Origin: Flammula alnicola
Taxonomy: Eukaryota; Basidiomycota; Agaricomycetes; Agaricales; Strophariaceae
Direction: 5' to 3'
Length of the DNA: 64,000 nucleotides
Assembly: GCA_015499995.1 (NCBI GenBank)
Contig: JADNRV010000143.1
Coordinates: forward strand, 62,001-126,000
Of this stretch, positions 1 to 64,000 are shown one piece after another. Below the pieces are notes generated by a model. That model was not told the DNA's origin. It searched no databases and was given only the letters and a program-made list of their open reading frames with translations. Numbering within the stretch: the stretch's first letter is position 1; each line of letters opens with the position of its first letter. The translations under genes were made by a program, and so were the position numbers.

Positions 1-460
1 CTATCCAGTTCTGCAGCACGATTGATCCAGTTCTGGATGTTGATTGATCCGTCTGCATTGTCTGCTGGTGGCGGGAAAGTCAATTCTAGTCGGCTTCGTA
101 GTCCCTTATTGAGGCCTCTCTTGAATTCTTGTAAGCCTGCAATTTCATTATATCCTGATTGTTGATAATGAACATTGAAGACTACAAGGTATTCTTGACA
201 TGTCATGTTGCCCCGTTCCAGTAGTTTCATAGATTTGATTGCCTCTTCCTGAGTGCTGAGCGATCTGAATTGTCTGGTGAAATTGTCTGTAAATTCTTTC
301 CAAGTGGTATAGAATTCAGAGGGGATAGTTGCTTGAGTTGTGTTATGTACTGCATTTGCAGTGGTAACAGTGTCGATTTCCCTCTGCCTGTCCATGATCC
401 TTGACCGAACAGCATCAGACCAGATGGGATCACCTTGGTAGACAGCTGGGGGTTCTGGTT
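1..460 (-). pseudogene. Gag fragment of a Ty3/gypsy-type LTR retrotransposon (cut by window edge)
   Basis: Read on the minus strand this is one open frame containing 'PPAVYQGDPIWSDAVRSR' near 460-405, then a segment with 'QFRSLSTQEEAIKSM' and 'QEYLVVFNVHYQQSGY', and ending at the window edge in 'NIQNWINRAAELD'. This order (helical core, then N-W-I-N-R-A) is typical of the retrotransposon Gag domain in basidiomycete Ty3/gypsy elements. No start codon exists in this frame. The upstream part of gag lies beyond an insertion at 458-1904, and an in-frame stop occurs at the junction, so the gene is broken. Pol, if present, would lie outside the window to the left. Gag family assignment is fairly sure; clade is not. 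Confidence 0.7.
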
Positions 461-1904
461 ACGAGTCCTATTTATAGGAGTCGTTCTTTTTACCCAACCC
501 TCCGCAGAAAAAAGTGTTACGCTTGGAATACCGCAGGAACAACTTTCCTATTTTGGAATGATGGCATCACCGGCTGCCTTTGTTCCGATGCGTGTTGCTT
601 TTCGGTGTTACATAATTCCCGACGGCAGCCAGGCAGCTCCGAGCGGAGTTTCAAATATGTGAACTTTCGGCTACACACCGTTGCCACCACCTCCTTATCG
701 CCCACTTCCCACCTGCTAGTACTACCATCGCCATCCGTAGCTCCCCTCACGGCAAACCCACGGAGCCAACCCACGAAAACCCACGCCAGCGAGCCATGAG
801 GCCTTGAGGGCTCGTCAGCACCGTTTTGCTTCATCAGCAAGCCGGCTACGGAACCCGATGACGCCAGCGAGGAAGGGCGCCAGGAGGAAGAGGGAGCTAA
901 CAAATGGTGCCAGGTATGTGGTCACCACCCCCTACCCTGCTGCTAACCCCCGCCACCCTCATTTCCTGCAGATGCAGACACCGTGGGTACCAACCCGCCC
1001 CCACTGCAGCACGAACACCAGGGAAACGAAACCAAGTACGTGGCGAACCAGCCCGTATGACTCCATTAATGCCCCCACCCCCTCCTTTTTCATTTAGACA
1101 AGGGTCGAGGCCATCTTCTTGCCCATGGCCTCCCCCTCCTTTCCTTTGACCAAACAAAAGGCCATGCCATTGTAATCTCTGCCCAGTGGGTTCCGAACCA
1201 ACCTCCCACTTCACGGAGCAGCCACAGGACCGCACCCTGCATATGCAAACCCCGACATCGACCACAAACACAGGTGCCCCAGGAGCATCAGACAGGTGAG
1301 TATGCCCTCAACTCTATACTTTCACTCTGCACAACCCTGCTAACTACCCACGCTCCATTTTTTTGTGTAGGATGCGCCTGTGGCCGCCGCGCCCTCCCAC
1401 CTTCAAGGATACGAACGATCCTGGCACATGCAGTGACATGTGACCCACAGCGACCATGAACGATGCCAGCAATTGCGCTGCTGGAAGGATTTTGGGGAAC
1501 AAGGTATGTATTACCCACACCACACACCACACCTTTTCTCGAGTGGAACAGAGCTCAAGGTTGCAGCCTTGCCCTCCCCTTCCCTCGCTAATGTGAGTAC
1601 ACACAGCACCGACATTGAATACTGACCCCCCACAAACCTGCTTGCTGTGGAGCAGCCTTGAGCACCCACTCACGCCTATCATTTCCCTATCATTTTGACA
1701 CCGTGATCACTGCTTGTAGTATTTACTTTACATCTCAGATGTACTAGATATTTTTCAATATAATTATTTGACTATCTATAATATGTTTGAAGGTTATTCC
1801 TATAATTTAAATGAATTTCTACCAAGGCTTTCCTTCCGAATCCAGTATCGAGTTTGAACCATGAATTAGGGGAGTGCATGTGATATAATAAAAGGACTCG
1901 TAAC
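458..1904. mobile_element. Insertion with short inverted ends inside gag, with exon-intron-like content
   Basis: The gag reading is interrupted by 1447 bp whose two ends are inverted copies: GTTACGAGTCC at 458-468 and GGACTCGTAAC at 1894-1904, with weaker matching for a few more bases. I could not find a target-site duplication next to these ends. The interior is GC-rich to about 1690 and holds plus-strand segments bounded by good splice signals: an acidic stretch ending near 913 before gtatgtgg, one at 971-1037, one at about 1187-1295, and another starting at 1371. This looks like pieces of a host gene with introns carried by a non-autonomous DNA element, but the frames do not join cleanly and no family is recognisable. 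Confidence 0.4.
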
Positions 1905-2088
1905 GCCGGGCGCAGCCTCGGCCTGCACAACCAAGTTTGAATGAAGGGGTGGTGATCATAACCTGGACCTGGGGTTGAGTGATTTGTTGGAGGTGTCGGT
2001 TGGTAGTGCCGGTTGCGGTGAAAAGGTTAGTGAGTTGGGTGATTAGGTTGTTAGCTGCGGTGATGAGGGTTTGGATAAGGGCATCCAT
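1905..2088 (-). pseudogene. N-terminal gag fragment of the same retroelement
   Basis: The minus-strand frame starts with ATG at 2088 and reads 'MDALIQTLITAANNLI', followed by Asn/Thr/Gln-rich helical sequence and 'HLQQITQPQVQVM'. Short amphipathic N-termini of this type begin many basidiomycete gypsy Gag proteins. The frame runs into the inserted element at 1904, and the region joining it to the gag piece at 1-460 is not recognisable, so some gag sequence was probably lost when the insertion arrived or later. Alternative: an unrelated short ORF; the position directly outside the insertion and on the same strand favours gag. Confidence 0.5.
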
Positions 2089-2470
2089 AGTGGAAAGGTT
2101 ATAGTAGTCGGTCGCGAATAGTCAGTGGTATTGGCTAAGAGGGGTTTGGGATGGATTGGTGTTGAAAGTAGTCGAGTGTGCAGCGCAATGCTTGACGATC
2201 AAGAGTAGTTTTGATGAGAGAGCTTTAACTTATGTCAGAACTAAGGCTAACCAAGTTAAAGCTAATAAATATCTACTACAACCAACCCGGTATTTATACC
2301 AAGTAGAATGACCATAATAGTACATACGAGATCACCATAAGGTAAGAGCATGGGTGACTATGGACTCGGCATAAGGCATACAGATGGAATAGGCATGGAT
2401 GATCGGAATGAGGAAAGGGCAAGGTGTGGAGCGATCAATATTAAAAACACATGTTACATTATGACACATA
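2089..2470 (-). other. Probable LTR/leader of the retroelement upstream of gag
   Basis: This AT-rich stretch lies directly upstream (minus strand) of the gag start. It contains the TATA-like palindrome GGTATTTATACC near 2289-2300 and runs of short direct repeats (for example around aagctaat/aaccaagtt). A 5' LTR plus leader is expected here, but I cannot define TG...CA ends or a primer-binding site, and the partner LTR is outside the window. Confidence 0.25.
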
Positions 2471-2725
2471 TGTAGCAGCAGTTACTGAGTTAGGAATGAC
2501 GCATCAAAATTTTCCAAATTCAGCAAGAAATCACCGGTCACCACCCCTTAGGCCTTATGTTCAACTTCTGGAAAACGGCAGTAAATACATTTGTAGGCTC
2601 TAGATGCAAAATTCACTCAGAATACACTTGTTCTGGCTTATTTAAGTACCATTTTCGAACCAAAAAATACAACTAAAAGGGTCATTAGATACTTAGAAGG
2701 AATTTCAACAAGATTACAACCAACC

Positions 2726-3040
2726 TCAAGATTGGACCCAACTAACAACTCCCCCAACTGGCGTTTTCTCCGGCAGAAATTCATCGAGTGTTGCATTGAT
2801 TGATGATCCATTCTTAAATCCTAACGCAAGAACCTCCTCGCCGATAAATCCAGTGAACTCTTGCCGGTAGATTAAGTCGTTCGGAGTGTTATATACGAGG
2901 GATGCTTTTGCACCGCGGAAGGGGGGAACACTTGCGGACAAGAACTTTCCCGAGCCGTACAGTTCGAGGCCGTCAATGAAAAAGACCGCGGTGAAAGTCA
3001 CTCCGTTGTTCGACCTAATGAATCCTCTCGCGGTAAGCAT
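2726..3040 (-). CDS. Small single-exon protein, family copy A (104 aa)
   Basis: An uninterrupted 104-codon frame that aligns end to end with three other genes in this window (22503-22817, 23669-23983, 24462-24785). Shared features are an N-terminal 'ARGFIRSNNG' block (cf. 'ATGFLRSTSG'), a conserved F-x-x-x-F, 'GKFLSASVPPF' (cf. 'GSFASSVPAF'), a central 'A-x-L-x-Y', 'LGFKNGSSI' (cf. 'LQFSNGSKI') and a terminal G-x-x-x-W/F-x-Q-S/T. The ATG at 3040 is preferred over the one at 3055 because it matches the starts and length of the paralogues. No signal peptide or membrane segment is visible; alternating hydrophobic residues and glycines suggest a small all-beta cytosolic protein. Function unknown. 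An orphan exon-like segment upstream (3169-3269) is probably unrelated. Confidence 0.7.
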   Translation of the reverse strand: MLTARGFIRSNNGVTFTAVFFIDGLELYGSGKFLSASVPPFRGAKASLVYNTPNDLIYRQEFTGFIGEEVLALGFKNGSSINATLDEFLPEKTPVGGVVSWVQS

Positions 3041-3168
3041 CGTGATTACTAACAAGTGTTAATCTTTATCATTGGAAGAAGTCGAAAGAGAGTTGGAAAA
3101 GAATTGCTTACCCTCGAAGCAATAGTCAAGGAATAGCAAACAGGGATGAGCCGCTTCTCATCGTTTTA

Positions 3169-3269
3169 TACTTCATAAGGGATGTTCCATTCTTCATTGT
3201 TGTTGTCGAGGTTAATGCGATCTTTCACAAGCTGCACGCGGACCATCTTGTTATCGTTTGGAAGCTTTC
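3169..3269 (-). other. Possible orphan exon between two minus-strand genes
   Basis: Minus strand: a good acceptor (tatttgtag) is followed by an open stretch encoding '...KMVRVQLVKDRINLDN' and ending 'WNIPYEV' plus stop at 3169-3171. It lies 90 bp beyond the TFIIIC-subunit stop and 129 bp before the small-protein ORF. It might be an alternative last exon of the upstream gene or part of a decayed gene. I recognise no family. Confidence 0.2.
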
Positions 3270-3358
3270 CTACAAATAAGTATATTATAAATCAATGGCG
3301 TCTTCTCAATTCTATCTTCATTGTCAGGCTATAAATCGATCGTGCATGGCATGAAGAT

Positions 3359-6348
3359 TTAAGGAGGGTCGGAGTCTTCTTCTGAGTTTTCCGAATCGAC
3401 TTCCATATCGTTGAGGTCTTCCATTCGGACCCCCGCGACACCACCATACGGCACTTTATCTTTCAGCCATCTGCCCCAAAGAACGTCGACGCGACAAAGT
3501 CCGGAAGCTGTTCCTGTGGCCAGCAAGGATGACGAACCCAGGCCGTTCCCGTTGTTCCATACAACGCGATGCACCCCGACTTCTCGAGGCCAGGCGCCGG
3601 TCCCTGTGGGAAGGACTGAATCGGGTTGCTTAGCTTTCCCTTTTGCTGCTCGCATTGCCGCTGTGCGATCCAAGGTTTCCTACGAATAAAATATAAATCT
3701 ACGGCCCATGGAGTTTCGCAAGGTCAACATACCTGAGGAAGGAACCGATCCAGCATTCGGAATTCTTTCGTATTGCGGTTATAGTCCATCTGAAAAATTT
3801 TGTGTACAAAGAACGGCTTAAAAAAAGCGAAATAATCAGACAAATGAGGCTGCTATCAACGAAAAATGCATACCACGGAACCACCTCGTCGCGTAGATCT
3901 CAATAAATTAGTTGTCGAACATGACCCATCAGCTGCACCAACAGCCAACTGGGGATGAAAATCGGATGCAGAGATAGCCTAAATAACGAAACTCAGTCAG
4001 TCACAAAGAACCCTCTCTTCCGGAAGAGGTCGAGCATACCCAGACAGGTCCCTGCGGCTCGAACAACGAATGGCCTCTTCCGAGCATACTGGGGGATGCT
4101 GAATACGCCTTGACAGTATTCTCATGGTCCATCATAATCGGACCTCCTGCGAATGCTGAGAATGCGAGAGTGTTGATGACATCTAGTCCATACGTCAGAC
4201 TCGAATGAACTGCAAACACATGTCACATATACAACCACACATACCTCTTGTGCGGTTCATGACAGAGCCATGGCCTTCCCTGATATCTGTCAAACATTCC
4301 ATACCATCATAGCCGGCACTAGCAATCACAGTAGGGTCCTGGTCAACGCGAGGCGCGCCAGAGGGTAAGCATGGAGGGGCTTTGATCCAACCCAAGGCGC
4401 GAATCGCGGATTGGTGGACCGCGAGGTAGTACATAGGAAGAAGGTCGGTTATGGTTGAGTGGCCTAGCCGAAAGAATGAGAAGAGAACAACCTGTATTCA
4501 GAGAAGAATTCTTACTTGGATCCTTCACCGTCTTCAGAGCAGCGCCGATATTGTATATGGCAATAGTTCCTAAAACAGATCGGTCAAGTCAATTTAATGG
4601 ATTGAATGATACCTATTTACCACTCGTCGTTCCGATAGCGATCACTTCACTATTCGCCCAGTCCAAACTCCAGCAAGAAGTCTCTTCAAGTTCTATGCGC
4701 AAGATTGGGTGCGGTAGCTTGACTAGAAACCATTGTAAGCGGAGCTCGAGTTACAAAGAAGAACGTATAGGAACCGAAGACAGGTTGAGAGCCATCATTT
4801 TCAGCAGGCATCACGTCCGAAGGGTCAGGTATCACAAAGATAGATAATGAACCATCTTCAAATGTTCCTGCAAGAAGTCCGAGTTTCTTGTGTGGCTTTT
4901 TGTCGTCTTTCTGTCCAGAATAATGAGCATCAAGAAATACGAAAAGATGTTTAGAGAACTTACAAGGTCGTGGGAGGGTAGCGGACACCATTTCAACTCG
5001 TAGGCAGGCCCCGTGTCCAGGCAAACTACCATTTCACATTTCATATGACCTACATCCGGAACTTTGGAAGTATTTTTCTTCGTCGTCGTAACTGGCTGAG
5101 TGTTTGATAGAGACCATATCTGGATACTGGCATACGACGGTCGAGAGACTTTTCTGCCAATATCTGGAGAGTGAGAATGCGAAGGAAATGGAGCGACGGC
5201 CAGATATTGCTTGTACGATCGAGCTGTCATCGAAGAAAAGTTTGAGAATCTTCCTCAAGTTCATGTCGAGAAAGTAATTACCCGAACGATCTTCAGAATG
5301 TATTGGACACCAGTCAAGTCCCCAGACGGGAGCGCCAGCATTGAATACGTGCGCTTTACTTTCAGAGATGAATTGCGCTACAGAAACATAAATCAAATAT
5401 TTGAATAAAAGAGAGGTACAAGGGCACGAACACATTGAGATCGAATGGAACATGGCCAATTCCTGTCGAGATTGGGTTTTAATTGCGCCAAAGTAGCAGA
5501 AAATAGGTGGCGGTGGTTTGAGTTGTCCGTCTTCCGTCGTGACGTCGTCTGTGGGCAGGTACGGAGCTGCATCTCTAGATTAATCAGAATCGTAGAGCGA
5601 AAGCTCGCAAGAAGAGAATTACTCACTCCACGCTCAAGATCTCCCAGCCGTGTCTAAGAGTTACATCTTGATAGACCCTGGGCCTGCGCTTGGCCTCGTC
5701 GTCTACACCATTTCCTGTGGTTAGTGCCTCCTTATACCACCCTCTATCTTCGACGAGGTCCCACAGAGGTCCCGATCCAACATTATAGCCCCATGATTTG
5801 TTGACGCGGTCGGTTACTTTCGAATTCTCGGTAAAGCCATTCGTAAGAGTGGAAGAAGGTGGCCCGAAAAGCGTGGGGCGTGATGCAAGACGTTCTACGC
5901 GCCCTACGCGTGAATAGAGGGCCACAGCTCGATGTCTATGGTGGACGCTGGGTGTTGGGAGAACATACATCTGCCGCTTTGACCCACGAGGACCCACTAT
6001 CGCTTTTGCAGGACTCTCCGCCTTTTCTTTTGCTTTGCCTTTACTTTGAGCTGGTGGCCTTTTTCGTTTGAGTGTTGCTGGTTTCGCTTGCACCTGCACT
6101 TCTTCAGCGGCTTCTTCCTCCAAGATCTGGTCTGCCTCTACCAGATCTTCTTCTTCTCCTTCATCAACGGCGGGTGCGTCGGGCGCCTCGCCTGGATTAA
6201 AGTCGCTTTCACTGTCTCCTTCATCTTCTAGGAATGCTATCGAGGAAGAAGGACCAGCGCGGTCTTCGTCGCGTTCTTCATCCGTTTCAAATCCGGCAAG
6301 TGCTGCGTAACTCGGCCTACTTTTCCTGGGCCTTAGTTGTCGAGTCAT
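3359..6348 (-). CDS. TFIIIC subunit, WD-repeat type (Tfc6/Sfc6/GTF3C2-like)
   Basis: Multi-exon gene starting at ATG 6348 (MTRQLRPRKSRPSYAALAGF). The first 130 or so residues are basic then strongly acidic (poly Glu/Asp), followed by 'KRKRPPAQSKGKAKEKA', a nuclear-type segment. A conserved block 'KSWGYNVGSGPLWDLVEDR' and 'RRPRVYQDV' precedes a beta-propeller region with 'APVWGLDWCP', 'IQIWSLSNTQ', 'AYELKWCPL' and 'LGLLAGTFEDGSLSIF', typical WD-repeat blades. The C-terminus is acidic (stop at 3359). This layout matches the WD-repeat subunit of the RNA polymerase III factor TFIIIC, which binds the B-box of tRNA genes. At least eight short introns can be placed, e.g. after 'LSVE' near 5630. The gene diverges from the MDR gene over a 274-bp spacer. 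A different nuclear WD protein remains possible. Confidence 0.65.
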
Positions 6349-6622
6349 ATTAACAAAGAGACCACGAAAGCGTAGAAATAACGGAGGCTATGAGCCTTGA
6401 CGCGTCAGGATGTGGTAGTGGTTGTGGTTTACGTTGAACATTGGATGATATCCACATCAGAGACAGAAAAGAAGTCGGTTGATCAACAACAGGCAATCTT
6501 ATCTAATCTTTCCCTGCAGGAACGACCGGTCCACCGTTCGTTTACATAGCCGACGTCCCACAGTTCAAACGACAAACCTGAGGCCTGACGAACGATGTCG
6601 AACGTGAATTTGTGCGCTCTTC
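6349..6622. promoter_or_regulatory. Divergent promoter region between the TFIIIC subunit and MDR genes
   Basis: The 274 bp between the two divergent start codons must contain both promoters. I see no clear TATA box; the spacer holds no convincing ORF on either strand. Confidence 0.4.
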
Positions 6623-8232
6623 TTGGCGACCATGTCCTCCAATGTGCCGAAAAGTACCAGAGCTCTCGTTGTACAGGAGTCGAAAGTACCACGGAAACCC
6701 CTCTACCATGATGCGACTTTAATCGAACGACCTCTTTCACCACCCAAACCTGGGGAAGTGCTTGTGAAGATTGGTGCCGTAGGGTTCAACCACAAAGATG
6801 TAAGCCAAGTTCTCGTTGTTCATTGTACTTTCTCTTATCTTAAGTATGATCCTCTCCAGGTTTGGATTCGCATGGGCCAATACCCCAACATCGCCATTGG
6901 TGCTGTCTTCGGAGGTGACGGTGCAGGTAGAGTGGCCGCGAAGAGTTTCTTAATTTCACAAATAACTCGGCCACTCCTTAGGGACTGTAATCGCATCTGG
7001 TACCCCAAATGACCCTTTGCTAAACACTCGCGTTTTCTTGACTCCAACGAGGGGTTGGGAGAAGGACCCCCAGAAGCCCGAATCCAGGTACGTGCGTATT
7101 TTGGTCATCTATTAGACGAGAATCGTATCAACCCACATAATTCCGCCAGGTTCGGTATCTTAGGAGGCGGCGCCTATCCTCCTCTCGGCACATTTGCCGA
7201 ATACATAGTCGTCGAGCGAGACCAAGTCATCCCAACTCCTGAGCACCTCGATGACGTCCACATGGCGGCATGGCCTATCGGAGGTGTGACGGCCTGGAGG
7301 TGAGGATCTAATCTTACCTATCATGATATATATCTGAATTTATACCACTTCCTTCACTTAGAGCGGTCGCTGTCAACGCCCAAGTTCAAAAAGGACAGAA
7401 CGTTCTTATCACTGGTATCGGCGGAGGAGTCGCGCTGCTTGCAATGCAAATATGCCTTGCTAAAGGCGCGAACGTGTATGTAACCAGTGGAAACCAAGTT
7501 AAGATCGACAAAGCCATATCACTTGGCGCGAAAGGAGGTGCCAACTACAAAGACAGTAAGATAACGAACCCAACAACTGTCGAAACCAAGTTAACGGCTA
7601 AACTCCATATGTTAGAAGATTGGCCGGAACAGATCGGCGCTTTGCTCAGAAGAGAGAAGAAAGATGCCATGGTCGATGCTATCATCGACTCGGCAGGAGG
7701 CGATATTATGGGTCAGGCCGGTAAAATCCTCAAGCAAGGTGGCCGAGTGGTCTGCTATGGAATGTACGCTTCGCTTCTCATTCATAAAGCTAATCTGCTA
7801 CACCTCCTCTCTCCTGCCTCTCTTCTTAATAATTTCACCGCCGCTGACATTACGATCTGATAGGACCGCAAGTCCCAAAATTACGCTAACAATGCGGCAA
7901 GTTCTCGCAAACCAGCAACTTCTAGGTGCGCGGATCCCTCTATCTTCCCATTCTTGCCTCCCGAGAACTCGTCTTGGCCTTTGATTTCCCCTGCGAATTC
8001 CGAGCACGATCCCTGACTGCCACTATGAAACTTAGGTTCCACGATGGGCTCTCATCAAGATCTGAAAGATGCTACCGACTTCTTGGCGAAGCACCGAATT
8101 GTGCCTATCGTCTCGCACGTACTCAACGGACTGGAGTCTGCTGATGAGGGCTTTGAATTGATAAAACGGGGGGACCAGTTCGGCAAAGTGGTTATCAAGT
8201 TACGCCAAGGAGACGTCAAAGCGAAGCTCTGA
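6623..8232 (+). CDS. MDR-family NAD(P)H quinone oxidoreductase / zinc-independent alcohol dehydrogenase-like protein
   Basis: Seven exons join in frame: 6623-6799, 6860-6926, 6982-7087, 7150-7299, 7362-7763, 7864-7925, 8036-8232, giving 386 residues, the usual size for the family. The GroES-like N-domain shows 'PGEVLVKIGAVGFNHKD' (about 43-59) and 'GAVFGGDGAG'. The Rossmann domain has the nucleotide-binding 'VLITGIGGGVALLAMQ' (about 180-195), then 'VDAIIDSAGG' and 'GGRVVCYGM'. The C-terminus 'GFELIKRGDQFGKVVIKL' is characteristic of medium-chain dehydrogenase/reductases of the quinone oxidoreductase branch. The cysteines of a structural zinc lobe are absent, so it is probably NADPH-dependent and zinc-free. 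Expected cytosolic reduction of quinones, enones or similar carbonyls; the substrate cannot be read from sequence. ATG at 6623 and at 6632 are both possible starts. Confidence 0.88.
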
Positions 8233-8682
8233 TTCTGTCTCTCTGTTCCGATATCTTAGAACTCGAATGTAAGCAGATAAGAGGAGACATGTAACAATTA
8301 ATTTATTCGCGGATTGTGCGAGAACATACGATATATACATATACCCATCACCTTTGACAGTCCATAGGCATAGCGTCTAATGATAACAGAAACTCAGAAA
8401 CCTCAAACTACTGCCCAAAAAGAGTAAAAAGTCCAAAAAGCCCCCAGAGTATAGGTACAGATCAGTAAAGACAGGAAGGTCCGATAAATTAGTTCGACGT
8501 CACATATGATTTGCAAAAGATAATCATTCTGAATGAGTGGCAGTACGTAGATAGAAATGAAAGCTTCGTTATAAAAGTCCAGTGGTTTGGATGAGGGATA
8601 GGCGAGTAGAATGGAGTCGAGATTTAACAAACAAAATGATTGGTGTGGTGAGGCCCGAGCGGGCTGAAAGAGAGTTGCTTTC
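8233..8682. other. Convergent intergenic region (3' ends of MDR and GT2 genes)
   Basis: AT-rich sequence between two stop codons facing each other; presumably both 3' UTRs. No gene seen. Confidence 0.5.
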
Positions 8683-11600
8683 TCAGTAAGAGAAGATCAT
8701 TAACCAGGGGTTGAGGACGATCTGTACAAGATAACGATTAGTTTTGGGCTTCTAATTCGAAGCTAAACCACATACGGGCACCAGAATATGACAGCCAACG
8801 ACAAGCGAAAGAGGAATAATAATAGCCCAGTTCCATCCTGCGATCTGCCATTCAAACGGCACGACGTTGGTACTGAAGATAATCATCATGGCGATACACG
8901 CAAAGCAAATCATGAACGATAACTTGAAGCGCTGCCAGATGCGGGGAACTATTCATGGAGCGGCGTTCAGTCATCACGAGAATATGTTGGTCTATGATCG
9001 AAGATCCTTACCTTCAATCCAGAACGACGAGAGTTCGACTTCTTTGCCTGTAGATCCCCATGTCCTACGAAGGAATCAATACCGGCATAACGGCATTCAG
9101 TAGCGAGCCGCGTGAGACTCACATGTCATAAGAGAACAAATGAGCCAGGAGAGCGGTGGACAGATGGATACTCATGCCACCGAAGAAGAACAAGCTGTTA
9201 AACAACGTTCATCTAGTCAGCCATTGTTCATCGTTACGCCGAGACTGGCATTAATTGAGACACGTACAAGAATGGAATCCATCTGAGGTTCTCAAACAAC
9301 GCGGCGAAGAAATTGCGCTGGCCCAATCGGTACTCCAGGAGCGTGTACCCCACATTGCCGATTCCGGGGAACACGACGGTACACGCGAGGAGAATTTCGA
9401 AACTGTGCAAATAGAATCGATCGAGCTGAAGGGCGAGGCCCAGCAAGAGGTAGTTGAGGATTGACCCCACAGTGGCGGCTGCAATGCCATCTAAAAATAC
9501 CAAGAAAACGCATAGCAAATGGGAGGAAGAGAGGCGCAGTCAGTAAGGCGTTCTTCCAACAGCACACACACACACAAACAACGGGGCATTGTACACGACG
9601 TGATCGGATCATTTAATACTCACAATACGAGAACATGTCTAGACGGAGAGATAAAGATAGCGATATAGTGAGCAAAAGTCGGTCTCGATCTCTAAAAAAG
9701 TAGGACGTACAGGACATCATTCCAACCTTGTAATGCAGAGGAGCCTTGGACCACACAAACCCTCGGAGCTGAGGGCTGATTGGACCGCATCTCCACCACT
9801 TGATGATGGGGTTGAAAATAATTTCATTGCATCCTTGAGAAGGAAAAAAAAAGTAAACGCGTGAGCCTCGACGCAACAACCAAGGAAGCAAAGAACAAAA
9901 AGGAAAACAAACACACCATACGCGTATTTTTGCCAACGTGCCAACTCATCGACCACAGTGAGCGACACACCCTCCTTGAAACCTCCATGTGAATACGTAG
10001 CCCAGCGGAGGTTGTACCCCTTGAGGAGGAGCCTAAGCGCGAGATCGAAATCTTCCGACACGTTCGCCTCTGACCACTGTTTCTTCTTGTTATCCGCAGG
10101 ATCGACGAACGCGGCGTCTTGCACGGCAGACCAGCGCAAAAACGCATTATGTCCCACAAACGGAGCAACCTCGCCGTTAGCGCACCCAAGCGAGATGCAC
10201 TTGTTGATGCGGCGCGTGAAGTGGGTGATGCCGTTTTCGAAATAGTGGTTGGCAACTTGCATGACATCTGTCACAAACCAGTCAATCGGGATGTCATTAA
10301 ATGCGCAGATGGGGGTGGGGGCGGTGGGGAAAGACATACCGGATTCATGCTGGATAATGGCGACGTCCGGCGACTCGAACATCTCGCGGGCAGCGTCTCT
10401 GAAGCAGTCTTCCGGCACGATGGTATCGGCGTCGATGATGAGAATGATCTCGCCCATACGAATGGACTTGCCGTTAGCACTCCAAGGCTCAAACTTGCGT
10501 CCGGATTCCTCGAAGAGCTCGTCTCGCGCCATCTTCATGGCCTTGTCTTCGAGACATTCATCCACGTCGTCCTCAATGCCCTCCGCTTCGAGCTGAGCGA
10601 GGAATTTCTCGAGCTTCAGAGAAAGAGCTGCGTAGGGTTGGAAATTTAGTTCTAATTGAAAACTGAGAGAGGACGAATTATTGTACCTAAGCCGTAGTTC
10701 ATGCTTAAAACGAGAATCAGAACATGAATACGCCAAACAAAACATGAGATAGCTCACTTGCTAGCTTTCTTGAACTTGCCAGCGCGCTTGAAACCATCCG
10801 GTGCCGAAGAATGCCCTGGACGAGCGACCCAACCGATATTGTGGTTCGCATAGAATGCAATCCGCTCTTTACGGTCTTCCTCTTTAATGAGCTGCAGACC
10901 GTCGTCGCAAATGAAGATCGCGGAAGTGCCGCCTATTTGCGAAAAACAAAGAAGCGTTAATTTTAAAATGTTAAGGTTTTCATGTTTCTGAAGAGACTGT
11001 ACCTTGACGAGCATATGTTTGCATGGCTTTCTTGACGGAATAAACCGAAGGGGCGCTGTTTAGTTTGGATAAGTAAAATTCATGAAATAAGTGTCAAAAC
11101 CTACATTGTCAATTCTAAGCTTTCCTTGTAAACTGGCAACTGAATGGTGATGTGGGGCAAGTTTCTGTCCACTTCAGGATTCGGCTCGGGCTTGATGGCG
11201 GAATAGAACATCGAATTTTCATGATATTGTGCCACGGGTCCCAAGCTAGATGGTAATAACAGGAGCTCGTCAACAGAAAGTTGCTAAACTTTGGAAAAAG
11301 TGACTTACATCAAGCAAATGTTTCCGACAAGTTGTAAGCAGAAGAACTGCAAAAATAAGCATGTAAATTCTAAAAGCCCAGGAAGCGCGAAGAAGTCGCC
11401 GAAAACACGTACGATGGATACACAATAGATGACGGGCAAGATGACGATCAGGGCGAATCGGGTAAAATCGTGATCAAGAGCATATTCTTCCAGAAGTACA
11501 GCAACACCGGACGTCATGAAATCTGCGAAAGTTTTAGTCAACAAAAAAATTGCGTCATCAAGAACACCAGAGAGAAGGAACGAACATGCAGCAAGACCGG

Positions 11601-12582
11601 CCCCGAGGCCAGCGTAGACTGGACCTATCAAGACGAGCTTCCTTTCCTTCTGCTTACCGCCCTTCTCGGAATCACCGACGGAGTTTGAGGTAGGAGGGCG
11701 GGGCTGCAGCCTCCAGCTCCACCAAGAACGTTGAGCAGGAGCAGGGGCAGGAGCCGCCTCGGTAGCAGCGGGCTCTTCTCGTTCAGGCTTGGTTTCCACT
11801 GCTCCCACACGAACACCATGGACTTTCTCGTTGAGGGCAGTCTGCGAGCCCTCTGGCGACACTACCACGGCGGAGATGCCTGAGGGCGCGCCAGACGCAA
11901 CGGATGATGCTGGCCTGTGCGACACTGTGCGGGTGCGCCAGATGTGCTTGATGAGCTTTTCCTCGAATTCCTTGCACAGAGGAATCATTGTTTCTAGGTT
12001 ATAGCTCCAAAGGACGACGGAACGCTCGTCGCGCTGGAAGTGCGGTTGATACTAAATATGCGCCCGGAAATTTGTAAAGAAGAAGGCTTACGATGAATGC
12101 AGCGCATTGGTCTTTCTCCGCCTGCGGCAGGAGGTCGATCGTGTCCAGAATTTGGATGCGGGTGTTGGAGTCGATATACAAGCAGTTATCGTTAGGACCG
12201 CTAATAATACGTGTGAGTTGATAAATATATTCGTAATAGACGGCAACGACGAACATCTGACGGATAGCGGCCTGTACCGCCGTGTTGCGGACTTTGACAG
12301 CGACGACTGGGTTGAGTCGGCGCACCGCAGCCTCAAATGGAATCAAGGCAGGATTTTCGTAAGGGAAGACACGAAAAAATCCATTCTCGACGCGCATGGC
12401 GACACCTGTCGAGACTGTTTCCTCGACAGGCATGAACCAGTTCTCCTGTTGGGTGCTCTCGTCTACATCATATGCCCGTCAGTTGACTCTATAAGGCTCA
12501 AAAGAAAAATCACCCGACAGATTTTGTGCAACCAAGCATCCCACAAGTCGTAGTCGGCATTGTATATTGTGACTGAAGCCAT
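8683..12582 (-). CDS. Membrane glycosyltransferase family 2, cellulose/hyaluronan-synthase-like polysaccharide synthase (CPS1/Tft1-like)
   Basis: Large multi-exon gene. The N-terminal part (about 12430-11300) has 'PYENPALIPFEAAVRRL' and membrane segments. The catalytic GT2 core has 'IFICDDGLQ' (first Asp pair, near 10900), 'IILIIDADTIVPEDC' (DxD, near 10440), 'GHNAFLRW', 'NVSEDFDLALRLLLKGY' (the ED catalytic motif) and 'ELARWQKYAYGCNE', the (Q/R)xxRW-type product-binding motif. Several transmembrane segments follow (9500-8690), ending 'VLNPWLMIFSY'. This arrangement is that of processive membrane synthases pushing a polysaccharide through the plasma membrane; fungal relatives include CPS1-type and mixed-linkage glucan synthases. 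The product cannot be inferred. The ATG at 12582 (MASVTIYNADYDLW) is likely, but its splice to the next exon at about 12460 needs an unusual donor, so the first exon is uncertain. Confidence 0.8.
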
Positions 12583-12942
12583 TTCGAATCCTCGTCGAGT
12601 ATAGGGAAGGATTAAAGAGAGAAATTGGGTAGTCTGGGCTGGGAGTCGGCCTGAATTAGGGACGGGGAGAGGAATATGGAATAGCAGCCGTCTCGCAGGG
12701 GACAAGGACGGGGCCAGGGAGGGGCAATCGAAGGATTTGGACTTTATACATGCTTCTTCCCACCTGCAGAGAGAAGTTGGACAGGTCGTAGACGTGACAT
12801 CGGCATTAACGAAATTATCGGTGACATGTGTGACACTTGTTTATACTGTCCAGCAGACTCTATTGACCTTCGTTCCTGCTCGGCTTTGTGCAATTGTACA
12901 TGCACTATCGACTTCTTGTTCCTGTTCCTTGGGATAGGTACC

Positions 12943-13863
12943 GTTGGCGGGAGCTCCACGGCAGGATTTTGACGTTTGACGTTCAGAAGTCACCACTTTG
13001 CCGCTTCTGAGTTTCAATTCGGCAGGGAATCCCGCGCTTCCTTCCTCCAATTCCAGGTGCCGCAAATGGTGTGAGTTGGGTGTCTGTGTCGCAAATCGGT
13101 GATACTGGCGTAGCGCGACCATAGTTCGGTCCTATATCCATGTACTTACTTCCATTAATTATTAAAAAACTATGAGCCATCGTATAATGCTTACAGGAGC
13201 ACTTTTACTTCATTTTTGTCTCAATGAGAATAAGTTTGACCCCCCTAAAAATTGCCTAAAACGGCAAGGACTTTAAGCGAGAAGCTTGTCCAAGGCGGCG
13301 GCCAATTGAACTCCATACAATGATACATGGCTTCCTACTCCAGTTCTCTGCAATGTATATTAAAATAGGGAGATAATGAATTGAATGTATGTTTTATTTT
13401 GAATTTTTTGACCATCTGGAATTCAAATTTGGGGCTTCGGTATGTAACCTACATTGCGCTTCAATTTTTTGAAACTTAATGTTAAAAAAAGCTGCTTCAG
13501 TAATGTACGGGAACTCAGCTGCAGCTTGAAGGAACAAGGAACTTGTAAAATTCTCAGAGACCGACCTGCCTCAGTGCCTGTATTTTCATTCCTACAATCA
13601 AAATACTGAGCACAGACCAATCTTTCAGCAGCTTAACAGTCTTGGATTATCTTAAAAAAAGGAACATATGGGTAAGTGAGCTCGGAGATTTTATGTTCAA
13701 CATAAAAAGCAGCATAATTCTCGACTTTTTCTGAAAAGAGGGGCCTTGATGCACATCTAACAAGCTGCCGGGACTGCCGGAGACGGAGTTTGATTCAGAG
13801 GCACACGCTGGACACCAGAAGACGAAAGTGAAAATGAATTCCTGCCGTGGAGCTCCCGCCAAC
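12943..13863. mobile_element. 0.92-kb element with 24-bp perfect terminal inverted repeats (MITE-like)
   Basis: The 24 bases starting GTTGGCGGGAGCTCC at 12943-12966 recur exactly inverted at 13840-13863, with weaker similarity continuing inward. The interior is AT-rich with no convincing ORF. It lies in the upstream region between the divergent GT2 and KRE6-like genes. No target-site duplication is obvious (left flank ...ataggtacc, right flank cttagatag...). A non-autonomous DNA transposon is the simplest reading. Confidence 0.6.
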
Positions 13864-14923
13864 CTTAGATAGGTCTCAATGATAGGCCGCGCTACTACCG
13901 ACGACAGGGTGGCAGCGTCTTATTCCGAAATGTCATTTTCTTGCTCACATCGTGTTTTGGATGCTGCTTCTCATCGGAATGATTGGTCAATCTAACTATG
14001 GCCTCACGGAGGTCGTCCTTGACATGGCATACTTATAAGTGCCTCGAGAATACTGGCTGTCCCCGACGATAAGCCGGCTTCGTGTAGCGGTCCCAATGTG
14101 AGTTAAATATTGGTTGCTTAAACGACGACAATTTATCCCTACTAACTGTCCCTGCTATCGACAGGATAAGGCTCATCACTGTCCATTCATAAGGTGACAA
14201 TTGTGCCAAAAACGTCCATATCTCCTTCCACTATTCCGAAGTGTAAGGAACCTCGCTTGAGGGTTCCATCTGTCGTCTTCTATCATCGCTCACAGAGAAC
14301 ATATGGCAGTGATCTGATCTGCATCACCCACACAAGCAGCTGCTGCATTCGACAGAGACCTGCTAATTTTAATTTTTCGCACATTCGGGATACCTCTCGG
14401 AATGCTGGCTGGTTGACAGCGTGTGCACCCGAGTGTGACAAAATTCACACGATGAATCCGTATCCCACTCCGCAGAAGGTTCTGTCGCCGGGGCCCTATA
14501 GGGCAGGCCATATACGCCTTTTAGCCACCATATCTCCCTTATACCTTCCCGATCGAATGGAAGCGCGACAGACTTGCAAGCCAATATTTTCACGTAAACC
14601 GTTGATGTTGATGCCAGGTCCAGGCATCTCGAAGCTGTACTGAATTACACGTTGCTTATACAGAACTCCCACCAACTGCCTGGGCTATCAACAAGAACTT
14701 CACGTTTGTCGTGCCCATTCGCGCGGAACAATTGTACGCACCCTTGTCAATCGGCCCTCCACAGATTACTTTTACAAACTTCTTGACATATGTCCCCCTA
14801 GTCTCCTACCCCAGGGCCCCCATCTACATTTTTTTTCTCGTCACCTTGTTTCTTATAAAACTCTTCCGACTTTGAACCCAGGACAGCCCTTTTGATCTGC
14901 GAGCTGTCCACGCTCCTTTAGCC
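13864..14923. other. Intergenic, upstream of the KRE6-like gene
   Basis: No supported gene. A 149-codon plus-strand ORF at 14194-14643 has no domain, an ordinary composition for random frames, and no splice or paralogue support. The last 100 bp before ATG 14924 are pyrimidine-rich (ctttcccctttt-like), as is common for basidiomycete promoters. Confidence 0.4.
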
Positions 14924-17263
14924 ATGTCCGACTCTAACAGCAGCAGTATCAAGGAGAAGGACAGTCGTCCTGTCCAAGGGCACTCCTCAGCTACCGAGAC
15001 TCGCCCAAACACCGCTGCCTCTGCCTCGCTAAGCGACCCCTTCGCGTCGCCCGTCTCCAGTCGCGCGCCCTCCATCCACCACCATGCCCCTAGTCCGACC
15101 TCGTCGAAAGCCTCTTTCCCGGACTCTGCCTTCAACCGGAGGTCTATTCTCAATCAATCTGGGTTTGGGACGCCCGCCTTCTCCTCTGCGCTTTCCAGCG
15201 CAAGCCGCTTATCTGCAGTGTCCCCTCATGTTAGCACTGTCCCCAGCACAACCGTGCCAAAATCGAAGATCCCCCGAATGAAGTCGCACATGCTGGCGGA
15301 GGATACCCCTGTACTCAAGCCGTGGGCTGAGAAGAAAAATTCCAGAGCTACTTTCTCTTATTGGATTGTGTATATCATCGTTTTTTGCGGTATTGCTGGA
15401 GGAGCCGTGCAGTGCTACTTCACCTACATCCGCGTACCTCTGGACAAACAGCCTCTCTGCATGGTTTTCGAAGAGAATTTCGACAACGAAGCCACTGTCT
15501 TTGGCGAAAATGGCACTTTCTTCAGAGAAGTCAATATGGACGGCAATGGGTAAGTTTTCTCTCGATATTCTTCTCCTCCCCCGGCCAGTCGGCGGCTTCT
15601 CATCACCACCTTCGAAATCGTGCTCACGCTCGTATTTTTAGCAACGGCGAATTCGAGATGACCACGTCCTCGGTCAACAACTCGTTCGTCAAGGACGGTA
15701 TGCTGTACATAGTCCCCACCTTGACATCAGACAACATCGGCACGGACGCCGTATTCGACGGCACCGTCTACAACATCACCGGCTGCACGTTCAACCAAAC
15801 CCGGCCCGACAACGGGTTCATCATGCAGGACGGGCAGCGCGTGTTCGACTCGGCGAGCTACTACCGCTCTTGCAGTGCCGTCAGCAACGCCACCGCAGGG
15901 ACGGTGATCAACCCGGTGCAAAGCGCGCGCATTACAACAAGGAACAGCGCCAGCATTCGTTTTGGGCGGGTCGAGATTAGGGCGAAGATGCCAAACGGGT
16001 GCGTTTTGCAAGCTATTTTTGATCCTCGGCATAAGGGGCACCTTCGCTGACTGCCGTGCCCTACCTGTCCTTCCTATCTCGGTTGGCCCTTGTTTACCCT
16101 GCAGTGACTGGGTAAAGCGCTTTTCCGCATTTCTGCGGCTGGACGTGACGTTGACATGAACCTGTCTTTCCATTCCAGATGTGGCCTGCGATGTGGATGC
16201 TTCCGAAAGACGAGGTCTACGGCCCTTGGCCGCTCAGCGGTGAGTATCACATTTCTATTTGTTTTCTACGGAAAAACATATCCTGAGCGTTTGTTTGCTT
16301 CGTGTTCAAGGTGAAATCGATATCGTCGAGTCCCGCGGAAACGGATTGCGTTATACCGCACAGTGGGTCCTATCCCTTTACATGCGGATTCTCCCAGCGT
16401 TATCTGATCTTCCGAACAGCGGCTCGAACTATGTTCAAGGCGCTCTCAATTGGGGTCCAGCCCAAAACTTGAACGGCGTCTCCAAATCGTACAGTTGGTG
16501 GAGCGATAAACGCAAGTCCTTCGCGTCAGACTTCCATACCTATGCCCTGGAATGGACGAAAGATTTCGTGTTCGTACTCTTTCCTCTATTTCCGTCCTTG
16601 TCATGTTCTTGGAGGTTATCTGACAACGTGTCATTGTCAACTTACAGCCGAATTTATGTTGACACGCGGCTGCACACCCTCCTCGACTTGAGCTTTAACC
16701 AGCCGTTCTTCCAGCGAGGCGATTTCCCCGATGTCACTTTCAATGGGTCCAGCCTGGTGGCTCTGCAGAACCCTTGGATTAACGGGACGAACGCCACACC
16801 TTTTGATCAGGGTGTGTGTTTTGCTTGTCCTCCACTTGTTGTATTATGGTTCCTTCATCTAAACTGGTTGTTCCTTCCAGATTTCTATCTGATCCTGAAC
16901 GTTGCTGTTGGTGCCACCAACGGCTGGTTCCCTGAAAGTCAAGGCAACAAACCATGGCTTGATCAAGCTTCACGTCAGTAATTCTTCCGTAACTCTATCC
17001 CTTGTTCCTCATGCCGTACCTCTGCCGTTATCTTCAGACCCTCCTCGCGACTTCGCGAATGCAATCGCACAATGGTACCCAACGTGGCCATCAAACGTTG
17101 AAGACCGCGCGATGATAATGTACGTTGCCTCTCAAACACAACTCTAAATTCACCTTCTGACATCCCCGTGTTTCTCTTCCTCGACCGTCCGTCTACTGTT
17201 ACGTTGAAATAACGTCCTCACTTCGCAAACAGTGACTATGTCAAGATGTGGAAGCATTGCTGA
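14924..17263 (+). CDS. KRE6/SKN1-type GH16 beta-glucan assembly protein
   Basis: Ten exons join in frame: 14924-15549, 15642-15998, 16105-16111, 16179-16239, 16311-16362, 16420-16569, 16648-16811, 16881-16973, 17038-17119, 17233-17263, giving 540 residues. A Ser/Pro-rich cytosolic N-terminus (1-140) is followed by one membrane segment (about 145-165, 'FSYWIVYIIVFCGIAGGA'), making a type II membrane protein. The luminal GH16-fold domain contains 'RVEIRAKMPNG', 'WPAMWMLPKDEVYG' and 'GEIDIVESRGN', with the acidic residues E352, D354 and E357 of the E-x-D-x-x-E motif. 'WYPTWPSNVEDRAM' and a final 'YVKMWKHC' are typical SKN1/KRE6 endings. These ER/Golgi/plasma-membrane proteins are required for beta-1,6-glucan in the cell wall; biochemical activity is likely transglycosylation. 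The third exon is only 7 nt. Confidence 0.92.
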
Positions 17264-18597
17264 GACGCCCAGCGGTAATCCTCTTGCCCGGCTTCCGAAA
17301 TACTTATGACCTCTTTGTTCTGACTTTGTCAAATAATATTTACTGCCCATTTACTCTTTATTTTTGATTTTCGGGTATCGACGGACCTACGTTGTTCGAT
17401 GTCGATTAGACACGCACATGCATGCGGAGGGGATAACGTGGTTTTTTTGGATGCTAGTGGTGTACTGTACTGTACCGTATATTTTTTAATCACGCAATCT
17501 TGTCCGTGACTGTCAACATGAGTAATCTTGCTATGAATAATAATTATACACGATCAATACAACCCTGGAGGATTTTGTTTCTCTGTACCTGACAGTAGGA
17601 GCTTTATGAATACATCAGACCGTGCGGTACCGTGCATCAAAGCGGAATCTCTGCACTAACATACTTGCTATCCGAATGGAATGGGCAATTATACCGAGGC
17701 ACGGAATCGCATATAGACTAACAGGAATAGTCTGTTCCCGCACTAATTTATAGAGCAAAATTCCTTCATATGTCGGCCTGTACACACCATCACGGAGAGT
17801 ATTCCCTCCGCGTCCCCTCGCCCGCACTGCTAGCGTATAGGCTAGTGATTGGATAAGCGAATATATCGAAATTCCCTCACCTTCCGGTGGGGAAGAATCC
17901 TGAGATAAAGCCTGCAGTATGGCAAAAGGACAAACGTGTTATGATCAGTCAGCTGTCGTCTGTGGTGAGTCGTCCATGTTCGCCGATCGCGAACAAAATC
18001 GCGAAACCCAGGCGCCCATGAGTAAATCACGTAAGCGACATTTCATAAGCGACAAGCGACCGCCCCTGTGTTTGCTAGGTGTCCAGCAAAAATTTCTTGT
18101 TGGCAGTTGATCATATTAGATCATGAACGTGATGCGAAAAACGAGGATGATTTCTGTATCCCAGAGGTTGGGATAATGAATGAATCAGCTGCCCAGAACT
18201 TTCTGTGAAAGCAATGTTCTGATATGTCAGGCTTGTCACACATACTTACTGTACGCATGCGAGTCTCTTGTTATCGCAGGCGCTGATCATGATAAAGAGG
18301 AAAACGGTTATGTATTATTGACTGAGAGAGACCGGAGTTGCTGGTCGACGATCACAGTGACGACCGCGAGACCAAATTGCGCCTTGGACCCTCGACGGAG
18401 AGGTTATGTAGACGACATAAGATTCTAGAGCCTGAGGACGGTTCAGTCCGGTAGCCAGAAAAACAAAACAAAAAGCGTGCAGAAGAACAAAGCCGGGGAT
18501 CAAAGCTTTCAGACCCCAAATGTCCCTACAGATTGTAAATGAAGGGTTAAAATGGCCCTGTCGCCGAGATATACTTTTCATTACGAGAGCAGATAGG
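17264..18597. other. Intergenic region, no gene seen
   Basis: AT-rich 3' flank of the KRE6-like gene followed by sequence with only short overlapping ORFs on both strands. No domain, splice-supported reading or repeat recognised. Confidence 0.4.
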
Positions 18598-19469
18598 CTA
18601 AACAAGGGGTACGGCGTCTGTGATATTGACAACTGTGCCATCGTCGCAAATAACTCTGAATCTGACTGGAAGGAGGGATTTAAGATATTGATTATCTTCA
18701 TAAGGGACATGCAACTTACGGACTGTGAAAGGTGTGCCCTTCTCTTTTCGTATGCTTGTGAAATAAACAGTGCCAGAACCTATGGGCACCCGGAGAACAC
18801 GTCAAGCTAGAAATAACCTGCGATGAAGAGGGATCACGCACCTTTCGAACCACGTATTCTAAAGCTCACGTCGATGTTCCCTTGCAGTTGACTGATCTGA
18901 TGAAAATAAAGAAGGTAAGTATAGTGTCCAGACAATTATGCTGCCGTATAATCTTTTACGAGGAAGAGATGAAGTGAAAACAGAGTGCTCACATGGCCCT
19001 TTATATGGGGGTCGCCATTCAGATACCATTCAGGCTGCGGCCTAATGGCCTCTCCCAACAATTCCTTCAGCTGGGCATCTGCCTTCAATGCACGCACGAT
19101 ACTCCGGAACACCGAGCTTGACAGCTTTTCTTGGTTAGTGGCAAAGGTCATAAACCCAGCCCACGCCGACAGTCCAATAGCCAGTCCCGCCAACGCAAGT
19201 GGCCATTTTGACTGTCCGAAGCAAAAGAAAGTCAGATCTCTTAGGTTGAGCAATTCTTTGATTCTCACCGTTGCTTTTGGAAGAGCTCTAAACGGTGGGT
19301 GTTTCGCATAGTATGGCCGAGGTCTTGACGGTTCTGAGAAGGTTTCGATTACAGGTTGGCGGGTCGGCGGAGGTGGTCGAGGAAGCTCTGTTGCATAATT
19401 TCGGGTAGAATTTCCAGCGAAAACGCGCCTTGTCGCGAGCCTTAAAGCACTTATTCGACAGGCAGACAT
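18598..19469 (-). CDS. COA1: Cytochrome c oxidase assembly factor Coa1
   Basis: Five exons on the minus strand (19469-19269, 19211-18993, 18896-18842, 18779-18720, 18665-18598) join in frame to 200 residues. The N-terminus is Arg/Ala/Ser-rich without acidic residues, as in mitochondrial presequences (SACRISALRLATRRVF). A single membrane segment at about 70-88 ('WPLALAGLAIGLSAWAGF') is followed by the Coa1 domain with 'PEWYLNGDPHIKG', 'ISQLQGNIDVSFRIRGSKG' and 'GTVYFTSIRKEKGTPFTV', then a last beta-strand region 'VICDDGTVVNI'. Coa1 is an inner-membrane protein that stabilises newly made Cox1 during complex IV assembly. The first intron is 57 nt, a multiple of three with no stop codon. Confidence 0.85.
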
Positions 19470-19611
19470 TATAAAGGGATATAAGGTACTATGGGCTTGG
19501 TAGCAAAGTCAATAGAGCGCGTTGAAAGTCGGACCTCTTGTCGGGTTTTTGTCACACTGGTCACGCACGGTCTAGGCTCGGACCTCCTTCCTGTCGAATA
19601 GGTCGAGTACT

Positions 19612-19760
19612 AGCGAGTACTGGCTTCCAGATTGATGTATGAGTTTGTGGTTCTGAATATGCCGCCCTTATGGCGAAGATAAACGGACATTGAAGGCGGT
19701 TGAAGTTCAAATGTTCAAGTGGAGTTCAAGTTAAATAAATTGCGAATGAGATCGTCATCA
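19612..19760. repeat. Remnant copy of the F-box-like gene's 5' flank
   Basis: The stretch from 'ggcttccagattgatgtat' (19622) through 'gagtttgtggttctg...tatg' and on to 'gaagttcaa...gttcaag' matches, with gaps, 21712-21835, the upstream region of the F-box-like gene. The two lie in direct orientation about 2.1 kb apart, so one or more tandem copies of that gene have probably been lost. Confidence 0.55.
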
Positions 19761-19962
19761 TCAAAAACAAGCCTCGGATTCAAACACATTCGCTATCGAT
19801 GGTAAGGAAGACGCAATGTTAACCATCAACATTTCAACGAGCAGTCCATTTTTCTATAGCCAAACTACGGTCCTACAATCGATATTTCACAAGCGATGAA
19901 GACGAAATTGAGTATTTCGCACCATCTTTCCACTTGGAAGGACGTTGCGAGTAGTCGTTCTG

Positions 19963-21606
19963 TCAATATACTATTCCTATCGTGATATTCGCATTCAGCA
20001 TCAACCTTTTGTGGCCGTGGTGATTCTTACCGTCATTTTTTTGCAATAGGACAGTCCCACTCTTCTGGCGCAGATAGTCTGCGTACTTGGGATCTGGTTG
20101 CCACCGGCCACTGACATCCCTGTCCCAGTCAATCTCTCCAAATGAAACTGAGAAGAGGCGCGGATAATGCCTGGACAACTCTACAAGTGCGCGCCGTTGC
20201 TCGTGATGAGACAGATAAAAATCGGAGTACTTGAAGGGAGGTCTATATTGATGATTAAAATACCCGTCCGCGAGCCGTAACATCTCAATCTTGGGAGGTA
20301 GCGGCAGTTTCTTCAAACATGGCCAATCCCAAAGTCCCTGCACGAATTTGGAGATAAAATTCATTAAATTATATTCAGAAAAAATGGAATTAAAAGACAT
20401 ACTCTCAAGGAATTTGATGGCCTAAGAGGCATGCCATCCGTATCGACCTCAATTGGTGGCATTTTATCGAAGTTTGTGGTATCTTCTGCTGCTGGAGGTG
20501 GATGGTCTTTCATTGAGAGACTCAGATGGATTAATTGAGGAAAGTCTTTGGCGATTCTTTCGAGGATGTCCGCCTGCATGGGTAATAGTGGAAGCGAGAG
20601 CTTGCAGACTGGCACTGAAGTCTTGAGAAAGCGAGCCATGACAGGTATCCCTCGCGTTTCCCAATTCTTCGCATTGTACCATTCCCCGTAGATAGTTAAC
20701 GCGCTGAGGGGACGACCAGGGGCAATATGAGCGGCTAATGTACCAGGACCGAAATAGGACCGGAGAAGTGGCATAGCTGATGATGGAAGATGAGGAAATG
20801 CGGGATAAAAATTGCGGAGGGTATTGATGACCTTGAAGAATTCAAGTCGAGGGCACATTTCTAAGAATGAAAAAATAACTGGGAGGGTAGAAACAGTAAC
20901 ACAGATCGCGAGCTTTACGAGATGGTGACTGCCCGACAAATGTGATAAGATCGGGGCGCAATACTGGATCGAATTGATAGACAGCCTCTGTAGTCGTTCC
21001 GCGGAGAAAAGATTGTAAGAGTATTCGTCGACCCGTGATTCAGCGCTACGGCCAGTGTCTATCATGAGTTGCTCAACCTTGACAAGCGGGAATATTGCAT
21101 GACACAGCAGGGCTTGTACATTTTGCAAGCCGACCTTGCGCAATGATGGCAGCCGAGCCATTTCACGCAGAATTTGCTGGTCGATTTCGATGTTCTGAAG
21201 GCGTATCTCTTGCACATTGATAAAATATCCAATAGAGCTTTTGAATGTCGAAAACAGTGACGTGTAAATGGGGTCGCCCCATGGATCTCGCGGCCCCAAA
21301 ACTCCAAAGAATACAAGAACGCGTACGAACTTGATGAATCGTGGATTCACTTGAGCCGGTTTTCGAGACGAGCAATCTCATCAAACCACGCTTGACGACC
21401 TTTTACTAAACCAAAAACCTCCCGATGGGGATCACAATAAAAATTGTGGAACAAGATAGGTTGGCAGATGTCACGGAATAGTAGATTGGTCAAGCTCAAA
21501 GAGTTGAGGTCGGTTGTGGACTCGGGAGTGTTTAAATATGTCCAACAATGCTCCCAAATTCTACCGGAATCGACGCCGCATAGTTTTGGGAAATACTTGC
21601 TGGCAT
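19963..21606 (-). pseudogene. F-box/LRR-like protein gene with two single-base frameshifts
   Basis: Minus-strand reading begins with 'MPASISQNYAASIPVEF' (ATG 21606), continues in a second frame with 'WEHCWTYLNTPESTTDLNSL' and 'LLFRDICQPILFHNFYCDP', and in a third with 'NPRFIKFVRVLVFFGVLGP' and a leucine-rich region ending near 20400. An intron (about 20400-20340) then leads to a last exon ending at 19963. 'IPVEFWEHCW' followed by 'LRDLSLTN..FR..CQPILF' is the layout of the very numerous Agaricomycete F-box proteins. Each frame change equals one missing base in a homopolymer (near 21556, TTT, and near 21362, AAAA), so this is either a young pseudogene or an assembly with indel errors. Such proteins would recruit SCF ubiquitin-ligase substrates; target unknown. 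Confidence 0.6.
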
Positions 21607-22502
21607 GGTGGAAGAATCGGATTCACCAGACTTCGGACGAGTTTGCGACGTGCACCGGTGATTACTGACTGGATATCGGGGTGATCGACAGGTCCTGGAG
21701 GGTACCGGCTTCAAGATTGGTGTATGAGTTTGTGGTTCTGTATACGCTGCCGTTATGAAGAGGATCGGTTGGTATTGAAGGAAGATATTTGAAGTTCAAG
21801 CGAATCGAGAGGGTCACAGAGTTCAAGGTTAACTTGCATTATCGTCAATTGCAATCAGAGCTCGGGTTCGCCGGAATCGGCCGGCGGTGAGGACCGCCGC
21901 ACAACGATCTATTACAACCAAACAACTCACCTTGAAACAACGACTTCAAGTTGCTGATAATCATTCCACCAAGCATCGACAGCAAAATACATCATGAAAC
22001 ATGCTTCTGCGTTGCAGTGATACGAATCCTACGCGTCAAATGTTAGGTCAAAGGCTGCAAAAGTTTGGCAAAAGTACTTGGCCGACTGACCGGATCATTC
22101 TCACAATTTCTCAGTATCCGAGCCATCCTCCAATTTTCTTCATGACTTTCTGATTTGTAAGTGCTGTCGATTTCTTCCATGCGATATCACAAGTATTCAC
22201 GCTATGAAGGCAGTATGTCATCTCCATTCATGGTGTCGCAAAACCGTGGCGTTCATGCTAACGATGATAAAGCCAGAATGATCGTCTCCCTGTCCTCGAG
22301 TCTTGGTGCATAACCCTTCAATCAAGCGAATGACAGACGAAACGAGCTCGCATTTAACCTTATATCTTGCGAAATGGCACGACGAGGAGTTTAAGTTCTC
22401 CAGACCCGTCAACACCGAAACTTTCGCTTAACTGTAGGAATGCTCTTTTCCACTCAATTCTTCAATATATATTAACTCGACGCCTAGGATAGTACCAGCA
22501 TC

Positions 22503-22817
22503 ATGACCTTAATCGCAAAAGGCATTCTTAGGTCGACTTCCGGAGCAAAATTCTTGGGGAATTTCGCACTCGGTCAATCTCAATACATAATTTCTGGGAA
22601 TTTTACAAGCAACGTCCCCACGTTTACGAGTAGCAATGCTACTCTCACCGTCGACAATGAAAGCTCCTTATCAGGCAAGAAAGGTGTTGATGGGATGATA
22701 GGCTGCGACAACGTCGTCCTCAACTTCAGTAATGGCAACAAGATAGAAGGGGCCTTAGATTCTCCGGTCTGCCCTGGTGCATCGGTATCGGGTGTAGGTT
22801 TGTTCTCCCAGGCATAA
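22503..22817 (+). CDS. Small single-exon protein, family copy B (104 aa)
   Basis: 104 codons, closest to copy C (about 55-60 percent identical by eye): 'AKGILRSTSGAKFLGNF', 'QSQYIISGNFTSNVPTF', 'VVLNFSNGNKIEGALDSP', ending 'GVGLFSQA'. No signal peptide, no cysteine pattern, no membrane segment. A TATA-like run (atatatatt) sits about 35 bp before the ATG. Intronless, on the same strand as copy C and about 0.85 kb before it. Function unknown. Confidence 0.75.
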   Translation: MTLIAKGILRSTSGAKFLGNFALGQSQYIISGNFTSNVPTFTSSNATLTVDNESSLSGKKGVDGMIGCDNVVLNFSNGNKIEGALDSPVCPGASVSGVGLFSQA

Positions 22818-23668
22818 GGTGTGTGGTATTTCTTTGGTTTCTCCTTACTAACGATGGCCTTAGGTTGCATCACGTCGTCGATTCAAAGAGACGGCTTGGA
22901 TTGCTTATTGTGGTTTATCTTGTAATTCAAGATTCGTTTCATATACAACACTACTAGTCTTTCCGACTTGATTGAATGCATGGTTTTTTGTCTCATCTTT
23001 CTTATTGTTATTTTTACGGTTTAAAGCGATTCTTGGGTACCTACCACTGCACCTATCGCACACGATTTCCAACGACCAACCCCTCGACAAGGCTCAATCT
23101 CTTTCAAATGACATTGGATTGATTAAATAAGAACGTGCTTAATGATTTTGACCTTCTTTGATGTTACTTTTTTTGATGTTACTTTCCGTCATATCAATGT
23201 CCGGTGGAGCGCTTTCCTGCAACCCCCTGTGAGTGGACCATTCCTGAATTAATCGTTCCTCTGCTTTACCCGGGGCTCTAGGACTCGGGCCTCAGGACCA
23301 GGATTATGAACATCAAAAATTTTGGACGCCATATTTATGGCCCAAGAATGGTGAGGGCAGAAGTGATTCATTCCGCTTGTTCGCCGTCACTGGAACCAAT
23401 CTGTTGTAGACCATTCTGCGCATCACCCACGTAAAGACGTAAAGCAGTGATAATAGCCCCTGTTTCATTAAAATTCGCTGCTTTACTCGACGACGCTGAC
23501 AGGGAGAAGGGGCTTTTGTCTATATCTTGCGCAAAGAGCCTGGAGCAATTGTATATCTTTCATCTACCCAGAAAGCTCAATTTTTTGGGTGCGTTTCCTT
23601 GCGTTTCTCTGTCCTCGTATTAATGAACTCTTCGCATTTTCGCTCCTTCTCTTGAACGTAAAGCCAAC

Positions 23669-23983
23669 ATGTCTCTCATTGCAACGGGATTTCTCAGATC
23701 TACCTCCGGAGCGAGGTTCCTGGGTAGCTTCATGCTCAAGGATTCGCAATACATCGTCGCCGGTAGTTTCGCGAGCAGCGTCCCAGCGTTTAAAAGCAGC
23801 GCTGCTATCCTCACATACGACAAGGAAGAAAGTTTATCGGGGACCAAAGCTGTTGATGGAGTGGTAGGCTCCGACAAAGTCACTCTCCAATTCAGTAATG
23901 GGAGCAAGATCGAAGGAAAGTTGGACTTCCCAATAAGTCCAGCTGCATCGGTTTGCGGGGCAGGCTTCTTCACACAGACCTAA
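23669..23983 (+). CDS. Small single-exon protein, family copy C (104 aa)
   Basis: 104 codons with 'ATGFLRSTSGARFLGSF', 'DSQYIVAGSFASSVPAF', 'VTLQFSNGSKIEGKLDFP' and C-terminal 'GAGFFTQT'. Tandem paralogue of copy B. Alternating polar and hydrophobic residues with regularly placed glycines suggest a compact beta-sandwich or barrel. The absence of a secretion signal argues against a secreted effector. Function unknown. Confidence 0.75.
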   Translation: MSLIATGFLRSTSGARFLGSFMLKDSQYIVAGSFASSVPAFKSSAAILTYDKEESLSGTKAVDGVVGSDKVTLQFSNGSKIEGKLDFPISPAASVCGAGFFTQT

Positions 23984-24461
23984 GGTATTTGTTATGTCAT
24001 TCGGTTGCAATTGTGTCTTCTGTTAATGCACGTAGATACTTGCTTTGCAAGGTGGATGGGATTTGAGAGATGGGTCGGAGTATTTATTCCTTGTTTCCTT
24101 TGGTTCTGTACTCTAGACGCCTGAACCACCTTGATAATGGAAACAATATTCAGGAGTTGGACATAAGCACGCGAGAATCATTTCGTTTGTTGGTAGATTT
24201 CTCTAGTTAGAACTTTCATCCCGTCGAATTATTTTCGATTGGTCCAGATCCATCGGGTGGATCCGACCGTAATGGACACACGAGTCGATGGAGGCCCGTA
24301 ATCACTCAGCAAGCAAGCTTTATCTCGAAGCAGTCCCAGTGCTGTCGGTTCTATCTACGACAACAGGAGTCAGGTATAATGAAGGCTGATATAGAGGTGA
24401 TTAATGTTATTGTCCCGATGGTGGCCTGACAAATCTCATTCAATCCGTCATGAATTAATGC

Positions 24462-24785
24462 TCAGCTCTGGAACCATATTCCGCATCCAATGACCTCAAG
24501 GCATGGTGGATCGTACGGCGCTTCCAAAGGCCCTTCGATGACAGGGCCATTGAGAAGGCGGAGTTTCAGGTCGTTAGGGCCTACTGTGCCCTCGACCAAT
24601 CTCGTGGACGTGAGTTGGCAAAGGGAGTTGTACTTGAGTCTAGCTGTGCGGCAGGAGAAATGTGGCACGCCAGAGGCAAACAGTCCACCTAGAGTGTAAT
24701 GCCTGTCGTTGATGGAGAAGGTCGCCACGAATTTGGATCCTCCGGGCATTCCGATTCGTCTGATAAAGCCAGTAGCGACGTGCAT
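24462..24785 (-). CDS. Small single-exon protein, family copy D (107 aa)
   Basis: 107 codons, inverted relative to copies B and C. It keeps 'ATGFIRR', 'GGSKFVATFSINDRHYTLGG', 'FASGVPHFSC', 'LKLRLLNGPVIEGPLEAP' and ends 'GCGIWFQS', the same W/F-x-Q-S ending as copy A. It is the most divergent copy. The gene is intronless. A possible multi-exon gene on the same strand starts just upstream (24854-25322). Function unknown. Confidence 0.7.
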   Translation of the reverse strand: MHVATGFIRRIGMPGGSKFVATFSINDRHYTLGGLFASGVPHFSCRTARLKYNSLCQLTSTRLVEGTVGPNDLKLRLLNGPVIEGPLEAPYDPPCLEVIGCGIWFQS

Positions 24786-24853
24786 TTATAGGAAAAGGAA
24801 GGGCTACAAGTAGGAGTTAGCATTGTACATTTCCCCCGTAGGCACTGCTTACC

Positions 24854-25322
24854 GACAGTTAGTTTCAGAAAGAGTGTGTCAGTTGTCACCGTTCTATAGA
24901 AGGCGGTGAAAGTTCCTGGACATCCAAAGGAAGGGATTGAGTTGATATGCTTTAAGAAAGATCCTAGAGGAAAATCTGAGGTTAAATGAGACTTATAAGT
25001 ATCAAAATTTGACGGGACAGCGAGCATAGAGCTCTGTAAGACACCATCAAAATCCACCTCTAATACGTTATACAAATCTGACAGGGAAAATGAGATGTCA
25101 GTCCAACTGTCCTCAGTTTGGGAACATGCCGGTATTGTGCAGAGAGCTTCGTCAAGAGTGAGTCCACTCGAACGAGCACTGGATCGCGGCAGGCGCCCGA
25201 TAAGCGCCGGTGATTTCAACGTTCTTGGTGACTGGAAATTTCATATGTCCGGGACTTCGCATATCCTGAGCGTTCTAAGTTTTTCAAGTACTTACGAATT
25301 CTAATTTTGCTGCGGTACTCAT
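24854..25322 (-). CDS. Possible two-exon gene of unknown function
   Basis: Minus strand: ATG at 25322 begins 'MSTAAKLEF' followed by a good donor (gtaagtac); an acceptor near 25241 leads to an open frame through about 24854 with 'SSGLTLDEALCTIPACSQ', 'DSWTDISFSLSDLYNV' and 'FLKHINSIPSFGCPGTF', then a donor gtaagcag. The C-x-(n)-C with 'SW..ISFSLSDLYNV' is faintly like the repeat of cyanovirin-N-homology lectins, but the match is too weak to claim. The 3' end is unclear and may overlap copy D of the small family. Confidence 0.3.
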
Positions 25323-26057
25323 CTCGGCCAACCATATATTTTTCAAACCCGCAGTTTCCTATACGTCCATTGTCAATGGGTAGTACATCACCTCAGCGTT
25401 AGACTGGACTCGAACATCGTGAAACATATCTTCTCTTCTGGCCAATAATGTAACTTGGATGATATTAATTCAGTTTTAAGATTTCTGAATTCACCGAAGT
25501 CCATCCCCGTAAACAGGGCAGTCAACGGTTCCAAATATTTGGGACAGATTCGTATTCAGATAAGTAATAGGCAGATGAAGAGAAATACTATGAAAGATAT
25601 AATCCAAGGAGTGTCGGGTTGATCGTACAATCAACAAGTACGTCGAATAATAATAATATATCGAATGCTTTTACCCTTCAATACCATCTTAGATACTAGA
25701 GTAATCAATACGACCGGGTGGAGGGAACTGGGAGGAGGATCCTACAGAACAATCAGAAAGAAAGCGATAGGAATATAATGGGAATGAACGATGGGTAGCA
25801 TAGTGGTAATATGGCACAAAATGCTGTGATATCAAAATGACGAGGGATATAAAGATGAGATGGAAGCATATAGTTGAGCTGTACTTCGTGTCGCCGATAC
25901 AGGTTTTGGAAACATTAGACACCATGACTATCGAGCAGAGCATGGTACACTTGTCCGTCGGTTGTCGTAGGAAAGGAGAAAGGCAATGAGATCGGAGGGA
26001 TATCGAAAGCAAAGGTGGACTTGAAAATTGAAGAAGAGCGAGGTTCCTTCCGAAATC
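25323..26057. other. Intergenic region, no gene seen
   Basis: AT-rich, short ORFs only. It contains the 3' end of the minus-strand arrestin gene at its right border. Confidence 0.4.
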
Positions 26058-29000
26058 TCACTCTCCAGCTGGCTTGCGTGGCAAGGGTGGCGGAGGCCCA
26101 GGGGTAGCAAGAGCAGTATCGAATCCCGCTCGGAATGGCGTGAATGGCTTCATATCAAGAGCGGCTGCACCGGAAGACGGTACTTTATTGAGCGAGGACG
26201 ACGACGCAGAACCATTCAACTTCGGGGCAGTGTTATCCAGAGTAGGTACTTCTCCATTAAATCGAGAAACACGCGCATCTTCTTCTTGTGTCTCTTTGAT
26301 GTATTCCACGGGCGGACGGGGCATGAGAGGTGGTGGCGTCGACGGTGCGGCCACCGAAGGCGGGCCGTTAGTGGAGGAGTTGCCGTTTGTCGTAGGTGGA
26401 GGAAACTTCTTGGCATTGCCAGCATCTCGAGCCTCGTATTTGGCACGTAACAACGCCTTCTCTTCAGCCGCTGTTAGCACACGCGAGCCAGCTGACCCAG
26501 CGGCAGGCGGAACGGGAGTTGGGCGGAATCCGGTGGCGTTCGCACTGGGGCTTTGAGCAGGCGATGAATTTCCTGCATTTCCGGTAGAACTTCCACCAGA
26601 TGCCGGTGCAACTGCAGCACTGTTGGCCCTTGGTGGAGGTTGAGGAGACGATTTTGCCTTCGCAACCTGCGCATCTCTGGCTTCGAACTTCCTCCGCAAT
26701 GCTTCCTTCTCTTCCAACGCATTGGCATATTGCCCAGGAAGAGAAGGAGCGGGTGTCGGTGCAGGTGCGGGGGCAGGTGCAGGTGCAGGAGTGGGATAGG
26801 CAGCGGGAGGCGGCGTTACTGGATTGGCGTTCTGACGTGCCTGAGCAGCCGCATCCTGAACTTCATAAGCGCGACGAAGGCGTTCTTTCTCAGAGAGGTG
26901 GGCAATGATATTACTGCCTCCTGCTGCGGATTCAAATGAAGGAGGTGCATCCTCGGCGGGCTGTGACGAAGAGGCGACAGGAGCATTCCGAGTGGCGGCT
27001 GGGAACAATGAGTCGTACGCGATGGGTCGAGGAGGCGAACTGTCGTCAGCGGGATTCTGTGTTCTGTCTACAGCTCTCTTGGCTTCCTCGTACCGCCTTA
27101 ATGCGGCCTTCTCCTGCTCGGCGGTTAGATAATGCGGTATCGATGTAGGCTTTGGCGGAGATGCTGTTGAACTACCACCAGCTTGAGCCGAACTTGATCC
27201 GGAGCGGTTCTGAGCACTGATGGCTTGTGCATAAAGGGCGGCCCCGCTAGGCTTCGGCCCGCTGCCGGAGGATACCTGCGGTTTCAGATCCGACTCGTTC
27301 TTGATTTGGGATGCTTGGGCGCCCTGAGCGGCCAATCCCTGAGTCCTTTTAACAGCTTCCTGGGCTTGCTGGAACAGTCGTTTCTCTTCCTCGGCAGACA
27401 ACCACGCCTTCGGAGACGATGGAGCGTTAGCAGATGCTCCGCGAGCTGGCGAGGAAGTTGTTGATGGTGGAGGAGATGCTCGCATCGAGGCAGGAGGCTG
27501 AGATAGAAGGGACGATTAGATGCAGAAAGCTAGAATATAGTGGAATCACATACGGGCGCAGCAGCAGGACCTTGGACTTTCGCTACTTGTGTTCTAGCCT
27601 GCTCATACAACTTCTTCTCCTCATCTGCGCTCGGCCACTGCTTCTGAGCAGTTGTGGAGCCTGCCCCCGACCCTGTCGCTTGTGCACTTCGCTGTCGATT
27701 CACTGGTTCCTGAGGGATCTCCTGAGGTTGTGCGTTCTTAACTGTAAACCGGGCGGCACCTCCTGACGACCCAGGTCTACGACCAGACGTTGAAGAAGAG
27801 GTAGTAGTAGCAGCAGGTACTGCAGCAGCGGAGGTAGTAATCGGTGTCGTGCTGAGAGCGCTGGGATTGGATAGAGCAGGCCTGGTTGAGCCAAAGTCGT
27901 CCACAGCGCCATTTGCCGATCTACCAAGCCCATACCCAGCTCCGTACCCTATCTCGTCAGTAGGAAGCTTGGCCGTAGACGACGAGGCCCCCGGAAGAGA
28001 GTTGAATGCGCCTGCAGAGTTGTTGCGGACGTGTCCATAGACACTGTCGAGATTGGCACGATTGATGGGTAGGGTGGCGGCGACGGCGTCAGCAGGCCGT
28101 CCGCGGATAGGATCAACACGAGTCGCAACGGCTGGAGCAGGCGGAAGAAGAGATAGGCTCGGTGCTGGCCCAATCCGGCTAATGATCACTGTTAGTACTA
28201 GTCTCCAGAGATGCCAATGTGAACATACGCGATAGCTTCGAACGATACATGTCTAGAGGCACCACGACATCAGTTTCTACAGGCAAGCTTTACAGATAAA
28301 TCGACCGACCTTTGCCAATTCGAGATGATGACGGGAAGATCCATAATGAGGTGTGTCCCAGTTCCCATGAGCGCTTTAACGCAAAGAGTGTAGGTGACAT
28401 CGATGTGCCTGGCTGCGTTCAACGTCGTCGTCGTGTGGTTTCCTGAAATCATAAAACTGAGCTCCGAGGTGTGCGATGTGCCTCCGTATAACGTCGCATT
28501 CACAGGAACCTTAGTCTCCGCAATATTGAGTTGTCTGATTTGAGGGGCGTTCTTCTTTCCCGCAGCAGGAACACCTGCACGATATACAGTCGCCTCCTTC
28601 AAAAAGAATTCGAATCCTCGCAGGATGACAGTGTGCAAACTGTCCGACTTGACAGTAGCAATAACGGAAACGCGGTCTCCTGGCCCGTAACATGTGTGGT
28701 TGCGTTCGACGATGAGGTTGACGCCTTCTTGAGCGAGGTGGCGTTTTTCGGGTTGGCAGTATACTGGCCAAGTGGAATGAAGCTCATGTTTGTCGATGAT
28801 GATGGGTGCAATGGAGGATACGACGACTGATTTGGCTTTGCGGAGAAACCCTCTGCGATAAAGTCAGCTGCGCAAGTCCAGGCTTTGGTCCGACGAACTC
28901 ACTTTTTGCCCTTGGTACAGACACTTGCGACAAGTTCGTAGCCAATGCCAGCTGCGTTGTATGAGCTCGATATGAACAATATCATAAAAACTATGCCACA

Positions 29001-29621
29001 CCTTTGTTATCTAGCGCAATAGTGGGCGGTATTGATTCAGGTATGCGTATCGAAAACGGGAAGTCTTGCTAGCAATTCCAAGCACTATCAGCTCACAGGA
29101 TTCGCGATGAAGTATCCAATGGACCTCACTGAGCGCAACAGGCTGTACTCATCGGATGAGCTCCAAAGATTGACCGGACTGGGACCGACGAAGTCATAAA
29201 ACGTGTTCGAGGGTCCTCCACCTGGCAGCGTCTCGACTTTGCGCAGCTCGATACGGACCCACTTCGCTTTCACCCCTTGAGTTGGCACTCGAACCTCGAT
29301 GGCCTGCATAGACACCACTGCTTAGTTAGTTGTTTCAGGTTGGAGTCCAACTGGTCACGTACGCCCTTCACCGAGGCTTGAGGTCGATCTGGGCCTGGAG
29401 GAATACCAGGATACCCTGCCCAACAGACACTTTATTAGCACATTATGTTGGGCGGGAAAGGGGAATATGGGCGGCATTTCGAGATGAACACAGGACGTAC
29501 CAGTCACAAAATCGACATTCGGGGGCGGCTGAAGATTGCTTTATGATGAAGAGTGATAAGTAGTTGTTCCAAATGGCCTGGAGCTCCAAACCCGCAAAGC
29601 TTACAGTTTAACCTGGGACAT
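26058..29621 (-). CDS. LDB19/ART1-type arrestin-related trafficking adaptor with repeated EEEK coiled-coil motifs
   Basis: The start at ATG 29621 gives 'MSQVKLNLQPPPNVDFV' after splicing the first intron (acceptor ataaag at about 29548), then 'GYPGIPPGPDRPQASVKG'. The arrestin-like N-domain shows 'KWVRIELRKVETLPGGG', 'FYDFVGPSPVNLWSSSDEY', 'GYELVASVCTKGKK' and 'VERNHTCYGPGDRVSV'. The arrestin C-domain (28640-28270) ends 'LIMDLPVIISNWQR'. This matches the LDB19/ART1 class, adaptors that bring the Rsp5 ubiquitin ligase to plasma-membrane transporters. The C-terminal half (28190-26058) is Ala/Ser/Pro-rich and disordered but carries six spaced helical motifs of the form S/T-A-(E/D)-E-E-K-x-L-x-x-x-(F/Y/A)-E-A-R, e.g. 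'SAEEEKRLFQQAQEA' and 'TAAEEKALLRAKYEARDA'. It ends 'PPLPRKPAGE', an SH3-ligand-like tail. Confidence 0.8.
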
Positions 29622-29976
29622 TTGTCCGCGACGACGCGGGGAGGGCTAGACAGAAGGATGTGGGAAAGGGTAAGAGCAAAAACACGGAAATGGAAAGTTG
29701 CAGGGCCCGGTGGCAGCTCAGATCTTGCAACCGTTGCTTCCGGTGGGCGCGCCTACGTTTTCTGATGCGGCTGTGCTCTCCATGTGGCAGTACGAAACAT
29801 GAACAAAACATTAAACTTAGTCAAGCCTGAGTACATAACGATATTGATTGTGAGCAGACACGACGAGAAAGAGCAGGAAAAGCCGAGGAAAAATATGTAG
29901 AGTACGAGAAAGAATAGACGTTCTTCGACAATCGAACAATGGCATAGGTAAGTTGACAGAATGTACTGAAGACGCT

Positions 29977-32148
29977 TCAAAATTTGAACTCCTTCCCGCT
30001 CTTCTTTCCATCTTTTTCGCGATCCATCTTCTGCTTCTTCTTTGCCATCTCTTTCGCCACCATGTCCGAGAAATCCTCCCCTCGACTGCCTGCCCCAGGA
30101 ACACCAGCATTGCCACGAGCATGCGTATCGTACTTGCGGCGCAACTCTTCCTCCGACAAACCCTCCAGCTCTCCTGCATCGAGGGAAATGTCGACTCCAT
30201 TTGCTTTCCTCTAACAAAGACGCGGTATATTAGAAACCTATTTAGTGCAACAAGGATGAGAAAGAATCATACCTTCGTCCCCCGCTCGTCTCCAAGCACC
30301 GGAATAGGAGCGCCAGCCACACCACTGACGTCGTACCCACGCTCGCTTCCCATCAGCCCACGTACTGAAGTCTGTTTCTCTGGCACAACCTGGTACAACG
30401 ACCTTGGGCCAGAAGGTTCCATCGCCTCCGACACTGTCCTGCCCTTCCTCAATTCCAAGAAGTCGGGTGTTTCCAATCCACCAGCAACAGTTGAAACAAC
30501 ACTCGTCATGCCGGAGGGTGTCTCCAAGCCAGACGGGGTTTGTAGGCCGTCTGCTGGGGTAGGCTCTGCCTCCTCTTCTTCGGACTCCTCTTCGGACTCC
30601 TCTTCCTCTTCTTCTTCTGTTAAGACTAAAATTCAATTGGATGAACGACAAAAGAGAATAGTAGCACGAACCTTCTTCTGGCTCCAGCTCTCCCCATAGC
30701 TCTTTATTTATAGGTTCGCCAACCTAGTATCGAAAAAAATCAGGGCAATTCAGGAAGATTGTAGCTTATACGTACCCCAGAATCGCCAGGTTTTGGAAGA
30801 ACACCGAACACATCACCATACAGAGGTCGATTATACTCGTCTAGAGGGGGTTTACCCCAACCACCCGGGTGAAAGCCCCACTGCGCTCTAGAGGTAAGAC
30901 CCATGATAAGTGTACCAGAACAACAACATCAAGTGCATGAACTCACCCTTCTGGAATGGGAGCGTTAAGTCCAGGTATCCGTAGTGTTGGGTAACTAGGC
31001 GGCGGTCCAAATCGTTGCATGCTGATTAACCAAGGAGGAGGCGCTAGGGGCGGAATGGAAAGGGCTTCTACAAGTTCAGGTGACAGATCTCCGGGACGCT
31101 TTTCCTTTAGAGAAGTTTCGAACTCCTTTCCTTCGTAATACCTAGTAATTGTCAGTATTAGAAGAAGAAAAGGGCACTGGGATCAGAGAAGACATACATT
31201 TCTCCGAATCCAGTGACGGGCGGCTTCGTTTGGAACTTGAAAAAGGCGTCATGTAGCTTCTGATAGTCGATGTCCACTTTACCCATCTTTGGTTGCACCC
31301 GCTCCCTTGTCTTCGCCTTCAAACTCATGTTGGCTTCCTTCTCCTTGACCGCGTCTCGCATAGTGGCAATCCCTGTGTCCGCAATATAGGCCGGTAGTTG
31401 GAATGGAGGCTTCTCGATACCTCTCTTTCCCTGCAAATAGTCACGCTTGGCACTCCAGTGTATCGGTATTGGCACGGTGTTGCGGTAGGATTTGAGGTGT
31501 AGCAGTAGTCGTGGGTCGGAGGCAGTGACGTCGGTCCATTCCACCACCTCAGGTTTTTTCACAAGCTGCTTGAGCTCCGCCACTGTCAGACGGGCCATTT
31601 TGCGCGCCTTTTTCTTCGAAAGAGGCTTGACTTCCGCGTCCGAGTCGCCTTCCGACTCCATATCGTCATCAGAATAGATGATTTCGCCTTTGTTCGATTC
31701 AGAAGTTTTGCCCTGCTAATGAGAGTGAAAAATGCAACATTAGTATGAACACAGTATATAAAGATATTGTGTACGCACTGAAGATTCCTCAGGAGGGAGT
31801 TGGAAGCGAGCAAATACGTCGGAAAATGCTTCAAGCCCAGCGTCGCTGAGATCCAACGGCTCAGACACGTACTCAACATTAGATGGTTTCTCGTCATTCC
31901 CTGTTTCTTCTTCCGACTTCACAGAACCATTTATCGTCGGCTTTTCGTTGTCCTGTAAGTATGGACCGAAGAAACTCGTCAGATATAGTGTAAGACTAAC
32001 AAGGGGAACATGAGCGCACATTCAACTTCTTCTGCTTCTGCTTCAGCCGCCGGAGCTGATTTTTGGACTTTATAGCCTTCCCATTAGTCGTGCTGTGCAG
32101 AGAGTTCGCAGTACTGCTTTTGACGGCGTTGGTCTGCGCTACCACCAT
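29977..32148 (-). CDS. Splicing factor 3b subunit 2 (SF3B2/SAP145/Cus1)
   Basis: ATG 32148 begins 'MVVAQTNAVKSSTANSL', followed by a basic Lys/Gln-rich stretch ('NQLRRLKQKQKKLN') and an acidic region. The core has 'VVEWTDVTASDPRLLLHLKS', 'YRNTVPIPIHWSAKRDYLQG' and 'KRGIEKPPFQLPAYI' (DUF382), then 'YYEGKEFETSLKEKRPGDLS' (the PSP domain) and 'PPPWLISMQRFGPPPSYP' with 'LRIPGLNAPIPEGAQWG'. The C-terminus is acidic then lysine-rich, ending 'KKSGKEFKF' at 29977. These are hallmark SF3B2 sequences: the protein sits in the U2 snRNP SF3b complex near the branch site. Seven or so short introns can be placed. The gene is separated by 356 bp from the arrestin gene on the same strand. Confidence 0.92.
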
Positions 32149-32814
32149 GCTTGGTCGTTGAGAAGAAGGGTAAAGGAGAGTTGATTATGTAATAGTATCG
32201 TAAAACAACTTAACTAATTTAGACGCCGATAGAACGGCGAGAGCCTTCCCCGGCCCGATCTTGAACTTTCGAACGAGTGATCGTCGTTTGTCGCGACAAG
32301 GAAGGCCTTGCTTGCAACTTTTCCGAGCTTTGGCCATATCTATCTTGTGCATCAGAGCACGTTATAAGTATCGCTGCAATTCACCATTATCTATTAAGTA
32401 ATTTGGGTGCACCTGAGATGTACTACTTACTGTTACCGAATAAAAGTGTCACGAATGCAATGGACGAGGGCACAATGCGTGCCATATCCCCCTGGATAGT
32501 ACTGTGATGTTCTATAACATGTCGAGAGTACTCTCCATCGCACAGACATAAGAGTTCTATGGGTAAATATAATTTAAATGAGATCAATGACACAGAATCA
32601 TGCTAAGCAGAAAAACCTGAGAGACATCAACAATCCGCAGAACGAGTCAAAAAGAGAGTGAGGTAAACGACTAAAGCGAGTTCGAAAGCAAGATTAACTA
32701 AGTGATACGTGCGAGAAAATGTAGATACAAGAATGCGGTAAAGTACAGTATGCAGGCCTGGAGAAGACAAAAGACCAGCTGAAAGAACTCTCACAAATTA
32801 TAGGTACGGACGAT
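32149..32814. other. Intergenic region between SF3B2 and the NACHT gene
   Basis: AT-rich; only short ORFs without domain content. It holds the SF3B2 promoter and the 3' end of the NACHT gene. Confidence 0.4.
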
Positions 32815-35482
32815 TTAGAATAATTTGGCATGATCAGCAACGGGTATGGCTTTTACCCAATGGATATCTTTCTTTTCCGGGTTTTGCTTGAGGAATTTTG
32901 GAAGCAATGGCATAATGGGCCAAGAGGTCTTTTTTGCGACGGGTGTTTTGCTCGTCATCTTCAAGAAAACATGAGGACAGAATGAAAGACGATGCGACCG
33001 AGTTTCTTACCGTTCCATAACCACCAGTTGGCTTGGAGACAAGAGTTACAATTCCTACGACACCCGAGTTTTATTTAATTAAAAAACTTCACATATAATA
33101 GTGTGACGCACCATTCTTTTCAACAATATTGTGTGTGTCGAATACCGTAGCGACCAGCTCATTGATCTCGGACAAGGTGCAATAGCCCTAAGTACAGTTA
33201 TACCATGGGTAAAGTCAAGAGTTGTTGATAACCTACGCTGTCTGTAAGAGAGCACCAAACCGAATCGTCGACGAGCGCCACTTCAGCGTCAGGAGACTGA
33301 AAGGTCTAGATAAGTTATGTATATTATCGGAATGGGAGGATCACTCACCATTCCCAAGAGAACTTGCCCAATGACAAAATTGGGATGGAACAATTGCTAT
33401 CAATGTACCACTATTTAAGAAACCACGCGGCATTAAAGAGAATACCACTCACCAGTCTGCTTGATGTGACCTTTTTCATAGCCTTCCGCTCCGACAACCT
33501 CAGCCGAAGATACACCAGGACTGTGTTCAGCCAAAGTTCGAGTGACGATGGCTTATGCAAAATATAAGTGTAATATAGGCGCGCAGACTTCAAACGGGGC
33601 ATAGTCATTCCCCAAGCCGTCTCACTCAAAGAGATCCGCATGCCGCGAACGAATACACATTGATTTTTCGTGTCGCCATCAGCTGGAATGGTTTTCGAAT
33701 TTGGAGGCGCATAGAAACGCGTGCGTGCTGTACCATTGTCGATCCACGGAGGCCCATATTCTGGCTGCCAAGTATATCGTAGGTCAATACGTGTTTCAGT
33801 ATCGCCTGCGTGGTATGGAAAGGAAGCAGATGCCCAATCTTTGGCCTTGTCGCAACCTGTAACTAGAAATAGTGAGCCATTGGTATGGACGACGCCTCCA
33901 TATCCATTGATAACTTGATACCAATGCGGTGCGTTCTTTTTGGCGTACTCGTGAAAGCGCTCCGTTGCAACGAGGTCCTCTCGAGAGGCGCCTTCTGGTA
34001 ATATAAGAATCCCGCCCTCTTGCTCCGTAGAAGAAAACGTAATATCCCTGCAAAGGCGTTAGGGGCGCATTAATACAGAGGTTAAATGGCTTTACAGTGG
34101 ACTTTCAGAATGCCTCGTGGTTGAAACGCCGTTGCTGGTTATCACAGCCCCACTTTTGAAGAAATCCAGCGTACATCGAATCTCAGATGGATCCAGTGGT
34201 GGTTGAATCGGCCGAAACTCTCGAGGTACTAACCGCGCATGTATTGGATCGTCGGGGTGAAGGAAGATGTTGAAACAAAAATCAAATGTCCCCTCTCTGT
34301 CCAAAATACCGACATCGCCGATACTTAGACCTTTCTGCAGATATTTGACTGGCTTCCCGAGGTCTCCTCCAGGGTACCATACGGGAAACCCGTGACCCTT
34401 CATCATCATAGAACGTGAATATGATTCCGCATATCCATTGCTCCGTTGGACTGTGACGAGCTTGGGAAAGCTGTCCATAGAGAATGGGATTCGGTTCGTT
34501 GGAGAACCATGCCTTCGTCGGCTTGGATGTAGAAATCGTCCGAGGAAAGGGCGCGAGGAGTCGGTATGGGAGTTTTGGAGGTTGGATGGCAGTGAAGTTT
34601 CAGTGTCGCTCGAATGAAAGGAATCACCAAGAAATATGCGACGGGTGACATCGAAGAGGGGTTCTCGATCGAAAGCTTCTCGAATGTGGAGTTCCGGGCG
34701 ACTTGTGATCAGAAATCGAAGAGGCAGTTTGTATACCTCCACAGCATTAGCAATGAGCGCTAATATTGTCGACTGAGTCTCCTCTCCGTTGCACTCGTCC
34801 AAGGCATCTACGACGACGATTGAAGAACGAAGAGGGATAGATGTAGAATGTTGAAATGGTCCAACAACCAGTGACTGGAACTGGACGTCGATGGCCTTAT
34901 TGGGCAGAGTAGGATCAACAGACATGATGTGATTAATTTGAGCGAGCAAGCCTGGTATGTTCAAAGCGAGTTGATAAGCGATTGTGGTGACTAGATGGCG
35001 GCTTTGGTCATATCCATTCTGTCTGCGAAAGAAAAAACTTGCTGCCAACCGATCGGTAGTGCGGCATAATTCAGCGATCGTCTGAGCGGACGCCGTTTTC
35101 CCGACCCCTGCTGAGCCGTAAAGCCACAAAACATTAGATGATGGTCTGGGAGCTTCAATCCAGTCCTGGATCTGTCGGAGAATGTCCGACCAAGTCTTTG
35201 GAAGAGACGTTGAAGGAGGGTAGCCTTTGAGAGAACTGCTTATCGCGTCGTAAGAAATAGCCTCGCTCAGCGCATGGATACCTGCAAACAAAAAACCAAT
35301 GTAATGAAAGCGAACAAGTAGAAGAGCAGATCCAATGACAACGCACCAGCTTCTGGAGAGAATTGACCAGTCATAGCGTTGGATTCGGTGGGCTCTTCAA
35401 GTTGGTCATGAGAAACGCTGCCAGCAGTGTAGTCGTTTTGATCGGATGACGACCTTTCGCGTTGTGTTTTCTGGGATTCCAT
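32815..35482 (-). CDS. NACHT-type STAND NTPase fused to a composite C-terminal module (NLR-like)
   Basis: Exon 1 (35482-35347) encodes a short polar N-terminus ('MESQKTQRERSSSDQNDY'). Exon 2 joins as '...EAGIHALSEAISYDAI' and gives the NTPase: Walker A 'LYGSAGVGKTASAQ', Walker B 'SSIVVVDALDECNG' and sensor-like 'LRFLITSRPELHIREAF'. In place of the winged-helix and WD/TPR/ankyrin repeats that normally follow, the protein enters a Ser-rich linker and then a module shared with the gene at 37059-42239: 'GLSIGDVGILDREGTFDFCF', 'HPDDPIHARLVPREFRP', then 'GGILILPEGASREDL', 'NAPHWYQVINGYGG', 'LFLVTGCDKAKDWASASF', and last 'LFHPNFVIGQVLLGM', 'DAEVALVDDSVWCSL'. The C-terminus ends 'PVADHAKLF'. Likely an intracellular signal-transduction ATPase; ligand unknown. 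Confidence 0.75.
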
Positions 35483-37058
35483 TCCAGAACGAATTAGAGA
35501 TGCGCATACAATGAGGATTTCCCAGGTCGATGGCGTTCAAAGTATCGCCAGGCGTTTACGACGGTGGGCAGCAGTTGCAGCACATTGTTGTTGTTGCGAA
35601 TAAGGTCATAGCTCAACACATCCAAACAACTGAGGTTGTTACACGGTTCGGGCACGCTTTGGCCGCATGCCATCCGTACGTACTTATCTCTTCAGGTCTC
35701 TTCAGCCCCGGCTCCCAGGCCGCTTTATCATTACTTCTTCTACACGGCTGTCGGGCTTTGTTTGTAGATGCTTACAGCAGAACAATAAAATTGAATGTGC
35801 TGGTACATTAGTTGCATTTTAGGCGCCGAAGCCTGGGAGGTTCTCTGATCTCCTAATTACATCGTCGCGCATTGGCGGTTCCTCAACTCGCCGTGAGGGA
35901 GAACTTATAAGCTCTTAAAGTTACAACACTGCTTCCAAACTGCTTTATTTGGGGGTGGGCACAGCCTGTGACGCGCCTCTTTATTTGTACATAATTATAT
36001 CTAAGGCCTCCCTGCCAAAAGCCATATCAAAAACGCCGGTACCGATTATAGACGCAATTCTCACCTAATTATTGAGGTTTTGACGTGAATTGACCCTAAA
36101 TTGAGTATTCTTTCGAGGCTTGGCAACCTTTTTGCTAGATCTGTCTAAAGATGAGACATTATATTATTGATCTCATCTTTAGACACATACATCTCAAATA
36201 TTTAACCAAGCCTCGAAAGCTTTTTACTTTAAAATTGCACTTGCCAAACCCCAGAGAGCCAGCTTGCGAGATGCCTTTTTAAAATGGTACTGAAGCAATC
36301 AGTCAAAAGCATCACACAAGCGCGTCTGTCACATATGTGACAGCCTATATCTTGGGTGGCCCCGCCAATATTGCAGGAAGAAAAAGCATGTACGACAGCT
36401 ACAAATTTGGTGAAAGCTCCTGATTATTAAAGGTACATTGTGGACAATATATATGCTGGAACGAGAAAGAACGACGGCTTACACCTTGAGATGTTGAATT
36501 GTGCGAGAGCGGCGCGCTTTCATGTGGCTGTGCGCTTAGTCATGCGCCCATCAGACGAACTGTGAATGCCCACCCCCACTTTATTTCCGACATGTGTTGG
36601 ATCATGAGACCTGGGCCTGAACGTTTGAAGGTCTGTCTGAAGATGAGCCGACAGCCGTTACCGACATCCACGGATGCCTGCCCGTGAACTAAAGATAAGC
36701 AGCCCCCAAAATCCTAGTGGTGTATAGCACCGGCATTGAATGGTTGATAGCTACAGGATGAGTATATAGGTAGATGCTTTCGAATCAAGAACGTCAGTCA
36801 GCTTACTATGACTAGCGCTTCATGTCTCATGCCTACCTAACGTCAACTTGAAATTCTAACATTCGACTTGAATTTGATGATAGGTACGTACGCAACTCTG
36901 GAACAATTATTCGAAATTCCATACACATAATTCATACTAGTCACTAGCCTCTGAAACTTATATGCTAGATATTAATTAAGTAGCTCACTCTCAGATCTTC
37001 GTAAACTGCATATAGTCGAGGGGCTCAGCGAGCCCCAAATGCCGAACTATTATTTTCA
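35483..37058. other. Intergenic region between the two module-sharing genes
   Basis: No supported gene. An ORF at 35530-35811 (+) has no domain and overlaps the NACHT gene promoter. The region contains the hairpin element at 36110-36219 and an 18-bp perfect palindrome CTGTCACATATGTGACAG at 36326-36343. Confidence 0.45.
36110..36219. repeat. 110-bp fold-back element (two nested inverted-repeat pairs)
   Basis: Outer arms CTTTCGAGGCTTGG (36110-36123) and CCAAGCCTCGAAAG (36206-36219) are exact inverts. Inner arms TGTCTAAAGATGAGA (36142-36156) and TCTCATCTTTAGACA (36171-36185) are also exact. The element can fold into one long interrupted hairpin. No coding content. Either a small MITE or a structured regulatory/terminator-like element. 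Confidence 0.6.
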
Positions 37059-40000
37059 CTAGACTGGATGCGTCCCGATGGATTCTCTAAAAAGACCTGA
37101 ATAGGTGTGATAGGGACGAAAAATGCATTCATACCTGTAGATTTCTCATTACGTTTCTTCGATACTGCGCGCGTTGGCGAACCAGAGGGTGAAACAGTAT
37201 AAGAAAGCCGCGGCTCGACCGGATACTAAAGAAAGATCTAGCAAGACTGCATAAATATTCCGGTAAATAAGACACACCGCAAGGCTTGAGGGTCCGAGTG
37301 ACATTTGTGTCACCATTTGCATTTCGTCTGGAATCGAGTCCCCAAAGCCAGAGGTGGATAGAGGTGGAGGATGATATGGTGGATATGATGGTGGATATGG
37401 TGGTGGATATGGTGGTGGATATGGTGGTGGATATGGTGAGGGGTTGTATTGTTGTGGATATGGTGAGGGGTTATATTGCTGTGGATACGGTGGAGTGTTG
37501 TAAGTCTGAAATACCTGTTCTACGCCGGTTGTCCCTGGATTATAATATGACGAGTTTGAGGAACCTGATTTCGCGCATTCATCAATGTTAGCTAGTTCGC
37601 AAGTAACGGTTCAAAGACAGAAAAGAGGCACCATAGGGTGTCGGCCACGCTTCTTGAGGCATTTGAGGCCAGCCTAGAGACGGCACGCTTTGACTACCGA
37701 TGCTTGCATAACCACCTGGAAGGTTCCGCTGAACAGCTCTTGGAGGTGCAAGCCAGTTCCGATCATCGCTCTGCTGTTGCATTCTATCCCGGTGAAGGGC
37801 ATCCATTACTCGTATTTCGTCCTCTCCTCGGGATGGCATTCTCCTTGCCGAGTTGTGAGAACTCACTGGCAGTAGCTGGTCATATCCGTAACTTTTGGAA
37901 TCAGTGTGACTGTGCATAACAATCCCGGCCGGCCATGGCCCCCCTTGCACTCTGCTCGGCTGATGGAATGGGTCAATATCCGAGGTATTCACTTGCGCTA
38001 CTTGTCCCTGAGGAGGAACTCCATCGCCTATGTGACCGCTCATCCAGGTGTATCGACTGGCGTCCTCTGCTTTGGATCTTGACCGGCTCTGCTTATCAGT
38101 CTCGACCCGCGACTTGGGGGGCAGTGTCGGCGCATCTTTTTTTAATGGGAGTTGGTCTGGTGAGCGTGCGTTGCGGTAATCGGATTCTACGGGCATCGTT
38201 GGTGTCAGCTTCTTATAACGACCTTTTCGTGTATACGTACTTGTATTACTAGGTAGTCGCAGTCGAGTATCGATAGGCTGGATATGTAATTCTGGTCAAC
38301 AAGGCTCGGCACCAGTTATATGTCATGAATTTAAACGTACTTGCTCGTAAGAAGGATGATCCGGGATTGGGTTTCTCTTTGGAGGGGGGAAATGCCCTAG
38401 ATTTTCCATGTTCATAAACGTATTCGAGAAAATGGTTAGAACACTCACTTGAAGTGCCATGGTAATCAACGGAAGGCCGAGTAGCCGGAGGGTGTGGAGC
38501 AATCTAGTCAGGTTAAACAGGGCGAATAGTTGCAGTTCGACGATTGCCAAACATAAAGAAAACGGACGTACGGCATCCAATTGATGGCTCAGCGGGAACG
38601 ACCCTCCTCCAGGTGGATGATGGCCAACTAACCAGCGTTAGTGCAAACCTGGAGTCTGACCACAAAGAGCATACCTGATACATGTGGGGCAAGTGCCTGA
38701 ATGTTGAGTATGGTGCTACTGCTCGTATTGGATCTTCGCTGCATGCTCCCGCCACTGCTTGCGTTTATACGCCTCTTGTTATAGCTCTCAGTCACGCTGC
38801 TTGCTGATGAATTGCCGCTCTGGCTGTTGACGCCTTGCAGGACGGGAGGAGGTCCTCGTGGATATGAATCGTCTGATCTGGTTGGAGGTGGTGGGTTACG
38901 AGTGTTGCCACTCGCGTGACCACTTGGCCGTGTACGCCGACTGTTGTCCTCTGCTTTATATCCAGACCAGCGCTCATCGCTGTTCCCCCATGGCTTCTCT
39001 TGCTCTCGGTCGAGGCTCAGATGCAAGGCTAGCACAGCCTTCGTTATTAATGGAGGTCGGGTCTGATTCGGTGGACGTGTGTTGCGATAATCGAGTTCTA
39101 TGAGGCATCGTTAACGTCAGGATCTGATAGTGACCTTTCCCCAGCACTTACCTGTATTACTCGGTAGTCGAAGCCGAGTATCGATGGGCTGGATAGATAT
39201 TGATGGTCAACGAGGCTCGGTACCAGTTATAAGTCATGAATTTAAACGTACTTGTTCGTAAGAAGGACGATCGGAGATTGTTTTTCTGACTTGGGGACGA
39301 AAATGACCTAGAATTGAGATGTTTATCACGACATTCATGAAAGTGATTAAGATGCACACTTGAAGAGCCGTGATAATCATCGGAAGGGCGCGTAGTAGGA
39401 GACAGATTGCTTGCTGTCGAATTGCTGCTCTCGTTGTTAACTTCTTGCCGGACGGGAGGAGATCCTCCGGAATGCTGAGGGTAGAGGCCTAGCGGCGCCG
39501 TCGTTTGCTCACTGGATGCATTCTGTTGTTCTGAAAGTAAAGCAAAGCGAACTGCTCCTTCGTGATATTTGTCCACCGCGTCATCGTCAGGCGGCGACAG
39601 AGTCTCCGAACTGATTAGAGGTGATGGATTTCGACCACTGTTGCTCGGGCAACTGATTAACTTCTCTTGAACTCTTTCATGAGGTCTGTGTGATGCAGCG
39701 GGTGTGGATTGTGGTACCACCGTGCGGAGAGTATTGTGTTGTTCCGAACGCAAGGGAGCGACCTCGTTTGAAGTACAGGAAGATCCAGATGTAAAGGGAG
39801 GTAGAAAAGGATCTTGACGGCCCCATGTCGACTGAAGAATATTTCTGAGCATGCTATAATCGATCAGTTGTAGCTGAAAACTCACTGTTTGACATTTCGA
39901 CTGAAGGCTTACCACGCCTTGATGGATGATAAAACAATTAGCGAAGCATATTCCGTAGAGCCGATATTTTGAGCAAACCTTTTTCATCGACGATTGCTTC

Positions 40001-42239
40001 GTAAGCGTTCATGATCCGGTCAAATAGCTGAACCGGAGGAGGCAGGATGGAGTCATCCTAACCGAGTTTGAACCAAGTAAATCAAAATCGAGGAAAGGAA
40101 CCAAAGTCATCTCTGCATACATACCTCAGTAATAACTGACATCCAATCCATATCCTCTGTGATGGCCATGCGCGCATGAGCATTCTGTTCGCGTATAAGA
40201 TAGCAACGAGAAAACTTGAGAAAGGAACTTCTTAACGGCACATAAGACCAGAACAACTCACATTTCTCAGTAATTGGTCATTGATCAGTATTGATGGGTG
40301 GACTCTCTGAAACGTGTCATTATCACCACCTATCGATAAGACAAAAAATAAATATAACCCACGAGAGTTACATCCAACTTGGAGTCGTGAATTGGTTGAA
40401 AGTTGTGACAGTCCCGCGTGGACTTGGAGACATCCGAAGAGTCGCCAGAGTTCGTTCGACCACTCGTGTTGCCAGACGAGCTTGGAACATTAGAATTGCT
40501 AGAGCCACTAGCATAGGCACTGGTTGGAATGTTCGAGCCATCTTCAACGTTGGAAGTTAAGCCGGAATCGAGTCCCAGTTTTTCCCACACGTCCTTTTCA
40601 AGCGTAACGTTTAGCGTGCGTACAAATAAACATTGGTTTCTGAAGACAGCCGGGCCCGGGGGGCTTTCCTCGCATTGATCAAGCTGCATCTTCAGTTCTT
40701 CGATTTCCTCGGTATCAGGCCCCGCCCTAACTTCAGCCATGCCGGTGGACTCCCAGCCATATACACGGCCAACGCTGCTCTGTCCTGTCGGTCTGAGTCG
40801 AAGCCTCATGCGTTCACTCTGCGCAGTTACGTTTGCGAAGGCTGCCATTCCCCAGGCCGACATTTTGTCGCAACCTATGACGAGGCGTATATCGCCATTT
40901 TTTGCTTCGAGGCCACGTACTTTATTGGCATATACATACCAATGCTCTGCGTTGGCAGACATATATTCCCTGAACCTAGACACGTTTCCAAGATCATGCG
41001 AATTTGACCCGAGGGGCATCGCAAGTATAGCTCCCTCGGATGCAGACGATTCAAATGTCAAGCCACTGAAGAATTGAAATATAGATTATTCCGTTGCGTG
41101 AATAAAAAAATTTGCTTACGGTGAATTGCCATCACGCTGCGATCTTTCTATCGAGGCACTTGCAAGATAGGTGTCAGCCTTGAACTCGGAAAATTCGCGG
41201 ATATCCCGGGACCTGAGGGGTGGATCCAAGGGCGAGAAGTTCTCCGGAATGTCCTCTTGTTCGTTAACGGGATCATCGTGTGGAAGACATACGTTGAACC
41301 AAAAATCAAAGGCGCCAGACGCTGTGATAATGCCTACGTCGCCAACGACAATGCCTCGCTTTTGATATTGTATCGGAAGGCGTTTGTTAGGTTCAGGTAT
41401 CCACAAAGGAGATCCACGGCGCTTGACAGAAAGGTGCCGATAAAATATTTCACAGCTCTTTTCTTGCAAAGGAAGAGGTAATGGTGCTGTATTCATTGCA
41501 GCATCGTGGGGACCTGAGGTGCAAATAAGTCAACATTTCACTTACCGTCAGTTAGGGGAGACTCACGCATATCCTGATGGGATCCCCTGGTTTCCGCATC
41601 ACTGGATGTACGGGAGCTGTCTTCCTGTTGACTTACCGCCTGATCTCCCAGGTCGTCTTCGATACTTCCTGGCGTATTTTCTAACATCGACATTATGTAA
41701 GAAAAGGTGCGCCGAAAACTACACCGAGACGTACGATTTGCATGAATTGTAATGTTGAATTGATGGTGCCCGACGCTGTTAAAACGTCCACCATATATGT
41801 CAACGTTGTTTGGGGAGTGAAGAATAGAGCTCCGAGGTTCTAAATGAGAAAGTCTAATCAATTTGAATGAACATTAGGTGACGACGTGACGTTTCTGAGG
41901 CGCAACCACTTACCCGGGGTGAACTTCTGGACGGAGGTTAAATCCTTTCACCAGCGGGCCTGGGGAAGGACCTTGTTCACTTTGTGTTGATGAAATTTGG
42001 TGTTCATCTTGGAGCAGAAAAGGCACTAGACGTCGAAGCCATCCACCGCCTCCTCCAGAGCCTCCACTGTGGTCGTCATCCTAACCAAACCACCATGCAT
42101 TTAGCCGACTGTTTTTCGTGACGGGCAGACGTTTTAAGCTCACCATTCCAGATGGACCAGAATTGAACAGCAAATACGAAGAAAGGACGGGCCCATCAGG
42201 AAAACCGTAAATTGTATATTTTACACCATTTACCTTCAT
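37059..42239 (-). CDS. Standalone NLR-module protein with GG-F/N-rich motif and long disordered Pro/Ser/Tyr-rich tail
   Basis: Many short exons join from ATG 42239 ('MKVNGVKYTIYGFPDGPVLS'). An exon near 41860-41750 carries 'SPNNVDIYGGRFNSVGHH' and 'QFNITIHAN', resembling the N-terminal motif common on basidiomycete NLRs. Next come the module parts shared with the NACHT gene: 'GIVVGDVGIITASGAFDFWF', 'PHDDPVNEQEDIPENFSPLD', 'GAILAMPLGSNSHDL', 'NAEHWYVYANKVRG', 'IRLVIGCDKMSAWGMAAF', then 'VHPSILINDQLLRN' and 'ARMAITEDMDWMSVITE'. No NTPase is present. The C-terminal third (39900-37059) is disordered, partly built from a duplicated ~0.9-kb unit, and ends in a proline/tyrosine-rich run at 37497-37374 and 'FRESIGTHPV' (stop 37059-37061). 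Exons in the module region are well supported; those in the tail are less certain, and the tail could be a separate gene. Confidence 0.6.
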
Positions 42240-43004
42240 GGTACCCAACGAATCAAATATGCCCCAATGGAGCGGAATGATGGACCACGATATCTACTTG
42301 AGCGCTCGTTGGTTCAAAATAGTGCACCATTTGTGCACCACGTAATGTATGGGCTTTGGCTGGTGCAAAATTATACATTATTAATCGCAGATTCTGCACC
42401 ACTGACATTCAATAAATAAAGGTTCTTTCTGTGGTCAGAATGGTTCATAAATAGTTTACCAAGGAGAGTCTATTCTGCACCGTGCAACATCCTTGATCAT
42501 GATGCGCGACTTTTTTTGAACGGTGGTCAGAGAGTGTATTTATTTAGTTCTAGGTACTTAGAGCAAGACAGGATGAAATATAGTAAATGTCTTGAAGTTT
42601 GCCGTGGGTGGACAGGAGTGAGGCAGGAGCAGAGCGAAGAGGTGAGGTCCACTTGCTCATTGGTACTCCTCTACGTCTCATTTTGTGACCATGTCCACCC
42701 ACAGCACCTCCACAACCGGCACGCACGGCTTCTCGTGGCCTCTTCGGCCTTCGCTTCCTCTCCTCCTCGCCAACCTCCACTCTTGCCTCCTCGATCTTCT
42801 CTTCAACTCCTTGAAGCAACGCCTCTGAGGCAGGGGCAAATGGGCGGGCGAGGCTGGCGGGGTTGCAGCAGTAGTACCAGTGGTGGCCGTCGCCGCTGTC
42901 GATAGCAGAGTTGTCTCAATGCAGTCTGGATTAAGGGAGGGAGTACGTGCATGGTGTGGTGAGTCCAGGAGTGGTTCAAGTGCCATTTCATGAATTGCGC
43001 CAAG
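42240..43004. other. Intergenic region left of the large transposon
   Basis: No supported gene. A 46-codon plus-strand ORF starting at 42691 ('MSTHSTSTTGTHGFSW') is too short and unsupported to call. Pyrimidine- and purine-rich tracts occupy 42700-42900. Confidence 0.4.
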
Positions 43005-43010
43005 TCAATT

Positions 43011-43045
43011 CAGGACCCCTGATAATGTCCTGATAGGTAGGATAC
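43011..43045 (+). repeat. Left terminal inverted repeat of the 8.1-kb transposon
   Basis: 35 bp starting CAGGACCCCTGATAATG and ending GGTAGGATAC. The first 22 bases fold on themselves (CAGGAC...GTCCTG), so each end can form a small hairpin as well as pair with the other end. Confidence 0.9.
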
Positions 43046-45238
43046 CAAATATCCAAATTTTCCCTCGCCATAGGTGGACAAAATTTTGGCGATTTTGGGC
43101 AAAATTTAGGTGTATTTCGTATCTAAGATAAAATTTTCGCCCCAGGTAGGTGTGAATATTATCCAACCTCGAAAAATGTACAGAAAATCGTGAAAAAATC
43201 GTGAAAAATCGTAAAAAAATTCTACGCGCAGCTCTCTACTCTACAATTTCATTGTCGTCATTTTGGGTGTCCTTTCTCTTTCGCCGCTGTAACACATGCT
43301 TCACACCCTCAATAATCAAGCGATCCTGGGAGAGTAGTTTCGAAAATGTAGTGTCAAAGAAGGCAGGAAGCAATTCTAGTGTGTCCTCCTTATTGACAGA
43401 ACGAATGGATGATGCTGGGATACGGTAATGAAAGTGCCGGCAGGAAGGTGTGCGAAACGGGGTAAGCCGAGATGTTTTGTTTTCGGATGCCAAATTGCCC
43501 GGAAATAGCGATGAGTCCATCGAGTCTGCTTCCATATCTGCATTGGAATGTACGAGACAGATCCGATTGAACTTGCTTCGGAAACCCAACCATGCTTGGC
43601 CGTTTTTCCGCCTCCTCTCTCATACATTGTGATAACTGTTAAATGTTTCATTTGTGAGTGTTCAAGTCGACGAATTTGAGCCTATGAACTGAAACTCACT
43701 CTTTCCGATCATCAGCTCTCCATCGATGACAACCACACCAAAGGAACCTCTTGTTAACTTGGAGATAAGATCAACCTTAGCTGTTGCAAGGTCATCCGGG
43801 TTTATCCCAGGTATGTTTGAGAACTCCTTTCGACGTCTCTTTATCACCTATTGATGTCAGGTAGATATTAGACCGTAGCTTTCATCGCCCATCAGACCAT
43901 TCAACTCACCTCATTCGCACCCGCTCGTGCAGCAGCCCGTGCATTTGCCGCATTACCAGTCGTCTCACTCTCCAGCTCCGTAGCCGCAGACCCTGCCGAG
44001 TTTTTGGTCCATCGAAAACGGCGGTTTAACCCCGAACTTGATCCTTGTTCTGCTTCAAGTTTCACGATCTCGTGAATTTTCTTTGCCAGGCGTTGTCGAT
44101 CTGTTGGAGGTTTGGTTTTTCCTGCATTGTTGGCAGGCCTGTCATGGTCGTCTTTAGGCTCTTTTGTGGTGCGTACTCCCTCAGCTTCTTCTCGACATTG
44201 ATTTCTCATGCGAATAGACACCAGTTGCATGAGATCAGCATCGCTGATATTCGCTACACTAACTGGGATAGTAGATTCCAGCTGAGACATGGCGACGTAT
44301 TCAGAATCCGAGTTGGGCGAGCATGGATTTGCTTCGGTTGTTGTTACTGATTTGATTAACTGCTGCACACTTTCGTGCCCCGCTGGACTGTTAGAAGAAA
44401 TAGTTGCCAGAATGACCGCCAAAGCAGATCTAATTTCATCCAGAGATGCTGCATCCGTATCTGGAAGTGAATCACTGATGTTATTGTCGGTAAGTACTTG
44501 CAAATGACTTGAAATATTAGATGAATGCTCACATCATGTTTAGATCGCTAATATTCAGAGCTGCAGCTGCGTATCCGCATTCATCAAGAGCCTTATCTGT
44601 CTTTTCGGATGGTAATCCCTCGGAGCATCGAGTAGCGGCCAAATTGAGAGCATTCTCAAGTTCATGCTTATCATATATCTCCTGCTCAGGAGCAACGGTC
44701 TCGCAGCAGATAGGATCACCATCCACAAGGTCATCGTCATCTACATCCTCATCACCTGTTGGTGATTCTTGTACTTCTTGATATTGAGTAGATGTTTCTT
44801 TTTCACCCGTCGATACAGCTGATGAGATGTTTTCTGTGGGTTCATATCCGAGAAGGATCCAAAGACTGAAAGCCTCTTCATAAGCAGCCGCTGCTGCTGA
44901 TTTAATTTCCTCATCCGTTGGGAAGATAGTCAAGAAATGAAGGTCAATATCGTCGCCGTCAAAGTATGTGTGTGAGTATCCTGATGCAGTTCGTTTGAAG
45001 TCGGCATTGATATTTTTCTTTTTGCATGCAGCCATCAACCGTACACCAATCTTTGGGATGAGCCAGAGGACGTCAAGCATCGTAAAGTCTGGAATTGAGG
45101 CTCGAAGGAAGCCAAAGACATGCTCATCAGGTTCGCTACCATGAACCCAGGGAAGCAGTGGAAAGGGCTTGTCCAGGTAATCACGATGGATGATTATGAG
45201 TGCGAGGAGCCCATTTATGATAATATCGGTAATATCGT

Positions 45239-45403
45239 TGGAGGGGTGGTGGAACCGCCTCGGACTGGAGTCGAGCTGGCTCAGGCTGGGCTGGGTAGCG
45301 TAGTGGCAAAGTGTGGTATGGATGTGTGTGAGTAGCTACGACATGCGGAATGTGGTGCTACGGGGTTCAGACTCCGCCGGCGCGGGCTGCCAGCACAGCC
45401 ACA
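45239..45403 (-). repeat. LTR, left copy (165 bp)
   Basis: Direct repeat of 46783-46947, differing at only two positions I can see, so the insertion is recent. Confidence 0.9.
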
Positions 45404-45577
45404 TCTGGCCCCATCCAAGATGTGTTCGCCCTCGAACACAATGAAAAAAAACCTGTCTAAACAGAAAAAAATTGATGTATGCACAGGTATATACGAAGGT
45501 ACTGGATTATAAGTCAAAGTAATGCAGAATAAAATAATATAGAGGGGAAAAAAAACTGAGAAAAAGAGTGAGAACAC

Positions 45578-46477
45578 TCATCGTAAAGAAGGTCGAGAAC
45601 TTTTCTGAGAGATGCGACGGAGTGCATTGACCTGATGACCAGGTGAAGCTGTGGTGGCAGGTGGAAGTGCCATCTGTGGGGGATGTTTGCGATGAGGTTT
45701 GATCTGAGGCCCATGAACATGTCGCCGTTTGTGAGGAGGGTCCTTGTGGTGTGGCCTGATCTGAGGGCGTACCCATTGTATATTAGGGGCCACAGGTGGA
45801 GGTTTAGGCTGCCGAATGAAAGGTGGTCGCAGAGTTGGTTTGTTCCCGGGATGCTTGTTGTGTGAAGATCGTGTCGAAAATTGTTGCTTGGGATGAGCTA
45901 GATAGTGTGGTGGTTGTCGGAGTTGCTGGTTTGCTTCAGAAATGCTGAGAATAGCCATGAGTGTTGTAGCATCGGCCATGCGACTCTCAAAGAGTTGATT
46001 GTCGTGGGCTATCGCCAATTCCCACTCGTCGTCAGGAAGGTCATCGTATGTTGTCGGGACTTCTTGTAGTTGCCTCAGAATGCTAGCTAACCAATGCCAG
46101 TCTTGATAGTGTTGGGGAAGGTCATTATATCTGGGAATTGGTGCGGGCTCTGGCTCGTACTGGAATTCTGGAGGTTGAGTCTTGTCATCCATATGCAAAG
46201 GCTCAGCGTGATCAGAGCAGGTAGGTTCACTGTGGTCGCCGTCGAAAAGAGGTTCAGGGAAGTGGTTGGGTCCGTTTTCAAAACCGTAAATGCTCGGGTC
46301 ATAGTAGATGGGTTCTTCGCAGCCGTTATCAAAGTCAAAACCAGTGGGATGCTGGTTGCTGTCGCTGCCATAGATGTCTGGATCATAGTAGATGGGTTCC
46401 GGTTCGTAATCGACAGGTTCAGGAGCATAGTAGACCGGCTCCTCTGAGTATTCACATTCATCATAGTAGTATGACAT
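45578..46477 (-). CDS. 299-codon ORF inside the LTR element; acidic Tyr/Glu/Pro-rich N-half, basic His/Pro/Lys C-half
   Basis: ATG 46477 opens 'MSYYYDECEYSEEPVYYA', followed by repeated 'EPIYYDPxIYG' motifs and other E-P-x-Y units over the first 100 residues. A helical middle ('HWLASILRQLQEVPTTYDD', 'ATTLMAILSISEANQQL') leads to a basic tail rich in His, Pro, Lys and Arg ('PHHKDPPHKRRHVHGPQIK'). No known domain. Acidic front plus nucleic-acid-binding-like tail could suit a minimal Gag-like particle protein, but this is inference. Presence of a long intact ORF is unusual for such small elements. Confidence 0.6.
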   Translation of the reverse strand: MSYYYDECEYSEEPVYYAPEPVDYEPEPIYYDPDIYGSDSNQHPTGFDFDNGCEEPIYYDPSIYGFENGPNHFPEPLFDGDHSEPTCSDHAEPLHMDDKTQPPEFQYEPEPAPIPRYNDLPQHYQDWHWLASILRQLQEVPTTYDDLPDDEWELAIAHDNQLFESRMADATTLMAILSISEANQQLRQPPHYLAHPKQQFSTRSSHNKHPGNKPTLRPPFIRQPKPPPVAPNIQWVRPQIRPHHKDPPHKRRHVHGPQIKPHRKHPPQMALPPATTASPGHQVNALRRISQKSSRPSLR

Positions 46478-46782
46478 GGTGCTCAGTCGGCGATGCTGTA
46501 CCGTGTTGGGAGCTTTTGACAGTGGAAAGGTGGATAGAAAGGGCCGTCGGTCAACGACGTGAAGTACTGGGTGGGATATCGAATCTCGCTTTTGAAAGCA
46601 GTGGCTCGCGTTCTACGCGGTGTATCTCGCCTTTTGAGGGCGGTGTCTCGTGCTCTGCACGGTGTCTCGCGTCGGGAAGTCGTTCCGTGGCGGTGTCTCG
46701 ACGTCTGCTGGCAGTGTCGGTGCTGGTGCCGTTTTTCAACAGGCAACGTGGAGTCGTGCGAAACGCACTCTCATCACCAAGA

Positions 46783-46947
46783 TGGAGGGGTGGTGGAACC
46801 GCCTTGGACTGGAGTCGAGCTGGCTCGGGCTGGGCTGGGTAGCGTAGTGGCAAAGTGTGGTATGGATGTGTGTGAGTAGCTACGACATGCGGAATGTGGT
46901 GCTACGGGGTTCAGACTCCGCCGGCGCGGGCTGCCAGCACAGCCACA
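46783..46947 (-). repeat. LTR, right copy (165 bp)
   Basis: Direct repeat of 45239-45403. Reading from the transposase side, it adds 'VAVLAARAGGV' and a stop to the truncated transposase frame. Confidence 0.9.
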
Positions 46948-49900
46948 TCGTCCGCTTCTTTTGATATAAAGTGCTGAGCAAGTGGATAATCACTTTCCTT
47001 CAGAAATGATTTCCATAGATCCTTGAAGAAACGAGCACGTAGAACCATCTTGATTCGTTCAGCATGCGAAATTTGGCGACTCTGGTACGCGTCGATCAAC
47101 TCTCCAAAAACAAAGAGATAAATGATCAATCCAAGTTCATCGGGCAGATTCTCTAGTGCAAACTCCAACGTGCGACCCGAGAATAGCCTCGCTGCTGCTC
47201 GGTCGTCTTGCCGGTCAAGCTTTTCCACGTCCCGGGAATATAATGGTGAGTCGCCAATGAAAGCCAAGTTTCGAACTTGCTCATAGTACACCACTTTTCT
47301 GCCTAAGGTGAAACATTTGGATCCACTGAACATTCCATTTCGACCAGTTTTACGGGCATGCTTCGAATCTTGAATGATGGCTATAGCATGCTCTTGAATT
47401 CGTAAAATTTCAATTTGGAGAGGTGGTTGGGAGGTGTCAGGATGTGGAATACGGTGATAAGTATAAGAGGCGAAATTCTTGCGAACAAGTTCTCGCCGTG
47501 CTTCGCGTTCTACTGTTGTCCCGTCAGACCCCAATGAGATGATCCTAAAATTTGAAGGGGGTAAGATAAGAAGTTTGAGAAGCAATATCTCCATGTCCGC
47601 AAGTTCGGGAGCCTTCATCTTGGATGATATTGGTGAGGTGGCTAAAATCAAAGGCGGGACATGTGGTAGTGGAATGCTCAACGTCCAGAGGCGTAATTTC
47701 GGCGCCTTTGAGTCCGATGCATCTGCAATTTGTGCTTGTAAGAGATTGATGTCTGTTACTTCCATCGGCTCCCCAATACTCCCTAACAAAAACCACTTTT
47801 CCTTCTCAGTGTCATAATATGGCCGGAGAGCAGGTAAAAGTTTAGTGTCATCGACACCAGAGGCAAGAGGAGCATCTTCCGGATAATTATAATCCTTTAG
47901 GTACTGCTTTGCTCGTTCAAGGGTTTTCGAGTTCACCCCTTGCATGAAGGAAGGTTTTAGAGATCTAATCTTGGCGAAGCTGCGCTCTGATCGGCCAGCG
48001 AAAGCTGATACAAATGATCGATAGGCTTCAGGACGAATGCATTGCAATTCATGAAGCCAGTCGTTAAATGCTGGCGGATAGTGCATATTTTGCATTCCAT
48101 GGTTATGCGCCTCTCGATTAACCTTTTCTGTCATTACTTCCACCAAGCCGAGGAAGACAGGTTTATCATCATAACTGCCTGCTAAAAATTGACGTGCAAA
48201 GCGGTGAAAGATATCCTTCTTTTTCCTTGAATTATATTGATCAGTAGTGGATTCTTCCTCCGATTCCTTCAAAAGATTTCAGTTTTTATTATATTGTTGA
48301 AAGCTGCAAATGAGACTTACGTCTGAATCTTCAAAGAGTTGTGCGAGCCCTTTATTTTTAGCGTACATCTGTCCCAGGGCAGCATTTTGATATTGGTGAG
48401 GAACAAAAATGCGATCTTTATCCTGCGGAACTTCACAGTGAATGGCTGTAACAAATGCTCGCAAAGAGAGAAGCTGTTTGCATGAGCTGCACAGAGGAAT
48501 ACCATCCTCAGGATTGTTACCGACAGGTAGAGATACCTGTCCCAAGCATGAACGCTCTCCGATGGCAACAACACGCTTTAGATTATGTTCATTTCGCCAA
48601 CGGTGGGTCTGAATTTGCTCCAATCGAATGGCCTCCCGCTGAAGACTGGTTAATCCAGAAAGTACTTCTGTTTGGAATAGTCTTTGGGATATCTTTTGCT
48701 CGCTTATTCCACCAGCAGATAATGTCGATACCCATTTCAAGTATTGTTTAATCCGAGGGTCATCTGTCTCCGTCAAACCAGGGCATGGCCAAGTTTTGGG
48801 TGCCAGTTTTTCATTTCTCTGTGTCAGTCTGATTTTAACTGAAAGCGGTGGAGCAAGGGCCTGCATTGCTTCAAGCGTCTGCGTATTTGCGGCTGGATTT
48901 GATGGCTTTTTCGCTTCACATCGTTTGATATGATTTTTGAATACCGTAAGGTCATAAACAGTTGCCATGACCAACCATTGAGAGCATCTTGAGTGGCATA
49001 CTAGACGTGCTTTAGTAGCATCAGTTTCATTAACCTCTGCATGAGCATCGAAGTCCCGCAATTTGCTGAGATATTTCCCCCACTTCAAAGTGTCGCGAAT
49101 AAATGTTCCCGCTAGAACTTGCTTGTTCATTGCACGTTTGGCGATTGCAGTACGGCTGCCCTCATCATCCTCTTTGACAGGCTTTTCAACCCTGGGAGGC
49201 TTATCATTTCCACGCAGCTTCTTTGTGGGTGGCTCTTGTGGATCTGACGGGCTCGATTTTTCCACGGCTCGATCTCGTTTTTTAGAAGGCTTCCGAGGAA
49301 GGAAAAAGGAATGCACTGCAGAACTTTTAGTCGGCATAGGTTCTGCTTCTGTGTTGCCTGTGGCACTATCTGAATCAATGAGCGCTGCTTCTTGGTTTGG
49401 AAGAGCCATTTCTGCTTCGCTATCGACTTCCATGCCAGTGTCTGACATCACAGGTTCTTGAGAAAGTGGAGGTGCACCTGGCAGAGTATCGACCACCGTA
49501 TCCAATGGCATCTGTTCATTTGAACTTCCTGTCGCTGGAAAGCAGAATTCCATGGTATCTAAAAACTCCTCCATGCGAATTATGTCGCGCTTTTTTTCAG
49601 TCCAGAGTTCAGTACCGAATAGGGCATGCTTCACAGTGTTAACTGCAATAATAGGGCATGAGTATCCATCTGTTTGCTGTGTGCATTCAAGATCATTGCA
49701 ATAGGTAATTGATGGATTGGATTTCAGATTATAGGAAATAAAAGACTTGATGCCTTTTGACAGGGATTTGGGACGAGTACGACCAATAGAGTCTCCCCAT
49801 CGTACAGCAACCCCAGAAGATGATGTCTTTATCTGAAGAACTGCCCAATGCCGTGGAGGAGAGTATGCCACCACTAATACTGTCATTTTGGTAGGATGGT

Positions 49901-51120
49901 TCTGAAGGTATTCCCTGACTGCTTTGACATCCGTTGAGGCGACGTGGTGATTATAGTTCTCCATGCAGTCAGAATGGAGAAAATCAGCAAACGTAGTGCA
50001 GGCAACTATGGTGCTATTAGTCAGGTGGTCATTGTGCAAACGAATTTTGACGCGTTCAAGGAGTGTATCAACCTGACTTCCTGAAAGTTCTTTTCGAGAA
50101 AAGAAGTCAGCCATTTCAGTGATACGGGCATGTCGTCCAAGTGCAGGAAGATAGCCGTGCCATGTAGCAGTGTTGAGAGTGTTTTCGATCCGTTTGTGAA
50201 CCTCCTTTGGAAAACCTTTCTTCGTAGCTAACCATTCCTTTGCATCGATCCAGGCTACCTTCGCTGCCGCAGCTTCGAGAAGAAAGTCCCAGAAGTCAAG
50301 CGCTTCAAATGGTAGAAATATATTCTTATGCGACCAATCTGTAATTGAAATTTTCCCTTCAAGCATTGCCTGCCCAGCCACTGCACGGAGTCGCGTAAGG
50401 AATTCGCGAGAAGGAATGTCCCGCTTGATCAAAAAGGCTGTTGTGGTATTCAGATTGGTGTCTGAAAAACAAGAAATTGGTGATTTGAAGACCGTCACAT
50501 TTGAGATCGGTGGAAGAGCAATTTCGACAAGCTCAGAAATCTTGAGCTCTCGGGAAGGAAGGAGTTTTTTGGAGTCTTTTGAAAGTGACAGCCTTTGGAG
50601 GAGTTCGTTGGATACAAAATCAGGTACGTCCTTGTATAATTTTCCTGTCTTGATCCACGACGAGACATCCCCAGGTTGATCAGATAGCGTAAGGTCATTA
50701 ACCTTAGAGGCTTCAGTTGACATAACTGAAGGGTGAATTTGGAGATGTAGAATGCGTTGAGGGTGATAGAGTTAGAGTTTCGGTGTGCACAGGGGATTCA
50801 ATAACTAATCTACAGCAAATTTTAGGCCATTAAGCAACTATGTGCCACTGAGTGTATATGAATCAACCATATTTCAATTCCACCATTGTTCAAATTCTGA
50901 AATGTGGGGGTCAGCTGGGCCAACCAAGTGCGATAAGGTCCAAGACCAACTGATACCTGGCCCATGACCAGTGTATGGTATCCAACCTTACCATGGATCC
51001 AGGGTTCTTGGGTGGACGGGCGACATAGAGGTAGCAATAAAAATTTGCCGGTCCATAGGTGACACCTGTATGGTAATATCCGAGCTCGCACGGCCTTTGG
51101 CCGCGCTCATGGGTGGACCC

Positions 51121-51155
51121 GTATCCTACCTATAAGGGCATTATCAGGGGTCCTG
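51121..51155 (-). repeat. Right terminal inverted repeat of the 8.1-kb transposon
   Basis: Inverted copy of 43011-43045 with two differences; both differences weaken the internal CAGGAC/GTCCTG fold seen in the left end. Confidence 0.9.
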
Positions 51156-51161
51156 TCAATT

Positions 51162-52146
51162 CAAGCTCAGCCAAGCCACGTGATCGTGTTGCTTTGAAGT
51201 TCAAATATTAATGTTAACGTTCAACGTTCGACCAAACAATCTGCATCTCTTCCTTCCCAACCATCACGTATGTACCCCATCCATATCGTCATCCCCCATC
51301 CATCTGCAACCTCGACCATGGCTAACGACCACCACCAACGATGTCTGCAGCATAGTGCTGCCTCTCCGTTGACCCCCCGCCCAGTGCTCTCCTCGTCGCC
51401 GACGCGCTAAACAGTCCCAAATCTCAGTGGTGCCGCATTGGAAGGGTCCAAAAGGAGTTGAGAATGAGCAGGTAAAGTGGCATTTCACCTCCATTCGACA
51501 TAATTAACCCATCCCCAGTTATTATAGACTTCGACGGCAGGGCTCAACCAGTGCCATGTCATCACAGGTGATGCGACCTTCTACAATGATGATAAACCAT
51601 CACATAGTACGTGGAGGCCAACTTTTACAGCTAACTTCATATAGGGTATTCGGCCACCGTGCATTAGCTGTTCGACTTCAAATGGACATGCAACACCTGA
51701 TAGCGACAAGACCGCCAGCAGACACGCAACAAAGAAAAGGTAAGCCGCGCCTGCCGATCCTCTGCCTCCCATTCGCTGACCATGATGACAGCGAGCGATA
51801 ATGGCTGGCCTGCGAATATGTTACCATTATTCGTGTATCACTAGCGCTGTGATGTAAATCTGAACCTCTAATGGACATGCGGGATAGTGTAGGAACAGAA
51901 CGGTAAGCTGCCGCTGTCAGTGTGAAAAGATGTTCACTTGGGTTTCGCCGGAATGTACTTTATTCGGGCTATTCCAATTTATTCTAGAAATTAGTTCCAA
52001 ATGCAAATATCTCAACTTATGTAGTAAATGAGATAAATTAAATTTGACTTGGAGCTTAAGAGGATAGCCTGGTTGACAGTAAGTTCTTTGTAGTCAAACA
52101 AAGAGTTGTAAGATGAAAGACGTAAGATGTAAGAAGTTAATGAAGG
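51162..52146. other. Gene-poor flank right of the large transposon
   Basis: Only short ORFs; a 30-codon frame at about 51319 (+) ends quickly. Some GC-rich sequence to 51900, AT-rich after. Nothing supported. Confidence 0.4.
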
Positions 52147-52490
52147 AACTTCTTATTAGATAGACAGAGAGACGTAGAGCGTATTAAAGTAAGAAGTAAA
52201 CGATGGAACTTCTTAATAGACAGAGAAATGTAGAGCGTAGATGTAAGAAGTAAGTACAAAGAGACTTCTTAATAGACAGAGAGACGTAGAGCGTAGACTT
52301 AAGAAGTGAATACGAAGGGACTTCTTAATAGATGGACAGTTGTAGAGCGTAAAGACGTAAGAAGTAATACGAAGGGACTTCTTAATAGACGGACAGTTGT
52401 AGAGCGTAAAGACGTAAGAAGTAATATGAAGGAACTTCTTAATAGACGATAAGACGGAAGAAGTAGCGGTATACTTCTTATAAGTGACGT
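52147..52490. repeat. Minisatellite, about 57-bp unit, six copies
   Basis: ACTTCTTAATAGAC recurs at 52208, 52264, 52320, 52377 and 52434, with a diverged copy at 52148. Each unit also carries 'gtagagcgta' and 'gtaagaagt', so every unit pairs AAGAAGT with ACTTCTT of the next and can form a ladder of small hairpins. Confidence 0.85.
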
Positions 52491-52831
52491 TAAGTAATTC
52501 GGAAGATGATAAGACTGAAGAAGTAACGATATACTTCTTTGAATTCAATAGACGATAAGTTCAACTCTCAGTTGAACTTGTATTTACAGATAGACTTAGA
52601 TTCGCGCTAGTCAATTGATAACTTTAAGTGGTAATTGGTATGATGATATTTCAAGGGGAAACGGTCAGTTATTTATACTAATTCTATCTAGTGGCTGTGC
52701 TAGGACTTTAATGTGCTTTGAATAAGCGCCGAGAGTGTTATTGGTAAGATTATTACTCATCTGCACAGTTATGATTATCAAGCGCGCAGCTTTGCACAGT
52801 CAAGCTTACCAAGCCCTCAGTTATGCTTATT

Positions 52832-52936
52832 GAGCGCTTATCAAGCACATGGTTATGATTACTGAGCGCTTATCAAGCACATGGGTATGATTACTGAGCG
52901 CTTATCAAGCACATGGGTATGATTACTGAGCGCTTA
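52832..52936. repeat. 32-bp tandem repeat, GAGCGCTTA type
   Basis: GAGCGCTTA starts at 52832, 52864, 52896 and 52928, a perfect 32-bp period, with 'tcaagcacatgggtatgatta' between. Related but diverged units lie at 52720-52830 and, inverted, at 58510-58690. Confidence 0.85.
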
Positions 52937-53079
52937 CATCAGGAAAATGAAGTTTTTCCTCAGAGAAACTCAGGCTGCTCTAGACATCTCTAAAGACTCT
53001 AAAGACTACAAAGACTCAAAGCTTCTCAGGCATCTTTGAAATCTAAGTGACTTGGTAACTATTTTCTCAAAGACGTCTC

Positions 53080-53310
53080 AAAGCCACTCCACTTGCTTTG
53101 AAAGCAAAACCAAAGACATCTGAAAGCAGAACTAAAGCCATCCCAAAGCAAAACCAAAGCAACCCAAAGCAACCTAAAGCACTCTCAAAGCAGGTCCAAA
53201 GCAATCCAAAGCACTCTCAAAGCAGGTCCAAAGCAACCTAGAGCAGTTGTAGAGCAGTTAAAGAGCAGTCAAAGATCTTTCAATGCTGCCCAAAGTACTG
53301 AGAGGGCTCT
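53080..53310. repeat. Short-period AAAGCA satellite
   Basis: About twenty irregular copies of an 11-12 bp unit of the form CAAAGCAACC, including an exact longer duplication 'actctcaaagcaggtccaaag'. Similar 'agcaacccaaagcagccc' sequence occurs at 58405-58430. Confidence 0.8.
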
Positions 53311-54199
53311 TTAGATGCATGCATTTCTGTCTTACTTTATAAACTTTATAACAAACAACTATATTTGAGTTCCTACTACATAAGTACAACCTAGATAGTA
53401 AAATACCCTAGTCTACATATGATTCTTGTCATTACCGCTCATCAATACTTCCCATGGCACTATTGCCAGCCTTGTTCGTCACCCCATGCCCCAGGTCATA
53501 TTGTTGATGAGGCGGCAGGTGCTTATTCAGGTGCTTGGTGATCAAACAAGGGTGAGGCGGTGGCCTCAAGCCCTGATCTCAAGGAAAAAGCGGGTAGATG
53601 CTTGGTCTTGTTGTCGATGGCGCAGGCAGTGATGGGCAGGCAGTACGAAATCTGCTCGACAAGGAGGGATGTAGCACCACACCCATTCTTGTCAGGCCAG
53701 GTGCCATAGAACACTTCAACGAGGACAGCTTGAGAGGTCTGGATGAGGGGTTAGAAAGGGAGAATGGACGGGGGATACGACGCACTTTTCTCAGATCCCA
53801 GCTCCTCATTTCTGGATGCATACTGGTCCTTCAGAGTACTGATGAACCAGTGCAGGACAGCCAGTGCATGGTCATGGCCGGGCTTGGCATCTGCGATGGC
53901 CACGAAATAGTCAGGCTGCTCGCACCAGTATGCTGCAAAACATCAGGATGAACACGATATGGATGGATGAATGCACGTACCAGGGAACTCGGTGAGAGAT
54001 GTAGGTGAGAGGATAAAGGGAGGTGCAGTGAGTGAGGAGAAATCATCAGAAAAGGAGGCAATGGATTTGAGGAACGAGGTCCAGCTGCCTCGCTGAGAGG
54101 CAGGAACGGCCTGGACAGAGAGTTAGCATGCATGAGATAGGAGAAGAGATGGCAACTTCTCCTGCAGCGGAACCGGCATATGAAATGATGGTGGCAGTG

Positions 54200-54740
54200 G
54201 CGGCAGTTGCTGCTGCTGTTGGCCCTCATCGTATCAAAATGGACAATGACCCTCCTCGCATCAAAACGGTGGTGGTGGTGGCAGCAGTTGTTGCTGTCCC
54301 TCCTAGTCATATCAAAATGGCAGCGGCGGCAGCGGTCCTCGTTGTCGTATCAAAACAGCAGGCTGCTGTCCCTCCTTGTCATATTGAAATGACGGTGGCA
54401 GTGGCAGCGACGGTTGCGATGATGGTGGCCCTCGTCGTCATGTTAAAATGGCGGTGGCAGCAGTGGCGGTTGCTGCTGCTGTCCCTGCTCGTTGTATCGA
54501 CGCCTGCCCGCCTTGGCGGCATGGTCATTGTGCTTGCACCTGTGCCAGCATTGTGCTGCGGTGCCATGGTTGCGGCTGCGCTGGTCTTGGGTGCTTCAGC
54601 TGTGGTGGTGCCGCTGCTGCTGGCAGAGGTTGGGATGAGGGACGAGGGTTCTGCGATGACATCCTTCTTATCGTATCGAAACGGCGGTGGTGGCGGTGGC
54701 GGCCCTCATTGTCATATTGAAACGGCGGTGGGTTCCTCTC
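54200..54740. repeat. GC-rich minisatellite, about 57-60 bp unit
   Basis: Repeated units read roughly CCTCGTCGTATCAAAATGGCGGTGGCAGCAG. Clear starts lie near 54226, 54298, 54336, 54387 and 54437, with diverged units at 54675 and 54706. Related single units occur inverted at 57358-57400 and at 60330-60405. The long open frames across it encode only Val/Ala/Met-rich repeats and are treated as non-coding. Confidence 0.75.
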
Positions 54741-55214
54741 CAGCTCGCCTTCATCATATCCACGCAGCAGCGGCTGGTTGGGGAGCGGGGTGCCACGTCG
54801 AAAAAGAAGGTAGTATGGGGTGGTGGTGAGCCTGGAGGAAGAGTAGTGGGTGGCAGATGTTGGGACGAGGCGGTCATCGCAGCATCGTCGTTGCAGCAGC
54901 AGTGGAGTCATCCGGCTGTCGCCTCATCGTCACCGCGTCTGCCCGCCCCTTTACCGTCACTTGCCTTGCTGCGCCCACCTCACATCGCTGCACCTGGTGT
55001 CATGAAGGGGGGTGGATATGTGGCAGCCGTTGTACGATATGCCCAAGGTAGCTGTGGTAGCTGGGGTTGTCAGACTGGAGGCAATCATAATGGGTGTGGG
55101 CATGTGGGCGTTGCAGCTGCCAAGAGGCAGGCTGCGGGTCATCTTGCTGAGCTGTGTCGAATGGGGCAGGCGAGGCTGGTGGTGGCAAGTTGACAGTGGT
55201 GGGCCGCTGCAGGT

Positions 55215-55490
55215 GTTCGAACAAACTTGAACATGGTCTGGTAAACCAGAGACAGACGTTCGAGAAGGAGACAATGACATGGTAAACGTCGTCGTCTCCT
55301 AGTACAGCCTATGGGTTGGATGGTAAGTAGCAAGTTACAGATGAATAACGGAATGAGTCGTAAGACCTGTTCCATGATGCACCTTGCAGATCTCCCTCTT
55401 CAAGGGTCTCCCCTTGTTCTCTCGCCACCCTCTCCACCCATTCTAAGTCTTCTAAATGACCCACATTGAGAGGAGGGGCAGGCGACCAGT
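55215..55490 (+). repeat. Stem-loop module, copy M1
   Basis: In order: stem A (TCTGG TAAA CCAGA, 55237-55250, inside GAAC...GTTC), stem B (GGAGAC...GTCTCC, 55267-55299), linker 'agcctatgggttgg', stem C (GGAATGAGTC...GACCTGTTCC, 55350-55373, imperfect), then 'cagatctccctcttcaaggg' and a 3' border 'gaggaggggca'. Same order as M3 and M5. Confidence 0.7.
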
Positions 55491-56059
55491 CAGCCTTGTC
55501 CATTTACGTGGGTGTTGTGCAGTTGTCGTTGATGCCCCCGCGGTGTCGTGGGGTCGTCGATGCAACAGCGGCATCATGCGGTGGCCATCAATGCACCTGG
55601 GGCATCGTCGATTCATCATCGAGGGGAGTGGGCAGTGGGTGAAGCGATGGGGGCGCCTACGTGGCTTCTTCAGTGGACATTGCAGTAGTAGGTTGTAGTT
55701 CAATATTCAAATGTTCAAGACAAGTTGAAGTTGAAAAGTTCAACATTCACGTGGGTGGTCAGCTGACCGTGGAAAAAGTGGGACATGATGTCTGAAATCT
55801 CTTAAGTCCTACCTGACAGCTTGACGTCAGTGCATATGGTATCCCAAAACACTGCAACACTGACCTGTCCTGCTTCTTTACTCCAGAGCACACACCCCAC
55901 CCACCACTGCCTATCCACACATCCCTGTCTGTCCAAGTCGGGGATGCCTCGACGCTGCTTTGATGCGACCCGATGATGAGCCAATCGCGACCTCGACAGT
56001 GAGCGAGACGATGACTCCACAATGCTGCAATGGCCCGTGCATCAACGACTCCACGACAG

Positions 56060-56290
56060 TGCCTGTCGCTCGTTGAAGGTTGTAGGCTCGCTCTTGAAGG
56101 GTATAGGTGGGCATAGAGGGGACTAAGAAACCGAGGGGAGACCCTGGAAGAGGGAGACCCACGAGGTGAGTAGTGGAACGAGTCGTTTATATGACTCGTT
56201 CCATGGATTTGTTTCTCCACAGCCCACCACTCACCCCTCCACTTACAGGCCATATGACGAGATGAAGAATGTATTCTTCATCTCCTCATA
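56060..56290 (-). repeat. Stem-loop module, copy M2
   Basis: Minus strand: stem B is GAGATGAAGAAT/ATTCTTCATCTC with a 2-nt loop (56259-56284), then a spacer with 'gagtggtgggctgtgg'. Stem C follows (TGGAACGAGTC...GACTCGTTCCA, 56174-56203, perfect 11 bp) and then 'acctcgtgggtctccctctt'. Confidence 0.7.
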
Positions 56291-56394
56291 CAACGTCATC
56301 ATCGCTTGGGTGTGCCAGGCAATGCTCGTGTTCATACTTTCGACTTGCAACCCCACTGGCATCAGCTCGAGCGCCACCGCCTTCTATGCCCAAC

Positions 56395-56635
56395 AGTTCA
56401 CGCAGGCGATGACGCCACGATGCCGCGGGTGCAACGACAACGGTGCCACAATGGCGGGTGCACCGACAATAATGCTGCAACATCGGGTGCATCGACGATG
56501 ACACGACGATGCCGCGGGTGCGACAACAACAATGCCACGACGCTGCAACGGCGGGTGCAACGATGATGATGCAGCAATGGCGGGTGCATCGACGACAACA
56601 CCACGATGCCGCGGGTATAACACTGCTGCCCGTTT
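56395..56635. repeat. Minisatellite, GATGCCGCGGGTGCAACGAC type
   Basis: Units of about 25-35 bp built on GCGGGTGCAACGACAACG and GCGGGTGCATCGACGATG. Related arrays occur at 57680-57840 and, on the opposite strand, at 60165-60300 and 60980-61170. Trinucleotide-like GTC/GAC phasing keeps frames open by chance. Confidence 0.75.
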
Positions 56636-56884
56636 GACCGCTGCGGCTGTGTGAGGAGGGGCGAGGCAGACGGGTTCAGCCCCTCCATGTTCCTGGGTTC
56701 AGATCTAGTGCATGTATGCCATTGTCGTCGTCCTTGACCCCTACATCTGGAGAGGCAAGGAAGCACCCAAGCGATCGTGCAGGCGCTGGGCGACGCGTCC
56801 CATATACCCATTCCAGCATCTGCGTATTTGGCGCCTGCGATTCAACGTGCCGCACATTGGGGGTTACGGGTGCTGGTGGGGCGT

Positions 56885-57095
56885 TGGGATGGTGGGGTGA
56901 TGGGACCCACGAGGTGCGTCACGGAACGAGTCTTATGACTCGTTCCATTATTCATGTCTCCATAACATGCTACTTACCACCCAAGCCACAGGCTATACAA
57001 GGAGACAGCGACGTTAGTCACGTCGTTGTCTCCTCGACTGTTGTCTGGTTTACCGGACCACGTTCGAGTTTGCTCAGACACCTGCGACCACCCAC
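56885..57095 (-). repeat. Stem-loop module, copy M3
   Basis: Minus strand: stem A (GTCCGG..CCAGAC, 57043-57058), stem B (13 bp with one G-T pair, 57001-57033), linker 'agcctgtggcttgggtggta', stem C (GGAACGAGTC TTAT GACTCGTTCC, 56923-56946, perfect), then 'gcacctcgtgggtcccatca'. About 75-80 percent similar to M1 by eye. Confidence 0.7.
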
Positions 57096-58504
57096 CACGG
57101 CCAATGGCCACGACCCTCGCCGCTGCTGCCGTGATAAAACAGTGACAAATTGGTGTCTGCTGCTTTCGCGATACGTGGGTCTGACAGCGATGCGACGCCA
57201 TGACCACCTCACCCCACCTCCACCACAAAACACCCCCACATGTTGATCCGACATCAGGGGGTCTCAAAAGCCAAAACTGAGAGATCTCCAAGCGTCTCAG
57301 GTCGGCTGAGCACGAAGTCCACTGTCGCACCATCAACAAAGCTCTGGTGTTGAAATGCGCTCGCCGCTGCCACCGCCGGTTCGATATGACAATGAGGGGC
57401 CACTGTCCGATGAGGAAGGCAGCAGCAGCAGCGACCTGCTGCTGTTTTGAGGAGGGGCTGTGGGTTGCCGGTGCATCGATGATGACGACACCGCAGTTGC
57501 AGGTGCATCGTCGTCCTTGGCGCCTGCGCTGCCATACTCGAGTGGGCGTGCCTCGGGGGCGTCGATGTTGCCTATGCCAATGAGCATGGTATCGACGACA
57601 CGACGACAATGATGAGAACCCAGGATTTCGGTTGATGCATGGCACAGGCTATGCCCATCCATCCGGAATGACAATGATGCCACAACACTGCAGCTGCGGG
57701 TGCGATAATGATAACACCACGATGCCATGGGGGCAACGACAACGATGCCGCAATGGTATGTGCAACAACGACAATGCCCCGACGCCGCAACAGTGGGTGC
57801 ATTGACAACGACACAATGACACTGCGGGTGTGCACTGTGACCGCCCCCATTACAAGGACGATGACTGGCGAGGATGGCTGCTGATGGACTGTGAACAGAA
57901 CAGCTTGCCATGACCACTGACAGACTGTGACCACAACTGACAGATGGGTGTGGGTGCTGGCAAGCACGATGGATGGACAGTGAGCAAGTGGACTATGAGC
58001 CTCATTAGCACGACTGATGGTGACCGACCAGGTGGCAAGGTGGTGGAATAGGGCAGTACCTGCAATGCAAGGTAGGCGAGTGAGCAGTACATCCAAGCAT
58101 GCGTAGTCAGGAGATGCTGCTGCTAGGCAGTTTTTTATCATAACAGCTTCCTGATTCATAGTGTACATTTTATAATAAATATAAATTCATCAGATGATAG
58201 TAGTATTATATATAACTTCTCAATCTCAGGATGTTACAGCCTTACAGGGCGACTCAGAGCAACCCAAGTTACTCTATGATGGCTTATTGTAGCCTAGGAA
58301 AATTTAACTTACCTAAGTCAACATGGGATCAAAAGCCTGAGGAGATGAAGAGTCCAAGAGTGCTTTGGGGAACTGTAACTATGTCGAAAGACATCCAGAG
58401 ACACCCAGAGCAACCCAAAGCAGCCCAGGCTGCTTTGTATTGCTTTGGAAAAGTTGGAATTACCTAAGTTGATCTGGATCAAAAGTCGTTTTCCTGATGT
58501 AGCA

Positions 58505-58690
58505 ACTGCTCATGGGTTACCGTTTCTTGAGCGCTTAGCAACTGCACGGTTGTGATCATTTGAGCGCTTACCGTTTGTACGGTTACAGTCATCTGAACAC
58601 TGAGCAACTGCCTGGATACGGACATCGGAGCACTGAGCGACTGCATGGTTACGGTCATCTGAGCACTGAGCGATTGCGCAGATGTCTCTA
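58505..58690. repeat. Satellite related to the 32-bp GAGCGCTTA repeat
   Basis: Five to six diverged 32-36 bp units ('tgagcgcttagcaactgcac', 'gagcactgagcgactgcatg') that resemble, inverted, the array at 52832-52936. Confidence 0.7.
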
Positions 58691-59224
58691 TGTACACATA
58701 GTATTGTTTAGGTAAATGTCCTGTCATGTGATTACAATAATATTTATTATTTTTGCTAAGTGAAGGTGAGCGGTTTGATTCAGAGTTTCACTCCAAACAA
58801 AGTCAGCGCCTGCCACCGCCTACACTTCCTTCAATTGTCTGCAACCTGATTCCCCTGCAGCGCCCCTACTTGGAGTGGCGATGGACAGGCAGCAGCACAA
58901 TGGGAACGGTGTAGTGGCACCGCCTCCAGTCCCACTTCACTAACACATACGACATCCAGTTACCATCACCAACAGACCACACTCATCGTCTCCCCCTTTC
59001 CCCGATCTTGCAGATTAAGCTGGTGTAACGACGGGGGTTCCCATCCGTAGACAGCGAGCAATACAACTTAACTTTAGATTTACTTACATCCAGATGTTGT
59101 TGTACTTACATCAGCAAACCGTGATTTGGTTCCCACAGTATGCCCCTACCCGGATATAGTAGGCACTAGCAACCCCTTATGTAGCTGTAGCATGTCATAG
59201 TGTCACAGCACGCCCCAGCACGCC

Positions 59225-59375
59225 CCAGAGCTCCACAGTAAACGCCAGTGAGTCCACACTTCTGCGTAGTATTTGGTGGGTGCTCCATAGTACTGGATAG
59301 TTTGTGGTGGGTACTCCAAAGCACTGGGTAGTATGCAGTGGGTTCTCTAGAGCTTGGCATAGGACGTAGTGAGTA
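59225..59375. repeat. Diverged 45-bp tandem repeat
   Basis: Three to four units of the form 'gtggtgggtactccaaagca' followed by 'ctgggtagtatgcagtgggt'. Confidence 0.6.
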
Positions 59376-59899
59376 CTTCCCAGTGATATACAGCTCTAAG
59401 TCACTATTTTTGCCTATGTATATACGCTCTACACTTGGGTTCTCGACTGCTAGTCTCTTATTACATGCATGCATATTTCTTGAAAGTATAACACCATAAA
59501 TACATAATATAGTGATTGCCATGCTAATAATAATAATATAGTTGTGCTATCTAAGCATACAAAACAGCTCGGCGCAAAAGATAACGAGCAATGGTTGTTG
59601 AATTCATCCACTAGCGCTGACGCTGCAGTCCAAGAGTGGGTTTACGATAAGCGGGCTATGCAGTGCATTGTTGCGGATGCCTCGGATCGTCAGTGTGGCA
59701 TGCGCAGTGCAGGAGACGATGAGGGACTCTGCTACTCACCTGGGATTGGTTGCGGTTGTCGTCGAGAGAAGAGAGAGGGCCAGGCACCAGCAGCCTCATT
59801 CTATGGGGGAAGGAAGCAGGGTGTGGTGAGAGCTTCGCAGCGGCAGTAATTCAGTGTTGTGTCGGGGTTTGTGTGTTTGTGGGGGCACAGGGGTTGGTA

Positions 59900-60165
59900 T
59901 GCTGTCAAAGTCAAGGATAAGGAGGGCGTCAGCTATGTCTCGTGAGTGAAAAAAGGGGGCAGAGGTGCGTACCAGCCGTGGCGGCCCTCATTTGTGGTCG
60001 AGAGTTTGTTCGTGGGTTCTTTTGCGCTGTTGTTCATCGTGCTGGGTGTTGGTTGTGGTTCTGGTGCGTTTGCAGGGGCTGTGACGTATCCTGTGAAAGA
60101 TAAGGGTAGGGGGTCAGCGATGTCTCATGGGTGAAAAGAAGAGGGTGGAGTTGTTTACCGGCAGC
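59900..60165. repeat. Tandem duplication, 186-bp offset
   Basis: 'atgtctcgtgagtgaaaaaa' at 59935 and 'atgtctcatgggtgaaaaga' at 60121 sit in matching contexts ('aaggataaggagggcgtcag' versus 'aaagataagggtagggggtc'), giving two copies of a unit of about 186 bp. Confidence 0.65.
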
Positions 60166-61249
60166 GTCGTGTCGTCATCGATGGACGGCCCATCGTCGCG
60201 TCGTCATCGGTCGTCGTCGAGGCACCGGTGGCAACATGGTGTCGTCGTCGTTGCACCCACCATCGTGGTGTCGTCGTCGCTGGCTCGTTGTCGGGCACTA
60301 TCAGAGCGGCGTCGATGGGGGTTGCAATGGCGGCGGCTGGCCCTCCTCGTGCTAGCAACACAGCGACGGCAGTCGCTGGTGGTGGTGGTGTTTGTCATAT
60401 CGAAATAAGTGGCCGCAGTTGTGGCTATCATCATCGTCGTATTGAGGCAGCAGCAAGCACAGGATCCATCAGCGAAATGAGTCAAATGATGACTCGTTCA
60501 CGACATACCAAGCCGGGCCTCCGCTCATCGTCTGTCACCCTCTAATCTCCATCTGAGGCCTTCAGAAACCAGCTGAGAGGGGAGGGGCATGCGAGGGGGT
60601 CGGGTATGTCCGCCCTAATGCTCCTCACATGCTCCCGCACCGGTGTCGCTGTGTTTTGTGGTCGGCTGCACGATGGTGACGACGAGCCACACTGGCTCGT
60701 CGTCATGCCTTGGCCGGGCTCCTCGTGACATTTGGGGGTGCTTTGTGGCAGGAGGTGGGGCGGGGTGGTCGTTTGCAGGATCAAACAATGGAATCACGGA
60801 AATCGTGGACTTCGCGAGGCCAGGTGGCATATGGTGCGTCGTCCACACAACCTTCTTCCCTGCCTTTGTCATTGCTAATGATGGTCGCGTCTATCTAGAT
60901 AACGCGCAGCACGAGTGCTATGCGGAGAGAAGGTAAGTACGCGCGTCGAACTGATGAAATGAACGGAATACTTACAGTGACTGCAGCATCGTGGCGTCAT
61001 CGTCGATGCACCCGCAGCTCCGTTGTCATCGTCGTTGCACTCGACGTTGCAGCGTCAGCGTGTCGTCATTGTACCTGCAGCGGCGGCGTGGTTGTCGTTG
61101 CACCTGCCGCATCGTGGTGTCATCGTTGTTGTACCCTTGGCATCGTGGTGTCGCCGTCGCTCACCGTCGCGGTCACTGGCTCGTCGTCGGGCCCTATCGG
61201 AGCGGCGTCAATGTCGGTGGGGAGGCGCAGGTCGAAGGCCGTCTGGGGA

Positions 61250-61480
61250 TCTTGGGCCATGACGAAGTTGGACGAGGAGACGTTCTGGTCTCCTCGTACA
61301 GCCTGTGGGTGCAAGGGTGAGTGGTGGGCATGAACAGAAAGAGTTGACTTGCTTCGGGGCGCACCTCGTGGGTTTCCCTCTTCCAGGGTCTCCCCTCGGT
61401 CTCTCAGTCCCCTCTACGCCCACCTATATCCTTCGAGAGCGATCCTCCAACCTTCATTGAGGGACAGCGAGGTGAGGGAA
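61250..61480 (+). repeat. Stem-loop module, copy M4
   Basis: Stem B is ACGAGGAGAC GTTCTG GTCTCCTCGT (61272-61297, perfect 10 bp), then linker 'acagcctgtgggtgcaaggg', a decayed stem C region, and 'gcacctcgtgggtttccctc' followed by 'ttccagggtctcccctcggt' as in M2. An additional lone hairpin (AGATCGACGAC...GTCGTTGATCT) lies at 61505-61532. Confidence 0.65.
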
Positions 61481-61770
61481 GGTGGAGATGGAGGTTGAAG
61501 AAAAAGATCGACGACATTGAACGTCGTTGATCTGTTCTCCGGCAGTTTCCGTGAATGACCCGGTTGGTCATGAATCGCAGAGGGTCAGCCATGTAAGCTA
61601 GAATTATATATGATACCTGGGCTGCCTGCCAATAAGGAGTGTACATCCACAAGGCTAACAACCCCCTTGGGCAGTTGCCCAACACTATGCAACATAATAC
61701 CTACAGGCTGCCGGGGTGCCAGAGACGGCTTTGGTGCTTGTTGTTGGGGCGGATGATGGTAAACAGATGT

Positions 61771-62200
61771 CAATATTGCAGGAAATGATGTCCAGCACTG
61801 TATTTTGGGTGCTGCTCGTCGTCGGGGGCGCTTTTGGGCGCGGAAAAAAATCTAATAGGATCTATTAATATATTTTGACCTGCCCCCACCCTTTGCGCGC
61901 CTCGGGGAGGGCGGGGACAGGTGGATTGACGAGCATGGCTTTGGATGACGTTCCTATTTGGGGCGGGGCTGCTGTCAAACAACTGTCAACAATGTGGGAA
62001 ATGATGCCCGGGGTTGCAGTTGGGCTCTTGCTCATTGTAGGGGGCGGTTTTGGGCATGCAAAAAGCGGGGATGGGTTGCTGTAATTTTTCTCACCCCATA
62101 TTAGGTGCTTGCCCCACTGTCGGGGGGCGGGATGGGATGGATTAAAAAGGATGGCTCCGGATAAACCTGCAATATTTTCGCATTGCCGCTGCACTATTTT
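61771..62200. repeat. Tandem duplication, 216-bp unit
   Basis: 'caatattgcaggaaatgatg' (61771) and 'caacaatgtgggaaatgatg' (61987) start two copies. Both contain a 'ttgggtgctgctcgtcgtcg'-like stretch, 'gggggcg.ttttgggc' and a later 'gcccc.c...cggggaggg' block. Confidence 0.65.
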
Positions 62201-62267
62201 TAGATACATCAAATCAGTGACATCATTGAATCAGTCTCCTTTCCGGGGCGCGGCTTTTATTTCCGGG

Positions 62268-62880
62268 TGCCTGGAAATGGTTACCCCGCCACGGGCGCAC
62301 TAGAGAGATGGTAATTTAAAAATAGATTCACATCCTTTCATGTGCCGCTTGCCCTTCCCATTGGTTATGTATTAAATAAATGACATATCTGTACTCTACA
62401 AGGAATTCTGAATCCAGTTATACTCACTTTATGGTCCGGAAAGGACGGAAAGGATTGCATTGCCTGGAAATGGTTATAAGCGCCTCGGGTGCACTTGACA
62501 GATGATAGTTTAAAAATAGATTCACATTGTTTTGTGTGCCGCTTGCCCTTCCCGTTGGTTATTTATTAATTAACCTACATAGCTGTACTCTACAAGTTAT
62601 TCTCAATCGAATAATACCTATTTAAAGGTCAGAAAAGGACAGGAAAGAGCGGGGCATCTGGTTGTGCGCAACCTCGGGGACTTGGATGAACGCTACAGAG
62701 TAGCATAGGATGAGTGATATAAATAGATTGCCATTGATTCACGACCATTTTTCCGCTGCCGCAACCTCTATTCTGCTGTCCCCCAATTTTTTAATCCATA
62801 GTTGTAATCTACAAGTAAATACAAACCTATTGATACCAATTTTGTCATGAGAGGAGGCCAGGAAGGTATATATGTTAACA
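62268..62880. repeat. Tandem repeat, about 193-bp unit, three copies
   Basis: 'tgcctggaaatggtta' at 62268 and 62461, 'atttaaaaatagattcacat', 'tgtgccgcttgcccttccc' (62341, 62535) and 'ctgtactctacaag' all repeat with a 193-194 bp offset. A third, diverged copy follows with 'atataaatagattgccattg' and 'agttgtaatctacaag'. Confidence 0.8.
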
Positions 62881-63604
62881 CTTATGTTTTACCAGTTTCC
62901 GGTATTGTTGCACTCACACCTGCAGCTGGCTGGATGTAGATAGACATTGGAATTTATATTAAAACTAAGAATATATTATAAACATGGCCCAGAGCGCTAT
63001 CAGCGAGCTCTGGGTATCTATCTACTTGTCAATACCCCCCGGGCGCCCTGCACTACCGTTGCCTCCCACTTTCGTCCAGCTCACCCCTCGTCGACCTGTC
63101 GTAAGTTCGGTGTGATCCCTGGTTGGTCTTCTTCGTCGGCATGCCGTGGTTGTGGCCATTGTTGGTGCTGGTCACCATGCTCGTCGCTTGTTGTTCATCG
63201 TGGTGCCCTTCCATTGCCTCGGCTTCGAACACCGTTCTTTGACCAGTTGGTCAAGAAAGCGGCGGGTAGCGGAGGGTGATGACTCAGTGGTGAGGGCGGT
63301 GCTGATCTCGTGCGCCAGTGGATAGTTAATGAGGTAGGCGGGTGGCGTCGACCGCGCACAAGCCAGGATGCACGGTGGCAGCCTACATCCGTGAGGGGTG
63401 GCATTGCGAGAAGAGGCGGCGGTAAGGTTACGAGCAGAGGTGGCGGTGGTGGTGGTGTTGCGAGTGGAGGCGGCAGTGGTAGTTTTGGAAGCGGAGGCGG
63501 TGGCGGCGTCGTCGCGAGCAGATGCAGTGTTGGTGGTGTCACGAGCGGAGGCGGCAATGGGGTGTTGCGATCGGAGGTGGTCGTGGTGGTGAGGCCCTAA
63601 AGCA

Positions 63605-63985
63605 CGGACTCGAACATCGTCTGCACGAGACGATGTTCGAATCCAAGGAGACGACGAAAGTTTTTTCGTCGTCTCCTCGCATAGCCTCGCATTTGGCATC
63701 TCCATGCTGGAAAGCGGCAGCGGCAGCGGATGCACCTAGCATGACAGGGACGACGATTGTCGTCCCCTCGTCTGACCTATGGGCTGGGCATGTGGGTAGG
63801 GTGAACGAGGGATGTAGAATGGAACGAATCGAGTCTTATGACTCGATTCGTTGCGTACCGGGCAGGGTCACCCTCTACTAGGGTCTCTCCTCGTATTCCC
63901 TGATGCTCCAGCTCCCACCTGCATCCTTCCCGAGTCGGCCCACGTCCCTAGAGGAGAGGAGGGGCACGCGACGCGGGTTTAGTGT
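63605..63985 (+). repeat. Stem-loop module, copy M5 (three perfect 13-bp stems)
   Basis: Stem A TCGAACATCGTCT/AGACGATGTTCGA (63610-63640), stem B GGAGACGACGAAA/TTTCGTCGTCTCC (63647-63676) and stem C AACGAATCGAGTC/GACTCGATTCGTT (63823-63852) are each perfect over 13 bp. The 'gacctatgggctgggcatgt' linker precedes stem C, and the copy ends 'gagaggaggggcacgcgac' like M1. Confidence 0.75.
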
Positions 63986-64000
63986 GTTGGTTCATGCGGT

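Follow-up and report, generated by a model that had tools for sequence, protein, structure and literature searches.

Five stem-loop modules (M1–M5) lie in the window, the 64,000-nt stretch of Flammula alnicola DNA analysed here, where an earlier note on the same sequence had placed all five (Table 1). Each of them was recovered with a covariance model derived from 27 copies that include M1–M3 and exclude M4 and M5 (E-values of 5e-33 to 2e-14); of the five other matches at E ≤1, four echo these stems on the reverse strand and one has an E-value of 0.81. The region from 54.6 to 64 kb contains 11 hairpins with at least 9 net pairs, eight of them in the modules, compared with 0, 0, 1, 1, and 1 in five Markov-randomised 9.4-kb controls; the stem-loops of M1–M5 are real and far above chance. 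An Rfam scan of the same region gave no match above the gathering score, and its sole match, which covers stem A of M5 on the sense strand, was to a miRNA family and scored 26.9 bits, with a cut-off of 100 (E = 0.097).

Table 1. Features of the three transposable elements and their modules in the window
Feature	Position	Strand	Sequence or remark
DNA transposon, 5,563 bp, with M1, M2, and M3	52937..58499		ends CATCAGGAAAATG.. / ..GTTTTCCTGATG
Target-site duplication TA, left	52935..52936		GCGCTTA/CATCAGG
Target-site duplication TA, right	58500..58501		CTGATG/TAGCAACTGC
M1 predicted intron, 74 nt	55309..55382	-	GTGCAT..TAG
M1 stem-loop C, 12 pairs	55348..55375	-	8 Watson-Crick, 2 G-U, 2 A-C
M1 stem-loop B	55266..55300	-	8 nt past 3' splice site
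M2 predicted intron, 83 nt	56166..56248	+	GTGAGT..CAG
M2 stem-loop C	56174..56203	+	
M2 stem-loop B	56253..56290	+	
M3 predicted intron, 78 nt	56914..56991	+	GTGCGT..CAG; preceding exon unlike common motif
M3 stem-loop C	56921..56948	+	
M3 stem-loop B	56998..57036	+	decayed stem A behind
Second element, fragment with M4	59109..61585		left end CATCAGCAAACC, TA before it
M4 predicted intron, 62 nt	61303..61364	-	decayed hairpin C
M4 stem-loop B	61265..61304	-	core ACGAGGAGAC/GTCTCCTCGT, 61272-61297
M4 stem-loop D	61505..61533	-	
Third element, left part, with M5	61586..64000		61597-62064 recurs inverted beyond window
M5 predicted intron, 82 nt	63777..63858	-	GTACGC..TAG
M5 stem-loop C	63823..63852	-	
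M5 stem-loop GGGACGAC/GTCGTCCC	63747..63766	-	10 nt past 3' splice site
M5 stem-loop B	63646..63677	-	
M5 stem-loop A	63610..63640	-	

The mobile context envisaged in the earlier note was borne out for all modules: M1–M3 are inside a DNA transposon with the termini CATCA..TGATG, and M4 and M5 reside in two further elements. The right end of the first element adjoins a 33-bp repeat with an intact unit, GCGCTTAGCAACTGC. A near-identical copy of its entire length is present between other flanks at C849:6819-12381 (99.8% identity over 4,694 compared bases), and its own flanks (51912-52936 and 58500-58819) adjoin each other at 15 other places, which by their coordinates represent uninterrupted target sites. 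Together with the TA duplication, these sites supply the defined borders and empty sites that the earlier note had sought. In the M4 element, the matches on three other contigs (C10, C26, and C40) begin at window position 59108/59109; on the right, the next element truncates it near 61585, and the matches of the repeat that follows begin at 61584-61586. A segment of the third element (61597-62064) recurs in inverted orientation with 94% identity at C50:128915-129382, which corresponds to 66915-67382 on the window scale and lies beyond the window.

PlavakaB elements are DNA transposons related to CACTA/EnSpm, with the ends 5'-CATCA..TGATG-3' and a target-site duplication of 2 or 3 bp, according to PMC12730594. 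The element at 52937-58499 resembles them in its CATCA..TGATG ends, in its Agaricomycete host, and in its TA duplication, which was read at both ends of one insertion, but differs in that a transposase was not found in it. Neither the scanned frames of at least 100 aa gave a transposase match nor 10 frames a Pfam match. With 123 of 185 candidates scored, the Plavaka transposase (PF18759) had no match on the contig of the window (C50), and it is abundant genome-wide, with 148 matches. Because this transposase was not found inside, the element was filed only as a putative non-autonomous transposon, of the Plavaka type by its ends. At two of the 69 merged Plavaka loci, one on C297 and one on C357, there is a module pair 5.7–5.8 kb upstream of a Plavaka match on the same strand. 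The main text of PMC12730594 does not contain the word 'hairpin'; 'palindrom' occurs in it once, where it is denied for the borders of TET genes.

Many further copies exist elsewhere in the genome, as the earlier note had anticipated: the motif of the exon that precedes the intron occurs at 195 places in the 74-Mb genome, of which 100 were listed, and at 0 places in a reversed control. An nhmmer search of the window piece together with 70 merged stretches produced 162 matches; the 100 with E ≤1e-8 that lay outside both this piece and the C849 copy were retained. The 55 distinct introns considered below omit near-duplicates (>95% alike), one entry removed by hand, and entries without a rule-defined 3' site. 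Neighbouring modules are divergent in 22 cases, tandem in 15, and convergent in 0 (63 stretches), and a reading of M1 and M3 as plain inverted repeats (foldback) was replaced by one of divergent units.

Predicted introns and the position of the stems

The linkers shared by the modules read not as spacers but as predicted splice junctions on the opposite strand; the sense strand is minus for M1, M4, and M5 and plus for M2 and M3. The order A-B-C given earlier holds in the antisense direction, whereas the sense order is D-C-B-A, with a fourth, previously overlooked stem (D) upstream of the others. Two copies that are 99.4% identical differ by the exact absence of stem D (40 bp, with an 8-nt repeat). 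Contrary to the earlier description, the stems are neither complete nor intact in every module: stem C is missing from M4 and stem A from M2, the stem A of M1 and that of M3 are broken, and 4 of the 12 pairs in stem C of M1 are not Watson-Crick.

The predicted introns are 49–97 nt long. Since the rules for their ends searched around the expected position for GT and AG, the weight lies in the identical aligned columns and not in the counts of GT starts (54 of 55) and AG ends (54 of 55). Stem C was found in 46 of the 55 introns and begins 6–8 nt behind the 5' splice site in 41 of these 46; at a score of at least 8, 41 of the 55 introns have it, versus 0.3 in shuffled introns. The median distance from the 3' splice site to the start of stem B, which follows it, is 8 nt; stem B was found within 30 nt of the site in 43 of 55 cases at a score of at least 8 (1.1 in shuffles) and in 49 of 55 at a score of 6 (9.5 in shuffles). 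A loose branch-like motif occurs in 53 of 55 introns versus 35.9 of 55 in shuffles.

The median length of introns with stem C is 82 nt, and 51.5 nt (42–71) with the stem looped out; those without it measure 49, 53, 53, 55, 61, 61, 62, 62, and 79 nt. Unpaired copies, which the earlier note would have counted against maintained pairing, thus make up part of the family: 9 of 55 introns have no hairpin, and their splice-site letters are kept. A nested insertion interrupts one of the nine.

Coding potential and neighbouring genes

A protein-coding reading was rejected because indels do not occur in threes (lengths of 0/1/2 modulo 3 number 60/130/62 in exon 3 and 8/35/5 in exon 2) and there is no protein relative among the scored candidates. 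A 302-aa frame through stems C, B, and A had no match among 7,991 scored candidates, and a protein-domain scan of four frames gave only a single sub-threshold match.

A role as leader of TET/JBP genes was likewise discarded. Among 45 Tet_JBP matches, three have their nearest same-strand module upstream within 15 kb (2.1 kb on C119, 3.9 kb on C849, and 5.75 kb on C264), and the module on C849 belongs to the inserted transposon copy, which begins beyond the TET match. Nor are the modules assigned to KDZ transposons: of 82 KDZ loci, 12 lie within 15 kb of one of the 154 modules listed, at a spacing that is not fixed. This proximity is an enrichment, as at most 4% of the genome is near the modules listed, but transposons cluster anyway; most KDZ-TET pairs have no module among those listed (37 KDZ loci). 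Plavaka loci are near modules listed in 4 of 69 cases, and most of the listed Plavaka and KDZ loci have no nearby module among the modules listed. Positions were entered by hand for these counts, and fragments of a single gene were merged, from 119 KDZ matches to 82 loci and from 148 Plavaka matches to 69.

Covariation, tempo, and mispairs of the stems

The compensating changes and maintained pairing proposed in the earlier note are upheld by stem C, where covariation exceeds that in shuffles. In 27 sequences, 94.1% of 323 cells are paired, 8 of 12 pairs have changed on both sides (equalled by 2 of 500 shuffles), and 35 cells carry double changes (equalled by 0 of 500). Taken by itself, the second subfamily (15 sequences) gives a weak signal, with 2 double-change pairs, a number equalled by 59 of 500 shuffles.

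Copies that are 97–100% identical show 36 one-arm and 0 two-arm changes in 1,893 non-CAG stem pairs, and 13 and 0, respectively, in 847 CAG stem pairs. The arms are therefore not copied together, and the copying through a hairpin that had been offered as an alternative to selection fails for recent copies. Watson-Crick-to-Watson-Crick double changes number 2, 22, and 86 in the classes of 93–97, 85–93, and 70–85% identity; the stem-pair counts comprise all non-CAG hairpins of the stretches, as defined on one partner, and are not independent of kinship. In classes of increasing age, the per-base ratio of stem to flank change is about 1.9, 2.0, 1.0, 0.64, and 0.53. In young copies the stems thus outpace the flanks, and in old ones they lag behind, a pattern that points to selection.

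On the sense strand of stem C, G-U and A-C mispairs stand at 45:18 over 45 distinct stems and at 53:21 in a second count (p = 0.00026). Parsimony yields 27:13 (p of about 0.04, with ties settled toward Watson-Crick ancestors) and has four repairs of G-U against none of A-C. The G-U excess is not significant in stems A (12:10), B (33:22), D (10:8), and E (5:4) or in CAG-array hairpins (17:16); the youngest changes stand at 14:18, and the transition asymmetry of the flanks is 0.99–1.38. Because the excess is significant only in stem C, it is there that RNA-level selection is suggested. A better folding energy of the sense over the antisense strand was abandoned as support, the evidence being contrary for whole introns (antisense better in 50 of 55) and uninformative for the window modules, where the shuffle z-scores are similar on both strands. 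In whole-intron folds, the 5' splice site is often predicted to be paired.

A proposed spliced leader and competing explanations

The earlier note described an element built of three hairpins, which is read here instead as a spliced leader inside larger DNA transposons: within non-autonomous elements, the modules probably form the 5' leader of transcripts that are spliced and apparently non-coding. In the sense direction, such a leader would start with a promoter-like region, stem D, a first intron, and a short exon, continue with a second intron that has stem C directly behind its 5' splice site, and end with an exon at whose start, directly behind the 3' splice site, stem B (often also A) is placed. 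Divergent module pairs would often flank a shared promoter-like centre, with tandem arrangements in some cases. The leader would be transcribed and spliced, and the stems would act in RNA; looping out of stem C would keep the distance from the 5' splice site to the branch point at about 50 nt, and stem B would give structure to the beginning of the following exon. Elements with a working leader would keep being copied, so that pairing is kept while the letters change. It is conceivable, if doubtful, that the modules represent a transferable cassette of a divergent promoter and a structured, spliced non-coding leader that is under selection for RNA pairing rather than for its letters and has spread to at least two kinds of DNA transposons, those with CATCA..TGATG ends and those with inverted end repeats of ~470 bp. 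In such a cassette, the start region and each of the two splice sites (5' and 3') would be followed at a near-fixed distance by a short hairpin.

Selection could also act on DNA if the stems were palindromic binding sites of a protein (transposase or transcription factor) or cruciforms that lie close to splice sites incidentally. The palindrome TTTGCGACATGCATGTCGCAAA (E) and stem D are located within the promoter-like region, the outer halves of stems A and B (TCGAA.., GGAGA..) are nearly invariant, and the strand bias of mispairs is not significant in A, B, D, and E, but the G-U excess in stem C, the free variation of its letters, which is unlike a binding site, and the fixed distance of C and B from the splice-site letters render this explanation rather unlikely. 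Correction of imperfect palindromes by template switching or hairpin copying is a known process, and could make both arms change jointly without selection. Parsimony, for which stem registers were partly set by hand and one misregistered copy was left out, places 21 two-arm changes on single tree branches, and the exact 40-bp loss of stem D with its 8-nt repeat means that stems do take part in slippage. A purely mutational maintenance is nevertheless improbable in view of the exclusively one-arm changes between close copies, the appearance of Watson-Crick double changes only with age, and the possible G-U intermediate of 18 of the 21 double changes, which are of transition type.

Other fungal introns that are repeated and internally complementary include the introner-like elements and symmetrical stwintrons of ascomycetes, among them the Hypoxylaceae, which bear inverted repeats (PMC8469720). 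A self-moving hairpin intron of this kind would accommodate the different exon in front of 10 of the 55 introns, M3 included; however, the front exon is conserved along with the intron in 45 of 55, so that mostly one position has been copied with the transposon. Moreover, whereas stwintrons and introner-like elements insert seamlessly at new exon positions and have inverted repeats that span the intron ends (PMC8469720), the repeat of the modules, a short hairpin located 6–8 nt inside the intron at its 5' end, mostly moves with exons in a DNA transposon. Proliferating introns are very improbable as an explanation of the family. That the stems are small-RNA precursors that supply a silencing pathway is hardly credible despite the weak miRNA-family echo over stem A of M5: for a known type of Dicer substrate, stems of about 10–18 pairs would be short, and since the stems vary between copies, no common small RNA would be made.

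The double-hairpin elements of fungal mitochondria share small hairpins with compensating changes, but they are mitochondrial and free-standing, whereas the modules are nuclear and lie behind splice sites. A literature search, with most subscription journals outside its coverage, found neither a fungal element of this layout nor anything on Plavaka hairpins or on hairpin/foldback transposons of basidiomycetes.

With its roughly two hundred copies, in which covarying stems keep their place next to splice-site letters, the module family is a natural mutagenesis set, which allows one to ask what roles short hairpins have beside splice junctions in the compact introns of fungi. Through the element at 52937-58499, a putatively non-autonomous family of the Plavaka type gains definite borders as well as uninterrupted target sites, and the module family suggests selection on RNA structure in DNA transposons that seemingly encode nothing there.

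Modules and their transposons

All five stem-loop modules (M1–M5) described in the earlier note are recovered by a covariance model built from 27 copies, M1–M3 included; its remaining matches are four reverse-strand echoes and one match at E 0.81. Between 54.6 and 64 kb, eight of the 11 hairpins with at least nine net pairs lie within modules (0–1 hairpins in each randomised control), and Rfam gives no match above cut-off. The intact set of stems ascribed to each copy does not hold: stem C is absent from M4 and stem A from M2, stem A is broken in M1 and M3, and stem C of M1 is worn. Within the window, M1 (minus) diverges from M2 (plus), which is in tandem with M3.

Copies elsewhere in the 74.4-Mb genome are borne out by 195 occurrences of the exon motif preceding the predicted intron (≤3 mismatches; reversed control 0). 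Among the 100 of these 195 places listed, at least ten divergent pairs are 1.1–1.6 kb apart; a second pattern yields further divergent pairs at 0.55–0.73 kb on C140, C205, C297, C312, C357, and C434. Neighbouring modules in 63 module-bearing stretches are divergent in 22 cases (0.78–1.45 kb), tandem in 15, and convergent in none.

M1–M3 are carried by a 5,563-bp element with a full-length match on C849 (100%, rounded; 99.8% over 4,694 bases). Its flanks adjoin at 15 other places, with a 72-bp overlap to a 158-bp gap, as expected of the 33-bp tandem repeat at the target. These junctions are uninterrupted target sites and provide, together with the borders, the delimited element with empty sites that the earlier note had envisaged. 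The element starts with CATCAGGAAAATG, finishes with GTTTTCCTGATG, and has TA at either side; its CATCA..TGATG ends and TA duplication fit the ends (CATCA..TGATG, 2–3 bp duplications) given for PlavakaB in PMC12730594. Both ends surround modules also on C557, C347, and C183, and single ends lie close to modules on C434, C145, C140, C330, C790, C203, and C100 (≤1 mismatch); on C10, a CATCA-type end within a module intron marks a nested insertion.

No Plavaka match was found on C50 among the 123 of 185 candidates scored and no Pfam match in ten frames of the 5,563-bp element, which therefore looks non-autonomous. At two of 69 merged Plavaka loci, on C297 and C357, a module pair precedes the same-strand Plavaka match by 5.7–5.8 kb. 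The prenyltransferase-like frame enclosed by the element on C557 possibly represents gene capture by a transposon. A general association of modules with TET/JBP or KDZ genes fails when locus positions are compared; Tet_JBP and KDZ matches form convergent pairs with a spacing of 3.3–3.9 kb, an arrangement that is constant in this genome and recurs at 15 places.

Coordinates of modules, elements, and neighbouring features (window positions unless a contig, C, is named)
Feature	Location	Remark
Window	C50:62001-126000	
Gene	9.7-10.8 kb	named protein relatives chiefly from Agaricomycetes, led by Blastosporella and followed by Mycena, Leucocoprinus, and others; host therefore a mushroom-forming fungus
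NACHT/nephrocystin-type gene	34.1-35.4 kb	PF24883, PF05729
Element with M1–M3	52937-58499	match C849:6819-12381
Its flanks	51912-52936; 58500-58819	adjoin on C668 (twice), C234, C702, C334, C18, C767, C45, C2, C186, C66, C367 (twice), C137, C1
33-bp tandem repeat	58527-58691	another dispersed family; target of the 5.6-kb insertion
M4 element	from 59109	starts TA/CATCA; interrupted at ~61585
M5-bearing repeat	from ~61585	61597-62064 recurs inverted at C50:128915-129382
Duplication of 168 bp	62287-62648	
M5 partner module	~65.2 kb	past window end
CATCA-ended element with modules	C557:69265-74717	
Prenyltransferase-like frame	C557:72564-73311	L069:2188-2934 (+); PF00432, E 7.9e-29
Enlarged stem A	C66:58434-58828 (L010)	~7 tandem ~20-bp palindromic units (ACATCGTCTGCATGAGACGA..)
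B-A double hairpin, tandem within one unit	C32:118.8-119.3 kb (L070); C68 (L042)	on C68 preceded by a second intron-like stretch
26.5-kb stretch	C745:19391-45941	flanking inverted repeats ≥3,131 bp, 99.8% identity, modules in both
Stem D exactly missing, C734 versus C188	C734 from 195719, base 1867; C188 from 8802, base 1870	40 bp; 8-nt direct repeat at border; copies 99.4% identical
Tet_JBP/KDZ pairs (examples)	C49:90505-94870; C59; C447; C548	convergent

Predicted introns

Four genome searches gave 96 loci (70 stretches once merged), and the five-module profile gave 162 matches, of which 100 were retained, with neither the window piece nor the copy on C849 among them. The resulting 55 distinct introns exclude near-duplicates, one entry removed by hand, and at least seven entries for which the rule gave no 3' site.

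On the sense strand, the linkers that the earlier note found shared between copies spell predicted splice junctions: CCCACGAG/GTGCGT at the 5' site and CCCATAG/GCT or CACAG/GCT at the 3' site. GT starts and AG ends 54 of 55 introns each; because the rules themselves sought GT and AG, the weight lies in the identical aligned columns. The loose branch motif (53 of 55; 35.9 in shuffles) is weak evidence. Of the 46 introns with stem C, 41 have it starting 6–8 nt past the 5' site; stem B follows the 3' site within 30 nt in 49 of 55 (median 8 nt). At a score of at least 8, stems C and B occur in 41 and 43 of 55, whereas shuffled sequence gives 0.3 and 1.1.

The median length of introns carrying stem C is 82 nt, or 51.5 nt after looping the hairpin out; those without it measure 49–62 nt, except one of 79 nt holding a nested insertion. 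The absence of the hairpin from nine of 55 introns counts against the leader reading. The exon in front differs in ten of 55 introns, M3 included, so exon and intron appear to be reshuffled at times. Upstream of the stem-C intron, some copies show by eye stem D and an intron-like stretch (GTATGT..CTAAC..TTAG in M5). Of four copies inspected, two carry GCCAGCCAATC-like CCAAT letters in that region and the other two the palindrome TTTGCGACATGCATGTCGCAAA.

Maintenance of pairing

The earlier proposal that compensating changes reflect maintained pairing is supported by stem C: in 27 sequences, 94.1% of cells are paired (slid controls 31–42%) and 35 cells changed on both sides, equalled by none of 500 shuffles; the other subfamily is too uniform for covariation to speak either way. 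Across 46 copies, twelve pairs align gap-free (registers partly hand-set), including double transversions (A-T to T-A, for example). Parsimony over 45 copies (a misregistered one was left out and ties went to Watson-Crick), on a tree that excludes the stem itself, assigns to stem C 21 two-arm changes, 27 changes to G-U (four repaired), and 13 to A-C (none repaired).

Pairing could also have been restored by copying through a hairpin, the other mechanism that had been considered. Pairwise, non-independent counts over all non-CAG stems speak against it: at 97–100% identity, 1,893 stem pairs contain 36 single changes (14 G-U, 18 A-C) and no double change. Stem change per base is about twice that of the flanks in this class and about 1.0, 0.64, and 0.53 in older ones, and Watson-Crick double changes increase with age class (2, 22, 86). 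Damage to the stems is accordingly frequent and unpaired when young, and missing or compensated when old, which argues for purifying selection rather than joint copying of the arms.

Whether this selection acts on RNA or DNA may be read from G-U pairs. Their excess over A-C, a sign of selection on sense RNA rather than DNA, is significant for stem C only (53:21 in distinct stems, p 0.00026; B 33:22, A 12:10, D 10:8, E 5:4, CAG-array hairpins 17:16), and flank transitions show little strand asymmetry (0.99–1.38, youngest class highest). The other stems (A, B, D, and E) may have a role at the DNA level. Against the overall reading, the antisense strand has the lower whole-intron folding energy in 50 of 55 introns, the 5' splice site is frequently predicted to be paired, and the two strands of each window module differ little in how well they fold relative to shuffles.

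A proposed hairpin-bearing leader

Indels in exon 3, behind the stem-C intron, come in threes in only 60 of 252 cases, and the candidates scored included no protein relative; the leader therefore looks non-coding. The transposon type is already known; the literature searched yielded no described fungal element with this layout, and the predicted hairpin-bearing spliced leader in such a transposon is undescribed within the reach of these searches. We infer that stem C would be looped out, leaving a compact intron that still fits the spliceosome, and that stems B and A would structure the beginning of the next exon.
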